Source: an uncultured SAR86 cluster bacterium (GTDB lineage: Bacteria > Pseudomonadota > Gammaproteobacteria > Magnimaribacterales > D2472). From it: DNA of 64,000 nucleotides. The notes under the pieces are model-generated. The model saw only the letters and a program-made list of their open reading frames with translations, had not been told where the DNA came from and ran no database searches. The translations under genes and the position numbers were made by a program. The DNA is taken from assembly GCA_902557965.1 (NCBI GenBank), contig CACECK010000002.1, positions 62,001 through 126,000 on the forward strand, read 5' to 3'. This document shows positions 1-64,000 of this stretch, piece by piece; position 1 is the stretch's first letter; each line of letters begins with the position of its first letter.

Positions 1-255
1 TCTTCTGAAGAATATTATGAATTACTCATAAGTATTAAAGGTATTGGTCCATGGTCAATTGAGATGTCTAGGATATTTTATATTGGAGATCCAGATATAT
101 TTTCAATTCTTGATCTTGGCCTCAAAAATGCTCACCTAAGATTATTTGACTTAAAGACATACAATGAGAGTTTTTATGAAAATTTTAGTCCATTCAGAAG
201 CTATATGTGTTTATTTTTATGGAGAGTTTTAGAGGATGAAAACGTAACAATATAG
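1..255 (+). CDS. DNA-3-methyladenine glycosylase (AlkA-like), C-terminal fragment
   Basis: The reading frame is open from the first base, so this is the 3' part of a gene that begins outside the window (84 codons visible). It shows the helix-hairpin-helix/GPD signature IKGIGPWSIEM, followed by DPDIFSILDLGLKNA, where the Asp of ILDLG sits at the place of the catalytic Asp of AlkA. The tail FSPFRSYMCLFLW matches the W(K/S)PWRSYA...W stretch of AlkA-type glycosylases. The family excises alkylated bases in base-excision repair. It ends 2 bp before the convergent end of the SDR gene. The internal ATG at 64 is not the start, because the conserved motif lies upstream of it. Confidence 0.8.
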   Translation, partial: SSEEYYELLISIKGIGPWSIEMSRIFYIGDPDIFSILDLGLKNAHLRLFDLKTYNESFYENFSPFRSYMCLFLWRVLEDENVTI

Positions 256-257
256 AG

Positions 258-1010
258 CTATATGTCGTCTCCATAACTTATGTTTACTTTGTTTGACTTA
301 TTACTTAAGTCAGAAATCATCCATTTATAGTATGGAATCAACTCATCAACATTCTTTAATTGATTTGGATCTTCAGCAGGAAAAGCCATTGCTCTCATCT
401 CGGTTCTAGTTGCCATTGGATTGAAGTTAAATACTTTAAAATTTTCAATGTGTTCAAGTTCATCGCTTAAAATTTCAGATAATACTTTAGAACCTCCCTT
501 AGATACCGAGTATGCTCCCCAATATGCTTTACCCTCAAAGGCAACTCCTGATGAAGTAAAAATTAGACGTGGATTTTTTGTTGGCTTCATAAGGGGCAAA
601 AGAGATTTAGTTAGAAGAAAAGAGCTTGTAAGATTTACTTTAAGAATTTTCTCCCAGGACTTTAGATCAAAGTCTTCAATATTTGACATTTTCTCAATTG
701 TCGCAGCGTTATGAATGATGCAATCAAGGCTCTCGTAATCTTGAGATATTATATTAACTATTTCTTGAGTTTTAATTTCATCTAAGCCACTTAAATCACA
801 TTTAATGATACATGGAGTAGTATTTGTAGTTTCAATGATTTCGTCATAGATACTATCAAGAAGGGCTTCGTTTTTTGACAATAGAATTATATTTGCTCCA
901 AGCTTGCTTAATTCTTTGGAGACAGCTCTGCCAATTCCTTTTGATGCTCCAGTAATTAGAATGTTTTTAGCCTTGAAAGCACGATCTTCATTATTTGAAT
1001 TTTTATCCAT
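258..1010 (-). CDS. yciK: SDR-family oxidoreductase, YciK-like
   Basis: Short-chain dehydrogenase of 250 residues. It has the N-terminal nucleotide-binding motif TGASKGIG, an HNAA segment, the Ser of FTSSGV and the catalytic Y-x3-K in YSVSKGG. The C-terminal RTEMRAMAFPAEDP closely resembles E. coli YciK (RTAMRASAFPTEDP), so this is the YciK subfamily rather than a FabG. Substrate is unknown for the family. I prefer the ATG at 1010, four bases after the stop of the upstream phosphatase gene; a TTG at 1022 would add four residues. It is the last gene of a ubiG-phosphatase-yciK operon, an order I also know from Pseudomonas. Confidence 0.85.
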   Translation of the reverse strand: MDKNSNNEDRAFKAKNILITGASKGIGRAVSKELSKLGANIILLSKNEALLDSIYDEIIETTNTTPCIIKCDLSGLDEIKTQEIVNIISQDYESLDCIIHNAATIEKMSNIEDFDLKSWEKILKVNLTSSFLLTKSLLPLMKPTKNPRLIFTSSGVAFEGKAYWGAYSVSKGGSKVLSEILSDELEHIENFKVFNFNPMATRTEMRAMAFPAEDPNQLKNVDELIPYYKWMISDLSNKSNKVNISYGDDI

Positions 1011-1014
1011 AACC

Positions 1015-1665
1015 TTAATCAATAAATCTAATTATTTCTTTTGGAGAATCCACCATCATTTTTGTACTTTTTGTATTTAGGGAATAACCATAACCGCAAC
1101 CTATAACTTTTGTACCAGCTGATTCACCTGCTTGTAGATCATTATTATGATCTCCAAGATATATAGTATTCTGAGGAAGAACGCTTAGCTTATTACAGGC
1201 AAGCAATATGCCCTCTGGATTTGGCTTAGAGATCTTTACATGATCGGGACAAACTAAAATCTTACAACTTTTAAATAATTCAAAATTATTTATAAGAGGT
1301 TCAGCATATGCATTAGGTTTGTTAGTAACTATGCCATAGGGTATGTTATTCATATTAAGGAAATTGATGACATCAGATACTCCTTCAAATGGCTTAGACA
1401 GGTTAGTAAGATTTTCTTTATATACTTCAAGAAATTCCGCTTTCAGTTTATTTAGCATTTGATTATCTTGATCAATTTTAAACGCAAACTTTATGAGTTC
1501 GGCCGATCCTTCTGACACGTATGGACGCAAAGTTTCAATATCTACTTCAGGATACTCATATTTTACTAATATATTATTGATTGATTGATGAAAGTCAGGT
1601 GCAGTATCAATGAGAGTTCCATCAAGATCAAACAATACCAACCCAGTATTAAACTTTTTTTGCAT
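1015..1665 (-). CDS. HAD-family phosphatase (MupP / Gph type)
   Basis: Haloacid dehalogenase hydrolase of 216 residues. Motif I is LFDLDGTLIDTAPDF, a Thr-containing IVTNKP segment gives motif II, KPNPEG supplies the motif III Lys, and GDHNNDLQAG is motif IV. Candidates are phosphoglycolate phosphatase (Gph) and N-acetylmuramic acid 6-phosphate phosphatase (MupP), which are close relatives. The position between ubiG and yciK beside gyrA is that of mupP in Pseudomonas, where MupP acts in peptidoglycan recycling with AmgK/MurU. Sequence alone does not decide between them. The start overlaps the ubiG stop by 17 bp, so translation is probably coupled. Confidence 0.8.
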   Translation of the reverse strand: MQKKFNTGLVLFDLDGTLIDTAPDFHQSINNILVKYEYPEVDIETLRPYVSEGSAELIKFAFKIDQDNQMLNKLKAEFLEVYKENLTNLSKPFEGVSDVINFLNMNNIPYGIVTNKPNAYAEPLINNFELFKSCKILVCPDHVKISKPNPEGILLACNKLSVLPQNTIYLGDHNNDLQAGESAGTKVIGCGYGYSLNTKSTKMMVDSPKEIIRFID

Positions 1666-2344
1666 ACATCATAAAATTAACACCCAGGTCATTGTTTAAA
1701 TTTGCTTGGTGTGAGATTGGATTGTAAAACATACCCTTACTTTCAATTAAGCTAGCGTTTGCATTTCTAACATAAGAAGCAAGCTCCGATGGCTTTATAA
1801 ATTTATCAAATTCATGAGTCCCTTTAGGTAGGAGTTTGAATATATACTCAGCACCAACAATCGCGGTAATCCATGACCTAGGATTTCGATTTATTGTTGA
1901 TAGAAAAAGGTGTCCATTTGGTTTCAAAAGTTTGACGCACGTATCCACCAGTGAGCTAGGATCAGGCACATGTTCCAAAACCTCAAGACAGGTTACAAGG
2001 TCAAATGATTCAATATCAGAATTTAAAAGTTCCTCAGCTGTTTTTTTATAGTAAGTAATATTTTTATTATTTTCTTCTGCATGAATTTTTGCCACCTCAA
2101 TTCCGGGTCCTGCAGCATCAATACCAGTAACATTTGCACCAAATTCAGACAGTGCTTCAGATAATAATCCGCCACCACAGCCAACATCTAGAACATTCAT
2201 ACCTTGAAGGCCCACCTTGTCCTTAATATAGTTTGCTCTGAGAGGATTTATTACATGCAGAGGCTTGAAATCTCCGTTTTTATCCCACCATTGCTCTGCT
2301 AATTCAGAAAATTTATTTATTTCTTGTTGATCTACATTACTCAT
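1649..2344 (-). CDS. ubiG: ubiquinone biosynthesis O-methyltransferase UbiG
   Basis: Class I SAM-dependent methyltransferase of 231 residues, the usual UbiG length. SAM motif I is VLDVGCGGGLLSEALSEFGA, followed by VTGIDAAGPGI, LVTCLEVLEHVPDP and LFLSTINRNPRSW, all typical of UbiG. The N-terminal KFSELAEQWWDKNGDFKPLH is also diagnostic. The enzyme carries out both O-methylations of the ubiquinone head group in the inner-membrane Coq/Ubi pathway. It is first in the minus-strand operon and is read divergently from the transhydrogenase genes; the 176-bp gap between them must hold both promoters, though I could not assign them with confidence. Confidence 0.95.
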   Translation of the reverse strand: MSNVDQQEINKFSELAEQWWDKNGDFKPLHVINPLRANYIKDKVGLQGMNVLDVGCGGGLLSEALSEFGANVTGIDAAGPGIEVAKIHAEENNKNITYYKKTAEELLNSDIESFDLVTCLEVLEHVPDPSSLVDTCVKLLKPNGHLFLSTINRNPRSWITAIVGAEYIFKLLPKGTHEFDKFIKPSELASYVRNANASLIESKGMFYNPISHQANLNNDLGVNFMMYAKKV

Positions 2345-2520
2345 ACTTTATTTTAACCTGATCAAATAATAGAAAAAATGACTAAAAAAATTATTTATGT
2401 AGTAAAACTACACTTAAAATTATATAAAATAGTTTTTAATACGTTTAATTTTGTTCATTTGACTTTATTGAACTGTTAAGATTAACTTCACTACATTACT
2501 TATACAACAAAAAGATTAAA

Positions 2521-3639
2521 TTGATAATAACTGCATTAAAATCAAATAACGAGAAAGACACCAGATCTCCAATTCACTCAGATACTATAAGCAATTTGCT
2601 GAACCTTGGTGTGCAGATTCAATTTGAAGAAAATATAGGTAATGGTATCAACGTAAGTGATGAAGTTTTTCAAGACCAAGGAATAACTAAGTCAACCCGA
2701 GAGGACTGTCTTAAGAACGGAGATCTAATAGTAACAAATCAACCTATAGATAATGCTGAGCTTGATCATATTAAAAAAGGATCAACTATCCTTGGCATGA
2801 TAAGCCCTTTTTCAAATCAGCAATTAATTGAAGAATGTGCGCAGCGAAACATCAATCTAGTTAGTATGGAATTCATTCCACGAATTACACGTGCTCAAAA
2901 AATGGATGTTTTAAGTTCTCAAGCAAACCTTGCCGGATATGTTTCAGTTATTGAATCTGCAAAACATTTATCAACAGCATTACCTATGATGATGACAGCT
3001 GCGGGAACATTAAAACCTGCAAAAGTTTTTGTAATAGGCGTTGGTGTTGCTGGCCTTCAAGCAATTGCAACAGCTAAAAGATTAGGTGCAAGAGTAGAGG
3101 CATTTGATACTCGTGATGTTGTGGAGGAACAAGTGCAATCTTTAGGCGCTAAATTTGTAAAGATTGATCTTGGTGAGACAGGTGAAACTGATCAAGGTTA
3201 TGCAAAGGAATTAACTCCAGAACAAATACAAAAACAAAAAGAACTTCAATCAAAAGTTTGTGAAAGATCTGATATTGTCATTACAACTGCTCAATTATTT
3301 GGTCGCCCAGCTCCATTGCTTATTGATAACAATACAATTGATAAAATGAATTCAGGAAGTGTGATATTTGACATGGCGGTTGAGTCTGGTGGAAATGTTG
3401 AAGGATCAAAAGTTGACGATATAGTCACAAGAAATGGAGTAAAGATTATTGGTATATCTAATTTAGCTTCAAAGGTTTCTAATCATGCATCTCTTGCTAT
3501 TTCAAATAACTATAACAATTGGATATGTGATTTTTTTGATCAAGAAAATAAAAAATTAAATTTTGACTTTGAGGATGAAATTATTCAAAGCAGTGTGCTT
3601 GTTTATGAAGGCGAAATTAAAAATGAGAGGTTTAAATAA
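2521..3639 (+). CDS. pntAA: NAD(P) transhydrogenase subunit alpha part 1 (PntAA)
   Basis: The NAD(H)-binding dI component (372 residues) of the proton-translocating transhydrogenase, in the split alpha-subunit form. It has the AlaDH/PNT fold with RITRAQKMDVLSSQANLAGY, the Rossmann motif VIGVGVAGLQAI and the mobile loop around GYAKEL. The complex transfers hydride from NADH to NADP+ driven by proton motive force, providing NADPH. The start is a TTG at 2521; no ATG upstream aligns and the N-terminus from this codon fits the family, although the usual GxPxE motif is degenerate here (MIITALKSNNEKDTRS). It overlaps pntAB by one base (TAATG). Confidence 0.95.
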   Translation: MIITALKSNNEKDTRSPIHSDTISNLLNLGVQIQFEENIGNGINVSDEVFQDQGITKSTREDCLKNGDLIVTNQPIDNAELDHIKKGSTILGMISPFSNQQLIEECAQRNINLVSMEFIPRITRAQKMDVLSSQANLAGYVSVIESAKHLSTALPMMMTAAGTLKPAKVFVIGVGVAGLQAIATAKRLGARVEAFDTRDVVEEQVQSLGAKFVKIDLGETGETDQGYAKELTPEQIQKQKELQSKVCERSDIVITTAQLFGRPAPLLIDNNTIDKMNSGSVIFDMAVESGGNVEGSKVDDIVTRNGVKIIGISNLASKVSNHASLAISNNYNNWICDFFDQENKKLNFDFEDEIIQSSVLVYEGEIKNERFK

Positions 3640-3911
3640 TGGAAATATATGCATTATTAGGATTTGTTTTAATTTTGTCGATATATCTTGGGCTTGAGCT
3701 AATCTCAAAAGTTCCAAGTACTTTACATACTCCTTTAATGTCAGGGGCAAATGCTATTTCTGGAATTGCACTTGTTGGAGCACTTGCTCTTTCTTCAGAT
3801 ACACAATTACAAGAAATATTAGCTTTACTAGCAATTACTTTTGCATCAATAAATGTTTTTGGTGGTTATTTAGTAACAAACAGAATGTTAAAAATGTTTA
3901 AGAAAAAATAA
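3639..3911 (+). CDS. pntAB: NAD(P) transhydrogenase subunit alpha part 2 (PntAB)
   Basis: A 90-residue membrane protein with about three hydrophobic segments, corresponding to the first part of membrane domain dII. The segment VPSTLHTPLMSGANAISGI is the highly conserved PntAB signature. In E. coli this region is fused to the NAD domain in one PntA chain; here, as in alphaproteobacteria and many marine bacteria, it is a separate gene. It lies between pntAA (1-base overlap) and pntB (2-bp gap), so all three subunits should be made from one mRNA. Confidence 0.95.
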   Translation: MEIYALLGFVLILSIYLGLELISKVPSTLHTPLMSGANAISGIALVGALALSSDTQLQEILALLAITFASINVFGGYLVTNRMLKMFKKK

Positions 3912-3913
3912 CC

Positions 3914-5293
3914 ATGAGTATTTTTAACGATATATCTGCGATTCAAAATATTATCTATATATTTTCTTCAATATTATTTATAAGTGGTATCAAAATGTTG
4001 GGTAAAGAAGATACCGCAGTGAAGGGTAATTTTTTATCGGCTATGGCGATGTTCATTGCTGTTTCTGTAACAATTATTAATGTCGTCAATCCAATAATAG
4101 TAATTATTGGTATAGGTATAGGAGCTCTAATTGGATCACTTATTGCTTTAAAGGTTAAGATGACTTCCATTCCTGAAATGGTTGCTCTTTTTAATGGCTT
4201 TGGTGGCCTTGCAACCTTCTTTATAGCTTGGTCAGAGTTTAATGCTATACCAGATAATGTTTTCCAATATGTGCTAATAATGCTTACAACATATATTGGC
4301 GGCGTTACTTTTTCAGGAAGCATTATTGCTTATGGAAAGCTATCAGAAAAATTAAAAATCCAAAAAGATTCCATAATCACTAAATTATTTACAACCTTAT
4401 TTTATTTATCTATTTTATTTTTAGTCTACTCAACGGCATTAACTAGCTTTATAGAGATTCCTATCGATTTTTATAAAGTTTTATTAATACTCACATTGTT
4501 AGGCGGCATCGGATTCGTTTTGCCAATTGGTGGTGGGGATATGCCAGTTGTTATCTCTTTACTTAATTCATTCTCCGGAATAGCTGCTGCATTTGCAGGT
4601 TTATTGCTTCTAAACAATGTCTTAATTGTTGCAGGTTCTTTAGTAGGAGCTAGTGGCTTAATTCTGACTGTAATAATGGCAAAAGCAATGAATAGATCTA
4701 TTGGAAATATCCTATTTGTTGGTTATGCCTCAACATCAAAATCATCTGGTTCACAAGAAACTGGTGAGGTAAAACCTATTAACGTATCAGATGCATATTT
4801 AATTTTAGAAAATGCAACCTCAGTATTAGTTATTCCAGGCTATGGTATGGCTGTTGCTCAAGCTCAGCATGTTGTTAGAGAGTTGGGTGAACTTCTTGAG
4901 GAAAATGGAACTGAGGTTAAATATGGCATTCATCCAGTTGCTGGGCGAATGCCAGGACATATGAATGTTTTATTGGCAGAAGCAAACGTTCCTTATGATG
5001 TTTTAGTTGAACCAGATGATGTCAACCCGTCAATGGATACTGTTGATGTTGCAATTGTAATTGGGGCTAATGATGTTGTGAATCCGTCTGCAACAGAAGA
5101 GCCAGGAAGTCCAATATATGGAATGCCTATAATAGAAGTTCATAATGCAAGAACAGTTTTTGTTCTTAAAAGATCAATGTCTGCAGGTTTTGCTGGCGTT
5201 CAAAATCCACTTTTCTTTAAGGAAAATACACGAATGCTTTTTGGAGACGCAAAGGACTCAATTGGCGGCTTGGTATCTGAATTTAAAGAGTAA
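3914..5293 (+). CDS. pntB: NAD(P) transhydrogenase subunit beta (PntB)
   Basis: 459 residues, the normal length. The N-terminal two thirds holds about eight to nine membrane helices (rest of dII). The C-terminal dIII binds NADP(H): VIPGYGMAVAQAQHVVREL, GIHPVAGRMPGHMNVLLAEA, then VAIVIGANDVVNP and GMPIIEVHNARTVFVLKRSM are all canonical PntB motifs. It completes the proton-pumping transhydrogenase at the inner membrane. No convincing terminator separates it from gyrA, but an extended -10 element lies in the 82-bp gap. Confidence 0.96.
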   Translation: MSIFNDISAIQNIIYIFSSILFISGIKMLGKEDTAVKGNFLSAMAMFIAVSVTIINVVNPIIVIIGIGIGALIGSLIALKVKMTSIPEMVALFNGFGGLATFFIAWSEFNAIPDNVFQYVLIMLTTYIGGVTFSGSIIAYGKLSEKLKIQKDSIITKLFTTLFYLSILFLVYSTALTSFIEIPIDFYKVLLILTLLGGIGFVLPIGGGDMPVVISLLNSFSGIAAAFAGLLLLNNVLIVAGSLVGASGLILTVIMAKAMNRSIGNILFVGYASTSKSSGSQETGEVKPINVSDAYLILENATSVLVIPGYGMAVAQAQHVVRELGELLEENGTEVKYGIHPVAGRMPGHMNVLLAEANVPYDVLVEPDDVNPSMDTVDVAIVIGANDVVNPSATEEPGSPIYGMPIIEVHNARTVFVLKRSMSAGFAGVQNPLFFKENTRMLFGDAKDSIGGLVSEFKE

Positions 5294-5308
5294 TTTTTCC
5301 CTTAAATA

Positions 5309-5317
5309 TGTTAAAAT
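5309..5317 (+). promoter_or_regulatory. extended -10 promoter element upstream of gyrA
   Basis: TG-T-TAAAAT is a perfect TGn spacing with a five-of-six match to TATAAT. No good -35 box is visible, which is common for extended -10 promoters. Transcription would start near 5324, leaving a leader of about 50 nt that contains the short inverted repeat CCTTA-AA-TAAGG (5322-5333) and an AGGT ribosome site before the gyrA ATG. The identical nonamer TGTTAAAAT occurs before fumC. Confidence 0.45.
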
Positions 5318-5375
5318 ACTGCCTTAAATAAGGAAGATATTTCGTACATAATTCAGCACTAAAATTTAGGTAAAT

Positions 5376-7916
5376 ATGAGTGATTTCGCAAAAGAAATAA
5401 TATCTGTAAATATAGAAGATGAGCTAAAGCAGTCTTATTTAAGTTATGCACTAAGTGTTATTCATGGAAGAGCTCTCCCAGATATACGAGACGGCTTAAA
5501 ACCAGTCCATAGAAGAATACTTTACGCTATGTACGACCTTAAAAATTCATACAATAAACCATATAAAAAATCTGCAAGAGTTGTCGGTGACGTAATCGGT
5601 AAATATCACCCTCATGGTGATTCAGCTGTATATGATGCAATGGTCAGAATGGCCCAAGATTTTTCAATGAGATATCCAATAGTTGAAGGTCAAGGTAATT
5701 TTGGATCAATCGATGGAGATCCACCAGCCGCAATGAGATATACCGAAGTAAGAATGGCAAAAATTACCGATCAAATGCTTGGCGATATTGAAAAAGAAAC
5801 TGTAACGTATTCTCCAAATTACGATGGTAGCGAACATATTCCAGATGTTTTGCCAACAAAGATTCCAAACCTCTTAGTTAATGGTTCTTCTGGTATTGCA
5901 GTTGGCATGGCTACAAATGTACCACCACATAACATTAATGAAGTTTTGAATGGGTGCATAAATTTGATTAATAACCCAAAATTATCAATAGATGATCTAA
6001 TTAAAGATATCTCGGGTCCTGATTTTCCTACCGGTGGAACAATAGATGGAAAAGCTGGCATTTATGAGGCATATAAAACTGGTAGAGGAATAATACATAT
6101 CAGATCTAACACTTCTATAGAAGAAGATAAATCAGGAAAACAATCTTTAATTATTAACGAGATTCCATTTATGGTTAATAAAGCAAAAATGCTAGAAAAA
6201 ATTGCCGAGTTAGTAAAAGAGAAGAAGGTCGAAGGCATTACAGAAATCAGAGATGAATCAGACAAAGATGGCCTTAGAGTGGTGATTGAAGTTAGAAGAG
6301 GAGATTCTGTGGATGTTCTGGAAAATAATTTGTTTGCACAAACTCAATTAGAACAATCGTTTGGTATTAATTTTACTGTTCTATCCGAAGGTCAGCCAAA
6401 AGAAGTAAATTTAAAAGAAATGCTTCAAGCGTTTGTAAAACATAGAAAAGATGTAATTGTTAAAAGAACCAAATATGATCTAAAAAAAGCAAAGGACAGA
6501 GGTCATGTAGTTGAAGGTTTGATGGTGGCAATTGCAAATATTGATGCAATTATAACCATTATAAAAAAATCTAAGGATCCCAAAAAAGCTGCAGAATCTC
6601 TTTGTAAAAAGACATGGAAGTCTGGACCAGTAGAGGCAATTCTTAAAAAAGTAGGCAATGATACTTGTAAACCAAAGGGTCTGAGTAAAGACCTTGGATT
6701 AAAAGGAAAAAAATACAAACTTTCTTCTGATCAAGCAAAAGCAATTTTAGAACTTCGTTTAGGACGCTTAACTGGTCTTGAACAAGATAATTTAAGTAAG
6801 GAGTTCTCAGAAATTGTAGATAAAGTATTAGCCTTACAAAAAATTCTAGATGATAAAAAAACTCTTCAAGATTTAATGATATCTGAACTTGAGGAAATAA
6901 AAGAAGCTTTTGGTGATGAAAGAAGAACTCTTATTAATGATACAAGAAGAGGAATTACAAATGAGGACTTAATTCCTGAAGAAACAAGAGTTTTAACTGT
7001 TTCAAGAAGTGGATACGCTAAAACACAACCGCTAGATGAATATCGTGAACAAAGAAGGGGTGGACAAGGAAAAGCTGCAGCTTCTGTAAAGGAAGAAGAT
7101 CTTATACAAAATTTATATGTCCTTAGTAGCCATGTTCAAATCTTATGTTTTACAACGAAAGGTAAAGTATTTTGGTTAAAAGTTTATGAAATACCCGTTG
7201 CTTCCAGAACATCTAAAGGAAGACCTCTTGTAAACATGCTCAGCTTAGATGATGACGAAAGGGTGAGTGAAATATTACCTGTTGAAGATTTTTCGGATGA
7301 CAAATTCATTTTCATGGCAACAGAAAAAGGTATTACCAAAAAAACAAACTTAAGCCTTTTTGCTAGAAAATGGAAATCAGGAATCAAGGCAATCAATCTT
7401 GATGATGATGATAAATTAATTGGCACAGCCATCACAGACGGTAAGAAAGAAATCTTGCTTGCCTCATCTGCTGGAAAGCTTATTAGATTCGATGAAGAAA
7501 AAGTTAGACCAATGGGAAGAACCGCAAGAGGTGTTAAAGGCATTAAGCTTAAAAAAGATCAAAAGTTAATATCTTTAAACGTTGCTGATCCAGAAAAAAC
7601 AGTTTTATGCGTATCTGAAAATGGCTATGGTAAAAAAACTAATTTAGATGATTTCCCAACTCATAATAGAGGAGGTCAGGGAGTCATCTCAATTAAGACT
7701 AGTGAAAGAAATGGCATGATGGTGGCAGCTACATTAGTTAATGAAGAAGATGGAATTATGTTGATTAGTGATAAAGGAACAATGATAAGAACTAACGTTT
7801 CTCAGGTTCCAACTCTGAGCAGAAATACTCAAGGTGTAAAAATAATAACACCAAAAGAAGGTGAAAAACTTATTGAATGTGTGACAATTCCAGAAGAGGA
7901 AGAACAAGAAGAATAA
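5376..7916 (+). CDS. gyrA: DNA gyrase subunit A
   Basis: 846 residues, full length. N-terminal breakage-reunion domain with [20 protein letters not shown] and the active-site Tyr in [10 protein letters not shown]; the C-terminal beta-pinwheel carries the GyrA box QRRGGQG that permits negative supercoiling, so this is GyrA rather than ParC. The quinolone-resistance region reads [12 protein letters not shown], with Ser and Asp at the positions equivalent to E. coli S83 and D87 (the sensitive type). GyrA pairs with GyrB in ATP-driven supercoiling. serC follows one base after the stop, as in many gammaproteobacteria. Confidence 0.98.
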
Positions 7917-7917
7917 T

Positions 7918-8994
7918 ATGAGGGGATGGAATTTTTCTGCTGGTCCTGCAGCAATTCCGGAGGAAGTAATACAAGAAGTCAAAAATGAACTACTCGAGTT
8001 CAAAGATTCTGGAACTTCTATAATTGAAGTTAGTCATCGAACAGACTTGTATTCTGAACTTGCCTTTGAATCAAAACAAGACTTTATAGAAATTCTTAAT
8101 ATTCCTGAAAGTCATGAAGTTCTTTTTCTTCAAGGAGGTGCAACTCATCAGTTTTCAATGATTCCCTTGAACTTCAACAATATCGCAAGTAATGCTGATT
8201 ATGTAGTTTCAGGTACTTGGTCAAAAAAAGCAGCAGTAGAAGCAGAAAAATTAATTAATGTTAATGTAATCGCATCATCAGAAATTTCAAATTTTTCTAA
8301 CTTTCCACAATACGAAGAATGGAAATTTTCAAATGATTCAGCATATGTTCATTTTTGTCCAAATGAAACGATGCAAGGAATTGCAATGCATGAAGCACCA
8401 AACTTTAAAAAACATATTGTTGCGGATATGACTTCTGTTATTTTAAGCGAACCACTTGATGTCAAAGACTATTCTCTGATTTACGCCGGTGCACAAAAAA
8501 ATATTGGTCCAGCTGGATTGGCTGTGGTTATCATCTCAAAAGACTTTATGAATCTGGCTAACAAGGATCTTCCAAAAATACTTCAATACGCTGAACATTC
8601 AAAAGCAGACTCAATGCTGAATACACCTCCAACATTTTCATGGTATGTGGCTGGGAAAGTTTTTAAGTGGATTAAAAGATCTGGTGGATTAGAGTATTTT
8701 CAAAAATTAAATAGAAAAAAAGCTGAATTATTGTATGAATATCTTGACTCCTCTGATTTTTATCTAAATAAGATTGAAAAAAATCAAAGATCTATAATGA
8801 ACATCACGTTTAATTTAGCTAATGAACATCTTAATGGAACTTTTCTTGAGGAGTCCAAATCTAAAAATTTACTAAATTTAAAAGGGCATGCTCTTGTTGG
8901 AGGAATGCGCGCAAGCATATATAATGCTATGCCGCTAGAGGGGGTGGAGCAATTAGTTCAATTTATGAAAGAATTTGAATCTAAGCACGGTTGA
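7918..8994 (+). CDS. serC: phosphoserine aminotransferase
   Basis: 358 residues, normal size. The start MRGWNFSAGPAAIPEEV is characteristic of SerC. The PLP lysine lies in YAGAQKNIGPAGLAVV, and the C-terminal GHALVGGMRASIYNAMPLEG is conserved in the family. The enzyme converts 3-phosphohydroxypyruvate to phosphoserine in serine synthesis and takes part in pyridoxal phosphate synthesis. It starts one base after the gyrA stop and is followed four bases later by pheA, the same order as in Pseudomonas. Confidence 0.97.
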   Translation: MRGWNFSAGPAAIPEEVIQEVKNELLEFKDSGTSIIEVSHRTDLYSELAFESKQDFIEILNIPESHEVLFLQGGATHQFSMIPLNFNNIASNADYVVSGTWSKKAAVEAEKLINVNVIASSEISNFSNFPQYEEWKFSNDSAYVHFCPNETMQGIAMHEAPNFKKHIVADMTSVILSEPLDVKDYSLIYAGAQKNIGPAGLAVVIISKDFMNLANKDLPKILQYAEHSKADSMLNTPPTFSWYVAGKVFKWIKRSGGLEYFQKLNRKKAELLYEYLDSSDFYLNKIEKNQRSIMNITFNLANEHLNGTFLEESKSKNLLNLKGHALVGGMRASIYNAMPLEGVEQLVQFMKEFESKHG

Positions 8995-8998
8995 GCAT

Positions 8999-10087
8999 AT
9001 GTCAAAGAAAGACTTAAAAAGTTACAGAGATAAAATTGATCAAATAGATCAAAAAATACTTAAATTAATACAAGAGAGAGCATCTCATGCAGTTTCTATT
9101 GGAAAATTAAAATCAAAAGTAAGCCCAAGTTCTTCATTTTATAAGCCTGATAGAGAATCGAAGATACTTAGAAGTATTATTAAATCCAATATAGATGGAC
9201 TTTTGCCTGATAGCAAAATAAGAGCGATATACAAAGAGCTTATTTCAGGGTGCTTATCTTTAGAAGAAATACTTAAAATAGCTTACCTTGGTCCTGAGGG
9301 CACTCATTCAGAAGCAGCTGTGCATAATCAATTCGGTTCTCAAGTCGTTAAAATTCCATCTAGAACAATTGATGATGTTTTTTTTCAACTAATGCATGAT
9401 GAAGTTAACATTGGTGTGGTGCCAGTAGAAAACTCTTCGGAAGGAGTTATTAATACTACTTTGAATTGCCTTGCTGACAGTGAAGATATAAAGATTATTG
9501 GTGAAATCTATCTTGATATTGATCACCAGCTTGCTGCAGGAAATAAATTTGATATAAAAGATGCATTTGCCATTGCTTCGCATCCTCAGGCTCTTGGCCA
9601 ATGTACAAAATGGATTGAGAGAAACATTGGTAATATCAAAAGATTAGAGATGCCAAGCTCAGCAGTTGCAGCAAAATATGCTAAAGAAAATAAGAACATA
9701 CTTTGTATAGTTAATTCATTGGCAATTGAAAAATATAAATTAAAGTTGCTAAAGAAAAATATCCAAGATTTTTCTGAGAACAAAACAAGATTCTTAGTAA
9801 TAGGAAAGCATTCTATTGAAAGAACTGGAAAAGATAAGACTTCTTTCTTAATACAAACACCTAATAAACCAGGTTCATTGATGGGAGTATTAAAACCCTT
9901 TGACAAAAGAAAGATAAATTTAAGTAAAATTGAAACAAGACCATCAAGAGGAAATATAAAATCACATGATTTCTTTATTGATTGTGAAGGCCACATCAGC
10001 GATAAAAAATTATCACTAGCCGTAAATGAAATTATTGATACTGGTGCTATCGTAAGAAATTTTGGTTCTTATCCAGAGTACGTATGA
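8999..10087 (+). CDS. pheA: bifunctional chorismate mutase / prephenate dehydratase (P-protein)
   Basis: 362 residues in three parts: an AroQ-type chorismate mutase domain (about 1-90; YRDKIDQIDQKILKLIQERA), a prephenate dehydratase domain (about 95-270; GPEGTHSEAA, VPVENSSEGVINTTLN, KTRFLVIG) and a C-terminal ACT domain that normally binds Phe (NKPGSLMGVLKPF, INLSKIETRPS). It leads chorismate to phenylpyruvate. The start is the ATG at 8999, four bases after serC; an in-frame TTG further upstream would add eight residues with no family support. Its stop overlaps the tyrA start by 4 bp. Confidence 0.96.
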   Translation: MSKKDLKSYRDKIDQIDQKILKLIQERASHAVSIGKLKSKVSPSSSFYKPDRESKILRSIIKSNIDGLLPDSKIRAIYKELISGCLSLEEILKIAYLGPEGTHSEAAVHNQFGSQVVKIPSRTIDDVFFQLMHDEVNIGVVPVENSSEGVINTTLNCLADSEDIKIIGEIYLDIDHQLAAGNKFDIKDAFAIASHPQALGQCTKWIERNIGNIKRLEMPSSAVAAKYAKENKNILCIVNSLAIEKYKLKLLKKNIQDFSENKTRFLVIGKHSIERTGKDKTSFLIQTPNKPGSLMGVLKPFDKRKINLSKIETRPSRGNIKSHDFFIDCEGHISDKKLSLAVNEIIDTGAIVRNFGSYPEYV

Positions 10088-10956
10088 AAAATAATGTTGA
10101 AAGTATACTAATAATTGGTTTAGGAATGATAGGTGCATCTATAGCGCTTGCATCAAAATCAAAAGGTATAAAGGTTTTTGGATATGACTCCAATGATTCA
10201 GCAACTGAGTTAGCAAAGAAAGAAAATTTTATTGACAAAAATTTTAATAATCTTGAAGAAATAAACAACAAAAATCTCTCAGACATGATTGACCTCGTAA
10301 TAGTGTGTGTTCCTCCAAGACAAACCCAAGAGGTTCTTAATAATATTCGTGAGCTTTGGAATACATCTATAACGATTACTGACACTTCAAGTGTGAAAAA
10401 TCACTTAAAGGTTAACGACGTTGATAATATTATTCTTTCACATCCGATTGCAGGTTCAGATAGATCCGGGTTGTCGGCTGCAGATAGTGAATTATATATT
10501 GATAAAAAAAATGTTATTTGTGATCCCTTTAAAGCTAGCAGTATGCATCTTAAACGTCTAATAGATTTTTGGGAAAGCGCAATGCAAATGAGGACTAGTG
10601 TAATGACAGTTAATGATCATGATTTAATCTTTGCCATGACAAGTCATTTACCTCATTTAGTTTCTTTTGCATTAATTGATTCAATCAGGCTGTCTTCGAC
10701 AAGAATAGAAGATAATGCTGGTGGAGGCTTGAAGGAGTTTTTAAGATTAAGTGGTTCAAATTCTGAAATGTGGAGTGAAATTTTTACCTTAAATAGAGTA
10801 GATTTAATAAAAGCCTTAGCAGGATTACAAATTTCAATTAACAATTTGCTTGAGTTGATTACAGAAGCTAAAGAAATACCTGATGTATTTAATCATCTTG
10901 AAATGCTAAGAGATGAATTGAATGAAATAAAATCATTTAAAGAAGAAAACTTTTGA
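10084..10956 (+). CDS. tyrA: prephenate dehydrogenase
   Basis: 290 residues. The NAD-binding motif is IIGLGMIGASIA. The catalytic core shows LSHPIAGSDRSG, with the conserved His, and the helical domain has TSHLPHLVSFALID. The enzyme makes 4-hydroxyphenylpyruvate for tyrosine. It is a stand-alone dehydrogenase without a mutase or ACT domain, and it is not fused to aroA as it is in Pseudomonas; nor is a hisC-type aminotransferase inserted between pheA and tyrA. It overlaps pheA and aroA by 4 bp each. Confidence 0.95.
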   Translation: MKNNVESILIIGLGMIGASIALASKSKGIKVFGYDSNDSATELAKKENFIDKNFNNLEEINNKNLSDMIDLVIVCVPPRQTQEVLNNIRELWNTSITITDTSSVKNHLKVNDVDNIILSHPIAGSDRSGLSAADSELYIDKKNVICDPFKASSMHLKRLIDFWESAMQMRTSVMTVNDHDLIFAMTSHLPHLVSFALIDSIRLSSTRIEDNAGGGLKEFLRLSGSNSEMWSEIFTLNRVDLIKALAGLQISINNLLELITEAKEIPDVFNHLEMLRDELNEIKSFKEENF

Positions 10957-12260
10957 ACTTAGAATCACATTCCATTAATGGATTATCAGGCGAAGTGATA
11001 TGCCCTGGAGATAAGTCAATATCTCAAAGAATTTTAATAATTGGATCTCTTCTTAATTGTGATATTAAAATATCTGGATTTTTAGATGCAGAAGACCCAA
11101 ATTCAACAATGATGGCCCTCAATAATTTGGGATCATCAATAAAAAAAGACAACGATGTCGTTTCAATCAGTCATAGACCAAAACCATTTTCCAACCCAAG
11201 CTCTTTTTTAGATTTGGGCAATTCAGGAACTGGCATGAGGCTACTTACTGGATTTATATCAGGGTTAAACATAGAAGCAACTTTGATAGGAGATGATTCC
11301 TTAAGCAAAAGACCAATGTCAAGAGTAGTTGATCCATTAACATCAATGGGAAAAGAAATTTCAACTAATAGCGGCAAAGCTCCAATCCAAATAATAGGAG
11401 GAAATATAAAAGATAATTTTGAATATGTCATGCCTATAGCTAGTGCTCAAGTAAAATCATCTTTAATGTTGGCATCTTTATCCTCAGGAAACTCAATTAA
11501 AATTACTGAAGCAAAGATAACTAGAGATCATACTGAGAAGATGATTGAATATTTAGGTGGATCAATTGAAGTTTCAGAATCCTCTGAGGGCAAGGCTATA
11601 TTTTTAAAAAATTCAAAGTTGTCTAAGATCTCAAAGTATGAGGTTGTTGGCGATTTTTCATCAGCAGCATTTATTATAGTCGCAGCTTTAATTTCTAAAA
11701 ATTCAGAAGTTGTGATTAAGAATGTTGGATTAAATAAAACAAGATCAGGTTTGTTGGAAGTTTTGTTAAAAATGAATGCAAATATTGAAATAATTAATAA
11801 AACAAAAACTTGTAATGAAGACTGTGGTGACATAATTGTAAAGTCTTCACACTTAGAGGGAATAAATGTACCAAATAGTATTATTCCAAATATCATTGAT
11901 GAGATACCAATTTTAAGTATTGCTGCCTCTTTTGCTGAAGGACAAACCATAATTAAGAATGCCTCTGAGCTCAAAGTTAAAGAGTCTGACAGGCTTCATG
12001 CAACATCTATGGGCCTAAAGACAATGAATATAAAACATGACTTATTAGATGATGGGCTAATAATTAATGGCACACAAGATGATGTAGAGATCCATGAAGA
12101 AATAGAATCATTTGGTGATCATAGAATTGCAATGAGTTTTTTAATAGCTGGTTTGAGATCTAAAAATGGAGTTAAGGTTAGAAATTGTAGTAATATCGAG
12201 ACCTCTTTTCCTAATTTTTTCAAGACAATGAATAATCTTGGAATGAATATAAATGAATAA
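10953..12260 (+). CDS. aroA: EPSP synthase (3-phosphoshikimate 1-carboxyvinyltransferase)
   Basis: 435 residues. PGDKSISQRILIIGSLL is the N-terminal substrate-binding signature, LGNSGTGMRLLTG the PEP-binding motif and KESDRLHATSMGLK the C-terminal signature. The enzyme makes 5-enolpyruvylshikimate 3-phosphate, the step before chorismate. The start is a TTG at 10953 that overlaps the tyrA stop by 4 bp (TTGA); no in-frame ATG lies before the conserved N-terminus, so the TTG is well supported. It overlaps cmk by 8 bp. Confidence 0.96.
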   Translation: MNLESHSINGLSGEVICPGDKSISQRILIIGSLLNCDIKISGFLDAEDPNSTMMALNNLGSSIKKDNDVVSISHRPKPFSNPSSFLDLGNSGTGMRLLTGFISGLNIEATLIGDDSLSKRPMSRVVDPLTSMGKEISTNSGKAPIQIIGGNIKDNFEYVMPIASAQVKSSLMLASLSSGNSIKITEAKITRDHTEKMIEYLGGSIEVSESSEGKAIFLKNSKLSKISKYEVVGDFSSAAFIIVAALISKNSEVVIKNVGLNKTRSGLLEVLLKMNANIEIINKTKTCNEDCGDIIVKSSHLEGINVPNSIIPNIIDEIPILSIAASFAEGQTIIKNASELKVKESDRLHATSMGLKTMNIKHDLLDDGLIINGTQDDVEIHEEIESFGDHRIAMSFLIAGLRSKNGVKVRNCSNIETSFPNFFKTMNNLGMNINE

Positions 12261-12912
12261 GATAAATGTAATAACAATAGATGGGCCATCTGCTTCTGGA
12301 AAAGGATCGCTTGCCAGAGAAATTGCAAAAACATTTGACCTATCAATTCTTGATAGCGGTTCCTTATATAGACTTTATGCATATTTTGCTAAAGAGGGTA
12401 TTAAAAGTGAATTAATATCAAATGCAATTCAAGAAAATATTGAATTTAAGATATCTAATCAAGACCTTGTAATTATGAATATTGATAATGACATTACTAA
12501 TAAACTCAGATCAGAAAGTATTGCATCCTTGGCGTCTGAATTAAGTTCTAAAGAAGAGGTTAGGAATGCATTATTTGATATTCAAAGATCTTTTTATAAT
12601 GACCAGGGGCTTGTTGCCGATGGAAGAGATATGGGAACTGTTGTATTTAGGGAGGCAAAACTTAAAATTTATCTAACTGCCTCAGTAGAAGTAAGGGCAA
12701 AAAGGAGGTATTTAGAGTTGCAGAATCGTGGTCAAGAAGTTAATATGCCCGCTCTGATTGCTGATATTGAGCAAAGAGATTTAAAAGATAGTTCAAGAGA
12801 ATTATCGCCACTTTTGCCAGCAGATGATGCTCATATAATTGATTCATCTAAAATGTCACTTGAAGATGTAATTAGTTTTACAAAAAATTTAGTTAGAGAG
12901 GAATATTTATAA
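12253..12912 (+). CDS. cmk: cytidylate kinase
   Basis: 219 residues. The P-loop lies in TIDGPSASGKGSLAREIA, followed by LDSGSLYRLYAY for CMP binding, then GLVADGRDMGTVVF, and the LID region RAKRRYLELQNRG. It phosphorylates CMP and dCMP. The order aroA-cmk-rpsA-ihfB is conserved in gammaproteobacteria. It overlaps aroA by 8 bp and abuts rpsA with no gap. Confidence 0.96.
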   Translation: MNKINVITIDGPSASGKGSLAREIAKTFDLSILDSGSLYRLYAYFAKEGIKSELISNAIQENIEFKISNQDLVIMNIDNDITNKLRSESIASLASELSSKEEVRNALFDIQRSFYNDQGLVADGRDMGTVVFREAKLKIYLTASVEVRAKRRYLELQNRGQEVNMPALIADIEQRDLKDSSRELSPLLPADDAHIIDSSKMSLEDVISFTKNLVREEYL

Positions 12913-14220
12913 ATGTCAGAATCATTTTCAGCACTTTTAGATGAGAGTTTAAGTACTCTTGATATGCAGCCAGGATCAATTGTTTCAGGAGTAGTTCTTG
13001 ACGTTGATAACGACTGGGTTACTGTTCATGTTGGACTAAAATCAGAAGGAGTTATTTCACTTGACGAATTTAGGAACAACGAAGGAAAAGTTCAAGTAAA
13101 CGTTGGTGATGAAGTAGAAGTTGCTCTTGAAGCTGTTGAAGATGGTTATGGAGAAACTAGAATTTCAAGAGAAAAAGCAAGGAAGATATCTACCTGGAAG
13201 ATGCTTGAAGATGCTCTCGAAACTGGAGAGTTTGTTACTGGTAAAATTCATAATAGAGTAAAAGGTGGTTTTGCAGTCGAGGTTGAGGTTGTAAAAGCTT
13301 TTCTGCCTGGTTCGCTTGTAGATGTTAGACCAGTCAAAGAGGCTCCTGATATAGAAAATACTGTACAAGACTTTAAGGTCATTAAGCTTGACTATAAAAG
13401 AAATAATGTAGTTTTATCAAGAAAAGCAGTTCTTGAAAAAAATAATTCTGCTGTAAAAGTCGAATTACTAAAAAATCTTGAAGAGGGACAGATTGTTAAT
13501 GGAATTGTAAAAAATATTACTGACTATGGGGCATTTATAGACCTAGGTGGTTTAGATGGGTTATTGCATATTACTGATATTTCATGGTCAAGAGTAACGA
13601 ATCCAGCAGAGCACTTAAATTTGGGCGAAGAAATTGAAGTTAAAGTTTTAAGTTTTGATAAAGAAAAGCTTAGGGTTTCACTAGGCCTTAAGCAAATTCA
13701 AAATGATCCCTGGGAAAATGTTGAGTCCAGCTATTCTGTTGGAGGTATTTATGAAGCTGAAGTTTCAAATATAACTGATTATGGATGTTTTGCTCAACTG
13801 GAAGAGGGAATAGAAGGGCTTATCCATTTATCTGAACTCGATTGGACAAGTAAAAATATCCATCCTTCCAAAGTAGTCGAAATGGATGAAAAAATTAAGG
13901 TTATGATTTTAGAAATTGATCATGAAAAAAGAAGAATATCTCTTGGTTTAAAACAAACTAAATCTAATCCATGGACTGAATTTTCAAATAAGTATGGTAT
14001 TGGTGATAAAGTGGATGGAAAAATAAAATCAATTACAGATTTTGGTATCTTTGTAGGTCTTGAAGGTGATATCGATGGCTTGATTCATTTATCTGACATA
14101 TCTGAAGATGAAAACCCTAAGAATGCACTTGAGGAATTCAAGAAAGACCAAACACTAAATTGCATAGTTTTTGCAATAGATGCAGAAAGAGAAAGAATTT
14201 CGTTAAAACTGAGTGAATAA
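12913..14220 (+). CDS. rpsA: 30S ribosomal protein S1, five-domain form
   Basis: 435 residues against about 557 in E. coli. I count five S1 repeats: two degenerate N-terminal ones (about 16-85 and 100-170) that in E. coli bind the ribosome and S2, then three RNA-binding ones beginning GQIVNGIVKNITDYGAF, GIYEAEVSNITDYGCF and GDKVDGKIKSITDFGIF. The sixth E. coli repeat is absent: the gene ends right after SLKLSE and overlaps ihfB. S1 unfolds mRNA and helps initiation on weak ribosome sites. Domain 6 of E. coli is known to be largely dispensable, so a functional shortened S1 is likely. Confidence 0.95.
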   Translation: MSESFSALLDESLSTLDMQPGSIVSGVVLDVDNDWVTVHVGLKSEGVISLDEFRNNEGKVQVNVGDEVEVALEAVEDGYGETRISREKARKISTWKMLEDALETGEFVTGKIHNRVKGGFAVEVEVVKAFLPGSLVDVRPVKEAPDIENTVQDFKVIKLDYKRNNVVLSRKAVLEKNNSAVKVELLKNLEEGQIVNGIVKNITDYGAFIDLGGLDGLLHITDISWSRVTNPAEHLNLGEEIEVKVLSFDKEKLRVSLGLKQIQNDPWENVESSYSVGGIYEAEVSNITDYGCFAQLEEGIEGLIHLSELDWTSKNIHPSKVVEMDEKIKVMILEIDHEKRRISLGLKQTKSNPWTEFSNKYGIGDKVDGKIKSITDFGIFVGLEGDIDGLIHLSDISEDENPKNALEEFKKDQTLNCIVFAIDAERERISLKLSE

Positions 14221-14506
14221 TTTAAAAAAAGATACATATAATAGATCAGATATCGAAGCATCTCTTAAAAAAGAATTTTCTAGTTTAACAAAATCACAAA
14301 TTTCAGAAGCTATAGATTCAATAATAGAATCAATAGTTGAAGCAGTAGCTCTTGACGAAAAAGTAGAAATTAGAGGTTTTGGTACTTTTTCAAAGAAATT
14401 TATAAGACCAAGAAAATTTGTAAATCCAAAAACAAAAAAAATATCTTATTTAGGAGAGACTGCAACAATGCATTTCAAACCATCAAATAAACTAATAAAA
14501 AAATGA
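14213..14506 (+). CDS. ihfB: integration host factor subunit beta
   Basis: 97-residue HU/IHF-family protein. VEIRGFGTFSKKFIRPRKFVNPKTKK contains the beta-arm with the minor-groove-intercalating Pro region, and HFKPSNKL is the C-terminal signature; position after rpsA identifies it as the beta subunit. IHF bends DNA by up to about 160 degrees. The start is a GTG at 14213 that overlaps the rpsA stop by 8 bp; no ATG is available upstream of the conserved helix. Its partner ihfA is at 45660. Confidence 0.92.
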   Translation: MNNLKKDTYNRSDIEASLKKEFSSLTKSQISEAIDSIIESIVEAVALDEKVEIRGFGTFSKKFIRPRKFVNPKTKKISYLGETATMHFKPSNKLIKK

Positions 14507-15165
14507 TAATTGTAGCTATAGATGAAATAGATATTAACAAGATTACAGCAATTTTAGAAAACCTTGATCCTAAAAAATGCATGATAAAAATTGGTAGCGT
14601 ATCTTTTAATTACTTGGGGCATCAAATAATTCATTATGTTGCTGAAAAAGGTTTTGATATTTTTCTAGATTTAAAGCTTCATGACATTCCAAACACAGTT
14701 AAGAAATCTATCGAAGGCCTGACTTCATTACCTATTTTAATGCTAACTATACATATTTCAGGAGGTAAAAATATGATGTTAGCTGCTATGGAGGCGGTCT
14801 CAAATTCTAAAATAAAAATTTTTGGAGTTACTGCTTTAACAAGCTTATCTGATACAGATACAAATAAAATTTATCAAAGAACCGCTACTGAACAAGTTAA
14901 TGCAATGCTTGATATAGCAGAAGAATCCAAGATTGATGGAGTTGTTTGCTCTCCACATGAGCTAGATCTAGTGACCACAAGAGGGTCGCTTCTTTCAATT
15001 ACTCCTGGCATTCGAATGTCAGATTCAAATGATGATCAGACCAGAGTAATGGGTCCTAAAGAAGCAATTGGCTTAGGTGCAAATTATTTAGTTATTGGAA
15101 GACCTATAACGGGTGCTAAAGATATTTCAGAAGCATTAAATACAATCTATCAAAGTATCAATTAA
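14503..15165 (+). CDS. pyrF: orotidine 5'-phosphate decarboxylase
   Basis: 220 residues. IFLDLKLHDIPNTV carries the catalytic Asp-Lys-Asp array, VVCSPHE and LLSITPGIR the phosphate-binding part, and YLVIGRPITGAKD the C-terminal signature. It makes UMP in de novo pyrimidine synthesis. It overlaps ihfB by 4 bp (ATGA). The order ihfB-pyrF also occurs in other gammaproteobacteria, usually with lapA/lapB between; those genes are absent here. Confidence 0.96.
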   Translation: MIIVAIDEIDINKITAILENLDPKKCMIKIGSVSFNYLGHQIIHYVAEKGFDIFLDLKLHDIPNTVKKSIEGLTSLPILMLTIHISGGKNMMLAAMEAVSNSKIKIFGVTALTSLSDTDTNKIYQRTATEQVNAMLDIAEESKIDGVVCSPHELDLVTTRGSLLSITPGIRMSDSNDDQTRVMGPKEAIGLGANYLVIGRPITGAKDISEALNTIYQSIN

Positions 15166-15167
15166 AT

Positions 15168-16463
15168 ATGAATATACTAGATAATTATTTTTTTGAAAAT
15201 GATCTTTTGAGATATGAATCTCATTTGAAAGGATTTAATATTTCAATTTACAATGAATTTAATTCAAAATTTGAAGAGCTTGATATAAATTCAAAGATAG
15301 ATGACTTATTTTCTTGTAAACATGTTAATTACACGGAAGATCAGGCTGCATGGCATCCAAAATACAGAGCAAGTTCACCTAATTGGCCATCTAAACAGTT
15401 ATCCAAGAGCATAGATAATGGTCTGCTTGATGGAGTACTCAATATTGTAGTTCTTGGTATTGGTGGTTCATTTGAAGGACCAAAGTTACTAGTTGAAAGT
15501 TTAACTGGATCTAATACAAATTTAAATCATTTGTTTATCACCGGATCAGATCCTCATGAATTTACAGAAAAAACTTCTAATCTTAAAAAAACTGAGACAC
15601 TATTTATAGTCTCATCAAAGTCATTTACAACTGACGAAACGCTTGAAACTCTAAATGATGCAATTAAGTGGTCTGGCGATATGAACAAATTCATAGCAAT
15701 CACAGCAAATGAATTAGAAGCATCTAAATATAATTTCAAGCACATTATAAAATTTGATAAAGAGATTGGAGGCAGATACTCAATTTGGTCTGATATCGCA
15801 GTTCCCGCTTTTCTAGATGCAACTTTTGAACCAGATAATTTTCTAATGGGTGGTAATAAGGCAGATCTAGATCTTCAAAATAACAAGAAGTATTTAGAAT
15901 TTGTCAAAACATTATCTTTCAGCGATATTTGGTTAAATAATTCAAAAAATAAATCTGCTAGAGCGGTTTTGTCATATAGTTGGAAGTTAAGATCATTTGC
16001 AGATTATGTTCAACAACTTGAAATGGAATCTTTAGGAAAACAGCCTAAAAAAGATTCTGCCTTTCAGAAAACAGGACAAATCATCTTTGGAGGTTATGGC
16101 CCTACTGCACAGCATTCTTATTTCCAATTGCTTCATCAAGGCACTCAAGAGATTTGTGCAGATATAATAGTCAGTAAAGAGAACTCGAAAAGTTTAGCGT
16201 ATGCCCAAGCTATTACTCAAGCAAAAATTTTATCAGATGGGGCAAAGGATTTATTAAAAGCTGAAGAGAAAATTAATGGCAATATTCCTTTAAACCTTTT
16301 TTTGCTTAATAAAGTTGATGCATTCACTCTGGGTTATTTAATAGCTACCTGGGAGCACAGAACATATATTACAGCAGCAATGTTAGAAATAAATCCCTTT
16401 GACCAATTTGGTGTCAGTGCAGGCAAGATTTACACTAAAAAATATTTATCTGACAAAATCTAA
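15168..16463 (+). CDS. pgi: glucose-6-phosphate isomerase, short form
   Basis: 431 residues, about 110 shorter than E. coli Pgi and nearer the compact forms of Gram-positive bacteria. Diagnostic motifs are present in order: VLGIGGSFEGPKLLVE, FIVSSKSFTTDETL (the sugar-phosphate Ser/Thr loop), GGRYSIWSDIAVPA (catalytic Arg), QQLEMESLGKQ (catalytic Glu), GPTAQHSYFQLLHQG (catalytic His) and a C-terminal Lys in FGVSAGK. It interconverts glucose-6-P and fructose-6-P, so it also feeds nucleotide sugars to the glycan island downstream. It starts two bases after pyrF. Confidence 0.95.
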   Translation: MNILDNYFFENDLLRYESHLKGFNISIYNEFNSKFEELDINSKIDDLFSCKHVNYTEDQAAWHPKYRASSPNWPSKQLSKSIDNGLLDGVLNIVVLGIGGSFEGPKLLVESLTGSNTNLNHLFITGSDPHEFTEKTSNLKKTETLFIVSSKSFTTDETLETLNDAIKWSGDMNKFIAITANELEASKYNFKHIIKFDKEIGGRYSIWSDIAVPAFLDATFEPDNFLMGGNKADLDLQNNKKYLEFVKTLSFSDIWLNNSKNKSARAVLSYSWKLRSFADYVQQLEMESLGKQPKKDSAFQKTGQIIFGGYGPTAQHSYFQLLHQGTQEICADIIVSKENSKSLAYAQAITQAKILSDGAKDLLKAEEKINGNIPLNLFLLNKVDAFTLGYLIATWEHRTYITAAMLEINPFDQFGVSAGKIYTKKYLSDKI

Positions 16464-16480
16464 TATTAGAAATATTTTTT

Positions 16481-18262
16481 ATGTCTATTAATTTAAAAAA
16501 AGTTCCTGATACACCAGGTGTTTATAAGTTCTTTAACAATTCAGAAATTATTTATATTGGCAAAGCCAAAAATTTAAAAAAAAGAGTTTCCACATATTTT
16601 GGAAAATCCTTTAAAGACAGGAAAACCTCTCAAATAAAATTCCTAACAAACAAAATAGAGACGTTCACTACTAAAAATGAGGTTGAAGCATTGCTGCTCG
16701 AACAAATGCTTATTAAAGAAAATAAACCAAAATTTAATATTTTGTTAAGAGATGACAAAACATATCCTTATATCTATTTTTCACTTGATCATGAATTTCC
16801 AGGCGTCTACTCTAAAAGAACAAAAAATGCTGTTGATAAAAAATATTATGGCCCTTTTGTTAGCTCAGAAGCAGTTAAAAAATCTATTAAAGAAATTCAA
16901 AAAATTTTTAAACTTAGAAATTGTAGCGATAATACTTTTGCCAATAGGACCAGACCTTGTATAGAGTTTCAAATGAAAAGATGCTCTGCTCCATGTGTTC
17001 AAAAAATAAATAAATTTGATTACCTTGAAGATATAACAAGTGCAAAGTCATTTCTTTCATCTTCAGATACCAAAAGCATTCAAAGACTTACAAGTGATAT
17101 TGAAAAAGCTGTATCAAAACTTGATTTTGAGAAAGCTGCTGAAATTAGGGATCGCCTTCAGAGACTTAATCTTATTAAGGAAGAACAATCAGTAGTTACT
17201 TTGGCTAATGATGTTGATATTTTTTCAGTCAGCTCTGAATTGAGCTATCTTGGCATATCAATAATAGTCGTAAGAAATGGAAAAATTAGAGGAACTAAAA
17301 CACACTTAATTAAACAAGCACATTTTGACTCTTTTGATGATGTGTATCAAAGTGCTATTTTCAATTTCTATGATAATCAGATAGATATTCCTAAAAAAAT
17401 CCTTTGTGCTTATGCCTTAGACGACAAAAAAATTCTTGAAAAAATGTTCCAAGCAAAGCATAAAAAAGTGGTGCAAATTATTCACTCGCCCAGCAAATCG
17501 ATTAGACCAATATTTAATTTATGCAATTTAAATGCAATACAAGTAATAAAGAATCACACAAGCAAAGAAGACAAATATACATTTGCATTGAATGAGTTAA
17601 GCAATTATTTGGGTATGAAAGATATCTCTAAAGTTGAAGGTTATGATGTGAGCCACATTTCTGGTCATAATGCTGTGGCATCATGTGTTGTTTTCTCAAA
17701 AACAGGCCCTTTAAAAAATAATTATAGATTATTTAATATTCCCAAAAATCTCTCAGGAAATGATACCGGCTCATTGAAACATATTATTGAAAGAAGACTG
17801 AAGTATTATGACGATCCAAAAATAAAACCTGATTTGCTTCTAATAGATGGTGGAAAATCTCAATTGAATTTTGTTAAGAAGGTTATTAAAGAATCGAGGC
17901 ATAATGATCTTAAAGTAATTTCTATTGTCAAAGGAATAAATAGAGTTAGGGCTACCGAAACTATTATTGGCGAAACAGGAGTACTTGAATTAGATAAAAA
18001 CTCAAAATCTTTTTTGCTATTGCAAGAAGTTCGAGACGAATCTCATAGATTTGCAATTCGAGCTCAAAGAAACAAAAAGAGAAAGACTATAAGAAAGTCA
18101 GAGCTAGATAACATAAGCGGTATTGGAAATATTTTAAAAACAAGACTAATAAAAAGATTTAAGAGCATCAGTAAGATTAAAGAAGCCTCATTACAAGAAT
18201 TGATGACTGTTAAAGGTATAAATGAGAAAATAGCATACGAGGTTAAAAAAATACCTAAATGA
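16481..18262 (+). CDS. uvrC: UvrABC system protein C
   Basis: 593 residues. N-terminal GIY-YIG nuclease domain (PGVYKFFNNSEIIYIGKAKNL) for the 3' incision; a Cys cluster (RPCIEFQMKRCSAPC); UVR motif for UvrB binding (LDFEKAAEIRDRLQRL); RNase H-like domain with VEGYDVSHISG and LLIDGGKSQLNF for the 5' incision; C-terminal tandem helix-hairpin-helix (ISGIGN, VKGINE). Nucleotide excision repair. Its stop overlaps pgsA by 4 bp, the conserved uvrC-pgsA pair of gammaproteobacteria. Confidence 0.97.
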   Translation: MSINLKKVPDTPGVYKFFNNSEIIYIGKAKNLKKRVSTYFGKSFKDRKTSQIKFLTNKIETFTTKNEVEALLLEQMLIKENKPKFNILLRDDKTYPYIYFSLDHEFPGVYSKRTKNAVDKKYYGPFVSSEAVKKSIKEIQKIFKLRNCSDNTFANRTRPCIEFQMKRCSAPCVQKINKFDYLEDITSAKSFLSSSDTKSIQRLTSDIEKAVSKLDFEKAAEIRDRLQRLNLIKEEQSVVTLANDVDIFSVSSELSYLGISIIVVRNGKIRGTKTHLIKQAHFDSFDDVYQSAIFNFYDNQIDIPKKILCAYALDDKKILEKMFQAKHKKVVQIIHSPSKSIRPIFNLCNLNAIQVIKNHTSKEDKYTFALNELSNYLGMKDISKVEGYDVSHISGHNAVASCVVFSKTGPLKNNYRLFNIPKNLSGNDTGSLKHIIERRLKYYDDPKIKPDLLLIDGGKSQLNFVKKVIKESRHNDLKVISIVKGINRVRATETIIGETGVLELDKNSKSFLLLQEVRDESHRFAIRAQRNKKRKTIRKSELDNISGIGNILKTRLIKRFKSISKIKEASLQELMTVKGINEKIAYEVKKIPK

Positions 18263-18792
18263 CTAGATTTATAAATTTACTAACAGCTACTAGGATATTG
18301 TTAGCTCCAATTATTTTGTTTTTCTTAATATTTGGAGAATATCTAATATGTACTTTATTATTTTTTCTAGCCGGAATCTCAGATTATTTTGATGGATATT
18401 TAGCAAGAAAATATAATGCAGAATCTCAACTAGGTGAAATTCTTGATCCAATAGCAGATAAGATTCTTGTAGTATTTATATTAGTTGGATTGTCAGTAAA
18501 TTTAAATAGCTATCTTATGGCTGTATTGAGTTCATTTATTATCTCAAGAGAAATAGGAGTCTCAGCTCTAAGGGACTATGCAGCAAGAAATGATATGTCT
18601 AGTAAAACAAAAGTAACTTTTTTAGCAAAATCAAAAACAACTCTTCAATTGTTTACAATTGTACTGTATTTAATTGCATTATCTTTCAATTTAAATTTGT
18701 TAATTATAATTGGAGACATCTCATTGATAGCTGCAACTTTAATAACCATATATACAGGTTATGAATATGCAATTAATATATTTACTAAATGA
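18259..18792 (+). CDS. pgsA: CDP-diacylglycerol-glycerol-3-phosphate 3-phosphatidyltransferase
   Basis: 177-residue polytopic membrane protein with the CDP-alcohol phosphatidyltransferase motif D-G-x2-A-R-x8-G-x3-D-x3-D, seen as FDGYLARKYNAESQLGEILD plus PIADK. The N-terminal INLLTATRILLAP is typical of PgsA. It makes phosphatidylglycerol phosphate at the inner membrane. In E. coli uvrC-pgsA is followed by tRNA-Gly, tRNA-Cys and tRNA-Leu; here a sugar gene overlapping by 4 bp comes first. Confidence 0.95.
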   Translation: MTRFINLLTATRILLAPIILFFLIFGEYLICTLLFFLAGISDYFDGYLARKYNAESQLGEILDPIADKILVVFILVGLSVNLNSYLMAVLSSFIISREIGVSALRDYAARNDMSSKTKVTFLAKSKTTLQLFTIVLYLIALSFNLNLLIIIGDISLIAATLITIYTGYEYAINIFTK

Positions 18793-19559
18793 AAATATCA
18801 ATTGTGAGTGGCGGGTTTGATCCAATTCATTCTGGACACGTAGCATACTTAAAATCTGCTAGAGAAATATCTGACTATTTGATAGTTGCATTGAATAGTG
18901 ATGAATGGCTTATTAATAAAAAGAAAAAAGTATTTATGTCTTTTGAAGAAAGAAAAAATATTTTAATTAACTTTGAATGTGTTGATGAAGTTATGGGATT
19001 TCATGATGATGAAGAAGGAAGTTGTATTGATGCTATTAATAAAATTAAAGATAAATATCCAAATGATGATCTTATATTTTGTAATGGAGGCGATAGAAAT
19101 AAAAACAATATTCCAGAAATGTCCATAAAAAATATTGCTTTTGAATTTGGTGTTGGTGGCAGCGGCAAACAAAACTCTTCTTCGTCGCTTCTTAAAAACT
19201 GGAAGCATGAAAGCGAAAAAAGAGTGTGGGGCTTATTTTATAACTTGTTTGACTCGGATGATGTGAAAGTTAAAGAATTAATCATTAAACCTCATAAAGG
19301 TATGAGTTTTCAAAGACATAAAAAAAGGAATGAAATTTGGCTAGTTTCGAAAGGATCATGCGAAGTTTTATATTCAAGAAATAATCCAGACTTAAAAGAT
19401 AAAATAGTTTTGAATAAATTTGATGAATTCATAATTTCTAAAGGAGATTGGCATCAAATCACAAACCCATATAAAGAGGATTGTCATATTATTGAGATTC
19501 AGTATGGGGATGCAGTAATAGAAGAGGATATTGAAAGATTAAATTATTATGAAAAATAA
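18789..19559 (+). CDS. cytidylyltransferase-cupin fusion protein
   Basis: 256 residues in two domains. Residues 1-130 form an RfaE/TagD-type nucleotidyltransferase: GGFDPIHSGHVAYLKSA has the HxGH signature (HSGH, 14-17), VALNSDEWLINKK follows, and the C-terminal G-G-S-G-K-x-N-S-S-S replaces the usual ISSTxI. Residues about 145-245 form a cupin like that of type II phosphomannose isomerases (RVWGLFYNLF, QRHKKRNEIWLVSKG, GDWHQI). Substrate unknown; activation of a sugar or polyol phosphate with a coupled isomerase or epimerase is plausible. It overlaps pgsA by 4 bp and precedes tRNA-Cys, inside an otherwise conserved core block. Domain calls are firm; function is not. Confidence 0.75.
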   Translation: MKISIVSGGFDPIHSGHVAYLKSAREISDYLIVALNSDEWLINKKKKVFMSFEERKNILINFECVDEVMGFHDDEEGSCIDAINKIKDKYPNDDLIFCNGGDRNKNNIPEMSIKNIAFEFGVGGSGKQNSSSSLLKNWKHESEKRVWGLFYNLFDSDDVKVKELIIKPHKGMSFQRHKKRNEIWLVSKGSCEVLYSRNNPDLKDKIVLNKFDEFIISKGDWHQITNPYKEDCHIIEIQYGDAVIEEDIERLNYYEK

Positions 19560-19616
19560 ATTTCCTAATTTGTACTTTTATTTAATTATTATATGCAATA
19601 CACTCACCGGATATTA

Positions 19617-19690
19617 GGCTGGATGGCAGAGTGGTTATGCAGCGGCCTGCAAAGCCGTTTACGCCGGTTCGATTCCGGCTTCAGCCTCCA
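19617..19690 (+). tRNA. tRNA-Cys (GCA)
   Basis: 74 nt with a complete cloverleaf: acceptor GGCTGGA paired with TTCAGCC, anticodon stem/loop CGGC-CTGCAAA-GCCG giving anticodon GCA, T arm GCCGG-TTCGATT-CCGGC, discriminator T73 as expected for tRNA-Cys, and encoded CCA. The body aligns well with E. coli cysT, including GGTTATG in the D loop. In E. coli it stands between glyW and leuZ downstream of pgsA. Here the next gene's ATG is only 6 nt past the CCA. Confidence 0.97.
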
Positions 19691-19696
19691 AGTATT

Positions 19697-20545
19697 ATGA
19701 AAGTAGGAATTATCGGTTTTGGATTTGTTGGAAAAGCACTTTTTAATGGGCTTGTTGATGGTTTAGATGTCCTGAAAGTAGATCCAAAGCTGAACACTTC
19801 TATTAAGGATCTTTTGAAGTTTAAGCCAGAAGTAATTTTTATTTGCCTTCCAACACCAATGAAAGATGATGGCAGTCAAGATATTTCAATTGTTAAAGAA
19901 GCTTTAGATGATATATCTAAATCTAATATAAATAGTTTGATTGTTCTTAAAAGCACTGTTCATCCTGGCAACATAGAAGAAATTCAAAATATATCACCAG
20001 AAATAATTTACAATCCAGAATTTTTAAGAGAAAAGCATGCAGATGATGATTTCATAAATTCTAAACTGATAATCTTTGGTGGGAAAACAGATGCTACAAA
20101 AAAATTAGCAAAAATCTATTCTAAATACACTAAATGTAAAAATGATGATTACATACACACAGATGCGACTGCAGCATCATTGCTAAAATATACAATAAAT
20201 TCATTTCTTGCTACCAAAGTAATTTTTTTTAATGAAATCAATAACCTCTTTAATCAATCAGGAACTAGAGAAAGTTGGGAAAATTTTACAGACTATATAT
20301 CACTAGACGAAAGAATTGGTGATTCCCACATGATGGTTCCAGGACATGATGGCAGATTAGGTTTTGGTGGCGCATGTTTCCCTAAAGATACTAAAGCAAT
20401 TTTAAAATATGCTGAAACTATAGATATAGACTTAAGCTTAATAAAAAGTGTTATAAGTACTAACAATAAAATAAGAGCAAAGTATAATAGCAACACAGAA
20501 CGAGAAGATGAACAAAATATTAAATATAATGAAGAGGAGATTTAA
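19697..20545 (+). CDS. short UDP-glucose 6-dehydrogenase-like protein
   Basis: 282 residues from the ATG at 19697; the frame stays open into the tRNA but coding should not. N-terminal Rossmann domain (KVGIIGFGFVGKAL; ICLPTPMKDDGS; STVHPG; YNPEFLREKHADDD), central helical domain with LLKYTINSF and the catalytic Cys227 in GFGGACFPKDTKA. These are UDP-glucose dehydrogenase motifs. The C-terminal UDP-binding domain (about 100-150 residues in standard enzymes) is missing and replaced by a short charged tail. Small forms like this occur in some phages. It lies between tRNA-Cys (6 nt upstream) and tRNA-Leu (6 nt downstream) and lacks a ribosome site outside the tRNA. Active enzyme or not is open. 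Confidence 0.8.
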   Translation: MKVGIIGFGFVGKALFNGLVDGLDVLKVDPKLNTSIKDLLKFKPEVIFICLPTPMKDDGSQDISIVKEALDDISKSNINSLIVLKSTVHPGNIEEIQNISPEIIYNPEFLREKHADDDFINSKLIIFGGKTDATKKLAKIYSKYTKCKNDDYIHTDATAASLLKYTINSFLATKVIFFNEINNLFNQSGTRESWENFTDYISLDERIGDSHMMVPGHDGRLGFGGACFPKDTKAILKYAETIDIDLSLIKSVISTNNKIRAKYNSNTEREDEQNIKYNEEEI

Positions 20546-20551
20546 TTTTAA

Positions 20552-20638
20552 GCCCGAGTGGTGGAATTGGTAGACACAAGGGACTTAAAATCCCTCGATA
20601 GAAATATCGTGCCGGTTCAAGTCCGGCCTCGGGTACCA
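20552..20638 (+). tRNA. tRNA-Leu (UAA)
   Basis: 87 nt class II tRNA with long variable arm. Acceptor GCCCGAG pairs with CTCGGGT (one G-U at the end). Anticodon stem/loop AGGGA-CTTAAAA-TCCCT gives anticodon TAA. The variable arm CGATAGAAATATCG is a hairpin; T arm GCCGG-TTCAAGT-CCGGC; discriminator A and encoded CCA. It corresponds to E. coli leuZ, the last member of the glyW-cysT-leuZ cluster after pgsA. It begins 6 nt after the stop of the dehydrogenase gene. Confidence 0.97.
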
Positions 20639-20652
20639 CTTAAGTAAATAAT

Positions 20653-21591
20653 ATGAATGATGAAAATAATTTAATAGCCGAAAATAATCTTTTTAGATAT
20701 ATTACATTTGCGTGGCGAAATAAGAGACCTGTCTTAATAAGATTGCTAATAATTAGTATATTTACAGTAGTTTTGGTTTTATTCATGCCAAATACTTATA
20801 AGTCGCATGCAACACTTTCATTTAAATCAGATGATGGAATAGGCTCATCTTCAATTGCAAGCGCATTAGGTTCATTCGCTAACATTGCTGGAATAAATGC
20901 ACCATCGCAAGCAAACGCAACTACAAAGGATATTGCATTGGAGTCTATCTTATCTTTTACTTTTTTTATGGAGCTTTACAAACAAAATGACTTTCTTGTA
21001 AATCTAATGGCTGTTGAAGGATTCGATGTATATGGTAATTCCGTAATTGACCAAGATATATATGATAAAGAGGCTAAGAAGTGGGTAAAAGGCATTAGTC
21101 ATCCTCAAGATGCTTTTGATAAATACCTTAAAAAAGTTACAGTTAATGAGGATGACTTTAAACCAATTATTACTGTAAATGTATTAAGTTTATCTCCTTA
21201 TGCGGCAAGAGATATGAATAGCTCTATACTTACAAATATAGATAAATTTATAAAGACAAAAGATGTAAATGAATCAAAGAGGGCAATTGATTATTTAGAA
21301 GCAGAAATATCAAAGACTCAAATTCAAGATATAAGAGATGCATTATCAAAAATGATAACTCAATACATGAGTAAACTTGTCACTTCTGAAAAATCTGATA
21401 CATATCTGTTCGATATAATTGAAAAACCATATGCACCTATTGATAAATACTCACCTAAAAGAGCAATAATTTGTATTCAAGTATTTATCATATTTTTATT
21501 TTTAGAGTTGTTACACTTATTTATTGGTTTTGTATACAAGAAAGAAATTAAATTTAGTTTTAAAGAAGGTTTTTCTATTAAAAGTTTATGA
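20653..21591 (+). CDS. wzz: Wzz-type polysaccharide chain-length regulator
   Basis: 312 residues with the topology of polysaccharide co-polymerases: an N-terminal membrane helix (about 28-48; LIRLLIISIFTVVLVLFMP), the adjacent YKSHATLSF segment typical of the Wzz domain, a large periplasmic part, a Pro-containing KPYAPIDKYSPKRA and a second helix (about 272-292). No C-terminal tyrosine-kinase domain, so it is the O-antigen type rather than a Wzc. It sets the modal length of Wzy products. It begins 14 nt after tRNA-Leu and overlaps galE by 4 bp, opening the glycan island. Confidence 0.85.
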   Translation: MNDENNLIAENNLFRYITFAWRNKRPVLIRLLIISIFTVVLVLFMPNTYKSHATLSFKSDDGIGSSSIASALGSFANIAGINAPSQANATTKDIALESILSFTFFMELYKQNDFLVNLMAVEGFDVYGNSVIDQDIYDKEAKKWVKGISHPQDAFDKYLKKVTVNEDDFKPIITVNVLSLSPYAARDMNSSILTNIDKFIKTKDVNESKRAIDYLEAEISKTQIQDIRDALSKMITQYMSKLVTSEKSDTYLFDIIEKPYAPIDKYSPKRAIICIQVFIIFLFLELLHLFIGFVYKKEIKFSFKEGFSIKSL

Positions 21592-22583
21592 AAAAACAAA
21601 AGATTCTTTTGGTAGGAGGGTCAGGATACATCGGCACTCATATTTACCTTGCTCTAATTGAAAAGGGTTATGATCCAGTAATATTTGATAATTTTTATAA
21701 TTCATCTGAAAAAAAGGTCAAAAACTTAGAGAAGTTTATAAACTCAGATGTTAATTGTTTTATTGGTGACATCCTATCAGCATCTGACATAGAAAAAGTA
21801 TTTGAGGATAATAATTTTTCTGGTGTTATACATCTAGCAGCACTTAAATCAGTACCTGATTCTAATAAAGATTATATTAATTATTACAAAACTAATATAT
21901 TAGGACTAATAAACCTCATTCATGTTATGAATAAATATAATACAAAAAGACTTATCTTTTCTTCTAGCGCAACAGTATATGGAGAAAATGCCATTTCGCC
22001 AGTAAATGAAAGTATGAAGACTTTTTCTAATAATACTTATGGACTAACAAAAATTATTGGAGAGGATATTTTAGAAAATACCTGCAAAGTAGATAAAGAA
22101 TGGTCAGCAATTTCATTGAGATATTTTAATCCAGCTGGTTCTAGAGAGTATGACCTTCTTCGTGAAGAGCCAAAAAAGTCTGCTGGAAATCTATTCCCTA
22201 TCATTGAGAATTGTCTTCTTGATAAAGATAAAAAATTTAATATTTTTGGAAATGACTATAAAACACCAGACGGTACCCCTATGAGAGACTTTATTCATAT
22301 AGATGATTTGGCTAATTCACATGTTTTAGCATTAATGAAGTTGGAGACAGACACTAATTACTATAACGCTATTAATATTGGATCAGGCAAACCTAGAACT
22401 GTTTTAGAGATTGTTAAAAAGTTTGAAGAAATCACTAATAAAAAACTTAATATCGTTTTTAATGAAAGAAGAGAAAATGATATTGGTTCTTCATATGCAG
22501 ATATTAGCCTTGCTAAAAAAGAACTTGGTTTTGAGCCTGCCCATGATTTAGATTCAATATGCCGCTCTTCAATAAAAGTATAA
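21588..22583 (+). CDS. galE: UDP-glucose 4-epimerase
   Basis: 331-residue extended SDR. NAD motif LVGGSGYIGTHI; IHLAALKSVPDS; catalytic SSSATVYG and YGLTK (Ser/Tyr/Lys); LRYFNPAGS; MRDFIHIDDLANSH. This pattern is typical of GalE, interconverting UDP-Glc/UDP-Gal and in some members UDP-GlcNAc/UDP-GalNAc. Overlaps wzz by 4 bp. Its last codons are part of a 16-bp tandem duplication that runs on past the stop. Confidence 0.9.
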   Translation: MKKQKILLVGGSGYIGTHIYLALIEKGYDPVIFDNFYNSSEKKVKNLEKFINSDVNCFIGDILSASDIEKVFEDNNFSGVIHLAALKSVPDSNKDYINYYKTNILGLINLIHVMNKYNTKRLIFSSSATVYGENAISPVNESMKTFSNNTYGLTKIIGEDILENTCKVDKEWSAISLRYFNPAGSREYDLLREEPKKSAGNLFPIIENCLLDKDKKFNIFGNDYKTPDGTPMRDFIHIDDLANSHVLALMKLETDTNYYNAINIGSGKPRTVLEIVKKFEEITNKKLNIVFNERRENDIGSSYADISLAKKELGFEPAHDLDSICRSSIKV

Positions 22584-22599
22584 TTCAATAAAAGTATAA
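22568..22599 (+). repeat. 16-bp tandem duplication across the galE stop
   Basis: TTCAATAAAAGTATAA is present twice in direct succession (22568-22583 and 22584-22599), followed by another TTC. The first copy encodes the last residues and stop of galE, so the second looks like a fossil of a short slippage duplication in the spacer. Confidence 0.9.
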
Positions 22600-22660
22600 T
22601 TCTTATATTAAATAACATAGAATGTATTTTTTTTAACATCAATTTATTGATAAATACAAA

Positions 22661-23962
22661 ATGAACAACATACTACCAAAAGAAAACAAAGTTGTAGCTA
22701 TAGTTGGAATGGGATATGTAGGTATTCCATTATGCAAATCCTTTTTAGATTCCGGTTTAAAAGTTATTGGGATAGATATTAATAATGAAAGAATTAATCA
22801 ATTAATGCAAAACAATATCGTTTTAAACCATCTTGCAAACATTGATTTTAAGAAATATTTAGATAATAAGGATGTAACTTTTTCATCAGATATTAAAGAT
22901 TGTGAAAACGCTGATTCAATCATAATTTGTGTTCCAACTCCATTGAATGATGAAATGCAACCAGATTTAGATCCTATCAAGAATGCTATTAGTTCAATAA
23001 TACCTCATTTAAAGAAAGGTCAAACCATATCTCTTGAAAGTACAACATATCCTGGCACCACCAGAGATGAAATTGTAAAACCTATTGAAAAGACGGGGTT
23101 AAAGGTAGGGAAAGATATTTATGTAGTTTACTCACCAGAGAGAGAAGATCCTGGTAATAAAAAATTTAATTGTAAGAATACACCCAAAGTAATTGGAGGA
23201 ATAACTCAAGGCTGCCTTGAAAATGGGTTAGATCTTTATTCAAATGTTGTAGATACTCTAGTTCCTGTAAGCTCCTGTGAGGTGGCTGAGTTTTCAAAAC
23301 TCTATGAAAATATTTATAGAGCAGTCAATATTGGACTTGCAAATGAGATGAAAATAATAGCAGATTCTTTTGAACTAGATATTTTCGAAATAATAAGAGC
23401 AGCGGATACAAAGCCTTTTGGATTTTCTGCATTTTACCCAGGTCCTGGAGTTGGAGGGCATTGTATTCCAATCGATCCACAGTATTTAAATTGGAAGGCA
23501 AAATCACTTAATACTGAATCTAAATTGATTGAAACAGCACTTAGTGTAAATAGAAATATAACTAATTTTGTAATTCAAAAAACAATCAGTGAGCTTAAGA
23601 AAGTTAATAAGAAAATAGAAAAAAGTAATATCTTAATTTTAGGTGTTTCATATAAAAGTAACATTGACGATATTCGAGAATCTCCATCGTTAGATGTAAT
23701 TGAAAAATTATTAAATTTAAATGCAATTGTTTCATATGATGATAAATATATTTCAAAGATTCTTTTGGGAGATTTAAAAGATAATATAAATCAAGTTTTT
23801 GATGCCACTTTATCAGAGAAAGAGCTATCAAAATTTGATGCTATTTTGATTCTTACTAATCATGACTATTATAATATTGAAAATATTGCGAAATATTCAA
23901 AGTTAGTAATTGATACGCGAGGAGTATTTGAATTAGATAAGACAAATATTTTTAGGGGATAA
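22661..23962 (+). CDS. UDP-N-acetyl-hexosamine 6-dehydrogenase (WbpA/WecC type)
   Basis: 433 residues with all three domains of nucleotide-sugar dehydrogenases: NAD domain (IVGMGYVGIPLCKSFLDSG), central domain with YSPEREDPGN and the catalytic Cys in GPGVGGHCIPIDP, and C-terminal UDP-binding domain (LGVSYKSNIDDIRESPSLDV). The GVGGHCIPIDP form marks the UDP-GlcNAc/GalNAc/ManNAc group, in contrast with the GFGGACFPKD enzyme at 19697. It should form a UDP-HexNAc uronic acid, a candidate substrate for the amidotransferase at 32810. It is followed two bases later by the neuB-like gene. Confidence 0.88.
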   Translation: MNNILPKENKVVAIVGMGYVGIPLCKSFLDSGLKVIGIDINNERINQLMQNNIVLNHLANIDFKKYLDNKDVTFSSDIKDCENADSIIICVPTPLNDEMQPDLDPIKNAISSIIPHLKKGQTISLESTTYPGTTRDEIVKPIEKTGLKVGKDIYVVYSPEREDPGNKKFNCKNTPKVIGGITQGCLENGLDLYSNVVDTLVPVSSCEVAEFSKLYENIYRAVNIGLANEMKIIADSFELDIFEIIRAADTKPFGFSAFYPGPGVGGHCIPIDPQYLNWKAKSLNTESKLIETALSVNRNITNFVIQKTISELKKVNKKIEKSNILILGVSYKSNIDDIRESPSLDVIEKLLNLNAIVSYDDKYISKILLGDLKDNINQVFDATLSEKELSKFDAILILTNHDYYNIENIAKYSKLVIDTRGVFELDKTNIFRG

Positions 23963-23964
23963 AA

Positions 23965-24978
23965 ATGAATAATATTGATTTTGTGAATAATAAAAACTGT
24001 CTAATTATTGCAGAGGCGTGCGATAACCACATGGGGTGTATGGATACTGCCATTGAAATGTGCAATCAGTCAAAATTAGCAGGTGCTGATATTGTTAAAT
24101 TTCAACATCATCTTGCAGATGAAGAAATGTTAGAAAATTCTCCGATGTCAGATAATTTTGAAGAACCTTTGTATGATTTTTTAAAAAGAAATGCATTATC
24201 TCTCGATGATCATAAAAAATTAAAGAAACATTGTGAATCGATTGGGATAACATATTTATGCACTCCATTTAGTTATAAGGCGGCACTTGAATTAATGGAG
24301 CTTGATGTTCCTGGGTTCAAAATTGGTTCTGGAGAAATGACAGATATACCATCACTAATTAAAATTGCAGAACTAGGTAAGCCAATGATTTTATCAACAG
24401 GAATGTCCACTTTGGATGAAATTGATGAAACATATAATGCTCTTAAAGATAGATGTGTAAGTTTAGCATTCATGAATTGTGTGAGCGAATACCCACCCGT
24501 TTATGAAGATATAAATTTAAATGTTATAAATATTATGAAAGAAAGATATTCAGAAGCAACAATTGGTCATTCAGATCATACCCCTGATTTATATACTTGC
24601 TTTGCTGCAGTTGCTCTTGGAGCAAAGCTTATAGAAAAACATGTAATACTAGATAAAAAGACACCAGGGCCTGATCAATCTGTTTCAATTGATTTTATGG
24701 AATTAAGAACATTAGTAGATGGAATAAGAAAGATAGAATTATCATCCGGCTCTGAAAAATCTGTCCACGCTAAAGAGAAACAAATAAGAGAATGGGCTTT
24801 TAGAAGTATAGTTTCAATAAAAGATATTAAGTCAGGCGAGAATTTCTCAGAAGAAAATTTATGGACCAAAAGGCCGGGTACTGGAATCCCTTCTGCTGAA
24901 CTACCTAATATTATTGGAAAAGTTGCTAAAAATGATATCAAAGCCAATACTTTACTTAAAGAAGAAGATATAGCTTAA
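23965..24978 (+). CDS. N-acetylneuraminate synthase family protein (NeuB-like)
   Basis: 337 residues. TIM-barrel synthase (about 1-260): IIAEACDNHMGCMDTA, GADIVKFQHH, LCTPFSYKAALEL, FKIGSGEMTDIPSLI, MILSTGMSTLDEI, IGHSDHT and IEKHVILDKKTPGPDQ; then a SAF antifreeze-like domain (about 275-335; GENFSEENLWTKRPGTGI). These are the hallmarks of enzymes that condense PEP with ManNAc or a bacillosamine-like sugar to form sialic, legionaminic or pseudaminic acid. Sequence alone does not choose among them, but no legB/legC/legH or pse genes are nearby, which favours a ManNAc-type substrate. Confidence 0.88.
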   Translation: MNNIDFVNNKNCLIIAEACDNHMGCMDTAIEMCNQSKLAGADIVKFQHHLADEEMLENSPMSDNFEEPLYDFLKRNALSLDDHKKLKKHCESIGITYLCTPFSYKAALELMELDVPGFKIGSGEMTDIPSLIKIAELGKPMILSTGMSTLDEIDETYNALKDRCVSLAFMNCVSEYPPVYEDINLNVINIMKERYSEATIGHSDHTPDLYTCFAAVALGAKLIEKHVILDKKTPGPDQSVSIDFMELRTLVDGIRKIELSSGSEKSVHAKEKQIREWAFRSIVSIKDIKSGENFSEENLWTKRPGTGIPSAELPNIIGKVAKNDIKANTLLKEEDIA

Positions 24979-24985
24979 TTAAATA

Positions 24986-26125
24986 ATGAAGATACTTTTT
25001 GTAACTGGTTCGAGAGGCGAATGGGGATATATAAGACCAATATTAAGGCTTATAGAAAAAGATCCAGATTTAGACTATGAATTGTGTGTAACAAACATGC
25101 ATGTTCTTCCTGGTTTTGGTTCTTCAGAAAATGAAATTTTAAATGATGGTTTTGAAATTAAACATAGAATTTTTATGTCATTAGACTCATATAACCATGT
25201 TTCTCAAGTCAAATCACTCGGTATTTTCTTATCATCGATGGCTGATATCCTATCAAGTAATAAATATGATTTCATCATGTTAGCTGGAGATAGGGGAGAG
25301 CAGTTAATGGGAGCAATTGCAGGTGCATATACTTATATTCCAGTTGGACATATTCAAGCTGGCGAGGTTTCAGGAAATATAGATGGAGCAGCAAGACATG
25401 CTATTGGAAAATTAGCACATGTTCATTTTGCATCTAATACAGACGCTGAAGAAAGACTTATAAAATTAGCAGAAGAGAAATTTAGAGTATTTAACACTGG
25501 TGCACCACAAATAGATGAAATGGTTCAAACGAAAGTTTTAGAACCAGAGTACTTTCAAGATAAATATAATTTTGATTTAACACAGGAATTTTTTCTTGTT
25601 GTTCAACACCCGGTAACGGAAGAATATGATTTAGCTGAAAAGCAAATTAATACTACTTTTAATGTTATTGATATGTACCCTCAAAAGAAAGTTATTATTC
25701 TCCCAAATAATGATGCCGGGTCTTTAGCTATACAGAAAGTTATTAAAGAAAGAAGATCTTTAGATCATATAGTATTTGCAAACTTAAGCAGGATCGAGTA
25801 TTTAACTTTAATGAGAAATTCATTATTAATGATTGGTAATTCCAGCTCTGGTCTTCTTGAAGCTCCAACTTACAATATTCCTGCTATAAATATTGGACGA
25901 AGGCAAGACGGGAGGGTTAGTGGATTAAATGTTATACATGTAGATTTTGAAGAAAATGAAATTAAAAATTCAATTGAAAATGCCCTATCAAAAGAATTTA
26001 ATGATATTCTTAATAAAGAAGGGTTCAATCCATATGGTGATGGCAATTCTTCAGAAAATATATTGAAAATTGTAAAAGATATTTATGATAAAAAAGATTT
26101 AACTATTAAGAAATTAACCTATTAA
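24986..26125 (+). CDS. UDP-N-acetylglucosamine 2-epimerase, hydrolysing (NeuC-like)
   Basis: 379 residues of the GT-B epimerase fold. N-terminus LFVTGSRGEWGYIRPILRLI, then LAGDRGEQLMGAIAGAY, VGHIQAGEVSGNIDGAARHA and the C-terminal IGNSSSGLLEAPTYNIPAINIG are characteristic of NeuC/LegG/SiaA hydrolysing epimerases rather than of the non-hydrolysing WecB. The product would be ManNAc (or the 2,4-diacetamido analogue), the substrate of the NeuB-like synthase 7 bp upstream. Confidence 0.88.
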   Translation: MKILFVTGSRGEWGYIRPILRLIEKDPDLDYELCVTNMHVLPGFGSSENEILNDGFEIKHRIFMSLDSYNHVSQVKSLGIFLSSMADILSSNKYDFIMLAGDRGEQLMGAIAGAYTYIPVGHIQAGEVSGNIDGAARHAIGKLAHVHFASNTDAEERLIKLAEEKFRVFNTGAPQIDEMVQTKVLEPEYFQDKYNFDLTQEFFLVVQHPVTEEYDLAEKQINTTFNVIDMYPQKKVIILPNNDAGSLAIQKVIKERRSLDHIVFANLSRIEYLTLMRNSLLMIGNSSSGLLEAPTYNIPAINIGRRQDGRVSGLNVIHVDFEENEIKNSIENALSKEFNDILNKEGFNPYGDGNSSENILKIVKDIYDKKDLTIKKLTY

Positions 26126-26126
26126 G

Positions 26127-26477
26127 ATGGAAAAAGAACTTACATATTTATTACTTAATGAAAAAGCATCTATAAAAGATGCACTAATGTATATAAAGAA
26201 CAATCAATCAAGACACATCTTTGTAACATCAGATAATGAAAAAGTAATTGGAGTTATTTCTGAAGGAGATATTATATCTGCTTTGCTAAAAGGTTGTGAT
26301 CTTTCTTCAAGAATCTTAGATCTCACGAACTCATCTTTTATATATTTAAGTGAGGTTGATGCGGAGGATAAATCTAAGATTTTATCAATATTAAAGCAGG
26401 GTATATTAATTATTCCTGTTATCGATAATGATATGAAATTAGTTAAAATCATTAATTATTTAGAATATCTAGATTAG
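26127..26477 (+). CDS. stand-alone CBS-domain pair protein
   Basis: 116 residues covering two CBS motifs (about 10-55: ALMYIKNNQSRHIFVT, VIGVISEGDIISALL; about 60-115: ILSILKQGILIIPVI). CBS pairs bind adenosine ligands and usually regulate an attached enzyme. In legionaminic acid loci CBS pairs are fused to the sugar-activating nucleotidyltransferase (PtmE type); here the pair is a separate gene one base after neuC and two before the alcohol dehydrogenase. It may regulate a neighbour in trans. No catalytic domain is present. Confidence 0.8.
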   Translation: MEKELTYLLLNEKASIKDALMYIKNNQSRHIFVTSDNEKVIGVISEGDIISALLKGCDLSSRILDLTNSSFIYLSEVDAEDKSKILSILKQGILIIPVIDNDMKLVKIINYLEYLD

Positions 26478-26479
26478 CA

Positions 26480-27610
26480 ATGAATTTTATTCTTTCAAAC
26501 AATCTTTTTGCTGAAAATGGAATTTTGGAAAGGATTCATACTATTATTAAAGAGGATGGGTATAGTTTTCCATTATGTATGGTTGATGAAGGCTTCTCTT
26601 CAAGCGAGTACTGGAATACGATCAAAAAAAACTTAGAAAAAGAATTCAAAGAATTTAATATTATAGAGGTTTCTGGAAAAGAAGAACCATCCTATGATTC
26701 TCTTAGAACTTATTTAGATGAATCAAAAAATTTCAAAGTTGATGTAATTTTGGGTATTGGTGGAGGAAGTTGCATGGATGTTGCTAAAGCTGTTGGAGGA
26801 CTGCTAAACAATGAGGGTGATCCAATAGAATATCGTGGTTTCGATAAAGTAGTTAATGGCGGCATACCAGTCTATCTCTCACCAACAACAGCCGGCACTG
26901 GGAGCGAGGCATCTTTTAATGCATCTTTAGTGGATAAAGATTCTAATAAGAAGCTTGGAATAAATGGAATCAATATGTTTGCAAAAAAATCTTTTCTCGA
27001 TGGAAAAACAACTGTTTCATGCCCAAGAATGCCATCAGTTGGTGCTTCGGTAGATGCTATTGTTCATTCCATGGAAGGTTATATATGTAATAATTCAAAT
27101 CTTTTTTCAGATATGTATGCTGAAACATCCTTAAAACTTATGATTAATTCAATATTAGACTTAAATTCAGAATTACCTTCTCTAGAACATCGTTTAAATC
27201 TTCTTAAAGGAGCATATCTAGCAGGAGTTGTTCAAATGAATTCAGGGTCTGGTGTTGCTGCAGCAATTTCTTATCCATTAAGTGTTTATTATAAAGTTCC
27301 TCATGGTATAGGTGGGGGTATGTTTGTTTTAGGCATTGCAAGATTTAATGAAGAAAAGGGTTTTAAAAAGTATGAAAATCTATATAGATTAATCGAGGAA
27401 CCGTTTGCTGAAGATTTTCTTTCCCATATGGAAATATTATTTTCTAAACTTGATGTACCGAACAATCTAAGTACTTTTGGTATAAGGGTTTCAGAAAAGG
27501 AACATATTTGTGAAGTCATGAAAACTCAACAACCTGCCTTTGATCAAAATCCTTATAAATTCTCAGCTGAGAAAGATTTTCCAAATTTTATAGGAAATTA
27601 TTTAAGTTAA
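26480..27610 (+). CDS. iron-containing alcohol dehydrogenase family, KdnB-like
   Basis: 376 residues, group III metal-dependent ADH fold: nucleotide motif GIGGGSCMDVAKAV (94-107), SPTTAGTGSEAS, and metal ligands Asp192 and His196 in VDAIVHSMEGY and His275 in VPHGIGGG. The usual third ligand and catalytic His (HxxxH, 14 and 10 residues before the PHG His) read Ala261 and Tyr265. The form NSGSGVAAAISYPL...VPHG resembles, as I recall, the KdnB subfamily, which oxidises the terminal hydroxyl of Kdo in Shewanella before amination. Immediately followed by a KdnA-like aminotransferase. Role here: probable oxidation of a sugar hydroxyl in the nonulosonate cassette. Confidence 0.72.
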   Translation: MNFILSNNLFAENGILERIHTIIKEDGYSFPLCMVDEGFSSSEYWNTIKKNLEKEFKEFNIIEVSGKEEPSYDSLRTYLDESKNFKVDVILGIGGGSCMDVAKAVGGLLNNEGDPIEYRGFDKVVNGGIPVYLSPTTAGTGSEASFNASLVDKDSNKKLGINGINMFAKKSFLDGKTTVSCPRMPSVGASVDAIVHSMEGYICNNSNLFSDMYAETSLKLMINSILDLNSELPSLEHRLNLLKGAYLAGVVQMNSGSGVAAAISYPLSVYYKVPHGIGGGMFVLGIARFNEEKGFKKYENLYRLIEEPFAEDFLSHMEILFSKLDVPNNLSTFGIRVSEKEHICEVMKTQQPAFDQNPYKFSAEKDFPNFIGNYLS

Positions 27611-27630
27611 CTAAAATATAGGAGAAAGAT

Positions 27631-28800
27631 ATGCCTGGTTGGGAATTAATAGATGATAAAGAAAAAGAATCTATTTTAGAAATTTTTGATAAATCAAATG
27701 GCGTAATGTTTGCGCATGGCTTTGATGATAGAAGAAATAACATATTTAGGGTAAGAGATTTTGAAAAAAAGTTTGCTGAAAAATTTGGAGTAAAACATTG
27801 CCTTGCAACCACATCTGGAACAATGGCCCAATATATCGCTATGAAGGCTTTAGGTATAGGTCCTGGCGATGAGGTAATTACACAAGCATTTACATTCGTT
27901 GCTACAGTTGAAACTATTATACAAATTGGCGCTTCACCTATTTTAATCGAATCCGATGAGACATTTAATATGGATTTAGAAAAATTAGAAGATCATATCA
28001 ATGAAAGAACTAAACTCATAATACCTGTTCAGATGCTAGGAAATCAGGTAGATATGAAAAAATTAAAGAAGATATCTGATAAATATGATATTCCAGTAAT
28101 GGAAGATGCATGCGAGGCTCTTGGAGCAAGTTATGATGGTTCTTTCGTTGGAACTCATGGAGATATTGGAATATTTAGTTTAGATTTTGCAAAGACTATT
28201 ACAACAGGCGAGGGTGGAATAATCATCACAGATAATGATGAAATAGCAAAATATATTAGAGAGTTCCATGATCATGGTCATGAAAGTAATCCAAAGGTAC
28301 CCAGAGGGAGAGATACTCGTTCTATTATGGGGTTAAACTTGAGAATGTCGGAACTTCAAGCTGCAGTAGGCATAGCCCAATTAGATAAATTAGATCATAT
28401 TATTAATAGAAATAGACACAATAAATCATTATTAAAGAAATTAATTAAAGATAATGAAAATATTAAATTTAGAAAAATTATTGATGAAGATCAAGAGTTA
28501 GCAGATACATTGATCTTTTATTTTGATAGTGTCGACAAAGCTTCTCAATTTGTAACACAATATAATGAATCAGGCTATTTTACAAAAAATTTACCAGATG
28601 CAATTGATTGGCATTTTTCAGGCACATGGAATCATATGTTTGTAGATGATAAAAATTATAAGGAAACATGGAGCAATCAATGGCCAATAACAGATGACCT
28701 ATTGAGAAGATCTATATCGATACCTATTCTAGTTAATCACACTGATGAAGAAATAAAAGAGCAAGCAAAGATAATCAATAATATATTGGAACTAATGTAA
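27631..28800 (+). CDS. DegT/DnrJ/EryC1 aminotransferase, KdnA-like
   Basis: 389-residue PLP aminotransferase of the sugar type. TSGTMAQYIAMKALGIGPGD binds the cofactor phosphate, MEDACEALG holds the PLP-pyridine Asp159, and Lys188 in DFAKTITTGEGG is the Schiff-base lysine. The N-terminus MPGWELIDDKEKESI and the DHGHE stretch recall KdnA of Shewanella, which aminates 8-oxo-Kdo made by KdnB to give 8-amino-Kdo. The tandem ADH plus aminotransferase therefore suggests replacement of a sugar hydroxyl by an amine. A clear ribosome site (AGGAGAAAG) precedes the ATG. Confidence 0.8.
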   Translation: MPGWELIDDKEKESILEIFDKSNGVMFAHGFDDRRNNIFRVRDFEKKFAEKFGVKHCLATTSGTMAQYIAMKALGIGPGDEVITQAFTFVATVETIIQIGASPILIESDETFNMDLEKLEDHINERTKLIIPVQMLGNQVDMKKLKKISDKYDIPVMEDACEALGASYDGSFVGTHGDIGIFSLDFAKTITTGEGGIIITDNDEIAKYIREFHDHGHESNPKVPRGRDTRSIMGLNLRMSELQAAVGIAQLDKLDHIINRNRHNKSLLKKLIKDNENIKFRKIIDEDQELADTLIFYFDSVDKASQFVTQYNESGYFTKNLPDAIDWHFSGTWNHMFVDDKNYKETWSNQWPITDDLLRRSISIPILVNHTDEEIKEQAKIINNILELM

Positions 28801-28803
28801 AAA

Positions 28804-29496
28804 GTGAAAATATTAGGAATAATTCCTGCAAGAAAAGGCTCAAAAGGTATTAAAAATAAAAATATAATTAGTATAGGCAATATGCCATTAATTGAATATA
28901 CGTTTTCATTTACTGCGAACATAAATAAAATTGATAAAATAATTTTATCGACTGATTCTGACGAAATAATAAAAATAGCAGGAAGATATACCCATATCGA
29001 TATACCATTTACTAGACCTGATTATTTATGTACTGATGAAGCAAACGTTAGCGATGTAGCAATTCATGCTTTGGAGGAATGCAATAAGATTTATAAAACA
29101 GAATATACTCACATTGCATTATTTCAACCAACCTCGCCTTTTCGTATTAAAAAAGAAATAGATGATTCAATAAATAAACTTATTAAGAAAAAATATGATT
29201 CTATTTTTTCTGTAAATGAGGTGATACATCATCCAAGCGAATATATAACAATAAATGACGATAAATTTAATCTTATCTTGCCCCCAAAATCAGATAGCGA
29301 ACAAAGACAGTTATATGATTCTGTATATTTTATAAACGGATCTTTTTATATGTGCTCAGTAGATTTTTTAAAAAAAAATAAATCATTTTTAACAGCTAAC
29401 TCTAAGCCAATAATTTTTTCAAAAAACTCATCTTTTGATATAGATGACGATTTTGATTTAATGCTTGCTAGAAATAGCATACAAAAAGATGAATAG
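28804..29496 (+). CDS. CMP-nonulosonate synthetase (NeuA-like acylneuraminate cytidylyltransferase)
   Basis: 230 residues. IIPARKGSKGIKNKNI is the NTP-binding signature of CMP-sialic acid synthetases; LSTDSDEI, RPDYLCTDEANVSDV and ALFQPTSPFR follow the family pattern. Only the catalytic domain is present. It activates the C9 sugar acid as CMP sugar for transfer. The start is a GTG at 28804, three bases after the aminotransferase stop, without an alternative ATG before the motif. Its 3' end overlaps the flippase gene by 8 bp. Confidence 0.88.
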   Translation: MKILGIIPARKGSKGIKNKNIISIGNMPLIEYTFSFTANINKIDKIILSTDSDEIIKIAGRYTHIDIPFTRPDYLCTDEANVSDVAIHALEECNKIYKTEYTHIALFQPTSPFRIKKEIDDSINKLIKKKYDSIFSVNEVIHHPSEYITINDDKFNLILPPKSDSEQRQLYDSVYFINGSFYMCSVDFLKKNKSFLTANSKPIIFSKNSSFDIDDDFDLMLARNSIQKDE

Positions 29497-30721
29497 CCAT
29501 AAATTGAGGGCACTCAATTCTTCTAAAATATTTTTTGTTCTAAATTCATTATATTATTTTGTTCAACTATCTACATTTCTTTATATATCCTCACTAGCGC
29601 TTCCAAAAGATATTGGCGTTTCTTCATATGTTATTTCTCTTGCAGGAATATTTGCAGTAATTGCTAGATATGGTATGCCGGTTTACCTTATTGAAAGCAT
29701 TAATGATGAATCATCAAAACTTGATGAATATTTTAAAACTGCAACAGCCTTTTCCTTTAGTACAGTATTTTTGATATTACCATTTTCATTTTTAGTAATC
29801 ATTAATAATACCTTTAGCAGCGATTTTATTTTATTGATGATAGTTGGTACTTTTTTGATGATCTTATTTAATCCAATATCAATGATAATCGAACAGCTCA
29901 TAATTTTAAAAAAACAAACGCAGTATCTGTCTTTAAACAGTATTTTAAAAACAATTTTTTTTCCAATTACTGCTTTTTTTACATATCAGTTTACAGACAG
30001 CTTTGCCGCAACGATAATTTTTGCGAATCTAAGCATTTTATTAGCTCCATTATTTGTTTACTTCTTTTTTGAAAGATCATATGTAAGAATTGCTTTAGAT
30101 TTTTCAGATATAAAGACTTTTGTTAAAGTTACCAGGGAAGCTTTCCCATATTTTATTAATTCTTTAGCATTAATATTAATACTTTCAATTGATAAAATAT
30201 TTGTTGGAAATATTTTTTCAGTCGAAATATTAGGCTCATATGACCTAATGTGGAAATTAGCAATATTGATAGATTTTGCTTTGATGCAACCTTTAAATGC
30301 ATTATTTTCAAGAGATATACTTAATATTAGCAATCACTCTGGTTTTTTTATATCTTCAACAATATCAGCTCTTTCACTGGCCTTAGTTTTAGTTGTCAAT
30401 TTAATAGATTTTAATTTTGTTTTACCAATTTGGAATATGTTTTTTGAAAAATATGAATTTAATAGCATGATATTTAAGTTATCAATTTCATTTTTTATAT
30501 TGATGTTTGCGGTAAACCAGATTCGGAATTTAATGGCTAATTTAAAACTTAGATTAATGTGTACTTTATCATCTTGTATTATTCCTATGCCTTTAATTCT
30601 TTCAACTATTTTTTTTGAAATTCAGGAATTAACGCTAATACCCACCTTAATTGTAACAGGAGTTTTTATTAGCCTTATTTTTAATTTGTCAGTTTATAAT
30701 TATTTTAAGCAAATCATATAA
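29489..30721 (+). CDS. wzx: Wzx-type polysaccharide flippase (MOP superfamily)
   Basis: 410-residue integral membrane protein with about 12 hydrophobic segments and few charged residues between them, the pattern of O-antigen flippases. It has no strong motif, as usual for Wzx. The ATG at 29489 overlaps the end of the CMP-synthetase gene by 8 bp and is preferred to a TTG at 29465 that would overlap by 32 bp. It would move undecaprenyl-linked repeat units across the inner membrane, with Wzy (31796) and Wzz (20653) acting after it. Confidence 0.82.
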   Translation: MNSHKLRALNSSKIFFVLNSLYYFVQLSTFLYISSLALPKDIGVSSYVISLAGIFAVIARYGMPVYLIESINDESSKLDEYFKTATAFSFSTVFLILPFSFLVIINNTFSSDFILLMIVGTFLMILFNPISMIIEQLIILKKQTQYLSLNSILKTIFFPITAFFTYQFTDSFAATIIFANLSILLAPLFVYFFFERSYVRIALDFSDIKTFVKVTREAFPYFINSLALILILSIDKIFVGNIFSVEILGSYDLMWKLAILIDFALMQPLNALFSRDILNISNHSGFFISSTISALSLALVLVVNLIDFNFVLPIWNMFFEKYEFNSMIFKLSISFFILMFAVNQIRNLMANLKLRLMCTLSSCIIPMPLILSTIFFEIQELTLIPTLIVTGVFISLIFNLSVYNYFKQII

Positions 30722-30722
30722 C

Positions 30723-31799
30723 ATGAAAAAACCTAAACTAATTTATATAATTGGACCAAATTTTTGCGTTAAATCATTGGCCCTTGATTCTTTAAAATTA
30801 CTATCAAAAAAATATCAAGTCTTATGTATCTCTGAAGGACCTTTAATAATTGATGAGCATTTTCAGCATATTCCAATAAAATTTAGAAGGGAGCCAAGCC
30901 CCTTAAATGACCTATTTTCATTATTACAGATAATAAAATTAATATTTTTAAATAGAGATGCTAAGAAAATTGTTATTTCAACGCCTAAAATATCACTACT
31001 TTCTTCATTGGCGTGCATTATTACAATGAAAAGATATGTTTACCTTCACAGGGGAGCTGTCTATCAAAATTTTAAAGGAATAAAATTAATAATTTATAAA
31101 TTTATTGATAAATTTATTATTTATTTTTCAAGTAACACAACTTTCATTTCTAAGAGTTTATATAAATTCATTCATACCGAGTTAAAGATTAATGACATTT
31201 TTTATAGTAGAAAATATAACTCAAGCAAGGGAGTTGATCTTAAAAAATTCAATATCAAAGAGAACAAATCTGATTACAGCAAAATCAATATTGGTTATTG
31301 TGGAAGAGTTGCTAATGATAAGGGTTTTGATGATTTAAGAGATTTAATTAATAAGTTTTCGGATAATTCTAATATACAAATATATATAAAAGGAAAAATT
31401 GAATTACATTCCCAAGAAGAAGTTATATTGAAAGATTTAATAGAAAAAGAAAAAGTTTTCTTTGAAAAATGGGATGAATTCGTTCCAGAATTTTTCCAGA
31501 AAATTGATATATTATTTTTTCCAAGCAAAAGAGAGGGTTTTGGTAATGTTGCTGCAGAAGCTGCAGCATGTGGTGTGCCTTCAGTCGCATACGATATACC
31601 GGGTATAAGAGATGCTATTAAACATAATAGGTCTGGCTTGCTCGCTAAAAAAAATACCAACTTGACTGAATTGATTGATATTCTTATCAATGATGTTGAT
31701 AAATTAAGAGATTTATCTACTAGTTCTAGATATTTTGCAGAAAAGAATTTTGATAAAAAATTAGTATTAGATGATCTCCATAGGTGTATGGAGCTATGA
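30723..31799 (+). CDS. glycosyltransferase, GT4-like
   Basis: 358 residues, GT-B fold. The C-terminal half shows INIGYCGRVANDKGFDDL, then DILFFPSKREGFGNVAAEAA with the E-x7-E motif, and GVPSVAYDIPGIRDAI, all typical of GT4 retaining transferases. The acceptor and donor sugar cannot be told. It should be one of the cytoplasmic enzymes assembling the repeat unit; few glycosyltransferases are visible in the island for its size. Overlaps the next gene by 4 bp. Confidence 0.85.
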   Translation: MKKPKLIYIIGPNFCVKSLALDSLKLLSKKYQVLCISEGPLIIDEHFQHIPIKFRREPSPLNDLFSLLQIIKLIFLNRDAKKIVISTPKISLLSSLACIITMKRYVYLHRGAVYQNFKGIKLIIYKFIDKFIIYFSSNTTFISKSLYKFIHTELKINDIFYSRKYNSSKGVDLKKFNIKENKSDYSKINIGYCGRVANDKGFDDLRDLINKFSDNSNIQIYIKGKIELHSQEEVILKDLIEKEKVFFEKWDEFVPEFFQKIDILFFPSKREGFGNVAAEAAACGVPSVAYDIPGIRDAIKHNRSGLLAKKNTNLTELIDILINDVDKLRDLSTSSRYFAEKNFDKKLVLDDLHRCMEL

Positions 31800-32800
31800 T
31801 TAATTTTTTTTTAATTTTTATTATTGGCCTTGGAATAGTCTCTGTAATTAATTTTGAAAAAAAGGTATTAATAAACAATATATTTTTTTATCTATTAGCA
31901 AATTTTATTTTTATTTTTACGGTATTAATTCTTCCTGAAGGTTTTGCTGATGACCAATATGAATATTTTGATTTTATGAAATATAACTTTAATGAATTAA
32001 ATCTAATCAAATACCAGGTCATGTACATAATTACATATATCCCAATCCAAATAATGGAATTTAGTATGCTCTCAACAAGATATTTATTTTTTACTAGTTA
32101 TGTAATAGTTTTATTAATTATTTTAAAAAATTTAAAACTAGGATATCTTTCATTGCCAGTTTTGATTGTAACCCCATCAATATTTCTTCATGCAAGTCTT
32201 TTTTTAAGAGAGCCAGTTTCTTATATATTTATAGCTTCATTTATATATTTTGTTTTGAATAAAAAATTTATTTTTTCACTTATTTCATTTTTTATAGTAT
32301 TTTTAATAAGACCTGATTCTGCTGGGTTGATAGCCCCATTTTTTTTAATGCTTTTTCAAAATAGAAGATATTTGCAAAATTTTGGCCTGACCCTTTTATT
32401 AATTACATACTTATATTTAGTTTTTTATTCACCAATATCAACATTTTTAGATGGGTATAGATTCTTATTTGGATTACCAGAATTTAATCTAGATATCTCT
32501 TCTTTTTATAATGCAACAGCCAATATTTTATTCGGTTCTATGATTTTAGAGATCCCTACATTAATCATTATTTTTGAGACTTTTATAATCTTATTTGCTA
32601 TAGCTAAAATGAAAAATAAAAAAGTTATTGTTTTTATATGGTTTGTTGGTGTCATGATTGTTGGTTCTATTTCAGATAATAGTGGATTTATTGTCAGAAT
32701 GAGAAGCCCTTTAATTTTGATTACCATTCTTTATTTTTTATTTGAGAGTTATACACTTTCATATAAAGAAAAAAAGAATTTACAAAGGAGTTTAAGTTAA
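31796..32800 (+). CDS. probable O-antigen/exopolysaccharide polymerase (Wzy / EpsG-like)
   Basis: 334-residue membrane protein with about nine to ten hydrophobic segments and a periplasmic stretch in the middle (SPISTFLDGYRFLFGLPEF...). Arg residues after membrane segments (FLREPVSY, FLIRPDSAGL) are compatible with Wzy-type polymerases. The call rests on topology and location between wzx, a glycosyltransferase and decorating enzymes, not on a specific motif. The ATG at 31796 overlaps the previous stop (ATGA). Confidence 0.6.
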   Translation: MINFFLIFIIGLGIVSVINFEKKVLINNIFFYLLANFIFIFTVLILPEGFADDQYEYFDFMKYNFNELNLIKYQVMYIITYIPIQIMEFSMLSTRYLFFTSYVIVLLIILKNLKLGYLSLPVLIVTPSIFLHASLFLREPVSYIFIASFIYFVLNKKFIFSLISFFIVFLIRPDSAGLIAPFFLMLFQNRRYLQNFGLTLLLITYLYLVFYSPISTFLDGYRFLFGLPEFNLDISSFYNATANILFGSMILEIPTLIIIFETFIILFAIAKMKNKKVIVFIWFVGVMIVGSISDNSGFIVRMRSPLILITILYFLFESYTLSYKEKKNLQRSLS

Positions 32801-32809
32801 ATATATAAA

Positions 32810-34717
32810 ATGTGTGGTGTTGCAGGCATATTTTCTGAAAAGTATCTTAGTCTAGATTCTGTAGACCCTATGGTCAATACTCTAGCACATCGTGGGCCTA
32901 ATGATAGCGGAAAATTTTTATCTAATAACAAAAAGTTGGTTCTTGGGCATTCAAGATTGTCAATTATTGATTTAAGTAAAAATGGCCATCAGCCGATGCT
33001 AAGTCATTCAAGTAGATACATAATTTCTTATAATGGTGAGATTTATAATTTCAAGCATCTAAAAAAAGAACTTCAAAGATTCAATTCAAATATAAAATTT
33101 AATGGTAATTCCGATACTGAGGTATTAGTAAATTATATTGAGGCATTTGGAATTAAAAAGTCATTAAATGATATTAAAGGTATGTTTTCATTTGCTCTTT
33201 GGGATAATAAAGAGGAGGAACTTATTCTTGCAAGAGATATAGCAGGTGAGAAGCCTCTATATTATGGATATATAAACGGAAATTTATATTTTGCATCTGA
33301 GTTAAAAGCAATTAAAGAAAAAGAAAAAAATTTAGCAATAAATCATGATGCAGTAAGACTAATGCTTAAATACAATTGTATACCTTCTCCATATTCTATT
33401 TATAAAGATATTTATAAAGTTGATCCAGCAAGTTTTTGTCGTTTTAAAAGCCCCTCTTTAAAACCAAAGATTGAAAGATACTTTTCACCAGAAATAAAAT
33501 TTGGAGATAATTCAAAAGAAGAATATCTAAACAGATTTGAAGAATTACTTGATAATTCTGTAAGATCTCAAATGGTTTCAGATGTTCCTATAGGATCATT
33601 CTTATCTGGCGGAGTGGACTCATCAATAATTTCATATTTCATGCAAAAGAATTCAAATAAACCCATAAATACATTTTCTATTGGCTTTAAAGAAAATTCT
33701 TATAATGAAGCACCTTTTGCGAAAAAAATTGCAGAGGCAATTGGCACTAATCATCATGAGCTATATATAGATGATGAAGATATGAGAGATTTTATACACA
33801 AAATACCAGATATATACTGTGAACCATTCTCAGATAGCAGCCAAATACCAACATATTTTGTATCAAAATTTGCAAAACAATCGGTAACCGTAGCATTAAC
33901 GGGTGATGCGGGTGATGAGCTTTTTGGTGGTTACAATAGATATTTATTTGCAAAAAAATATTGGAAACAAATACAAATTTCGCCAAATATGATTAATAAA
34001 AGTATTTCAAATTTCCTTCTGAGCGTATCGTCTAACAATATTGAAAAGATTTCAAAAAAAATATTTAAAATTTTGGATAAAAGAATCCCCTCTGACTTTG
34101 GAGGCAAGGTCCACAAATTTGCGAAATCTTTAGCTGCACAAACACTTAATCAATATCATGATATTAACACTACGCACTGGAATGAAAATGCAAATATATA
34201 TCATGATAAGAACTTCCAAATGCCAGAACTTTATAGAGACAGAAATGAAATAAATAATGTTGAAGATATGTTGCTTGCAGATTTTTATGGATATTTACAT
34301 GATGATAACTTGTGTAAAGTTGACAGAGCATCCATGTCAGTTAGCCTTGAGACAAGAGTACCTTTTCTAGATAAAGATATAATCAATTTTGCATATTCTG
34401 TTCCTTTCGATTTAAAAATTAACTCTAATGAGACTAAATTTTTATTGAAAGAATTGCTTTTTAAAAAGGTCCCTAGAAATTTATTTGAAAGACCAAAAGC
34501 CGGTTTTGCAATCCCAATCCATAAATGGATGAGACATGATATTAGTGACTGGATTGAGCATATTCTTGACTTAAATTTAGAAGACGAAGAAATTATTGAT
34601 TATAAAAAAATTAAAAATGTCTGGAATGAATTTAAAAATGGAAACAATTCCTATACATACCAACTATGGGATATTTTAATGTTAAGATCTTGGCTCGCGA
34701 AACAAAATCAAAGCTAA
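32810..34717 (+). CDS. asparagine synthase (glutamine-hydrolysing)-like amidotransferase
   Basis: 635 residues. N-terminal class II glutaminase with the nucleophile Cys2 (MCGVAGIF), LAHRGPNDSG, GHSRLSIIDL and YNGEIYN; C-terminal synthetase with the ATP pyrophosphatase loop SGGVDSS, FSIGFKENSYNEAPFAK and LTGDAGDELFGGYNRY. Genes of this type are frequent in O-antigen clusters, where some (WbpS-like) amidate uronic acids. A hexuronic acid is predicted from the dehydrogenase at 22661, so sugar amidation is a reasonable alternative to asparagine synthesis. Confidence 0.88.
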   Translation: MCGVAGIFSEKYLSLDSVDPMVNTLAHRGPNDSGKFLSNNKKLVLGHSRLSIIDLSKNGHQPMLSHSSRYIISYNGEIYNFKHLKKELQRFNSNIKFNGNSDTEVLVNYIEAFGIKKSLNDIKGMFSFALWDNKEEELILARDIAGEKPLYYGYINGNLYFASELKAIKEKEKNLAINHDAVRLMLKYNCIPSPYSIYKDIYKVDPASFCRFKSPSLKPKIERYFSPEIKFGDNSKEEYLNRFEELLDNSVRSQMVSDVPIGSFLSGGVDSSIISYFMQKNSNKPINTFSIGFKENSYNEAPFAKKIAEAIGTNHHELYIDDEDMRDFIHKIPDIYCEPFSDSSQIPTYFVSKFAKQSVTVALTGDAGDELFGGYNRYLFAKKYWKQIQISPNMINKSISNFLLSVSSNNIEKISKKIFKILDKRIPSDFGGKVHKFAKSLAAQTLNQYHDINTTHWNENANIYHDKNFQMPELYRDRNEINNVEDMLLADFYGYLHDDNLCKVDRASMSVSLETRVPFLDKDIINFAYSVPFDLKINSNETKFLLKELLFKKVPRNLFERPKAGFAIPIHKWMRHDISDWIEHILDLNLEDEEIIDYKKIKNVWNEFKNGNNSYTYQLWDILMLRSWLAKQNQS

Positions 34718-34747
34718 TTTATCAATTCCAATAAAAATATAGTTGTA

Positions 34748-34753
34748 TATAAT
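34748..34753 (+). promoter_or_regulatory. -10 promoter element inside the glycan island
   Basis: A perfect TATAAT preceded by TTGTA, 20 bp before the methyltransferase ATG, in one of the few larger gaps of the island (56 bp). A weak -35 TTCCAA lies 16 bp upstream. It would give the decoration genes (34774 onward) their own transcript. Confidence 0.4.
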
Positions 34754-34773
34754 GATCCTTTTATAGACGTATT

Positions 34774-35499
34774 ATGACAAAAAGAGAAATCAATCAGGCA
34801 GATCCATTTGAATCAGAATATTTTAATGAGTACTACAAAGACTACAGAAGAAATTTTGAGGATTTATTTGATTCTGAGAAACACTTCTTAAAAGAGTTTA
34901 TTAATCAAAATAGGACAATCTATGATGTTGGTTGTGCTGTTGGCGGAATGTATGAAATCTTATCAAATATGAAAACTGAAATAATATATCATGGTGTTGA
35001 TATTGCAGAAAAAATGATAACCCAAGCCAAGAAGAACTATCCTAATGTAAATTTTGAAGTTGTTGATGGAGTGAATCTACCTGAAAAAGATAATAGTTTT
35101 GATGGTGTTTTATCATTTGGTACTACTGTTCATGAGCAACAGTGGGAAAAACTATTATCTGAATTATGGAGAGTAACTAATAAAGATCTATTATTTGATA
35201 TTAGATTTGTAGAAGATTTACCAACAGTTTCAAATCTATCATCTGGTTATGTACTTGATGGAAGCGGATTAAAATACCCATATGTAGTAATCAATTATAA
35301 AGATTTTATTAATCTTATAAATTCTTTAAATCCAAAACCTAATGTTACGAAGATATATGGTTATTTTGGAAGCGCTAATGATGATGTTACGTTACCAAGA
35401 GAATATTCAAAAATATGTATGTCTTGTGTTTTGTTGAAGAAAGATTATAAAAATATTAATAATGGCAAAAGCTCAATTGAGTTACCTTTTAATACTTAA
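34774..35499 (+). CDS. class I SAM-dependent methyltransferase
   Basis: 241 residues. SAM motif I is YDVGCAVGGMYEIL, motif II is VDIAEKMITQAK, and DNSFDGVLSFGTTVHE corresponds to the post-II region. Substrate is unknown; in this setting it probably methylates a sugar or a sugar precursor. It abuts the formyltransferase gene without a gap, so the two are co-translated. Confidence 0.78.
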   Translation: MTKREINQADPFESEYFNEYYKDYRRNFEDLFDSEKHFLKEFINQNRTIYDVGCAVGGMYEILSNMKTEIIYHGVDIAEKMITQAKKNYPNVNFEVVDGVNLPEKDNSFDGVLSFGTTVHEQQWEKLLSELWRVTNKDLLFDIRFVEDLPTVSNLSSGYVLDGSGLKYPYVVINYKDFINLINSLNPKPNVTKIYGYFGSANDDVTLPREYSKICMSCVLLKKDYKNINNGKSSIELPFNT

Positions 35500-36330
35500 A
35501 TGAGAGTCGCTCTGTTAACAGGTCACCATCCTAGGCATTTTTATGTTGCAGATCAGATTGGTAAAATTGTTGATGAGCTATTGGTAGTGACATGTGCAAT
35601 GGGTCTTAATCCAGCAGTTGTTGGTGATCATGGAGATGTAAAAGATGATGCAATATCATGGTTTAATGAGAGGTACATAACTGAAAAAGCTTATTTTAAT
35701 TTCAATGGCTTTTCATCAGCAACAGGAACAGTCTTTCCTGTGGGCCCAAAAGAAATAAACAATTATGAGGTATATAAAGTAACTAAAAACTTTAATCCTG
35801 ATGTAATTGTTGTATATGGAACATCGATTCTAAAAGGAGATATACTTAATGTAACTCCAAAAATAATAAATTTTCATCTAGGGATGTCTCCTTACTATAA
35901 TGGAGCTGGAACAAATTGGTGGCCAATGTATAACAACGAATATGAATTTATTGGAACTACCGTTCATTATCTAGATGCTGGTGTTGACACTGGAGAAATT
36001 ATTGGACAATGTAGATCAAAAATAAATCCTGGTGATTCTCCGCATGACATTGGTAACAAGAATATTATTGCTGGTTGTAATTTAGTAACTGAAATATTAC
36101 CTATTCTCAAAGAAAAACTTATTAAACCAGTAAAGCAATGGGAAGTTTCAGGAAGACCAGTATATAAAATGAAAGAATTTACAGACTCTAAGGTAAAAGA
36201 ACTTTCGGAAAGAGTCAGCAAAGGAGAAATTAAAAAATTTGTAGAAAAGAATTTTTGGGGAGATTATAAAATGGTAGATTTTAATGCAGGAGACCCCAAA
36301 TTGATGTCTAGTAAAATATTATTACCATAG
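35500..36330 (+). CDS. formyltransferase-family protein (probable sugar N-formyltransferase)
   Basis: 276 residues with the methionyl-tRNA formyltransferase catalytic core: Asn-x-His in INFHLGMSPYYNGAGTNWW and the Asp of TTVHYLDAGVDTGEI, which complete the Asn-His-Asp triad, plus IVVYGTSIL before it. It lacks the C-terminal tRNA-binding domain, and a housekeeping Fmt would not lie here. Relatives such as VioF and WlaRD-type enzymes N-formylate amino sugars with N10-formyl-tetrahydrofolate. A primary amine made by the aminotransferase at 27631 is an attractive acceptor, but this is inference. Confidence 0.78.
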   Translation: MRVALLTGHHPRHFYVADQIGKIVDELLVVTCAMGLNPAVVGDHGDVKDDAISWFNERYITEKAYFNFNGFSSATGTVFPVGPKEINNYEVYKVTKNFNPDVIVVYGTSILKGDILNVTPKIINFHLGMSPYYNGAGTNWWPMYNNEYEFIGTTVHYLDAGVDTGEIIGQCRSKINPGDSPHDIGNKNIIAGCNLVTEILPILKEKLIKPVKQWEVSGRPVYKMKEFTDSKVKELSERVSKGEIKKFVEKNFWGDYKMVDFNAGDPKLMSSKILLP

Positions 36331-36339
36331 TTCAAATCT

Positions 36340-37248
36340 ATGCATATTGAGAAAATAAAAACATATATGTTTCATTATATTAGGGATTCAAAGAATAATG
36401 AATTAAGTTATTTGAATAGCTTTAATTCAGAAAAATTTTTTTCATTTGTAGATAAGAACAAAAATAATATTCTTTCTCAGAAATGCATTAAAAATCTTTT
36501 ATCTTCTGGTGATGAGATCAATACTAAAAGAAAAATTCTATTAACCTTTGATGATGGTTTAAAGGATCATTTCAATGAAGCATATAGAATATTAAAGTCA
36601 TTTAATTTAAGTGGGATTTTCTTTATAAATACAAAAAATATTATCTTTGGAGAGATGGATACAGTTCATAAGATGCATTTTCTTTACGGCAAGATCGGTT
36701 GGAAAAAATTAGTTGAGATAATTATTGGTGAATGCAGAAATAAAAAGATTAAAATTGAGGATTATTATGATGAGGAAATAGCTGCACAATCCTATCCTCT
36801 AGATGATAGAGAGGTCGCCGTAATAAAATATGCTATCAATTATAAGTTACAAGCTAAAATTAGAGACGAATTGGTTAACTCAATTTTTTATGATTATCGT
36901 GGTGATTTTGAAGAAAAAGACTTTTATTTATCAAAAAATGATATTAATGAAATGTCAAGCAATGGAATGATATTTGGTTTTCATGGCCATGAGCATATTC
37001 CTTTTTCATCACTCAATAAATATCAATTACATCAATCTCTTTTAAATCAAAAAATTTTCTTTGAAGATATGGACATTAAAAATTATGGAGTACTTAGTTT
37101 TCCATATGGAGATATATCATCATATAACCATAATAATATTAATGTTCTGACTAAATTTGGATTAAACTTAGCATTCATTGCTGACCAACATAATGTAAAT
37201 AATCATTCACTAAAAATTCTTAAAAGAATTGACTGTGCGGCTATTTAA
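36340..37248 (+). CDS. polysaccharide deacetylase-family protein
   Basis: 302 residues of the carbohydrate esterase 4 (NodB) fold: motif 1 is LLTFDDGLKDHFNEAY with the catalytic and metal Asp pair, and GFHGHEHIPFS carries the His metal ligands (H-x3-H type). LSFPYGD gives motif 3. It lacks a signal peptide, so it may act on a cytoplasmic precursor or in a lipid-linked stage. Removing an N-acetyl group would expose an amine, another possible target for the adjacent formyltransferase. Confidence 0.78.
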   Translation: MHIEKIKTYMFHYIRDSKNNELSYLNSFNSEKFFSFVDKNKNNILSQKCIKNLLSSGDEINTKRKILLTFDDGLKDHFNEAYRILKSFNLSGIFFINTKNIIFGEMDTVHKMHFLYGKIGWKKLVEIIIGECRNKKIKIEDYYDEEIAAQSYPLDDREVAVIKYAINYKLQAKIRDELVNSIFYDYRGDFEEKDFYLSKNDINEMSSNGMIFGFHGHEHIPFSSLNKYQLHQSLLNQKIFFEDMDIKNYGVLSFPYGDISSYNHNNINVLTKFGLNLAFIADQHNVNNHSLKILKRIDCAAI

Positions 37249-37250
37249 TT

Positions 37251-38228
37251 GTGAGTAATTACAGTCACTCTGGTACCAGTTTTGCAATCATTGATGTTCC
37301 CTTAAGTTTATTGGCCCTAAGTTCAAGCATTGCAAATATTGATGAAATTGATATTGATATTTCAGCATTGACTATTTCTTTAAATGATAATAAAAATCTA
37401 AAAGACCTCTCTAAAACCCTTCTTGAAGGAACAAATTATCAGTTTCATACTAAAAAAAGTTTATATTGGCTGATAAAAAAAATATTTTTTAGCTATAAGA
37501 CAAGATTGAATAATTTATTTGTTACTGATTTAGGAATTAAAAATAAGATATTAATTATTCTAATGAGATATGATAATTTATACATACTTGATGATGGCTT
37601 GGCTTCAATTTTGAGAGAGGAAAAAGCGGTTAAGTTTATTTTATCTTTATCAAGGTCAATTTTTAATCTAAATGGAAGAAGAATTATAAATTATCTATCT
37701 TTGTATAAAAAAATCTATCCATTTCAACCAGGATACTTTAATTTGTGCCTATTTAAGAAAAAAAAACGCAACGTATTTAAAAATAAATGTATATATGTAT
37801 GTTCGGCACCAACAATGGATGGTATGAGCATGAATGATGAAAATATTTTAACTGAAAAAGTAAAAAGATTTTCTGACTCTATAAAAAAAGAATTATTAAT
37901 AATTCCTCACAGACTTGAAGAGGAGAAGTTTAGTAAAAAATATAAATTCTCAGAATATGTTTATAAAATTGATTCAATTTTTGAAGAATTCTACTTAAAT
38001 TCTGAATTTATGAACTGTTCTTTTATTACTCTCTATTCAGGTGCAATTCTTTGTGTGGATGATTTACATAAAAAGTATTACATCAGAGACTACTTTAAGC
38101 CCCGAATCAAAAGAACGTTTATTAATAAGATATTCTTTAAAAGAATATGGGATATTAATATTCTTTATGATTATTTTGATGAATGTAACGTTAAAAAACT
38201 TTACGATAATGATAAAAATTTAAAATAA
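37251..38228 (+). CDS. unrecognised protein with sialyltransferase-like motifs
   Basis: 325 residues, no family I can name with certainty. Three features suggest a bacterial sialyltransferase of the GT52/polysialyltransferase type: Asp-Asp-Gly in LYILDDGLASIL (114-116), matching the (D/E)(D/E)G general-base motif; PHR in LLIIPHRLEE (219-221), resembling the CMP-binding HP motif; and YSG near the C-terminus (FITLYSGAILC, 262-264), where those enzymes have a Ser motif. No signal peptide; cytoplasmic and basic. The start is a GTG two bases after the deacetylase. A CMP-nonulosonate donor is predicted from this island, so such a transferase is needed. Inference from motifs and context only. Confidence 0.5.
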   Translation: MSNYSHSGTSFAIIDVPLSLLALSSSIANIDEIDIDISALTISLNDNKNLKDLSKTLLEGTNYQFHTKKSLYWLIKKIFFSYKTRLNNLFVTDLGIKNKILIILMRYDNLYILDDGLASILREEKAVKFILSLSRSIFNLNGRRIINYLSLYKKIYPFQPGYFNLCLFKKKKRNVFKNKCIYVCSAPTMDGMSMNDENILTEKVKRFSDSIKKELLIIPHRLEEEKFSKKYKFSEYVYKIDSIFEEFYLNSEFMNCSFITLYSGAILCVDDLHKKYYIRDYFKPRIKRTFINKIFFKRIWDINILYDYFDECNVKKLYDNDKNLK

Positions 38229-38260
38229 ATGTATAATTCAATTTTTTATTGCTAATAATT

Positions 38261-39166
38261 ATGACCCACAAATATATTTCACCTGAGACCAATGAAAAGC
38301 TTTATTTTGATGAGGCTAATAATTGTCTCAAGTCTCAGGATGGGCAGGAATCTTTTGCTATAAAAGAAGGCGTTCCATATTTTTCAGATGTTTCTAGTTT
38401 TGGAGAAAAAGAAACTCAAAGAGTATTTGGAGCTGAATGGGAGACATTTACTGAGTATGATGCAGATAATTTAGAAAAAATGTCCTATGGGATGGAAAAT
38501 TTCTATACTGACAAAACAGTTTTAGAAATAGGCTGTGGCTCAGGAAGGCATTCTAGGAGATTGGTAAATAAATTTAATGCAAAGCATGTAGAGGCAATTG
38601 ATTTATCTGATGCTGTTATAGTTGCAAAAGAATTAAACAAAGGAATTGATAATATTAATGTAGCAAACGCAAATGTTTTTGAATTGCCATTTGAAGACGA
38701 AACTTTTGACATTGGTTTTTCTCTTGGAGTACTTATGCACACCACTAATCCAAAAGAAGCCTTTAATTCAATGTGTAAGAAAGTAAAAAAAGGTGGAAGT
38801 GCAGTAATCTGGGTTTATGCAAAAACTCCAAGAAAATATTTTATGGAATTCTTTAGATTTTTTACAAAGAATTCTCCAACCATAATTCAAAAAATAATAG
38901 CATCTCTGCTTAGCTTCCTTTTATGGCCTCTAGTTTTGCTATCCAAAAAATTTGGTATATCGTTATCGAATCATTTTAAGGAATATGCAAAATATGATTA
39001 CTACGTTTATAAAACTGATATGTATGACAGGATATCAGCTCCCTTAATAGCATTTTTCTCTGAAAAAGAAATCCAAAACTGGTTTGAAGATGAAGGATTT
39101 GAAGAAATTGAAGTAACTACTTATGGAGATTTCTTTGTAAGAGGTGTTGGTAAATCAAAGGAATAA
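38261..39166 (+). CDS. class I SAM-dependent methyltransferase with Trm112-like N-terminus
   Basis: 301 residues. The first 60 or so (KYISPETNEKLYFDEANNC... IKEGVPYF) look like the Trm112/UPF0434-type module often found before glycan-locus methyltransferases, but without its Cys residues. The catalytic domain has VLEIGCGSGRHSRRL, AIDLSDAVIVAKE and FDIGFSLGVLMHT. Substrate unknown, probably a glycan or lipid-linked sugar. ATG at 38261 is preferred to a TTG 12 bp upstream. Confidence 0.75.
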   Translation: MTHKYISPETNEKLYFDEANNCLKSQDGQESFAIKEGVPYFSDVSSFGEKETQRVFGAEWETFTEYDADNLEKMSYGMENFYTDKTVLEIGCGSGRHSRRLVNKFNAKHVEAIDLSDAVIVAKELNKGIDNINVANANVFELPFEDETFDIGFSLGVLMHTTNPKEAFNSMCKKVKKGGSAVIWVYAKTPRKYFMEFFRFFTKNSPTIIQKIIASLLSFLLWPLVLLSKKFGISLSNHFKEYAKYDYYVYKTDMYDRISAPLIAFFSEKEIQNWFEDEGFEEIEVTTYGDFFVRGVGKSKE

Positions 39167-39254
39167 TCTAGTTTCAATTTTTTGCAAGTAAAAAATCCAT
39201 CAGAAGAAACTATTTCCATAACTTCCATGCAGATATATTTTCATTAATTAATAT

Positions 39255-41183
39255 ATGAAATATAGAGCAGACATAGATGGACTTAGAGCCTTAGCAATAT
39301 TGCCAGTTATATTTTTCCATGCAGGATTTGGTTTATTTGATTCTGGTTTTTTAGGTGTTGATATTTTCTTTGTTGTAAGTGGTTTTTTAATTACATCATT
39401 AATTCTCAAAGACATTTCGTTAAATCGTTTCAGTGTCTTTAATTTTTACGAAAGAAGAGCTAGAAGACTTTTACCAGCATTGTTTTTGGTATGTATAGTC
39501 TCATTGCCATTAGGATGGTTGGTATTGTTACCAAGTGACTTAACTGAGTTTGGCAAGAGCATAATAACAACACTTACCTTTTCTTCTAACTTTCTTTTTT
39601 GGCAACAAGCTGGATATTTTGATATAGAATCAGACCTAAAGCCATTACTTCATACTTGGAGCCTTGCTGTTGAAGAACAGTTTTACATTTTATACCCATT
39701 ATTTTTAATTTTATTTTGGAAGTTTGGTCTAAAAAGAGTACTCAGTCTGCTGATAATAATTTTCTTCATAAGTTTTATTGTTTCAAATTGGGCAGCATTT
39801 AATAAACCTGCAGCAAACTTTTATCTACTGCCAACTAGAGGATGGGAAATTTTAGCAGGAGCAATTCCAGCTTTTATATTAAAGATATATCCAAGGTCTT
39901 TTAAGTCATATGCTATTAATAGCATTCTAAGTTTAATTGGTTTTGTTTTAATAATTGCATCTTTTGTATATTTTTCACCCGAAACCCTTTCTCCAAGCTT
40001 TAAAATTTTGCCTTTGATTTTAGGCACAGTACTTATATTAATCTTCTTTGACGAATCATCCCCACTTTCAAAATTTCTTTCTTTAAAGCCAATTGTCTTT
40101 ATTGGATTAATTTCTTATAGTTGGTATTTGTGGCATCTGCCTGTTCTTGCATTTGCAAAAAATTATTCCTTAACTGGTATCTCAAATCAATCAATATTCT
40201 TATTAATAATCCTTTCTTTTGTTCTAGCATGCTTGAGCTGGAAATTTGTTGAAAAACCAATTAGAGATGGAATTTTAAGTAAGAAAAATTTTATACTGTC
40301 AGTATCTGCTCTATCTTTATCAATTATCATATTTTCATTTTTCTTAATTTTTAATGAAAAAAATATAAATAATATTCCTAATGATTACTTAAAACCAAAC
40401 TATGGAATTAAAGATAGAGAATGCAATTTAAAAGGTATTGAAGAATGTATTCTAGGGACTACAACAGAATTAATTTTATGGGGCGACTCTTATGCAATGC
40501 ATCTAAGCCAAGCCATTAGCTCAAGCTCAACTAAAATTTCTCATACTCAAGTAACAAAAAATACATGTTCGCCTGTTATTAATACTTCAAAAACTATTAG
40601 CAATGTTCAATTCGCTGATGAGTGTATAAATTTTAATAATATTGTTTTGAACAGCATAATAGCAAATACTAAAATAAAATATGTTATTTTGTCCTCAACA
40701 TTTAGTTTTGATAACAATAGACCTATTAAAATAAACTCTAAATACTTTGATGATTCTAATAACGTACTTATACAAGAAAATATTTATAAAACTATAAGCA
40801 AAATAGAGAGTAGTGGTAAAAAAGTTTTGATAATATCTCCAACGCCAAGCACAAGAGCTCATTACGATCCTGCAAGATGCTCATTAAATGCTTTAAAAAG
40901 GAGTATTTCACCTGAAATATGTTTTTTTAATAAAAAAGATTATTCTAAAAAGACCATCAATGGATATAATTTATTAAAAGCTGTCGAGAGTAATTCAAAA
41001 ATACTATGGATTGATTCTCTCATATGTGAAAAAAATATATGTAGAACAATGATTGATGGACAGCCAATATATAGGGATAATGGACATCTTTCTACTTATG
41101 GCTCTGACTTTATAGGCAGAAAGTTCAACCTAAATAAAATTATTTTAGAAAAAATTAATAGTAATGATAGAGATAAAATTTAA
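39255..41183 (+). CDS. OafA/YrhL-type acyltransferase with SGNH domain
   Basis: 642 residues. The N-terminal acyltransferase-3 membrane domain (about 1-365, ten or so helices) begins YRADIDGLRALAILPV and has FFHAGFGLFDSGFLGVDIFF and FYERRARRLLPA. The C-terminal SGNH-like domain (about 400-640) has the nucleophile in LILWGDSYAMHL and the Asp-x2-His in YRDNGHLSTYG. Such proteins O-acetylate O-antigens or exopolysaccharide in the periplasm. It overlaps the next gene by 20 bp. Confidence 0.9.
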   Translation: MKYRADIDGLRALAILPVIFFHAGFGLFDSGFLGVDIFFVVSGFLITSLILKDISLNRFSVFNFYERRARRLLPALFLVCIVSLPLGWLVLLPSDLTEFGKSIITTLTFSSNFLFWQQAGYFDIESDLKPLLHTWSLAVEEQFYILYPLFLILFWKFGLKRVLSLLIIIFFISFIVSNWAAFNKPAANFYLLPTRGWEILAGAIPAFILKIYPRSFKSYAINSILSLIGFVLIIASFVYFSPETLSPSFKILPLILGTVLILIFFDESSPLSKFLSLKPIVFIGLISYSWYLWHLPVLAFAKNYSLTGISNQSIFLLIILSFVLACLSWKFVEKPIRDGILSKKNFILSVSALSLSIIIFSFFLIFNEKNINNIPNDYLKPNYGIKDRECNLKGIEECILGTTTELILWGDSYAMHLSQAISSSSTKISHTQVTKNTCSPVINTSKTISNVQFADECINFNNIVLNSIIANTKIKYVILSSTFSFDNNRPIKINSKYFDDSNNVLIQENIYKTISKIESSGKKVLIISPTPSTRAHYDPARCSLNALKRSISPEICFFNKKDYSKKTINGYNLLKAVESNSKILWIDSLICEKNICRTMIDGQPIYRDNGHLSTYGSDFIGRKFNLNKIILEKINSNDRDKI

Positions 41184-41754
41184 AAATCCCTCAAAACCAA
41201 TGCTATGTCTTAAAGAATTTTATGATTATGCGGTAAAGAATGGTGAAAAATTTCCTGAAGCATGCGCCATTTCTTCCTCAGATCGCTGTAATAACGTTGA
41301 TTCTAGATTTATCAATATAAAATATATTTTAGATGATGAATTAATATTTTTTTCTAACTATAAAAGCCCTAAAGCAAAACAGTTTGAATCATGTAGCAAA
41401 ATTTCTGCTTTATTTTTTTGGAATACAATAAATGTACAAATCCGAATTAAAGCAAAAATAGCTAAAACAAATTCTAAATTTTCTGATCTTCACTTCATGG
41501 ACAGGGAAGAGTCAAAAAATATTTTAGCTATTATTTCAGATCAATCTAAAGAAATTTCATCATATGAAGATATTGTAGATAAATATAATAATTTCAATAA
41601 TACCCAGCTAATTAAAAGACCAGAATATTGGGGTGGCTATAGCTTTAAGCCATATTATTTCGAGTTTTGGGAAGGCCATGAAAATAGGATTAATAAAAGA
41701 GAAGCTTTTATATTAAATAAAAGTAGTTGGGAGAACTTCTTTCTACAACCATAA
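41164..41754 (+). CDS. pyridoxamine 5'-phosphate oxidase-family protein (PdxH-like)
   Basis: 196 residues with the PNPOx split-barrel: ACAISSSDRCNNVDSRFINI, LIFFSNYKSPKAKQFE, ALFFWNTINVQIRIKAK and the C-terminal RPEYWGGYSFKPYYFEFW-G-HENR, closely following the PdxH pattern RPxxWGG...EFWxGxxxRxHxR. The last His-Asp-Arg element is altered (NRINKREAF). It may be the housekeeping PdxH, making PLP used by SerC and the sugar aminotransferase, or a divergent flavoprotein. It is the last gene of the island and overlaps the acyltransferase by 20 bp. Confidence 0.78.
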   Translation: MIEIKFKNPSKPMLCLKEFYDYAVKNGEKFPEACAISSSDRCNNVDSRFINIKYILDDELIFFSNYKSPKAKQFESCSKISALFFWNTINVQIRIKAKIAKTNSKFSDLHFMDREESKNILAIISDQSKEISSYEDIVDKYNNFNNTQLIKRPEYWGGYSFKPYYFEFWEGHENRINKREAFILNKSSWENFFLQP

Positions 41755-41874
41755 AAATAAATATTTACGTAATATATCAATTAGTTTAAAATGCACTCCA
41801 AATTATGAAAAAACAAAAATCATTAAAACAACAATTACTGTTTTGCTAAACCTTCTCTTGTTAAATTCCCAATC

Positions 41875-41880
41875 TATAAT
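41875..41880 (+). promoter_or_regulatory. -10 element of the infC operon
   Basis: A perfect TATAAT in the 156-bp gap after the glycan island, with a weak -35 (TTCTCT) 16 bp upstream. Transcription from near 41887 would give a short leader of about 24 nt to the proposed infC start. It marks the return from the island to core genes. Confidence 0.45.
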
Positions 41881-41910
41881 TTTCATTACTAACTTACATA
41901 GGTAAATCTC

Positions 41911-42441
41911 ATAGTTACAAAAAAAAATAAAACTCCTATTAATAATAAGATTATGGCCTCTAAAGTGATGCTTATTGATCAAAATGGAGACAAGCAAGGT
42001 ATTGTTTCGATAGATGATGCATTAAAAAAAGCAAGCAATGCTTCTCTTGATTTAGTTCAAGTGTCTACTTCGGACTCAGATCCTGTTGTATGTAAGTTGC
42101 TAGATTATGGAAAACATTTATTTACTAAGAAGAAAAGTACATCATCATCAAAAGTAAAAACTAAAAGAAATACCACAAAGGAAATAAAATTTAGACCATC
42201 CACAGATGTTGGAGACTATAATATTAAATTAAAAAAGATTAAAAGCTTTATTCTTGGTGGAGATAAGACTAAAATAAGCGTCCGATTTAGAGGAAGGGAG
42301 ATACTTAACAGTGAAATGGGCCTAGACCTTTTAAAAAGATTAAGTTCAGAGGTTCAAGATATAGCTCAGGTTGATCAGGAACCATCACTTGAAGGTAGGC
42401 AGCTGTTAATGATTCTCTCCCCCTTAAAGTCAAAAAGATAG
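41911..42441 (+). CDS. infC: translation initiation factor IF-3 (probable ATA start)
   Basis: IF-3 binds the 30S subunit and controls start-codon fidelity. The C-terminal domain is typical ([37 protein letters not shown]), as is the N-terminal domain ([30 protein letters not shown]). The first ATG (41953) lies inside the conserved N-terminus; upstream in frame are the codons for KTPINNKI, matching the family's RINxxI. The frame closes at 41899-41901. The best start is ATA at 41911, seven bases after AGGT, giving 176 residues. IF-3 genes classically use ATT/ATA/ATC starts for autoregulation. thrS, usual upstream neighbour, is absent. Confidence 0.9.
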
Positions 42442-42460
42442 TATAAATAGTATAGATAAA

Positions 42461-42652
42461 ATGGGATATAAGTTAAAAACACATTCTGGAGCATCAAAGC
42501 GTTTTAAAAAGACAGGGTCATCTGTGAAAAGTAAAAGCGCAAATAGAAATCATATTCTTACAAAACAATCTACTAAAAGAAAAAGACATAATAGAGGATT
42601 AAATAAACTTCACGGAGTCGTTTTAAAGATGGCTTCAAGGCTTATTAAGTAA
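42461..42652 (+). CDS. rpmI: 50S ribosomal protein L35
   Basis: 63 residues, basic, with the L35 pattern [19 protein letters not shown]-like start and [17 protein letters not shown] in the middle. It lies between infC and rplT as in nearly all bacteria and is separated from rplT by one base. Confidence 0.96.
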
Positions 42653-42653
42653 A

Positions 42654-43001
42654 ATGGCAAGAGTAACAAAATCGGTTGTAGCAAGAAAAAAACATAAAAA
42701 AGTTTTATCTAGTACAAAAGGACACTATGGCGCAAGAAGCAGACTTTATAAAACTGCAAAGCAGTCAAGTATCAAGTCCCTTCAATACGCATTTAGAGAT
42801 AGAAAAAATAAGAAAAGATCTTTTAGATCTCTATGGATATCAAGAATCAATTCAGCAAGTAAAGAGTTAGGTATCTCTTACTCTAAGCTCATCAATGCAT
42901 TTAGTAAAAATAATATTAATATTAATCGAAAAATACTATCCGACATTGCAATAAATGATAAAGACACATTCAAAAAGATTGTCGAAACAGCAAAAAGTTA
43001 G
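42654..43001 (+). CDS. rplT: 50S ribosomal protein L20
   Basis: 115 residues. N-terminus ARVTKSVVARKKHKKVLSSTKGHYG and the globular part RDRKNKKRSFRSLWISRINSA are the family signatures. In E. coli L20 binds its own mRNA to repress rpmI-rplT; I did not find an obvious operator in this compact operon. No pheM-type leader peptide lies in the 11-bp gap before pheS. Confidence 0.97.
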   Translation: MARVTKSVVARKKHKKVLSSTKGHYGARSRLYKTAKQSSIKSLQYAFRDRKNKKRSFRSLWISRINSASKELGISYSKLINAFSKNNININRKILSDIAINDKDTFKKIVETAKS

Positions 43002-43012
43002 ATAAATAGAAA

Positions 43013-43738
43013 ATGTCCTCTGAAAAAGACATTTATACCCCTAAAGCCAACATTCAAGGTGGCGCTATTCACCCCATAAGCTTTACAAAAAACTTGATCC
43101 TGAATCGTTTGATTTCCTATGGCTTTAAAGATGCTTCTGGCCCAGAGATTGAGTCTGAAAAATTTAATTTCGACATGCTTAATATTAAAGAATCGCACCC
43201 TGCAAGACAAATGCATGACACATTCTATATAGAAAATATGAGTTATGTATTGAGAACGCATACCTCACCTGTTCAAATAAGGACTATGCTTAACGAAAAA
43301 CCACCAATTGCGTGTGTTTCAGGTGGAAAAGTTTACAGAAAAGACGATGACTCAACTCATCTTCCTATGTTTCATCAGATTGAAGGGATATATGTCGATG
43401 AGAATGTTAATTTTTCGCATTTAAAAGATTTAATTTTTAAAATTATTTTTTCATTATTTGGCGAAGATACAAAAATAAGATTTAGACCGTCATACTTTCC
43501 ATTTACTGAACCCTCAGCTGAAGTAGATATTCTTTCAGATGAAGGTAAATGGCTTGAGGTCTTAGGGTGTGGAATTATAAATCCAATTGTTTTAGAAAAT
43601 TGTTCAATTGACTCAAATAAATATAGTGGATTGGCTTTTGGCTTAGGTATTGAAAGAATTGCAATGTTAAAATTTGGTGTTACTGATATAAGAGATTTTT
43701 ACAAATCAAATTTAGACTTTATAAAACAATTCAAATGA
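43013..43738 (+). CDS. pheS: phenylalanyl-tRNA synthetase alpha subunit, lacking the N-terminal coiled coil
   Basis: 241 residues against 327 in E. coli. The catalytic class II core is intact: HPARQMHDTFYI, TSPVQIRTM, motif 2 VYRKDDDSTHLPMFHQIEG, FRPSYFPFTEPSAEVD, WLEVLGCGIINP, motif 3 GLAFGLGIERIAML, and the end FIKQFK. The chain begins about 90 residues into the E. coli protein, just before the GGxHP segment (here GGAIHP), so the N-terminal coiled coil that contacts tRNA-Phe is missing. rplT ends 11 bp upstream and there is no room for a longer N-terminus. Overlaps pheT by 4 bp. Confidence 0.95.
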   Translation: MSSEKDIYTPKANIQGGAIHPISFTKNLILNRLISYGFKDASGPEIESEKFNFDMLNIKESHPARQMHDTFYIENMSYVLRTHTSPVQIRTMLNEKPPIACVSGGKVYRKDDDSTHLPMFHQIEGIYVDENVNFSHLKDLIFKIIFSLFGEDTKIRFRPSYFPFTEPSAEVDILSDEGKWLEVLGCGIINPIVLENCSIDSNKYSGLAFGLGIERIAMLKFGVTDIRDFYKSNLDFIKQFK

Positions 43739-45657
43739 AGGTTCCGTATAGTTTCTTTTCCAAAAGAATCAAAGAATTAGTTGATATTAATGAGTTGTCT
43801 GAAAAATTTTTTCAGTTAGGTCACGAACATACCATAGAAAATAAAATATTTGATTTCGAATTAACACCAAACAGGGGGGACTGTTTATCTCTGAGCGGCT
43901 TATTAAGGGATTTAAAAACATTTTACAATGCTGACATTAATTTTGAAAAAAATTCAAAACCAGTTCCTGCTTTAAATATAGATTTTAAAAATAAAGCTCA
44001 AAATGATTGTCCTCACATCTCTTTCCTCAAAATTGAAATTGAAAAAAGCGAGGAAGTAAAAGTCTACAAAGATTATATGGAAAAATACTTTACCTCTTTA
44101 GATATCAAAAAGATAAATTTTTTTACTGATATTTCTAATTATATTTCTTTTGAATCAGGCCAACCAACACACTGTTATGATTTTTCAAAACTAGGTAGTG
44201 AAATTACTCTCGAAAGGATAAATACAAATAATAAATTTAAAACATTGCTTGGCGATGAAATCCAATTATCTGGAGATAATCTATTATTTTCATCAGATGA
44301 CACAATAGTCAACTTAGCTGGAGTAATGGGCGGACATGGAACAAAGTGCGATACTCGAACTCATTGCGCTCTTATTGAATGTGCTTATTTTAAACCAGAA
44401 AGTATTATAGGAAAATCTCTCAAGTATGATTTGAATTCAGAGGCTGCTCATAAATTTGAAAGGTCTGTTAATCCCATGCACCAAAAAGATGTATTAGATA
44501 GATTTATTAGAATTGTTTCGGACCATGTAAAAGTGAAGAGTGTTGAAATGACATCCTTTAATTATGATAAATATATTGAAACTGAACTCGAAATAGACAT
44601 TAACAAAATTAATAAAATTCTAGGCACTAATATAGACATTACAAAATATGAAAAAATTTTAAAAAATCTTGGTTTTAAATTTAAATCAAATATTGTGGTG
44701 CCATCATGGAGAAATGATGTGCTGTCGCAAAATGATCTAGCTGAAGAAGTCGCTAGGACTATAGGTTATGACAATATTAATCAGTCAAACTTTATTGTGA
44801 GTGGTTCTAACAAATGCCCAAAAGATCAAACTAAAATCTCAATAATAGAATCAAAAATAATAGACTTACTTGTTGATAATGGTTTTTACGAAAGCATTAG
44901 TTTTCCATTTAATTCAGCTTCATCCCAGAGTGCAATTAAACTTGATAATCCAATTGATTCCAATAAGCCTTTCATGAGAGAAAGCATTAAAGATTCATTG
45001 ACAGAAAACCTACTTTTTAATGAAAGGAGGCAAAAAGATTCAATAAAATTTTTTGAATTATCTGATGTTTATTCAAAAAAAACAAACGCTATTGAAAAAT
45101 TTAGGAAATTGGGAGTTATTGCATCAGGAAGAATTGATGATAATTATTTAAGTTTTAACAAAAAGATAGATGCCAATTATATGCAAGATATCTTTTCACC
45201 TTACATTAAAGATTTTGATGAAAAAATAGAAGATATATCAAGAGAAACACTTAATACTAAAACAAAATCTAAAATACTGTATTTTGAAATAAACATTGAT
45301 GACATTAATGAAAACATTATTAAATATGAATCTGTTTTAACAAAAACTGAGAATTTTATTCAATATAAAAAAATATCAGAATATCCATCTATTTATAGGG
45401 ATCTATCATTTTCAATAAAAGATTTTAATCAAATAGAGAGTCTTGAGAGATTAGTGCTTAATTATACTAATGATATTTTAATTGACTCTTTTATTTTTGA
45501 TTACTTTCACAATAAAAAAAACAAAGAAGTAAAGATTGGCTTTAGGTTTAGATTTCAAAGCAATAAAACTTTAACAGACACTGAAGTAGATAATGTTATA
45601 AATGCTATAATAGAGCAGTGTATAAATATAAAAAATATTAGTATACCTGGTTTATAA
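43735..45657 (+). CDS. pheT: phenylalanyl-tRNA synthetase beta subunit, lacking the tRNA-binding OB domain
   Basis: 640 residues against 795 in E. coli. After about 35 residues (PYSFFSKRI...FFQLGHEH) the chain goes directly to FDFELTPNRGDCLS, which in E. coli comes after an EMAPII-like OB domain of about 110 residues. The B3/B4 editing domain remains, with GQPTHCYDF, NLAGVMGGHG and ALIECAYF at the editing-site positions; B5 (WRNDVLSQNDLAEEVARTIGY) and the C-terminal anticodon-binding domain (ISEYPSIYRDLSF) are also present. Together with the shortened alpha subunit this is a reduced PheRS. ihfA follows two bases later. Confidence 0.95.
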   Translation: MKVPYSFFSKRIKELVDINELSEKFFQLGHEHTIENKIFDFELTPNRGDCLSLSGLLRDLKTFYNADINFEKNSKPVPALNIDFKNKAQNDCPHISFLKIEIEKSEEVKVYKDYMEKYFTSLDIKKINFFTDISNYISFESGQPTHCYDFSKLGSEITLERINTNNKFKTLLGDEIQLSGDNLLFSSDDTIVNLAGVMGGHGTKCDTRTHCALIECAYFKPESIIGKSLKYDLNSEAAHKFERSVNPMHQKDVLDRFIRIVSDHVKVKSVEMTSFNYDKYIETELEIDINKINKILGTNIDITKYEKILKNLGFKFKSNIVVPSWRNDVLSQNDLAEEVARTIGYDNINQSNFIVSGSNKCPKDQTKISIIESKIIDLLVDNGFYESISFPFNSASSQSAIKLDNPIDSNKPFMRESIKDSLTENLLFNERRQKDSIKFFELSDVYSKKTNAIEKFRKLGVIASGRIDDNYLSFNKKIDANYMQDIFSPYIKDFDEKIEDISRETLNTKTKSKILYFEINIDDINENIIKYESVLTKTENFIQYKKISEYPSIYRDLSFSIKDFNQIESLERLVLNYTNDILIDSFIFDYFHNKKNKEVKIGFRFRFQSNKTLTDTEVDNVINAIIEQCINIKNISIPGL

Positions 45658-45659
45658 AA

Positions 45660-45941
45660 ATGAATATTACAAAGAATGATATAACAAAAAAAATAATGAA
45701 AGATACCAAGCTTTCATCTATATCATCAAAATTGTTTCTAGATAAGTTTATTGAACTAATTAAGTTTGGAGCGTTTAACGAGAACAAGATAGTAAAACTA
45801 AATAATTTTGGTTCATTTAAACTTAAATTAACTCCAAAAAGAGTTGGCAGGAATCCAAAAACTAAAGATTCTTATATAATTAAAGAAAGAAATAAATTAA
45901 CATTTATAACTTCTTCTAAAATAAGAGAATTAATTAACTAA
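45660..45941 (+). CDS. ihfA: integration host factor subunit alpha
   Basis: 93-residue HU/IHF protein. IVKLNNFGSFKLKLTPKRVGRNPKTKD contains the DNA-intercalating beta-arm and its position directly after pheT identifies the alpha subunit. It pairs with IhfB (14213). The wza-like gene follows only 19 bp later with a strong ribosome site and no terminator between, so read-through from the translation operon into the export locus is likely. Confidence 0.92.
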   Translation: MNITKNDITKKIMKDTKLSSISSKLFLDKFIELIKFGAFNENKIVKLNNFGSFKLKLTPKRVGRNPKTKDSYIIKERNKLTFITSSKIRELIN

Positions 45942-45960
45942 TTAATTGGTGAGGTGAGAT

Positions 45961-47739
45961 ATGAAATATAGATTTTTATATGCTGGATTCTTGATACTCA
46001 GTATTTCAATACTTGTAAATGCTCAAAGTGTGTCGCCTATAGATGAAGATTATTTGGATAGCTTACCTGAAGAGGTTAGAAATGATATCTTGCAGGAAAT
46101 ATCACAATCAAAAGATGATGAACAGAAAGTTTTAAAAGTACCAAGCTCGTCAATTTCATCACTAGAAACAGTAAAAAGATGGGAACAATTTTTGAAAAAT
46201 GAAAGAATAGAGAAATCTGAAAGATTTGGTATGAAATTATTTAGATCTATGCAAAGTACTTTTATGCCAGTAAATGTGCCAAATATGTCATCTAAATACA
46301 TATTGGATAGCGGAGACGTAATTGAGGTCCAAGTCGTTGGCTCAAAAGAAAAAACGTATTCTATGAGCATTTCTAGAGATGGATCAATTTCAGCTGAAGG
46401 TGTGGGAAAGATTTTCATTGGCGGTAAATCACTAGAAGAAGCTTCATCGATTATTGCTAATAAATTTAAAAATTCAATTATTGGTATTGATGTTTTTGTC
46501 ACACTCACTAGTTTGAGAGATATACAAGTTTTAATAACAGGATTTTCTAAATTTCCTGGTTTATATACTTTAAGTGGTAATGCTAATATTTTAAATGCTT
46601 TAAATGTATCTGGCGGAATATCTGATGAAGGAAGTTTTAGAATAATTGACATTAAAAGAGATGGTGAGGTTATTGAGTCAATTGATCTTTATGAATCATT
46701 AGTTTTTGGGAATATTGATTTTAAAGAGGCATTAAGATCAGGAGATTCGATATATATTCACCCCGCTCAAAAATTAGTTAGATCTGGTAATGGTTTTAAA
46801 AATGTAGGTATTTTTGAATTAAAAGAAGGAGAAACATACCAAAGTTTCATAAATTACACTGGTGGCTTATCAAGGAATGTTGCAAGTAATAATATATCTT
46901 TAAACTCTATTAATAACGGAAAATATACATCAAGAAATGTTCAACTGGATGAGTTAATAAACATCTTACCTAGAAATAATGATTCTTTGTATGCGGTAGA
47001 AGAGTCTTACGGAAATATTAAAATATCAGGAGAAGTAATGAATCCTGGAACATATGCAATATCATCTGATGAGAATATCTTATCATTGATAAAAAGAGCA
47101 GGTGGTTACAAAGATAATGCCTATCCATTTGGAGGCGTTTTACTGAGAGAAAGTGCAAAAGAGCTAGAAAAGCAAAACAATCAAAGACTTTACAATAACT
47201 TTATAAAATATATAGCTTCAAGTATCTCTAAGGGAACAGGTGGGCAACTTGGTACTTCTCTTCCAACAGTCTTGAATGAATTAAAAAATACTGAAGTTTT
47301 AGGAAGAGTTCAAGCAGAATTCGATATGGTAAGGCTTCAAGATAATCCTAGCAGTGACATATATCTTACAGATAATGATGAAATTGTAATTCCAAAATAT
47401 CAACCTATTGTCTTTGTTTATGGAGAAGTAAAAAATCCTGGTGGAATGAGGTATAGCTCTAATTTATCTACCAAGGATTATATTAAGCAAGCAGGCGGAG
47501 TAACTAATTACGGTAATAAAGACAGTATAATAGTTGTTGATCCATCTGGCGCAGCAAAAATATTTAGTAACAGAAATTTTGAATTTAATTTAAATAACTC
47601 TATTGATATCTACCCGGGCTCATTAATTTATGTTGCAAGGGATATTGATAAAGTAGCAGGACTTGAGTTTACAGCAGCAAGCGCATCAATTTTTAGTAGT
47701 TTAGCTTTAGCATTAGCATCACTAAATTCAATAAATTAG
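45961..47739 (+). CDS. polysaccharide export protein with SLBB repeats (Wza/GfcE-like)
   Basis: 592 residues. Signal peptide about 1-21 (FLYAGFLILSISILVNAQ) without a lipobox Cys, unlike lipoprotein Wza. A Poly_export domain (about 110-180; LDSGDVIEVQVVGSKEKTY, SISAEGVGKIFIGG) is followed by four SLBB-like repeats, beginning near VLITGFSKFPGLYTL, VGIFELKEGETYQ, IKISGEVMNPGTYAI and VFVYGEVKNPGGMRY. A hydrophobic C-terminal helix ends the chain (SASIFSSLALALASL). It probably forms the outer-membrane/periplasmic channel of an exopolysaccharide or group 4 capsule-like system together with the YjbH-type gene 6 bp downstream. Confidence 0.85.
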   Translation: MKYRFLYAGFLILSISILVNAQSVSPIDEDYLDSLPEEVRNDILQEISQSKDDEQKVLKVPSSSISSLETVKRWEQFLKNERIEKSERFGMKLFRSMQSTFMPVNVPNMSSKYILDSGDVIEVQVVGSKEKTYSMSISRDGSISAEGVGKIFIGGKSLEEASSIIANKFKNSIIGIDVFVTLTSLRDIQVLITGFSKFPGLYTLSGNANILNALNVSGGISDEGSFRIIDIKRDGEVIESIDLYESLVFGNIDFKEALRSGDSIYIHPAQKLVRSGNGFKNVGIFELKEGETYQSFINYTGGLSRNVASNNISLNSINNGKYTSRNVQLDELINILPRNNDSLYAVEESYGNIKISGEVMNPGTYAISSDENILSLIKRAGGYKDNAYPFGGVLLRESAKELEKQNNQRLYNNFIKYIASSISKGTGGQLGTSLPTVLNELKNTEVLGRVQAEFDMVRLQDNPSSDIYLTDNDEIVIPKYQPIVFVYGEVKNPGGMRYSSNLSTKDYIKQAGGVTNYGNKDSIIVVDPSGAAKIFSNRNFEFNLNNSIDIYPGSLIYVARDIDKVAGLEFTAASASIFSSLALALASLNSIN

Positions 47740-47745
47740 CTTTCC

Positions 47746-49872
47746 TTGAAGAAATACTTTTTTTTCTTTTTTATTCTTTTTAATACTCATGTTAGTTCAT
47801 ATGAGAATTTTCATGCCAAACCTACATATAATTCACTTGGACAAACTGGTTTGATATATGTACCTTCCGCAGAAATAAATAAAGAAAAAAGTATTTATTT
47901 TACTTTTAACAGAAATGAGATATGGAAATTAGGGACTATTACTGCTACTCCATTTAACTGGTTAGAAGCTAGTTACTTCTATTATAGACCTAATGATTTA
48001 CTATGGGGCGGAGGAGAAGGTTTATATCTTGATAAGGGCTTCAATGTAAAATTTTCTTATCAACCGAAATATAGAAATTTACCTGCAATTGCAATTGGTC
48101 TTGATGATTTTGCTGGAACTGGACAATTTACTAGAGAATTTATTGCTACAACATTAAATACAAAAAATACTAAATTTTCTTTAGGAATTGGTTGGGGAAA
48201 ATATGCAGGAAATTCTTCATTTGAAAATCCACTTAATTTTATATCTGAAAAAGCCAACATAAGACCAACTGGCTTTTCAAATTTAGGTGGGTCTCCTGAA
48301 TATAGAAAATGGTTTAGAGGAGAGGCATCATTATTTGGCGGTATTGAATGGAGCATTCCTAAGACAAATGGAATGAAATTAAAACTAGAGTTAGATCCAT
48401 ATGACTATAATAAGTTCAGCTGTTGCGGTGAGGGTAGAGGACCTAGAACAAGCGAACTAAGAACTAAAGATTCAGATTTAAATTTTGGGTTGAGTATCCC
48501 TATCAAGAACTGGGGCAGCACTGAAATAAGCTTTATCAAGGGGAATACATTCAGTTTATCCTTTTCAATTGGTGTTTCTTCAACCAGCAATAGGATTAAA
48601 AGAGAAAATTTTAAACCAAAAATAGAGAAAACTAATTTTAATGTCTCAAAGAAGGATTTATTTTATAGAGATTTATTACATAATTTAAGCATTAATAATA
48701 TTTATTTACAGACTGCGGATTACGATAACAATAATGTCAGCGTCACCATTGATTCTCCAGAACTCAGAAATCAAATTCAGTCTTCCTCTCGCGCAGCAAT
48801 AATAGTTGAGGAGGTTTCAAAAATTCATGATTATCATCTTAATTACATTGATGTTGGACACATACTAAGAGGAATAGAAATAAATAATATCGAATATATG
48901 GCAAATGACATAGAAAAATCTAAAATTTATATTCCTGAATTATTAAAGAGGAACGCAACTATTCAATCAGTTAAGCCCTATGATTTCATAAATGATGAGT
49001 TCAGACCAAGAGTAAAGTTCCCTGTAATTTTTAATAGTATAAATCCAGATATAAGAACTCATGTTGGCTCTCCTGAAAGGTTCTTATATAAAGGCATTGG
49101 ATTTACATTAGAAAATGAAATGCAGATTAGTAGATCATTATCAATTACAACATCACTAGGTATTAATATTGATGATAATTTTGATGACAAGATAAGTGAT
49201 CCAAATTCAGTCGTAAGACATGTACGAACTGAAGTTTTAAATTATTTACAAGAAAGCGATGTATATCTAAAAAGGCTTCAATTTGAATATATTTGGTCTC
49301 CATTTCAGAATATTTATTCGAAGCTTTCAGGCGGAATTCTTGAAGAAATGTATGGTGGCTATGGTTTAGAATTAATGTACAAACCTTTTAATAAAAACTT
49401 TATGATTGGTTATGAAAATTATCATTTAAAAAGAAGGACATACGAGCAAAGATTTGATTTTTTCCATAAAGAAGGTGATATTCATACAGATCATATTAAT
49501 TTTTCATATATGATGGTTAAACCGCAGATTTTTATAAAATATAGTTTTGGCAACTATTTAGCAGGTGACAAGGGATATACCCTCGATCTTTCTAGATATT
49601 CAAATGAAGGTTTAAGAGTAGGCTTTTACTTCACCAGAACTGACATGTCATTTAGGGAATTTGGTGAGGGAAGTTTTGATAAAGGATTCTATTTCTCTAT
49701 CCCCAATGATGTACTTTTTAGGTCATTCTCTAAAGGTAATATAGGATTTCATCTTAAGACAATGACAAGAGATGGGGGACAAAAGTTAAGAATTCATAAT
49801 AGACTAGACGAATTGTTATTTAATACGAACAAGCATGAAGTTGGCTTAGGCTGGTACGGCTTGTTTAAATGA
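47746..49872 (+). CDS. YjbH/GfcD-family outer-membrane protein
   Basis: 708 residues. The start is a TTG giving a signal peptide (KKYFFFFFILFNTHVSS). The N-terminal part follows the YjbH pattern: LGQTGLIYVPSAEI, then YRPNDL, KGFNVKFSYQPKYRNLPAIA, GLDDFAGTGQFTREFIATT and FSLGIGWGKYAG. Alternating hydrophobic strands and aromatic residues continue to the end, consistent with one or two beta-barrels. YjbH and GfcD partner with Wza-like proteins in E. coli exopolysaccharide and group 4 capsule export. It ends at a bidirectional terminator shared with the Thr-rich gene. Confidence 0.85.
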   Translation: MKKYFFFFFILFNTHVSSYENFHAKPTYNSLGQTGLIYVPSAEINKEKSIYFTFNRNEIWKLGTITATPFNWLEASYFYYRPNDLLWGGGEGLYLDKGFNVKFSYQPKYRNLPAIAIGLDDFAGTGQFTREFIATTLNTKNTKFSLGIGWGKYAGNSSFENPLNFISEKANIRPTGFSNLGGSPEYRKWFRGEASLFGGIEWSIPKTNGMKLKLELDPYDYNKFSCCGEGRGPRTSELRTKDSDLNFGLSIPIKNWGSTEISFIKGNTFSLSFSIGVSSTSNRIKRENFKPKIEKTNFNVSKKDLFYRDLLHNLSINNIYLQTADYDNNNVSVTIDSPELRNQIQSSSRAAIIVEEVSKIHDYHLNYIDVGHILRGIEINNIEYMANDIEKSKIYIPELLKRNATIQSVKPYDFINDEFRPRVKFPVIFNSINPDIRTHVGSPERFLYKGIGFTLENEMQISRSLSITTSLGINIDDNFDDKISDPNSVVRHVRTEVLNYLQESDVYLKRLQFEYIWSPFQNIYSKLSGGILEEMYGGYGLELMYKPFNKNFMIGYENYHLKRRTYEQRFDFFHKEGDIHTDHINFSYMMVKPQIFIKYSFGNYLAGDKGYTLDLSRYSNEGLRVGFYFTRTDMSFREFGEGSFDKGFYFSIPNDVLFRSFSKGNIGFHLKTMTRDGGQKLRIHNRLDELLFNTNKHEVGLGWYGLFK

Positions 49873-49881
49873 TTCAAACAT

Positions 49882-49910
49882 AAAAAAAGCGACTGAGTGT
49901 CGCTTTTTTT
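49882..49910. terminator. bidirectional rho-independent terminator
   Basis: Stem GCGAC / GTCGC with loop TGAGT, flanked by seven A on the left and seven T on the right (extending the stem with A-T pairs), so it ends both the yjbH-like transcript and the convergent Thr-rich gene. Confidence 0.9.
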
Positions 49911-49923
49911 ATTAATTTTTAAT

Positions 49924-50436
49924 TTATGAACCTGAGCTAGTAGTAGTAGTAGTTGTTGTTGTTGTTGTACTTGATGAGCTACTTGTCGTAGTAGTTGGTT
50001 CAGTAGTTGTTGTTGTAGTCGTTTCGTCCTCAGTAGTAGTTGTAGCACTAGGAGTAGTAGTAGTTGTAGTACTAGGAGTAGTAGTAGTAGTTGTAGTACT
50101 AGGAGTAGTAGTAGTTGTAGTACTAGGAGTAGTAGACGTTGTAGTTGTAGTCGGAGCCGGTGTTGGCGCTGGAGGTGGAGCTGGAGTAGGAGCTGGAGCT
50201 GGAGCTTGAGCACCTTCAGCATCGTCACTAGCAGCTATAAGCGCAGCAGCAGCAGCAACTGCAGCCGCAATCGCACCAGGATCTAAATTAGATCCCTCTT
50301 CTTTGTCTGTTACTTCTGAAGAATCAGATGAGTCAGTAGTTTCTTGTGCAATCATATCTGTTGCAAAAAAACCATAAAAGAAACTGAATACAGTTCCCCA
50401 TAAAACTTTAAATTTTGATTTGATAAATTTAGCCAT
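49924..50436 (-). CDS. secreted Thr-rich low-complexity protein, GfcA/YjbE-like
   Basis: 170 residues. Basic N-terminus and hydrophobic segment (VLWGTVFSFFYGFFATDMIAQ) form a probable signal peptide; then an acidic Ser/Thr stretch, an Ala-rich hydrophobic helix (AIAAAVAAAAALIAAS, 55-70), an Ala-Pro repeat (about 77-95) and a tail of about 75 residues that is nearly all Thr and Ser. This architecture (signal peptide, Ala-rich helix, Thr-rich tail) recalls E. coli GfcA and YjbE, first genes of the loci that also encode GfcD/YjbH and a Wza-like protein, which stand next door here. Strong ribosome site GAGG before the ATG. Function unknown in any organism. Confidence 0.75.
   Translation of the reverse strand: MAKFIKSKFKVLWGTVFSFFYGFFATDMIAQETTDSSDSSEVTDKEEGSNLDPGAIAAAVAAAAALIAASDDAEGAQAPAPAPTPAPPPAPTPAPTTTTTSTTPSTTTTTTPSTTTTTTTPSTTTTTTPSATTTTEDETTTTTTTEPTTTTSSSSSTTTTTTTTTTSSGS
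50041..50139 (-). repeat. 24/27-bp tandem repeats in the Thr-rich gene
   Basis: Four copies of a unit beginning TGTAGTACTAGGAGTAGTAG on the plus strand: 50041-50064, 50065-50091 (one extra triplet), 50092-50115 and 50116-50139. They encode TTTTTTPST-type peptide units. AGT/TGT triplet runs on both sides make this a slippage-prone microsatellite that changes length in frame. Confidence 0.9.
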
Positions 50437-50484
50437 ATTTTCCTCTAAACTCCCTTGTATGCTAATTAAAACATATAAATATTA

Positions 50485-50493
50485 ATTATAGCA
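50485..50493 (-). promoter_or_regulatory. extended -10 promoter of the Thr-rich gene
   Basis: Read on the minus strand this is TG-C-TATAAT, a perfect extended -10. The transcript would start near 50478 and have a leader of about 40 nt to the ATG at 50436. It gives the Thr-rich gene a transcript separate from the wza-yjbH pair, although tRNA-Pro upstream could also feed into it. Confidence 0.55.
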
Positions 50494-50619
50494 ATATTTA
50501 TGTGTATTATTTAAACTTTTTAAAACACATTAAGTGAAACATTATATTTGATAAGAGCAAGATTTAAAACAAAAAAATCGCTTTATTTATATTTTGTGTT
50601 CGTTTGATACAAAGATTTG

Positions 50620-50696
50620 TGGTCGGGATGGCCGGATTTGAACCGACGACCACTACACCCCCAGTGTAGTGCGCTACCAGGCTGCGCTACATCCCG
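50620..50696 (-). tRNA. tRNA-Pro (GGG)
   Basis: 77 nt. Read on the minus strand: acceptor CGGGATG pairs with CATCCCG, D arm GCGC-AGCCTGGTA-GCGC, anticodon stem/loop CTACA-CTGGGGG-TGTAG giving anticodon GGG, T arm GTCGG-TTCGAAT-CCGGC, discriminator A and encoded CCA. In Pseudomonas a tRNA-Pro follows ihfA and a merR-type gene, as I recall, so the wza-yjbH-Thr-rich locus may be inserted between ihfA and this tRNA. Confidence 0.96.
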
Positions 50697-50749
50697 AAAA
50701 TAATATATAATTATTTACCTCTAATATTTTATTAACTTTACATACAAAA

Positions 50750-52534
50750 ATGAAACTATTTTTTATATCAACCTTAATATTAGGATTATCACATTTTCTA
50801 TATGCACAAAATTTAACTATTACAACATCTAGCGGCTATGTAAATGCTACAAAACATAACAATGTATATATTTATGAGGATATACCTTATGCACAACCGC
50901 CAATAGGTAACTTAAGGTGGAAGGGACCAAGACATAATAAGTCAACAGAATTAATAATACCCAAAGAGGATAACTTTTGCATTCAAAGACCTTCTAATCT
51001 TGGAGGTGCTGAAGGAACTAATCCTATTGTTGGAATGGAGGATTGTTTATATCTTGATGTGTTCACTCCAAGAGGAAATTTTGATGAAAAGTTACCTGTA
51101 ATGTTTTGGATTCATGGTGGTGGCAACACCTCTGGATTAAAGGATTTGTATGATTTCTCAAAAATGGTAAAAAAACATAATGTCATTGTGGTAAGAGCTA
51201 ACTATAGATTAGGGCCTTTCGGCTGGTTTACACATCCTGCAATTCAATCATTTCAGGAAGGAGATGATAAATCTTCTAATTTTGGAACTCTTGATCTTAT
51301 TGTGGCTCTCGAATGGATAAAAAATAATATTTCAAATTTTGGGGGCGATCACAATAATGTAACTATATTTGGTGAGTCTGCTGGAGGGCATAATGTTCTC
51401 TCACTTTTGGCATCCAAAAGAGCAAGTGGACTATTTAGTAAGGCTATTTCAATGTCAGGTTACACAACGTCTATATCTACTGCTGATGCTTACAAACCTA
51501 CTAAAAAATCTTCAACTAGCAATTATTCAAGCTCTAATGTCATGAAAAAATTACTTGAAAAAAATGATATCGATTCCTATGCAGGCATTTCTTTAATTGA
51601 AAAAAAAAGAGACATGCTTTTGTCCATATCAAGCGAAGACTTTTTTCAAATATATTTAGAAAGACAGACATATGAAGAATTACCCCTTTTAACATCAGAT
51701 GGAGTAGTAATACCAAAAATTGGGCTAAAAAATGCTTTATCAAAAAAAGAACTTGTAAATAATGTTCCAACAATTGCTGGATCAAATAGAGATGAGGTGA
51801 AATTATGGTTAGCAACTGCTAGATATTTTGTTGATCTTGACTATTCTTTCATTGGCTCCTTACTGAGAATACCAAAGGTAAAGCTTATTGATTATGACTC
51901 ATTCGAAGCATTTAATTTTTATAGAAGTTCCGCATGGAAAATTAGAGGTGTTGATGACCCATTAAGATCTCTGGCTAAAACTGGTAATAAAAATTTATAT
52001 GCATATAGATATGATTGGGACGATCATAGAAGATTGGTCGTAGCGGATTTCAAAAAATTAATTGGTGCTGCACACGCAACTGAAATTCCTCTACTTACAG
52101 GGAACGCTGATCTTGTTGGCGGCTATCCTCTATCAGACCTTATATACCCACCATCATTCTCTAAAAGATATACTTCAAAAAATATGATGCAATTTTGGAC
52201 TCATTTTGCTAAAACTGGTTCTCCTGGAAAGTCTACAAATTCTATAAAATGGGAAGCTTACTCCTCTAAAAATGGAAATTCCAATTTTTTAGTTTTGGAT
52301 AAGAAAAAGCATTTAAAGATGGAAATAGAAGAACTTAGTTTTAAATCTTTAAGCAAAGAACTTATGAATGATAGCAGGGTAAATGATTTGGAAAAGTGCG
52401 TTATTCTCTTACAGATGTTCACTTTTGTTGGGAACGATTTATATGACGAAAATATAGGCAATTATCCAAAAAAATGTTTGAGAGAAGAATCTGAAAGATT
52501 TTTAAAAGACAATGCAAGCTTTATAGAATATTAA
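50750..52534 (+). CDS. secreted type B carboxylesterase
   Basis: 594 residues. Signal peptide (LFFISTLILGLSHFLYAQ, cleavage near 20). Alpha/beta-hydrolase of the carboxylesterase/cholinesterase family: YEDIPYAQPPIGNLRW, EDCLYLDVFTPRG, oxyanion hole IHGGGNTSG, nucleophile Ser in FGESAGGHNV, and the catalytic His in GAAHATEIPLL. Substrate is unknown; periplasmic or secreted. A C-terminal extension of about 60 residues with two Cys (VNDLEKCVILL, YPKKCLREE) follows the catalytic domain. Its stop overlaps the convergent TerB gene by 4 bp. Confidence 0.88.
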   Translation: MKLFFISTLILGLSHFLYAQNLTITTSSGYVNATKHNNVYIYEDIPYAQPPIGNLRWKGPRHNKSTELIIPKEDNFCIQRPSNLGGAEGTNPIVGMEDCLYLDVFTPRGNFDEKLPVMFWIHGGGNTSGLKDLYDFSKMVKKHNVIVVRANYRLGPFGWFTHPAIQSFQEGDDKSSNFGTLDLIVALEWIKNNISNFGGDHNNVTIFGESAGGHNVLSLLASKRASGLFSKAISMSGYTTSISTADAYKPTKKSSTSNYSSSNVMKKLLEKNDIDSYAGISLIEKKRDMLLSISSEDFFQIYLERQTYEELPLLTSDGVVIPKIGLKNALSKKELVNNVPTIAGSNRDEVKLWLATARYFVDLDYSFIGSLLRIPKVKLIDYDSFEAFNFYRSSAWKIRGVDDPLRSLAKTGNKNLYAYRYDWDDHRRLVVADFKKLIGAAHATEIPLLTGNADLVGGYPLSDLIYPPSFSKRYTSKNMMQFWTHFAKTGSPGKSTNSIKWEAYSSKNGNSNFLVLDKKKHLKMEIEELSFKSLSKELMNDSRVNDLEKCVILLQMFTFVGNDLYDENIGNYPKKCLREESERFLKDNASFIEY

Positions 52535-52977
52535 TTCCTTGCAATATCTTTAAGTTTAAGAACCTCAATATCCTTAATTTTTATCATAACGGCAAGTCTT
52601 CTAATTAATTTTTCCTCATCTACATCAAGATTTCCATCTGCATATGCAATTCTCCACATAAACTCTAATAAAGATAACTTTTCACTTTTGGAATAGTTTT
52701 TATTAATGTCATCAACAAACTCATAAAAGGAAACACTATCTTTAGAATATATCTCTATTATTTTTAAAATTTCTGATTCTTTTTTTCCAACCTTTCTTGA
52801 GATAACTTTAATTTCTTCCATAAGTATGTTCAACTCGTCTGAGCTAATATTCCCATCTATTCTTGCAATTTCATATGCCAATACTGATGCCGTAAGCTCA
52901 ATTTCAAATGATGGTTCTTCTTTTTTAATTTTCTGACCTGTTTTTTTAAAAAAACTAAACATTTTTTTCAATTCCAT
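52531..52977 (-). CDS. TerB-like (tellurite-resistance/DjlA N-terminal fold) protein
   Basis: 148 residues, all helical, with two acidic motifs typical of TerB domains: ARIDGNISSDELNIL and AYADGNLDVDEEKLI, which may bind a divalent metal. No J domain and no signal peptide. Function is not known for such stand-alone proteins. The start used gives a 23-bp overlap with the wecA-like gene; the ATG at 52962 (MFSFFKKTG) is a good alternative with an 8-bp overlap. Confidence 0.78.
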   Translation of the reverse strand: MELKKMFSFFKKTGQKIKKEEPSFEIELTASVLAYEIARIDGNISSDELNILMEEIKVISRKVGKKESEILKIIEIYSKDSVSFYEFVDDINKNYSKSEKLSLLEFMWRIAYADGNLDVDEEKLIRRLAVMIKIKDIEVLKLKDIARN

Positions 52978-54340
52978 TCTTGCTCAATAGATAGTAAAAA
53001 AATGATATAACCAAAAATGCATAAAATGAAATATATTCTTCATTTTGAAAGCTTGCCTCAATTGTGAATCCAATTAGTGCCAGCATAGAAGATACTAGTA
53101 TAAAAATGATAAGAATTCTTCTTGGTTTTATGCCTAAATCCAGAAGTTTATGATGTAAGTGATCTCTACCCGGCCTAAAAGGCATAATACCTTTTAGTGC
53201 CCTTGAAATAACCACTGAAATACAATCTATCAAAGGTATAGCAACTAACCATAATGCCGTTACTGGATTTATGTAACTCGAGTGATTTATGTTTTGACTA
53301 TATTCGATACAAATAAATGCAACAGAAAAACCAAGCATATTAGATCCACTATCACCTAAAAAAACTCTTCTTTTTTTTCCCAAATACCCAAGGTTGTATG
53401 CCATGAAGCCTAAAATAGATCCTATGGGTACTAACAAACCGTAAGAAAAATTTCCTAGGAAAGTTACATACATAATAGGTATCAGCGCCAATGATGCGCA
53501 AATACCATTTAATCCATCAATCATATTAAAGGCATTCATTAATCCAACAACACAAAAAATTGTAAAAGGAATCGCAAAGACTCCTAATTCAATTACGCCA
53601 AGCCCCAAAATATTACCTATTTGATGAAGGTACTCGCCACTCATCGCAATCATTAAACCTGCTATACAGAATTGAAACATTAATCTATATATAGGCCTTA
53701 TAGTTAAATAGTCATCAAATATCATAAAAATCATTATGAATAGAGCGCATATATATAGTGATATAGAAAAATTATTGAGATATATGGTGTCAATATTAGT
53801 TGGTAAGAAAACATCAATAGTTTCATCTGAACTTGAAATTTCTATTACTTTACCTGAATCAATAATATAAAATTTCTCATCTCCATTAGAAAGAGTAGCT
53901 TTATATTTTTTATTAGAAATTGGAATTATTTCTATAGTTTCTGAGGATGAATTTAAACTTGTTGAAGAATTTATTTCTACGGAAATTTTATTGTCATCTG
54001 TTTTATTTAAAGAAAGTTCATAGTCCTGATTATCAACTTCAAAATTTTTTGAAATTGGACCATTATTAATTTGAGAGCTTTCAAAAAAACCTTTATTGCT
54101 AAAATCTAGTGAATAATTAGCCCCTGTAAGACCAGTCACAAGGATCCCTGACACAAGTATTCCAAAAAATATACCTATGCCACCAGTTAAGGGAGTTGCT
54201 CTAAAATGAAATTTCCGACTCTTATCAGGAATATCAATTAAAAAATTATTTTTCTTAGCAATAGCCCTAAAAAAGCCGTTAAAAGTTATTGAAGCAAAAA
54301 ATGCTAAAAGTAAGATCGAAAGAGCCAAGCTATTTATCAT
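52955..54340 (-). CDS. WecA/MraY-family phosphoglycosyltransferase with an extra periplasmic domain
   Basis: 461 residues; WecA-type enzymes are usually about 340-370. Core motifs are intact: DIPDKSRKFHFRATPLTGG (36-54), FDDY with Asp209-Asp210, NAFNMIDGLNG, FLGDSGSNMLGF and PGRDHLHHKL. It should transfer a GlcNAc- or similar sugar-1-phosphate to undecaprenyl phosphate, starting O-antigen or other glycan units. Between membrane helix 2 and helix 3, residues about 71-188 form an extra hydrophilic, beta-prone, Ser/Asn/Asp-rich segment that by topology faces the periplasm. The family call is firm; the insert has no match I know. Confidence 0.88.
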   Translation of the reverse strand: MINSLALSILLLAFFASITFNGFFRAIAKKNNFLIDIPDKSRKFHFRATPLTGGIGIFFGILVSGILVTGLTGANYSLDFSNKGFFESSQINNGPISKNFEVDNQDYELSLNKTDDNKISVEINSSTSLNSSSETIEIIPISNKKYKATLSNGDEKFYIIDSGKVIEISSSDETIDVFLPTNIDTIYLNNFSISLYICALFIMIFMIFDDYLTIRPIYRLMFQFCIAGLMIAMSGEYLHQIGNILGLGVIELGVFAIPFTIFCVVGLMNAFNMIDGLNGICASLALIPIMYVTFLGNFSYGLLVPIGSILGFMAYNLGYLGKKRRVFLGDSGSNMLGFSVAFICIEYSQNINHSSYINPVTALWLVAIPLIDCISVVISRALKGIMPFRPGRDHLHHKLLDLGIKPRRILIIFILVSSMLALIGFTIEASFQNEEYISFYAFLVISFFYYLLSKNGIEKNV

Positions 54341-54350
54341 AAAATTATCT

Positions 54351-54377
54351 TATAATAGAATTACATCCCATTATAAT
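54351..54377. promoter_or_regulatory. divergent promoter region
   Basis: The 60-bp gap between the wecA-like gene and the sugar dehydrogenase has two TATAAT hexamers (54351-54356 and 54372-54377). The second is part of ATTATAAT, which also reads TATAAT on the minus strand, so it can serve both directions. No clear -35 boxes. Confidence 0.35.
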
Positions 54378-54400
54378 TAAATACAAAGGTATAACAATTT

Positions 54401-55519
54401 ATGATTAAAAAAATTACATTATTTACATTTTTATTATCTCTATCTTTACTAGGGTACTCAGATAATCTAGAAAAATTAAAAGCTCCTCAAAACTTTGTAA
54501 TAGATATTATTTCAGCAGATCTTGACTCACCAAGGCAATTGGCTGAGACAAATAATGGACATATTCTTGTTGGATCAAAAAAAGGTAGTGAGGTTGTCGC
54601 CTTAATAGATAAAAATAAAAGAGGAACATATGAAAAGCTAGTTGTTGCTGATGGGTTGGAAAATCCAGCAGGAGTAGCTGTCTATGATAGTGATTTGTAT
54701 ATTGCAGAAATGGATACTGTTTGGATAATTAATGATATTGATTCATGGATAGATTCAGGTTCGGAAACATTACCTAAGAAGAAGATATATATGAATAATC
54801 TTCCTTCGGAGACTTGGCATGGATTAAAGTATATTGATTTTGGTCCAGATGGAAGTTTATATATTCCAGTAGGAGTCCCTTGTAATATATGCCTTGAACC
54901 ACAAACAAAAGATCCAAGATTTGCTGCTATCCATAAGTATGTTGATGGAGATCTTATAACTGTTGCTGATGGGGTTAGAAATAGTGTTGGATTTGACTGG
55001 CATCCAGTTACAAATAAAATGTATTTTTCTGATAATGGAAGAGACTGGCTTGGCGACAATTCACCTTCATGTGAATTGAATGTTGTCGAAAAGGAAGGTA
55101 GTTTTTATGGCTATCCATACAAACATGCAATGGATGTTATTGATCCTGAATTCGGTCATATGATTCCTAATGTTGAAAAAGATTTTGTTGATCCAATTGC
55201 TGAATTAGGACCTCATGTAGCGCCATTAGGCATTGCCTTTTATGACGGCAAGGTTTTCCCAGAGAAATATCATAATAGTATTTTTGTGGCTCTTCATGGC
55301 TCATGGAATAAATATAATGGGAAGTCAGGTTACAAAGTTGTTTTAGTTCAACTGGACAAAGAAGGAAATTATCTTAATCAAGAGGACTTTATTTCTGGAT
55401 GGCTTTCAAATGAAGATGCATGGGGAAGACCTGCTGCTCCATTTGTGATGAGCGATGGATCATTGTTGATTTCAGATGATAAATATAATGTGATTTATAG
55501 AGTCACATATAAAGGTTAA
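54401..55519 (+). CDS. PQQ-type sorbosone/glucose dehydrogenase-like beta-propeller protein
   Basis: 372 residues with a signal peptide (ITLFTFLLSLSLLGYS). Six-bladed propeller of the soluble glucose/L-sorbosone dehydrogenase family: DSPRQLAETNNGHILVGSK, GLENPAGVAVYDSDLYIAE, HGLKYIDFGPDGSLYIPVG, GVRNSVGFDWHPVT, YFSDNGRDWLGDNSP, GPHVAPLGIAFYDG and FVALHGSWN. Members oxidise sugars or aldoses with PQQ in the periplasm, and typical SAR86-type marine genomes carry several, as far as I recall. Substrate uncertain. Confidence 0.85.
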   Translation: MIKKITLFTFLLSLSLLGYSDNLEKLKAPQNFVIDIISADLDSPRQLAETNNGHILVGSKKGSEVVALIDKNKRGTYEKLVVADGLENPAGVAVYDSDLYIAEMDTVWIINDIDSWIDSGSETLPKKKIYMNNLPSETWHGLKYIDFGPDGSLYIPVGVPCNICLEPQTKDPRFAAIHKYVDGDLITVADGVRNSVGFDWHPVTNKMYFSDNGRDWLGDNSPSCELNVVEKEGSFYGYPYKHAMDVIDPEFGHMIPNVEKDFVDPIAELGPHVAPLGIAFYDGKVFPEKYHNSIFVALHGSWNKYNGKSGYKVVLVQLDKEGNYLNQEDFISGWLSNEDAWGRPAAPFVMSDGSLLISDDKYNVIYRVTYKG

Positions 55520-56272
55520 ATGTCTGAAGATCATTCAAAAGAGATTAGTATCGCTATTAAAGCTGCAACTGAAGCAGGCAAATATCTTAATAAAAATAAA
55601 AATGAACTTAATAAATTATCATCAAGTGATAAAAGGGATACAAAGCTTCAAGCAGATATTTCATCTGAAAATTTGATAAAAGAAATAATAAATAATGATT
55701 CCAATTTTCAGATGTTGGCTGAAGAAAGTGGAAAATCTTCGCATGATCTTGGCAAAACTTTCTGGGTTATTGATCCGCTAGATGGAACTGCAAATTACAA
55801 TCGAGATATACCAATATGTTGCGTTTCAATTGGGATGGTAACAGATCTTAAACCAGTATTTGGCGTAATTTATGATTTTAATAATGATGAGCTATATGTT
55901 GGAGATTGTTCAAAGAAGATTGCAACTCTAAATAATGAAACTATTCGTGTATCAGATATTTGCAATAAAGATGAAGGAATAGTTGTAACAGGATTGCCAT
56001 TTAACACTGATTATTCTGATGCTTCGCTGCAAAAATTAATATCTGATATGCAGATTTGGAAAAAAACAAGGATGATTGGATCAGCTGCTATGGCCTCATG
56101 TTATATAGCTTCTGGCAAGGCGGAAATGTATAAAGAGAAGGGTATTTATCTTTGGGATATAATCGCTGGGGCTGCAATCGTTGAATCTGCCGGCGGCTCT
56201 GCTGAAATATTTAATGTTAGAGAAAATTATCAAGTTGATGTTGTTTTCTCAAATGCAAAAATTAAGGATTAA
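55520..56272 (+). CDS. inositol monophosphatase-family phosphatase
   Basis: 250 residues. Metal-binding motifs LAEESGK, IDPLDGTANYNRDIP (the DPLDGT signature) and WDIIAGAAIVESAGG are complete, so it is an active Li-sensitive phosphatase fold. The family includes SuhB, histidinol-phosphate phosphatase (HisN) and CysQ; motifs here do not decide. It begins directly after the dehydrogenase stop and lies three bases before phr. Confidence 0.85.
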   Translation: MSEDHSKEISIAIKAATEAGKYLNKNKNELNKLSSSDKRDTKLQADISSENLIKEIINNDSNFQMLAEESGKSSHDLGKTFWVIDPLDGTANYNRDIPICCVSIGMVTDLKPVFGVIYDFNNDELYVGDCSKKIATLNNETIRVSDICNKDEGIVVTGLPFNTDYSDASLQKLISDMQIWKKTRMIGSAAMASCYIASGKAEMYKEKGIYLWDIIAGAAIVESAGGSAEIFNVRENYQVDVVFSNAKIKD

Positions 56273-56275
56273 ATT

Positions 56276-57694
56276 ATGAAAAGCTTGATGTGGTTCAGAA
56301 ATGATCTGCGTATGGATGATAATCCTGCGTTAAGAGAAGCCTGTAAATCATCAGATGAAGTCCATGCTATTTATATTTATTCACAAAATCAAAATAAGAA
56401 ACACAATGAGGCAAATTGTAAAACTGAATTTTTTATCGAAAATCTTAAAGTTTTAGAAAGCAAGCTTTCAAATATAAATATACCGCTAAATATAATTCAT
56501 TCCGAAGGCTTTAAGGATAACTCAGAAGTTATATCTAACTATGTAAAAAACAATTCTTTGAATAAAGTATTTTGGAACAACCAATTTGGGATTGATGAGA
56601 GTGAGAGAGATCTGTCTGTGCAAAATTATCTCAAAGGTAAAAATATTGAATTCGAAAATTTTGATGAGCAAGTTGTATTTGCTCCCGGAACTATACTGAC
56701 AGGTGAGGGCAAACCTTATTCTGTCTTCACGCCTTTCAAGAGACGATGGATTGAAAACTTTAATTTAGATCTTTTAGATATAGAGTTTGAATATACCAAA
56801 AAAAATGACACAAAAATTAAATCAAATCTTAATGAATTTGATTTTCAATTTAAAAAAAATAATCAAGTAGATATGTCTTTATGGCCAGCTGGTGAGGTAG
56901 AGGCGTTATCCAGATTAAAGACATATTTAGATAAAAATATTTTTAGATATGCCCAAGATAGAAATGATCCAATTGTGGATGGAACAAGCAGATTATCTGC
57001 CTATTTAGCCTCAGGCATTATTTCTCCAAAAAGATGTATTTTAGAAGCCTTAAAGATCAACAATTTTGAATTAGATGCAGGTGAGAAAGGTATAGTTAAA
57101 TGGATAGATGAAATTGTCTGGCGTGAATTTTATAAAAATATCATGTATTCCTTTCCTAGAGTAAGCAAAGGCCAACCTTTTCAAAATTACACAAAAAACA
57201 TTGAATGGAGATTCGATGAGAAGGAGTTTACTGCATGGAAAGAGGGTAAAACAGGCTTTCCAATAATTGATTCTGCCATGAAGCAAATGCTCAGCGAAGG
57301 CTGGATGCATAATAGACTAAGAATGGTTGTCGCAATGTTTTTTACAAAAAATATGCTTCATGATTGGAGATTAGGTGAAGCTTTTTTCATGCAAAATCTT
57401 GTAGATGGCGATTTTGCTTCAAATAATGGAGGTTGGCAGTGGAGTAGTTCTACTGGAACTGATGCTGCACCATACTTCAGGATTTTTAATCCATTAACTC
57501 AATCTAAAAATTTTGATTCTGATGGATTATTTATTAAAAAACATATTAAAGAACTTGAAAACATAGATAAAAAAGAAATTCATGATCCGAGTTCAAATAT
57601 CAGAGAGAGCCAAAATTATCCTAAGCAGATTCTCGATCTAAAACAATCTAGATTGAGAGCAATTGATGCCTTTAATAAGGCTAAAAATAATTAA
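56276..57694 (+). CDS. phr: deoxyribodipyrimidine photolyase
   Basis: 472 residues, class I CPD photolyase. N-terminal antenna domain (LMWFRNDLRMDDNPAL) and C-terminal FAD domain: DGTSRLSAYLASGIISPKR, WREFYKNIMYSFPR, GFPIIDSAMKQMLSEGWMHN, RMVVAMFFTKNMLHDWRLGE, DFASNNGGWQWSSSTGTDA and FRIFNPLTQ. The tryptophans of the electron-transfer chain are present in WREFY-like and GGWQW segments. It repairs UV dimers with blue light, which suits a sunlit surface-ocean life. Confidence 0.95.
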   Translation: MKSLMWFRNDLRMDDNPALREACKSSDEVHAIYIYSQNQNKKHNEANCKTEFFIENLKVLESKLSNINIPLNIIHSEGFKDNSEVISNYVKNNSLNKVFWNNQFGIDESERDLSVQNYLKGKNIEFENFDEQVVFAPGTILTGEGKPYSVFTPFKRRWIENFNLDLLDIEFEYTKKNDTKIKSNLNEFDFQFKKNNQVDMSLWPAGEVEALSRLKTYLDKNIFRYAQDRNDPIVDGTSRLSAYLASGIISPKRCILEALKINNFELDAGEKGIVKWIDEIVWREFYKNIMYSFPRVSKGQPFQNYTKNIEWRFDEKEFTAWKEGKTGFPIIDSAMKQMLSEGWMHNRLRMVVAMFFTKNMLHDWRLGEAFFMQNLVDGDFASNNGGWQWSSSTGTDAAPYFRIFNPLTQSKNFDSDGLFIKKHIKELENIDKKEIHDPSSNIRESQNYPKQILDLKQSRLRAIDAFNKAKNN

Positions 57695-57724
57695 ATTTTT
57701 CTAGTTAACAATATACCTCTTATG

Positions 57725-57730
57725 TATACT
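57725..57730 (+). promoter_or_regulatory. probable -10 element of fhs
   Basis: TATACT preceded directly by TG in the 68-bp gap before fhs, 33 bp ahead of the ATG. No good -35 at standard spacing. A GGGG ribosome site precedes the start codon. Confidence 0.35.
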
Positions 57731-57762
57731 TAATTACGTTAAATTAAGGGGATTAAGTAATT

Positions 57763-59442
57763 ATGGGAAACTATCCAAGTGATCTAGAAATTGCAAATGC
57801 TGCAAATAAAAAATCAATTGATGACATAGCAAAATCACTAGATATAGGATGTGATGATTTGATCAAATTTGGTGATGACAAGGCAAAACTCTCCACTTCT
57901 TTACTTGATAATCTTGAAAAGAAAGAAAATGGAAAATTAATTCTAGTAACTGCTATATCTCCAACTCCTGCTGGTGAGGGGAAAACTACAACAAGTGTTG
58001 GACTGGTTGATGGACTTTGCCACATTGGTAAAAAAGCAATGATTTGTTTAAGAGAGCCAAGTCTTGGGCCTTGTTTTGGCATGAAAGGTGGTGCTGCTGG
58101 TGGAGGTTATGCTCAAGTAATACCTATGACTGATATAAACCTTCATTTTACAGGTGACTTCCATGCAATTGGCGCTGCTCACAATTTGTTATCAGCTTTA
58201 ATTGATAATCATATTCATTGGGATAATGAATTAAATATTGATCCACGAAGAATTACCTGGAAAAGAGTGGTTGATATGAACGACAGATCTTTAAGAGATA
58301 TTACATGTGGTCTCGGTGGAACTGGAAATGGTATACCTAGACAGAGCGGTTTTGACATAACAGTTGCGTCTGAAATTATGGCTGTATTTTGTTTGGCATC
58401 TGATATTGATGATCTTCAAAAAAGGATTGGCAACATAGTAATTGGTTATACAAAAGCTAATGAACCAGTAAGGGCTAGTCAATTAAATGCTGATGGAGCA
58501 ATCACAGCATTGCTTAAAGATGCATTTCGACCGAACTTAGTTCAAACGTTAGAAAACAATCCTGCATTTATGCATGGTGGACCCTTTGCGAATATTGCTC
58601 ACGGTTGTAATTCAGTCGTATCAACTAAAACTGCATTGAAGTTGGCAGACTATGTAGTTACTGAAGCTGGTTTTGGAGCTGATCTTGGAGCAGAGAAATT
58701 TTTTGATATTAAGTGTAGAAAATCAGGATTAAAACCAGATACTGTTGTTCTAGTCGCCACAACTAAAGCTCTTAAAATGCATGGTGGTGTTAAAAAAGAT
58801 GAGCTTGATAAGGAAGATATAGAGGCTGTGATAAAAGGATGTGAAAATCTTGGAAAACATATCGAAAACATAGGCAAATTTGGCGTACCGGTAATTGTTG
58901 GCATAAATGACTATGTTACTGATACCAAGGAAGAGCATGAGGTAATAGTTAATTTTTGCAAAAATGCAGGTGTTCAATGCAAGATATCTTCTCACTGGGA
59001 AAAGGGTGGAGAAGGTGCAGCTGACTTAGCAGAAGAAGTTGCTAAAATCGCTGATGCTAATATTTCAGAATTTCATACTTTATATCCTGATGAGATGAGT
59101 CTTTGGGATAAAACCGAACATATTGCAAAGACTATATATGGTGCAGCTGAAATAATTGCAGACAAAAAAGTAAGAAATCAATTTGCAAAATTAGAAAAAG
59201 ATGGTTTTGGTGAGTATCCAATATGTATGGCTAAAACTCAATATAGCTTTTCAACGGACCCCTTACTTATGGGAGCACCAAAAGGACATGAGGTTCCAAT
59301 TAGAGAGGTAAGACTATCTGCAGGAGCAGAATTTATTGTAGTTGTATGTGGTGAAATTATGACTATGCCTGGTCTTCCAAGAATTCCCGCTGCAGAAGCA
59401 ATTGGATTAGATGAAAACAAAGAAATAAAAGGTCTATTCTAG
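57763..59442 (+). CDS. fhs: formate-tetrahydrofolate ligase
   Basis: 559 residues, full length. ATP-binding [18 protein letters not shown], then [39 protein letters not shown] and the C-terminal [20 protein letters not shown] are family hallmarks. It makes N10-formyl-THF from formate, ATP and THF, for purine synthesis and Met-tRNA formylation. In this genome it also supplies the cofactor that the sugar formyltransferase at 35500 would need. It stands alone between two spaced gaps. Confidence 0.96.
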
Positions 59443-59476
59443 ATAAAACTTTCTAGTTCATTTAAAAGTATTTGGT

Positions 59477-59482
59477 TATAAT
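59477..59482 (+). promoter_or_regulatory. -10 element of the aldehyde dehydrogenase gene
   Basis: A perfect TATAAT preceded by TGGT, 26 bp before the ATG, in the 66-bp gap after fhs. The leader has a GGAG ribosome site. No strong -35. Confidence 0.45.
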
Positions 59483-59508
59483 TTCAATCTTAATTCACGG
59501 AGATATTT

Positions 59509-60927
59509 ATGAGTAACAATTTAAATTTTTATATTAATGGTGAGTGGGTGGAGTCAGAGTCTAATGAATTAATTGATGTAATTAACCCTGCTAATGAAGA
59601 AGTAATAGGTCAAGTCACTGCAGGTACTAAAGAAGATATTGATAAAGCTGTCTCTGCTGCATTAGTTGCCTTTTCTTCTTTTCAATATACAACAAAAGAA
59701 CAGAGAATTGAGCTATTAAATAACATAATCACCGAGTATGAAAATAGATATGATGATTTTGTTCAAATCATTACTAAAGAAATGGGATCTCCAATATGGT
59801 TATCTGAAGCAGCTCAAGCTAAAACTGGAATTAAAAATATCCATGAAACTTTAGATGCTCTAAAGAACTACGAGTTTGAAAAACCCGAGGGTGACTATAC
59901 TTTAATTAAGGAACCAATAGGTGTTATAGGCATGATAACTCCATGGAATTGGCCTATGAATCAAATAACAACCAAAGTTTCAGCAGCATTAGCAGCAGGT
60001 TGCACAATGGTCTTAAAACCGAGTGAAATATCTCCTTACTGTGCAATGCTATTAGCAGAAGTATTTGATAAAGCAGGAGTTCCTAATGGTGTATTTAATG
60101 TTGTAAATGGATATGGTCCTTCTGTTGGAGCAGCGCTGTCTGAACATCCAGATGTTGCTATGATGTCATTCACTGGTTCAACAAGAGCCGGGATAGCTGT
60201 TGCACAGGCATCTGCTGTTTCAGTAAAGCGAGTTCATCAAGAATTAGGTGGAAAGTCTTCAAATATAATCCTTGATGATGTTGCTGATATAGAAAAATCT
60301 GTCAAAGGCGGCGCAGGACATTGTTTCCTAAATTCAGGACAATCTTGCAATGCTCCTACAAAGATGCTGATTTCTGCAAAGAATTATGACAAGGCAGTTG
60401 AAGTTGCAGTTGCGACTGCAAATAATACTACTGTTGGAGACCCGAATGGTGAGTTTAGAATTGGACCAATTGCAAATAAAACTCAATATGAAAAGATAAT
60501 TAAGTTGATAGAAATAGGTATTGAAGAAGGCGCTACATTAGTTGCAGGTGGAGTTGAAAAGCCTGATGGGTGTGATAAAGGTTACTTCATAAAACCAACA
60601 GTTTTTGCAAATGTAACAAATGACATGACGATAGCCAAAGAAGAAATATTTGGCCCTGTTTTGGTAATGATTAAATATGATAATGAGGATGAAGCTATTA
60701 ATATTGCTAATGATACAGAATATGGTCTTGCAGGCTATATTCAAGGCGAACCTGAGCATGCAAAAGATGTTGCAAGAAAAATAAGGGCTGGCCAAGTAAT
60801 TATAAACGGGGGTGCAAGAGGAACAGGTGCTCCTTTTGGAGGTTATAAAGCTTCAGGAAACGGAAGAGAACACGGTATTCATGGCCTCGAAGAATGTTTG
60901 GAAACTAAGGCGGTTATAGCGCCTTAG
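59509..60927 (+). CDS. NAD(P)-dependent aldehyde dehydrogenase
   Basis: 472 residues. Cofactor-binding TPWNWPMNQITTKVSAALAA and SFTGSTRAG; catalytic Glu in QELGGKSSN and catalytic Cys in NSGQSCNAPTK; IFGPVLVMIKY and the C-terminal GAPFGGYKASGNGREHG complete the fold. It belongs to the broad ALDH superfamily near the family-3-like group of environmental NAD-aldehyde dehydrogenases; the aldehyde is unknown. Its end is one base from the convergent aldolase gene. Confidence 0.92.
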   Translation: MSNNLNFYINGEWVESESNELIDVINPANEEVIGQVTAGTKEDIDKAVSAALVAFSSFQYTTKEQRIELLNNIITEYENRYDDFVQIITKEMGSPIWLSEAAQAKTGIKNIHETLDALKNYEFEKPEGDYTLIKEPIGVIGMITPWNWPMNQITTKVSAALAAGCTMVLKPSEISPYCAMLLAEVFDKAGVPNGVFNVVNGYGPSVGAALSEHPDVAMMSFTGSTRAGIAVAQASAVSVKRVHQELGGKSSNIILDDVADIEKSVKGGAGHCFLNSGQSCNAPTKMLISAKNYDKAVEVAVATANNTTVGDPNGEFRIGPIANKTQYEKIIKLIEIGIEEGATLVAGGVEKPDGCDKGYFIKPTVFANVTNDMTIAKEEIFGPVLVMIKYDNEDEAINIANDTEYGLAGYIQGEPEHAKDVARKIRAGQVIINGGARGTGAPFGGYKASGNGREHGIHGLEECLETKAVIAP

Positions 60928-60928
60928 A

Positions 60929-61738
60929 TTAATCTAATAGATCCGGCTGCATTTTAATAATTTTATCAAATGCTGGTTGATAGCTTGCCCATGCAGCTAT
61001 GTCATTTGCAATAAATTCTCTTGTTTTTATAGCTGTATCGTGCGGGATTATTTTTGGTTCTCCAGCGGCTTCAGCCATTAATTGAGCTTGGCAGCATCTC
61101 TCCATAGACATATAAAACCATAGAGCAATATCCACAGAAGGCCCAGTCGTAAGAATCCCATGATTCTGCAAAATAGCAACTTTTTTATCTCCTAACGCTT
61201 TGGCAATTTCGTCACCTTCATTTACTTCCTCAACAACGCCTGAAAAATCTTCGTAAATACCCTGGCTCTCATAGAATGCACATGCATCTTGAGAAATAGG
61301 ATCAAGAAGCTTTCCAAGAGTTGAAAAAGTTCTACCGTATATTGAGTGGGAGTGCGCAGCAGCATTTACATCGGGTCTTGCTTTATGGAGTCTTGAATGA
61401 ATTGCAAAAGCTGCAACATTAACATCCTTATCTCCTTGAACCACTTTCCCATCATGATTTACAAGTAGAAGATCTGAAACTGAAATTTGTGAAAAGTGAA
61501 CTCCAAGCGGATTTACCCAAAAATGATCTTTAAACTCAGGATCTCTATAAGTAATGTGTCCTGCTACACCTTCATTAAATCCAAAGTAATCAAATAATCT
61601 AAAACCTGCAGCTAATTTCTCTAATTGATTTCGTCTTTCTTCAGCAGGACTTGCAAATTCTTGAAACACCAGGCCTTTATCTTTAATAGGAAGCCTACCA
61701 TCTGTGATATCAATTTTAATAGGTGCAACATTTGACAT
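60929..61738 (-). CDS. class II aldolase/adducin-family protein
   Basis: 269 residues. Metal-binding His residues in AAHSHSIYGRTFSTL (H-x-H) and the later ILQNHGILTTG; GHITYRDPEFKDHFWVNPLG gives the N-terminal pattern. The family includes fuculose-phosphate aldolase and also many hydrolytic or decarboxylating relatives, and this longer adducin-like form has no assigned substrate. The ATG at 61738 has an AGGAG ribosome site ten bases upstream and is preferred to a start 45 bp further out. Possible partner of the neighbouring aldehyde dehydrogenase. Confidence 0.85.
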   Translation of the reverse strand: MSNVAPIKIDITDGRLPIKDKGLVFQEFASPAEERRNQLEKLAAGFRLFDYFGFNEGVAGHITYRDPEFKDHFWVNPLGVHFSQISVSDLLLVNHDGKVVQGDKDVNVAAFAIHSRLHKARPDVNAAAHSHSIYGRTFSTLGKLLDPISQDACAFYESQGIYEDFSGVVEEVNEGDEIAKALGDKKVAILQNHGILTTGPSVDIALWFYMSMERCCQAQLMAEAAGEPKIIPHDTAIKTREFIANDIAAWASYQPAFDKIIKMQPDLLD

Positions 61739-61764
61739 AGTTTTTATTCTCCTTGGCTCATTAA

Positions 61765-61773
61765 TGTTAAAAT
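61765..61773 (+). promoter_or_regulatory. extended -10 promoter element of fumC
   Basis: TG-T-TAAAAT, the same nonamer as before gyrA. Start of transcription near 61780 leaves an 18-nt leader with AAAGGA before the ATG. It lies in the 59-bp divergent gap shared with the aldolase gene. Confidence 0.45.
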
Positions 61774-61797
61774 AGCTTATCAAGAAAAAGGAAAAAT

Positions 61798-63189
61798 ATG
61801 AAATTTAGATTAGAAAAAGATAGTCTTGGAGAAGTTAAAGTTCCTGCGAAAGCTTTATGGGGTGCTCAGACTCAACGTGCAGTAGATAATTTCCCGATAA
61901 GCGGTATAAAAATGGATTTTCCGTTTACAAAATCATTTGTCTCGTCACTTGGGCTCATTAAAGATGCAGCTGCGAAAGCTAACCTGAGATTGAAGTTAAT
62001 TTCATCTAAAAAATCAAAGGCCATTTCCAAAGCTGCAAAAGAGGTTTGGCAAGAAAAGCACCACCACGAGTTTCCAATTGATGTATTTCAAACAGGTTCC
62101 GGTACAAGTTCAAATATGAATGCGAATGAAGTGATAGCAAATTTAGCGACTAAATTTGCAAAAGTAAAAGTTGGTCCAAATGATGATGTGAATATGAGTC
62201 AAAGCAGTAATGATGTAATACCTACAGCTATAAAAATAAGTGCTCATATGGATCTGACCAAAAAACTTTTTCCAAAACTTGATGAGCTTATTAAAACCAT
62301 TGAAAAAAAAGCAGAATCAGTAAAAGGAACCATTAAAACAGGAAGGACACATTTAATGGATGCTATGCCTATTGATTTTGCAGAAGAATTAAAAGCATGG
62401 TCAAGTCAGCTTCAATCCTCAAAAGAGATGTTGAGCACTCTTGAAACAAAATTTCTTGAATTACCTCAGGGTGGAACAGCTGTTGGAAGTGGAATAAACG
62501 CCCACAAACAATTTGCAAAATATTTTGCTCAAGAAATAACAAAGCTCTCTGGCAATAAATACAAATGTGTACCAAGTAAGAATTTTTATCATGAATTAAG
62601 CGCACAAGATTGTTCTGTTCAATTGTCTGGTGAACTTAAGAATCTTGCAGTCATACTGATGAAAATATCTAATGATCTAAGGTGGATGAACAGTGGGCCA
62701 CTTGCAGGCTTATCTGAAATTGAACTAAAAGCTCTTCAGCCTGGAAGTAGCATTATGCCAGGTAAGGTAAATCCTGTTATTCCAGAGGCGGTTGCAATGG
62801 CATCTGCAGATGTAATTGGTAATGATGTTTCTATTACTGTTGCTGCGCAATCAGGTAGTTTTCAGCTTAATGTCATGTTGCCGGTGATTGCCTATAATCT
62901 TTTAAAAAGTATAAATCTGTTATCAGGGGCCATGGATGTATTGTCAAAAAAAGCGATAAGAACTTTTAAAGTAAATAATAAAAATTTAGAAATTTCATTA
63001 TCAAAAAACCCAATTTTGGTTACTGCTTTAAATCCAATAATAGGATATGAAAATGCTGCTGCTATAGCGAAGAAAGCCTACAAAGAAAACAGACCCATAA
63101 TAGATGTTGCAGCTGAGGAAACAAATATATCAAAATCAAAGCTTTCAAAGTTGCTAGATCCGACCAAGCTTGCTAAAGGTGGTATTTAG
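61798..63189 (+). CDS. fumC: fumarate hydratase, class II
   Basis: 463 residues. LGEVKVPAKALWGAQTQRAV at the N-terminus, TGSGTSSNMNANEVIAN, SQSSNDVIPTA, TGRTHLMDAMP and the superfamily signature GSSIMPGKVNP are all present. Fumarase C keeps HLMDAMP where aspartase has a different residue set, so FumC is the better call. It hydrates fumarate in the TCA cycle and, being class II, needs no Fe-S cluster. phhB follows two bases later. Confidence 0.95.
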   Translation: MKFRLEKDSLGEVKVPAKALWGAQTQRAVDNFPISGIKMDFPFTKSFVSSLGLIKDAAAKANLRLKLISSKKSKAISKAAKEVWQEKHHHEFPIDVFQTGSGTSSNMNANEVIANLATKFAKVKVGPNDDVNMSQSSNDVIPTAIKISAHMDLTKKLFPKLDELIKTIEKKAESVKGTIKTGRTHLMDAMPIDFAEELKAWSSQLQSSKEMLSTLETKFLELPQGGTAVGSGINAHKQFAKYFAQEITKLSGNKYKCVPSKNFYHELSAQDCSVQLSGELKNLAVILMKISNDLRWMNSGPLAGLSEIELKALQPGSSIMPGKVNPVIPEAVAMASADVIGNDVSITVAAQSGSFQLNVMLPVIAYNLLKSINLLSGAMDVLSKKAIRTFKVNNKNLEISLSKNPILVTALNPIIGYENAAAIAKKAYKENRPIIDVAAEETNISKSKLSKLLDPTKLAKGGI

Positions 63190-63191
63190 AT

Positions 63192-63539
63192 ATGTCTGAT
63201 AATCTCTCAGAAAATAAATGCGAGGCATGCTCTATTGACGCACAAGCTTTAACCGAGCAAGAGATTAGTGAGTTTTTGCCACAAATTCCATCTTGGATTG
63301 TTCATGAAGAAGAGGGTATTAATAGACTTATTTGTTCCTTTGCTTTTCCAAATTATGAACATTCTGTTAATTTTACAAAACTTGTTGCGAAACTAGCTGA
63401 AGAAGAAGATCACCATCCTGAAATTGTTTTAGAATGGGGAAATGTCACTGTTTCTTGGTGGTCACACAAGATAAAAGGTTTGCACAGAAACGATTTTATT
63501 TGCGCCTCAAAAACTGATGACCTTTTTAAAAATTTATAA
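63192..63539 (+). CDS. phhB: pterin-4-alpha-carbinolamine dehydratase
   Basis: 115 residues. The active-site stretch EEDHHPEIVLEWGNVTVSWW followed by SHKIKGLHRNDFICA matches the family pattern HHPxI...V...T/S-H...GLT-x-D-F-x-A. It dehydrates carbinolamine tetrahydrobiopterin formed by phenylalanine hydroxylase, or acts as a pterin recycling factor; no phhA is in the window. A short N-terminal extension has two Cys (CEACS). Two bases after fumC. Confidence 0.9.
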   Translation: MSDNLSENKCEACSIDAQALTEQEISEFLPQIPSWIVHEEEGINRLICSFAFPNYEHSVNFTKLVAKLAEEEDHHPEIVLEWGNVTVSWWSHKIKGLHRNDFICASKTDDLFKNL

Positions 63540-63554
63540 TTAATAACAAGGATA

Positions 63555-63782
63555 ATGGAACAGAATCAGAAGCCTTATCAATTCTTAGCATGGTCAGCTA
63601 CAGCTATTTTAATTTTAGCTGCATTGCTTGCAAGCTTTGTTCCTGCACTTGAATATCATCATTGGGCATTTATAATTGCAAATTCCTTATGGGTAATTGT
63701 TGGAATTTTATGGAAAGAAACAACTCTTATTGTGCTTAATGCAGGCCTAACAATTATTTATATCTTAGGATTGATCTTATAA
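63555..63782 (+). CDS. small membrane protein of unknown function
   Basis: 75 residues with three hydrophobic segments (about 10-28, 34-48 and 54-74) and short polar connections. I do not recognise a family. It starts 15 bp after phhB with an AAGGA ribosome site and overlaps the convergent permease gene by 6 bp. Confidence 0.6.
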   Translation: MEQNQKPYQFLAWSATAILILAALLASFVPALEYHHWAFIIANSLWVIVGILWKETTLIVLNAGLTIIYILGLIL

Positions 63783-64000
63783 AAAAATAAATTTTGATAT
63801 AAAAATTAGCGTTAAGAACCATGCGCCAGAGGAAATTTCTTTTATTTCACCATTAGATATTTTTAAAGAAACGTAAGTCAAAAATCCAAGAGCAATTCCA
63901 TCAGCAATAGAAAATGTTAAAGGAATCATAACTATTATTACCAATGCAGGTATAAGTTCCTGAACATAAGACCAGTTAAGTTTTTCCATACCTCCAAGCA
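63777..64000 (-). CDS. guanine/hypoxanthine permease (AzgA/NCS2 family), C-terminal fragment
   Basis: The frame continues past the window edge (Leu-Gly-Gly before the Met at 63989), so this is the end of a larger gene. The visible part has two to three membrane helices and the signature ELIPALVIIVMIPLTFSIAD followed by GIALGFLTYVSLKI, typical of the C-terminal region of AzgA-type purine permeases (MPLTYSIADGIAxGxxxY). It imports purine bases by proton symport. Confidence 0.82.
   Translation of the reverse strand, partial: LGGMEKLNWSYVQELIPALVIIVMIPLTFSIADGIALGFLTYVSLKISNGEIKEISSGAWFLTLIFISKFIFL

Follow-up and report, generated by a model that had tools for sequence, protein, structure and literature searches.

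At positions 23,965 to 29,496 of the window (the whole stretch of 64,000 nucleotides analysed here, from an uncultured SAR86 cluster bacterium), an alcohol dehydrogenase gene and an aminotransferase gene are found among sialic-type sugar genes, which raises the question of what sugar is made there and what this pair contributes to it. An earlier note had proposed that the two enzymes resemble KdnB and KdnA of Shewanella and that they would place an amine at the end of a Neu5Ac-like acid. The reading reached here, to which about an even chance is given, is that the six genes of the cassette form a pathway to a sialic-type nonulosonic acid, activated with CMP and bearing an additional amino group, most likely a 9-amino-9-deoxy sugar. 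The pathway assignment is fairly well supported; the carbon that is aminated and the substrate are presumed.

The cassette and its surroundings

The cassette consists of six genes on the forward strand, in the order NeuB-NeuC-CBS-ADH-aminotransferase-NeuA, with intergenic gaps of 7, 1, 2, 20 and 3 bases. These small gaps, together with the catalytic motifs found in NeuB, NeuC, NeuA and the aminotransferase, indicate an operon-like gene set and rule out chance. In this order NeuB, NeuC and NeuA do flank the dehydrogenase-aminotransferase pair, as had been stated in the earlier note, and the five genes named there are all complete open reading frames with strong family matches, though the sixth, the CBS-domain gene between NeuC and the dehydrogenase, had been overlooked.

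The first gene (23,965-24,978) encodes a NeuB-type nonulosonic acid synthase of 337 amino acids, P0001, with a C-terminal SAF domain (3e-10). It matches the NeuB family PF03102 at 244 bits (2e-72), and its best PDB match is the N-acetylneuraminate synthase SiaC/NeuB at 248 bits, with PseI at 167 bits; it scores 326 bits against TIGR03569 (cut-off 400) and 251 bits against the PseI model (cut-off 340). The 379 AA product of the second gene (24,986-26,125), P0002, is a NeuC-type hydrolysing UDP-GlcNAc 2-epimerase that passes the NCBIfam model TIGR03568 (391 bits, cut-off 236); its best PDB match is a UDP-diNAcBac 2-epimerase at 219 bits, followed by human GNE at 176 bits. The last gene (28,804-29,496) begins with GTG and encodes the 230 AA protein P0005, a NeuA/PseF-type CMP-nonulosonate cytidylyltransferase matching PF02348 at 70 bits (2.6e-19) and the PseF model at 121 bits, under the cut-off of 206; its nearest PDB entries are CMP-NeuNAc synthetases. 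Judged by sequence, NeuB and NeuA are clear members of their families, though they lie under the equivalog cut-offs. The 116 AA CBS-domain protein (26,127-26,477; PF00571, 5e-11) probably has a regulatory role, since CBS pairs occur in the nonulosonic acid clusters of relatives. There, DegT aminotransferases (L147:9432-10847, L148:7977-9413 and L149:7728-9164) carry an N-terminal CBS pair, and a CBS pair also opens another ORF, ahead of a nucleotidyltransferase-like region.

Upstream of the cassette lie GalE, two UDP-sugar dehydrogenase-like genes and a chain-length-like protein, and downstream a flippase, a glycosyltransferase, an amidotransferase, methyltransferases, a formyltransferase and a deacetylase; GalE, the flippase, the glycosyltransferase and the other neighbours place the cassette in a surface-glycan cluster. 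One ORF of this cluster (37,251-38,225) contains LDDG and IPHR stretches that by eye recall bacterial sialyltransferase motifs; it gave no Pfam, NCBIfam, PHROG or meaningful PDB match. The cluster is preceded by uvrC- and pgsA-like genes, tRNA-Cys and tRNA-Leu (16,481-20,638), and in the relatives L148-L150 the glycan genes likewise lie beside uvrC/pgsA-like genes, so that this neighbourhood suggests a shared variable site. Elsewhere in the window, on the reverse strand (49,924-50,436), a 170 AA ORF ends in a long Thr/Pro/Ser-rich low-complexity tail.

An aminotransferase of the KdnA family

The fifth gene (27,631-28,800) encodes P0004, a DegT aminotransferase of 389 amino acids (PF01041, 297 bits) with K188 as the PLP lysine. 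Among PDB sequences KdnA (5K8B) matches it best, with 255 bits as against 177 for the runner-up. When its AlphaFold model (pLDDT 81) was searched with Foldseek, 5K8B was again at the top (E 4e-36, TM 0.89), the others having TM-scores of about 0.82. In a tree of 78 DegT proteins, with 12 LegC and 10 PseC reference rows picked by NCBIfam cut-off, the KdnA family including P0004 forms a 100/100 clade on a long stem, apart from both LegC and PseC; the KdnA proteins of Shewanella-like Gammaproteobacteria genomes are nearly identical to 5K8B. P0004 scores 209 and 213 bits against the LegC and PseC models, where the cut-offs are 420 and 424, and the AU test rejects a constrained grouping with PseC (p 4e-70) and with LegC (p 2e-6). 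The KdnA-like character given to this enzyme in the earlier note thus agrees with sequence, predicted fold and tree, and the LegC/PseC clustering that the note had named as speaking against its reading is rejected by tree and AU tests. Placement of P0004 in the KdnA family, as predicted from its sequence and modelled fold, holds up.

Within the family there are two branches. That of Shewanella KdnA adjoins KdsB/WaaA, the Kdo8N setting, while the branch of P0004 adjoins NeuB and/or CMP-sugar synthetases and is found in the present genome, a Pelagibacteraceae genome, two other Gammaproteobacteria, Chlorobiaceae and one viral contig. On the Kdo8N branch, KdnB is adjacent in 9 of 10 loci, KdsB and/or WaaA are present in 6 and NeuB in none, several of these loci being short. 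Forcing P0004 into the Kdo8N clade (KdnA genes beside KdsB/WaaA) was rejected with a p-AU of 1e-6, a value that is optimistic because this grouping was chosen after the first tree had been seen. The Kdo and nonulosonic neighbourhood labels require one change on the KdnA-family tree, and 0 of 500 shuffles were as low, with L040 labelled Kdo from a KdsB about 3 kb off its KdnA and L041 and L042 labelled nonulosonic from NeuA alone.

The gene sets on the P0004 branch vary. L025 and L037 lack NeuC and combine KdnB and KdnA with a glycosyltransferase, NeuB and an SpsF-like cytidylyltransferase. In the Pelagibacteraceae single cell (L038), KdnA is followed by a formyltransferase, NeuD and NeuB; NeuA and another NeuB lie close by, and KdnA has no ADH beside it. 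In the two Chlorobiaceae (L041 and L042), NeuA, Fe-ADH and KdnA are together and NeuB is elsewhere in the genome. Given the lack of NeuC in L025 and L037 and the distant NeuB of L041 and L042, the loci may not all act on the same sugar. Another Chlorobiaceae locus (L157) has NeuD-like, formyltransferase-like and NeuB genes side by side, the same type of trio as in L038. The viral member of the branch (L118:1-1140) lies at the end of contig IMGVR_UViG_3300036859_001058, by terminase- and portal-like genes, and its locus stops at the contig edge. Plasmid and annotated phage searches with P0004 gave no matches, nor did scans of viral contigs with the Fe-ADH.

The DegT genes of genus and order relatives are only distantly related to P0004 (31-40%), so that an orthologous cassette was not found among them. 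Two loci of the window's genus (L151:173-4197 and L152:8670-12676) contain NeuB (plus NeuA in L152), a Gfo/Idh-like oxidoreductase and a different DegT aminotransferase, and no dehydratase was seen beside these NeuB genes; perhaps they represent another oxidation-amination route to nonulosonic acids.

A divergent Fe-containing alcohol dehydrogenase

Just upstream of P0004 (26,480-27,610) is the gene for P0003, a 376 AA Fe-containing alcohol dehydrogenase (PF00465/PF25137; 99 bits against PF00465) and a candidate sugar alcohol-to-aldehyde oxidase. It matches KdnB (5K8C) at 65 bits, rank 25 by sequence, as compared with 296 bits for the KdnB of L037 and 602 for that of L027. By fold, 5K8C is at rank 49, and the nearest structures are methanol dehydrogenase, sulfoacetaldehyde reductase and lactaldehyde reductase. 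In an Fe-ADH tree of small sample, where P0003 is a long branch, it falls outside the KdnB clade and groups (98/99) with ADHs of Chlorobiaceae, all of which adjoin aminotransferases of the P0004 branch.

The metal-site residues of P0003 are D192, H196, A261 and H275, with Ala261 replacing the His that is the third ligand. All KdnB rows have D, H, H and H here, and the other Fe-ADH references also keep the third metal-binding His; the Fe-ADHs of the two Chlorobiaceae (L041:8789-9916 and L042:8852-9979) have Asn at this position. The GGGSxxD motif is retained in P0003. Membership of the KdnB subfamily (FeADH3, cd08184) is ruled out by the bit score and rank, the tree position and the missing ligand. 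The KdnB-like dehydrogenase of the earlier note therefore stands at the level of the family, type III Fe-ADH, but not at that of the subfamily, since it is outside the KdnB clade and lacks one of the four metal ligands. The non-KdnB type and Ala261 together make the activity of P0003 doubtful, or its mechanism altered. The use of a non-KdnB Fe-ADH in the role of KdnB is not unique to the window, as a KdnA-family locus with KdsB (L044) also has one.

Predicted product and alternatives

In the proposed pathway, NeuC would convert UDP-GlcNAc to ManNAc, and NeuB would join ManNAc (or a derivative) with phosphoenolpyruvate to give a nine-carbon acid. The Fe-ADH would oxidise the terminal CH2OH to an aldehyde, which the KdnA-family aminotransferase, using PLP and an amino-acid donor, would convert to an amine; NeuA would add CMP, and the product would go into the surface polysaccharide of the surrounding glycan cluster. 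One possibility is that oxidation and amination take place instead at C6 of ManNAc, before NeuB, which would give the same 9-amino product. The ADH and aminotransferase presumably act in sequence, their substrate would be a nonulosonic acid or its precursor, and C9 is suggested as the site of amination by analogy with the action of KdnB/KdnA on C8 of Kdo. The substrate of KdnA is a terminal aldehyde, and those of most relatives of the Fe-ADH are primary alcohols. The later fate of the amine is likewise presumed; a weak but possible guess is that the Formyl_trans_N protein encoded downstream (35,500-36,330, forward strand; PF00551, 4e-14) N-acylates it, a formyltransferase also being found 3' of the KdnA-like gene in L038. 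More broadly, and tentatively, with somewhat less than an even chance, the P0004 branch may act as a general terminal-amination module for nonulosonic acids, one whose products would be natural, as yet undescribed 9-amino acids of the sialic type.

It is unlikely that the cassette is a plain Neu5Ac pathway, in which the ADH would be inactive or regulatory and the aminotransferase would work on another sugar of the cluster. The three core enzymes are those of the N-acetylneuraminic acid pathway and are enough for CMP-Neu5Ac, NeuC is over its curated cut-off, and P0003 is missing one metal ligand. The cassette differs from that pathway in having two extra enzymes and a CBS protein, and its NeuB scores 326 bits where the cut-off is 400. 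Against the plain reading, P0003 retains D192, H196, H275 and the GGGSxxD motif, the ADH and aminotransferase genes are intact and locked in the operon, and a similar ADH accompanies the P0004-branch aminotransferase in Chlorobiaceae.

Amination of the nonulosonic acid at C8, by way of an 8-keto intermediate, is also improbable, given the terminal aldehyde used by KdnA, the primary alcohols used by most Fe-ADH relatives (for the nearest folds of P0003, see above) and the C9 hydroxyl that a Neu5Ac-type acid retains. Such an intermediate is what the 8-amino-3,5,7,8,9-pentadeoxynonulosonic acid described from the Flexibacter maritimus O-antigen (PMC3210612) would need. This sugar, also of marine bacterial origin, resembles the predicted product in that a nonulosonic acid bears an additional amine on its side chain, but it is 9-deoxy and has its amine at C8. 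Chemistry at C8 also exists in the formation of 8-epimers, but there the SDR enzyme EpaB is used (PMC12053666).

There is only a small chance that Kdo8N for the lipopolysaccharide core is what the two enzymes produce and that they lie in a NeuB cassette by coincidence. Kdo8N, which occurs in Shewanella (PMC3210612), is known in marine bacteria, and KdsB is present in the genome, separate from the cassette, so that Kdo is probably made. The pair resembles KdnB/KdnA in that an Fe-ADH and a KdnA-family aminotransferase are adjacent, with KdnA the nearest solved protein to P0004. Yet P0004 lies outside the Kdo8N clade, on its own branch (the forced grouping above), and has no KdsB/WaaA next to it; NeuB, NeuC and NeuA take their place, the Fe-ADH belongs to a different subfamily and its metal site is altered, the pair is tightly packed between NeuC and NeuA, and other members of the P0004 branch also adjoin NeuB or CMP-sugar synthetases.

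The genome (1.05 Mb in 22 contigs, 81.5% complete) was examined by family searches. It has one NeuB, and its only other DegT-family match is an IscS-like protein at 28 bits. No LegC or PseC was found elsewhere in it. The extended SDRs that exceed the Pfam cut-off, two in number, reach about 105 bits against LegB (cut-off 475) and under 50 against PseB (cut-off 408). The steps of legionaminic/pseudaminic synthesis that the earlier note had reported missing from the cassette are indeed not there (no 4,6-dehydratase, LegC/PseC or acetyltransferase), and no LegC/PseC or 4,6-dehydratase was found elsewhere in the genome, absences that are not final at this level of completeness. A pathway of that type, with P0004 catalysing the C4 amination and the genes not found lying in unsequenced parts, is very unlikely: it shares NeuB/NeuC/NeuA-family enzymes and a DegT aminotransferase with the cassette, NeuC-family epimerases also serve UDP-diNAcBac (the best solved relative of P0002 being such an enzyme), the genome is incomplete and same-order relatives have other nonulosonic acid clusters, but the DegT protein is in another clade, with LegC and PseC placements rejected by the trees, no LegC, PseC, LegB or PseB was found that exceeds its cut-off, and a 4,6-dehydratase would strip the C6 hydroxyl, leaving the ADH without a clear role.

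Neither a natural 9-amino nonulosonic acid nor a KdnA-NeuB pathway was found in the open-licence literature searched, and to this extent the earlier view that no such pathway had been described stands, but a nonulosonic acid with an extra amine, the 8-amino acid, was already known. The cassette is therefore taken as a variation of nonulosonic acid biosynthesis with a KdnA-family enzyme, whose product is predicted.

If this is right, terminal oxidation and amination would add to the means by which bacteria vary their sialic-type acids, and the Kdo8N enzymes would belong to a larger family whose modules aminate ulosonic acids at the terminal position. The cassette would also be an enzyme source for 9-amino sialic acids, which so far have been chemical tools. 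For these abundant ocean bacteria, an extra and possibly charged amine on a surface sugar would matter for phage binding and for grazing.
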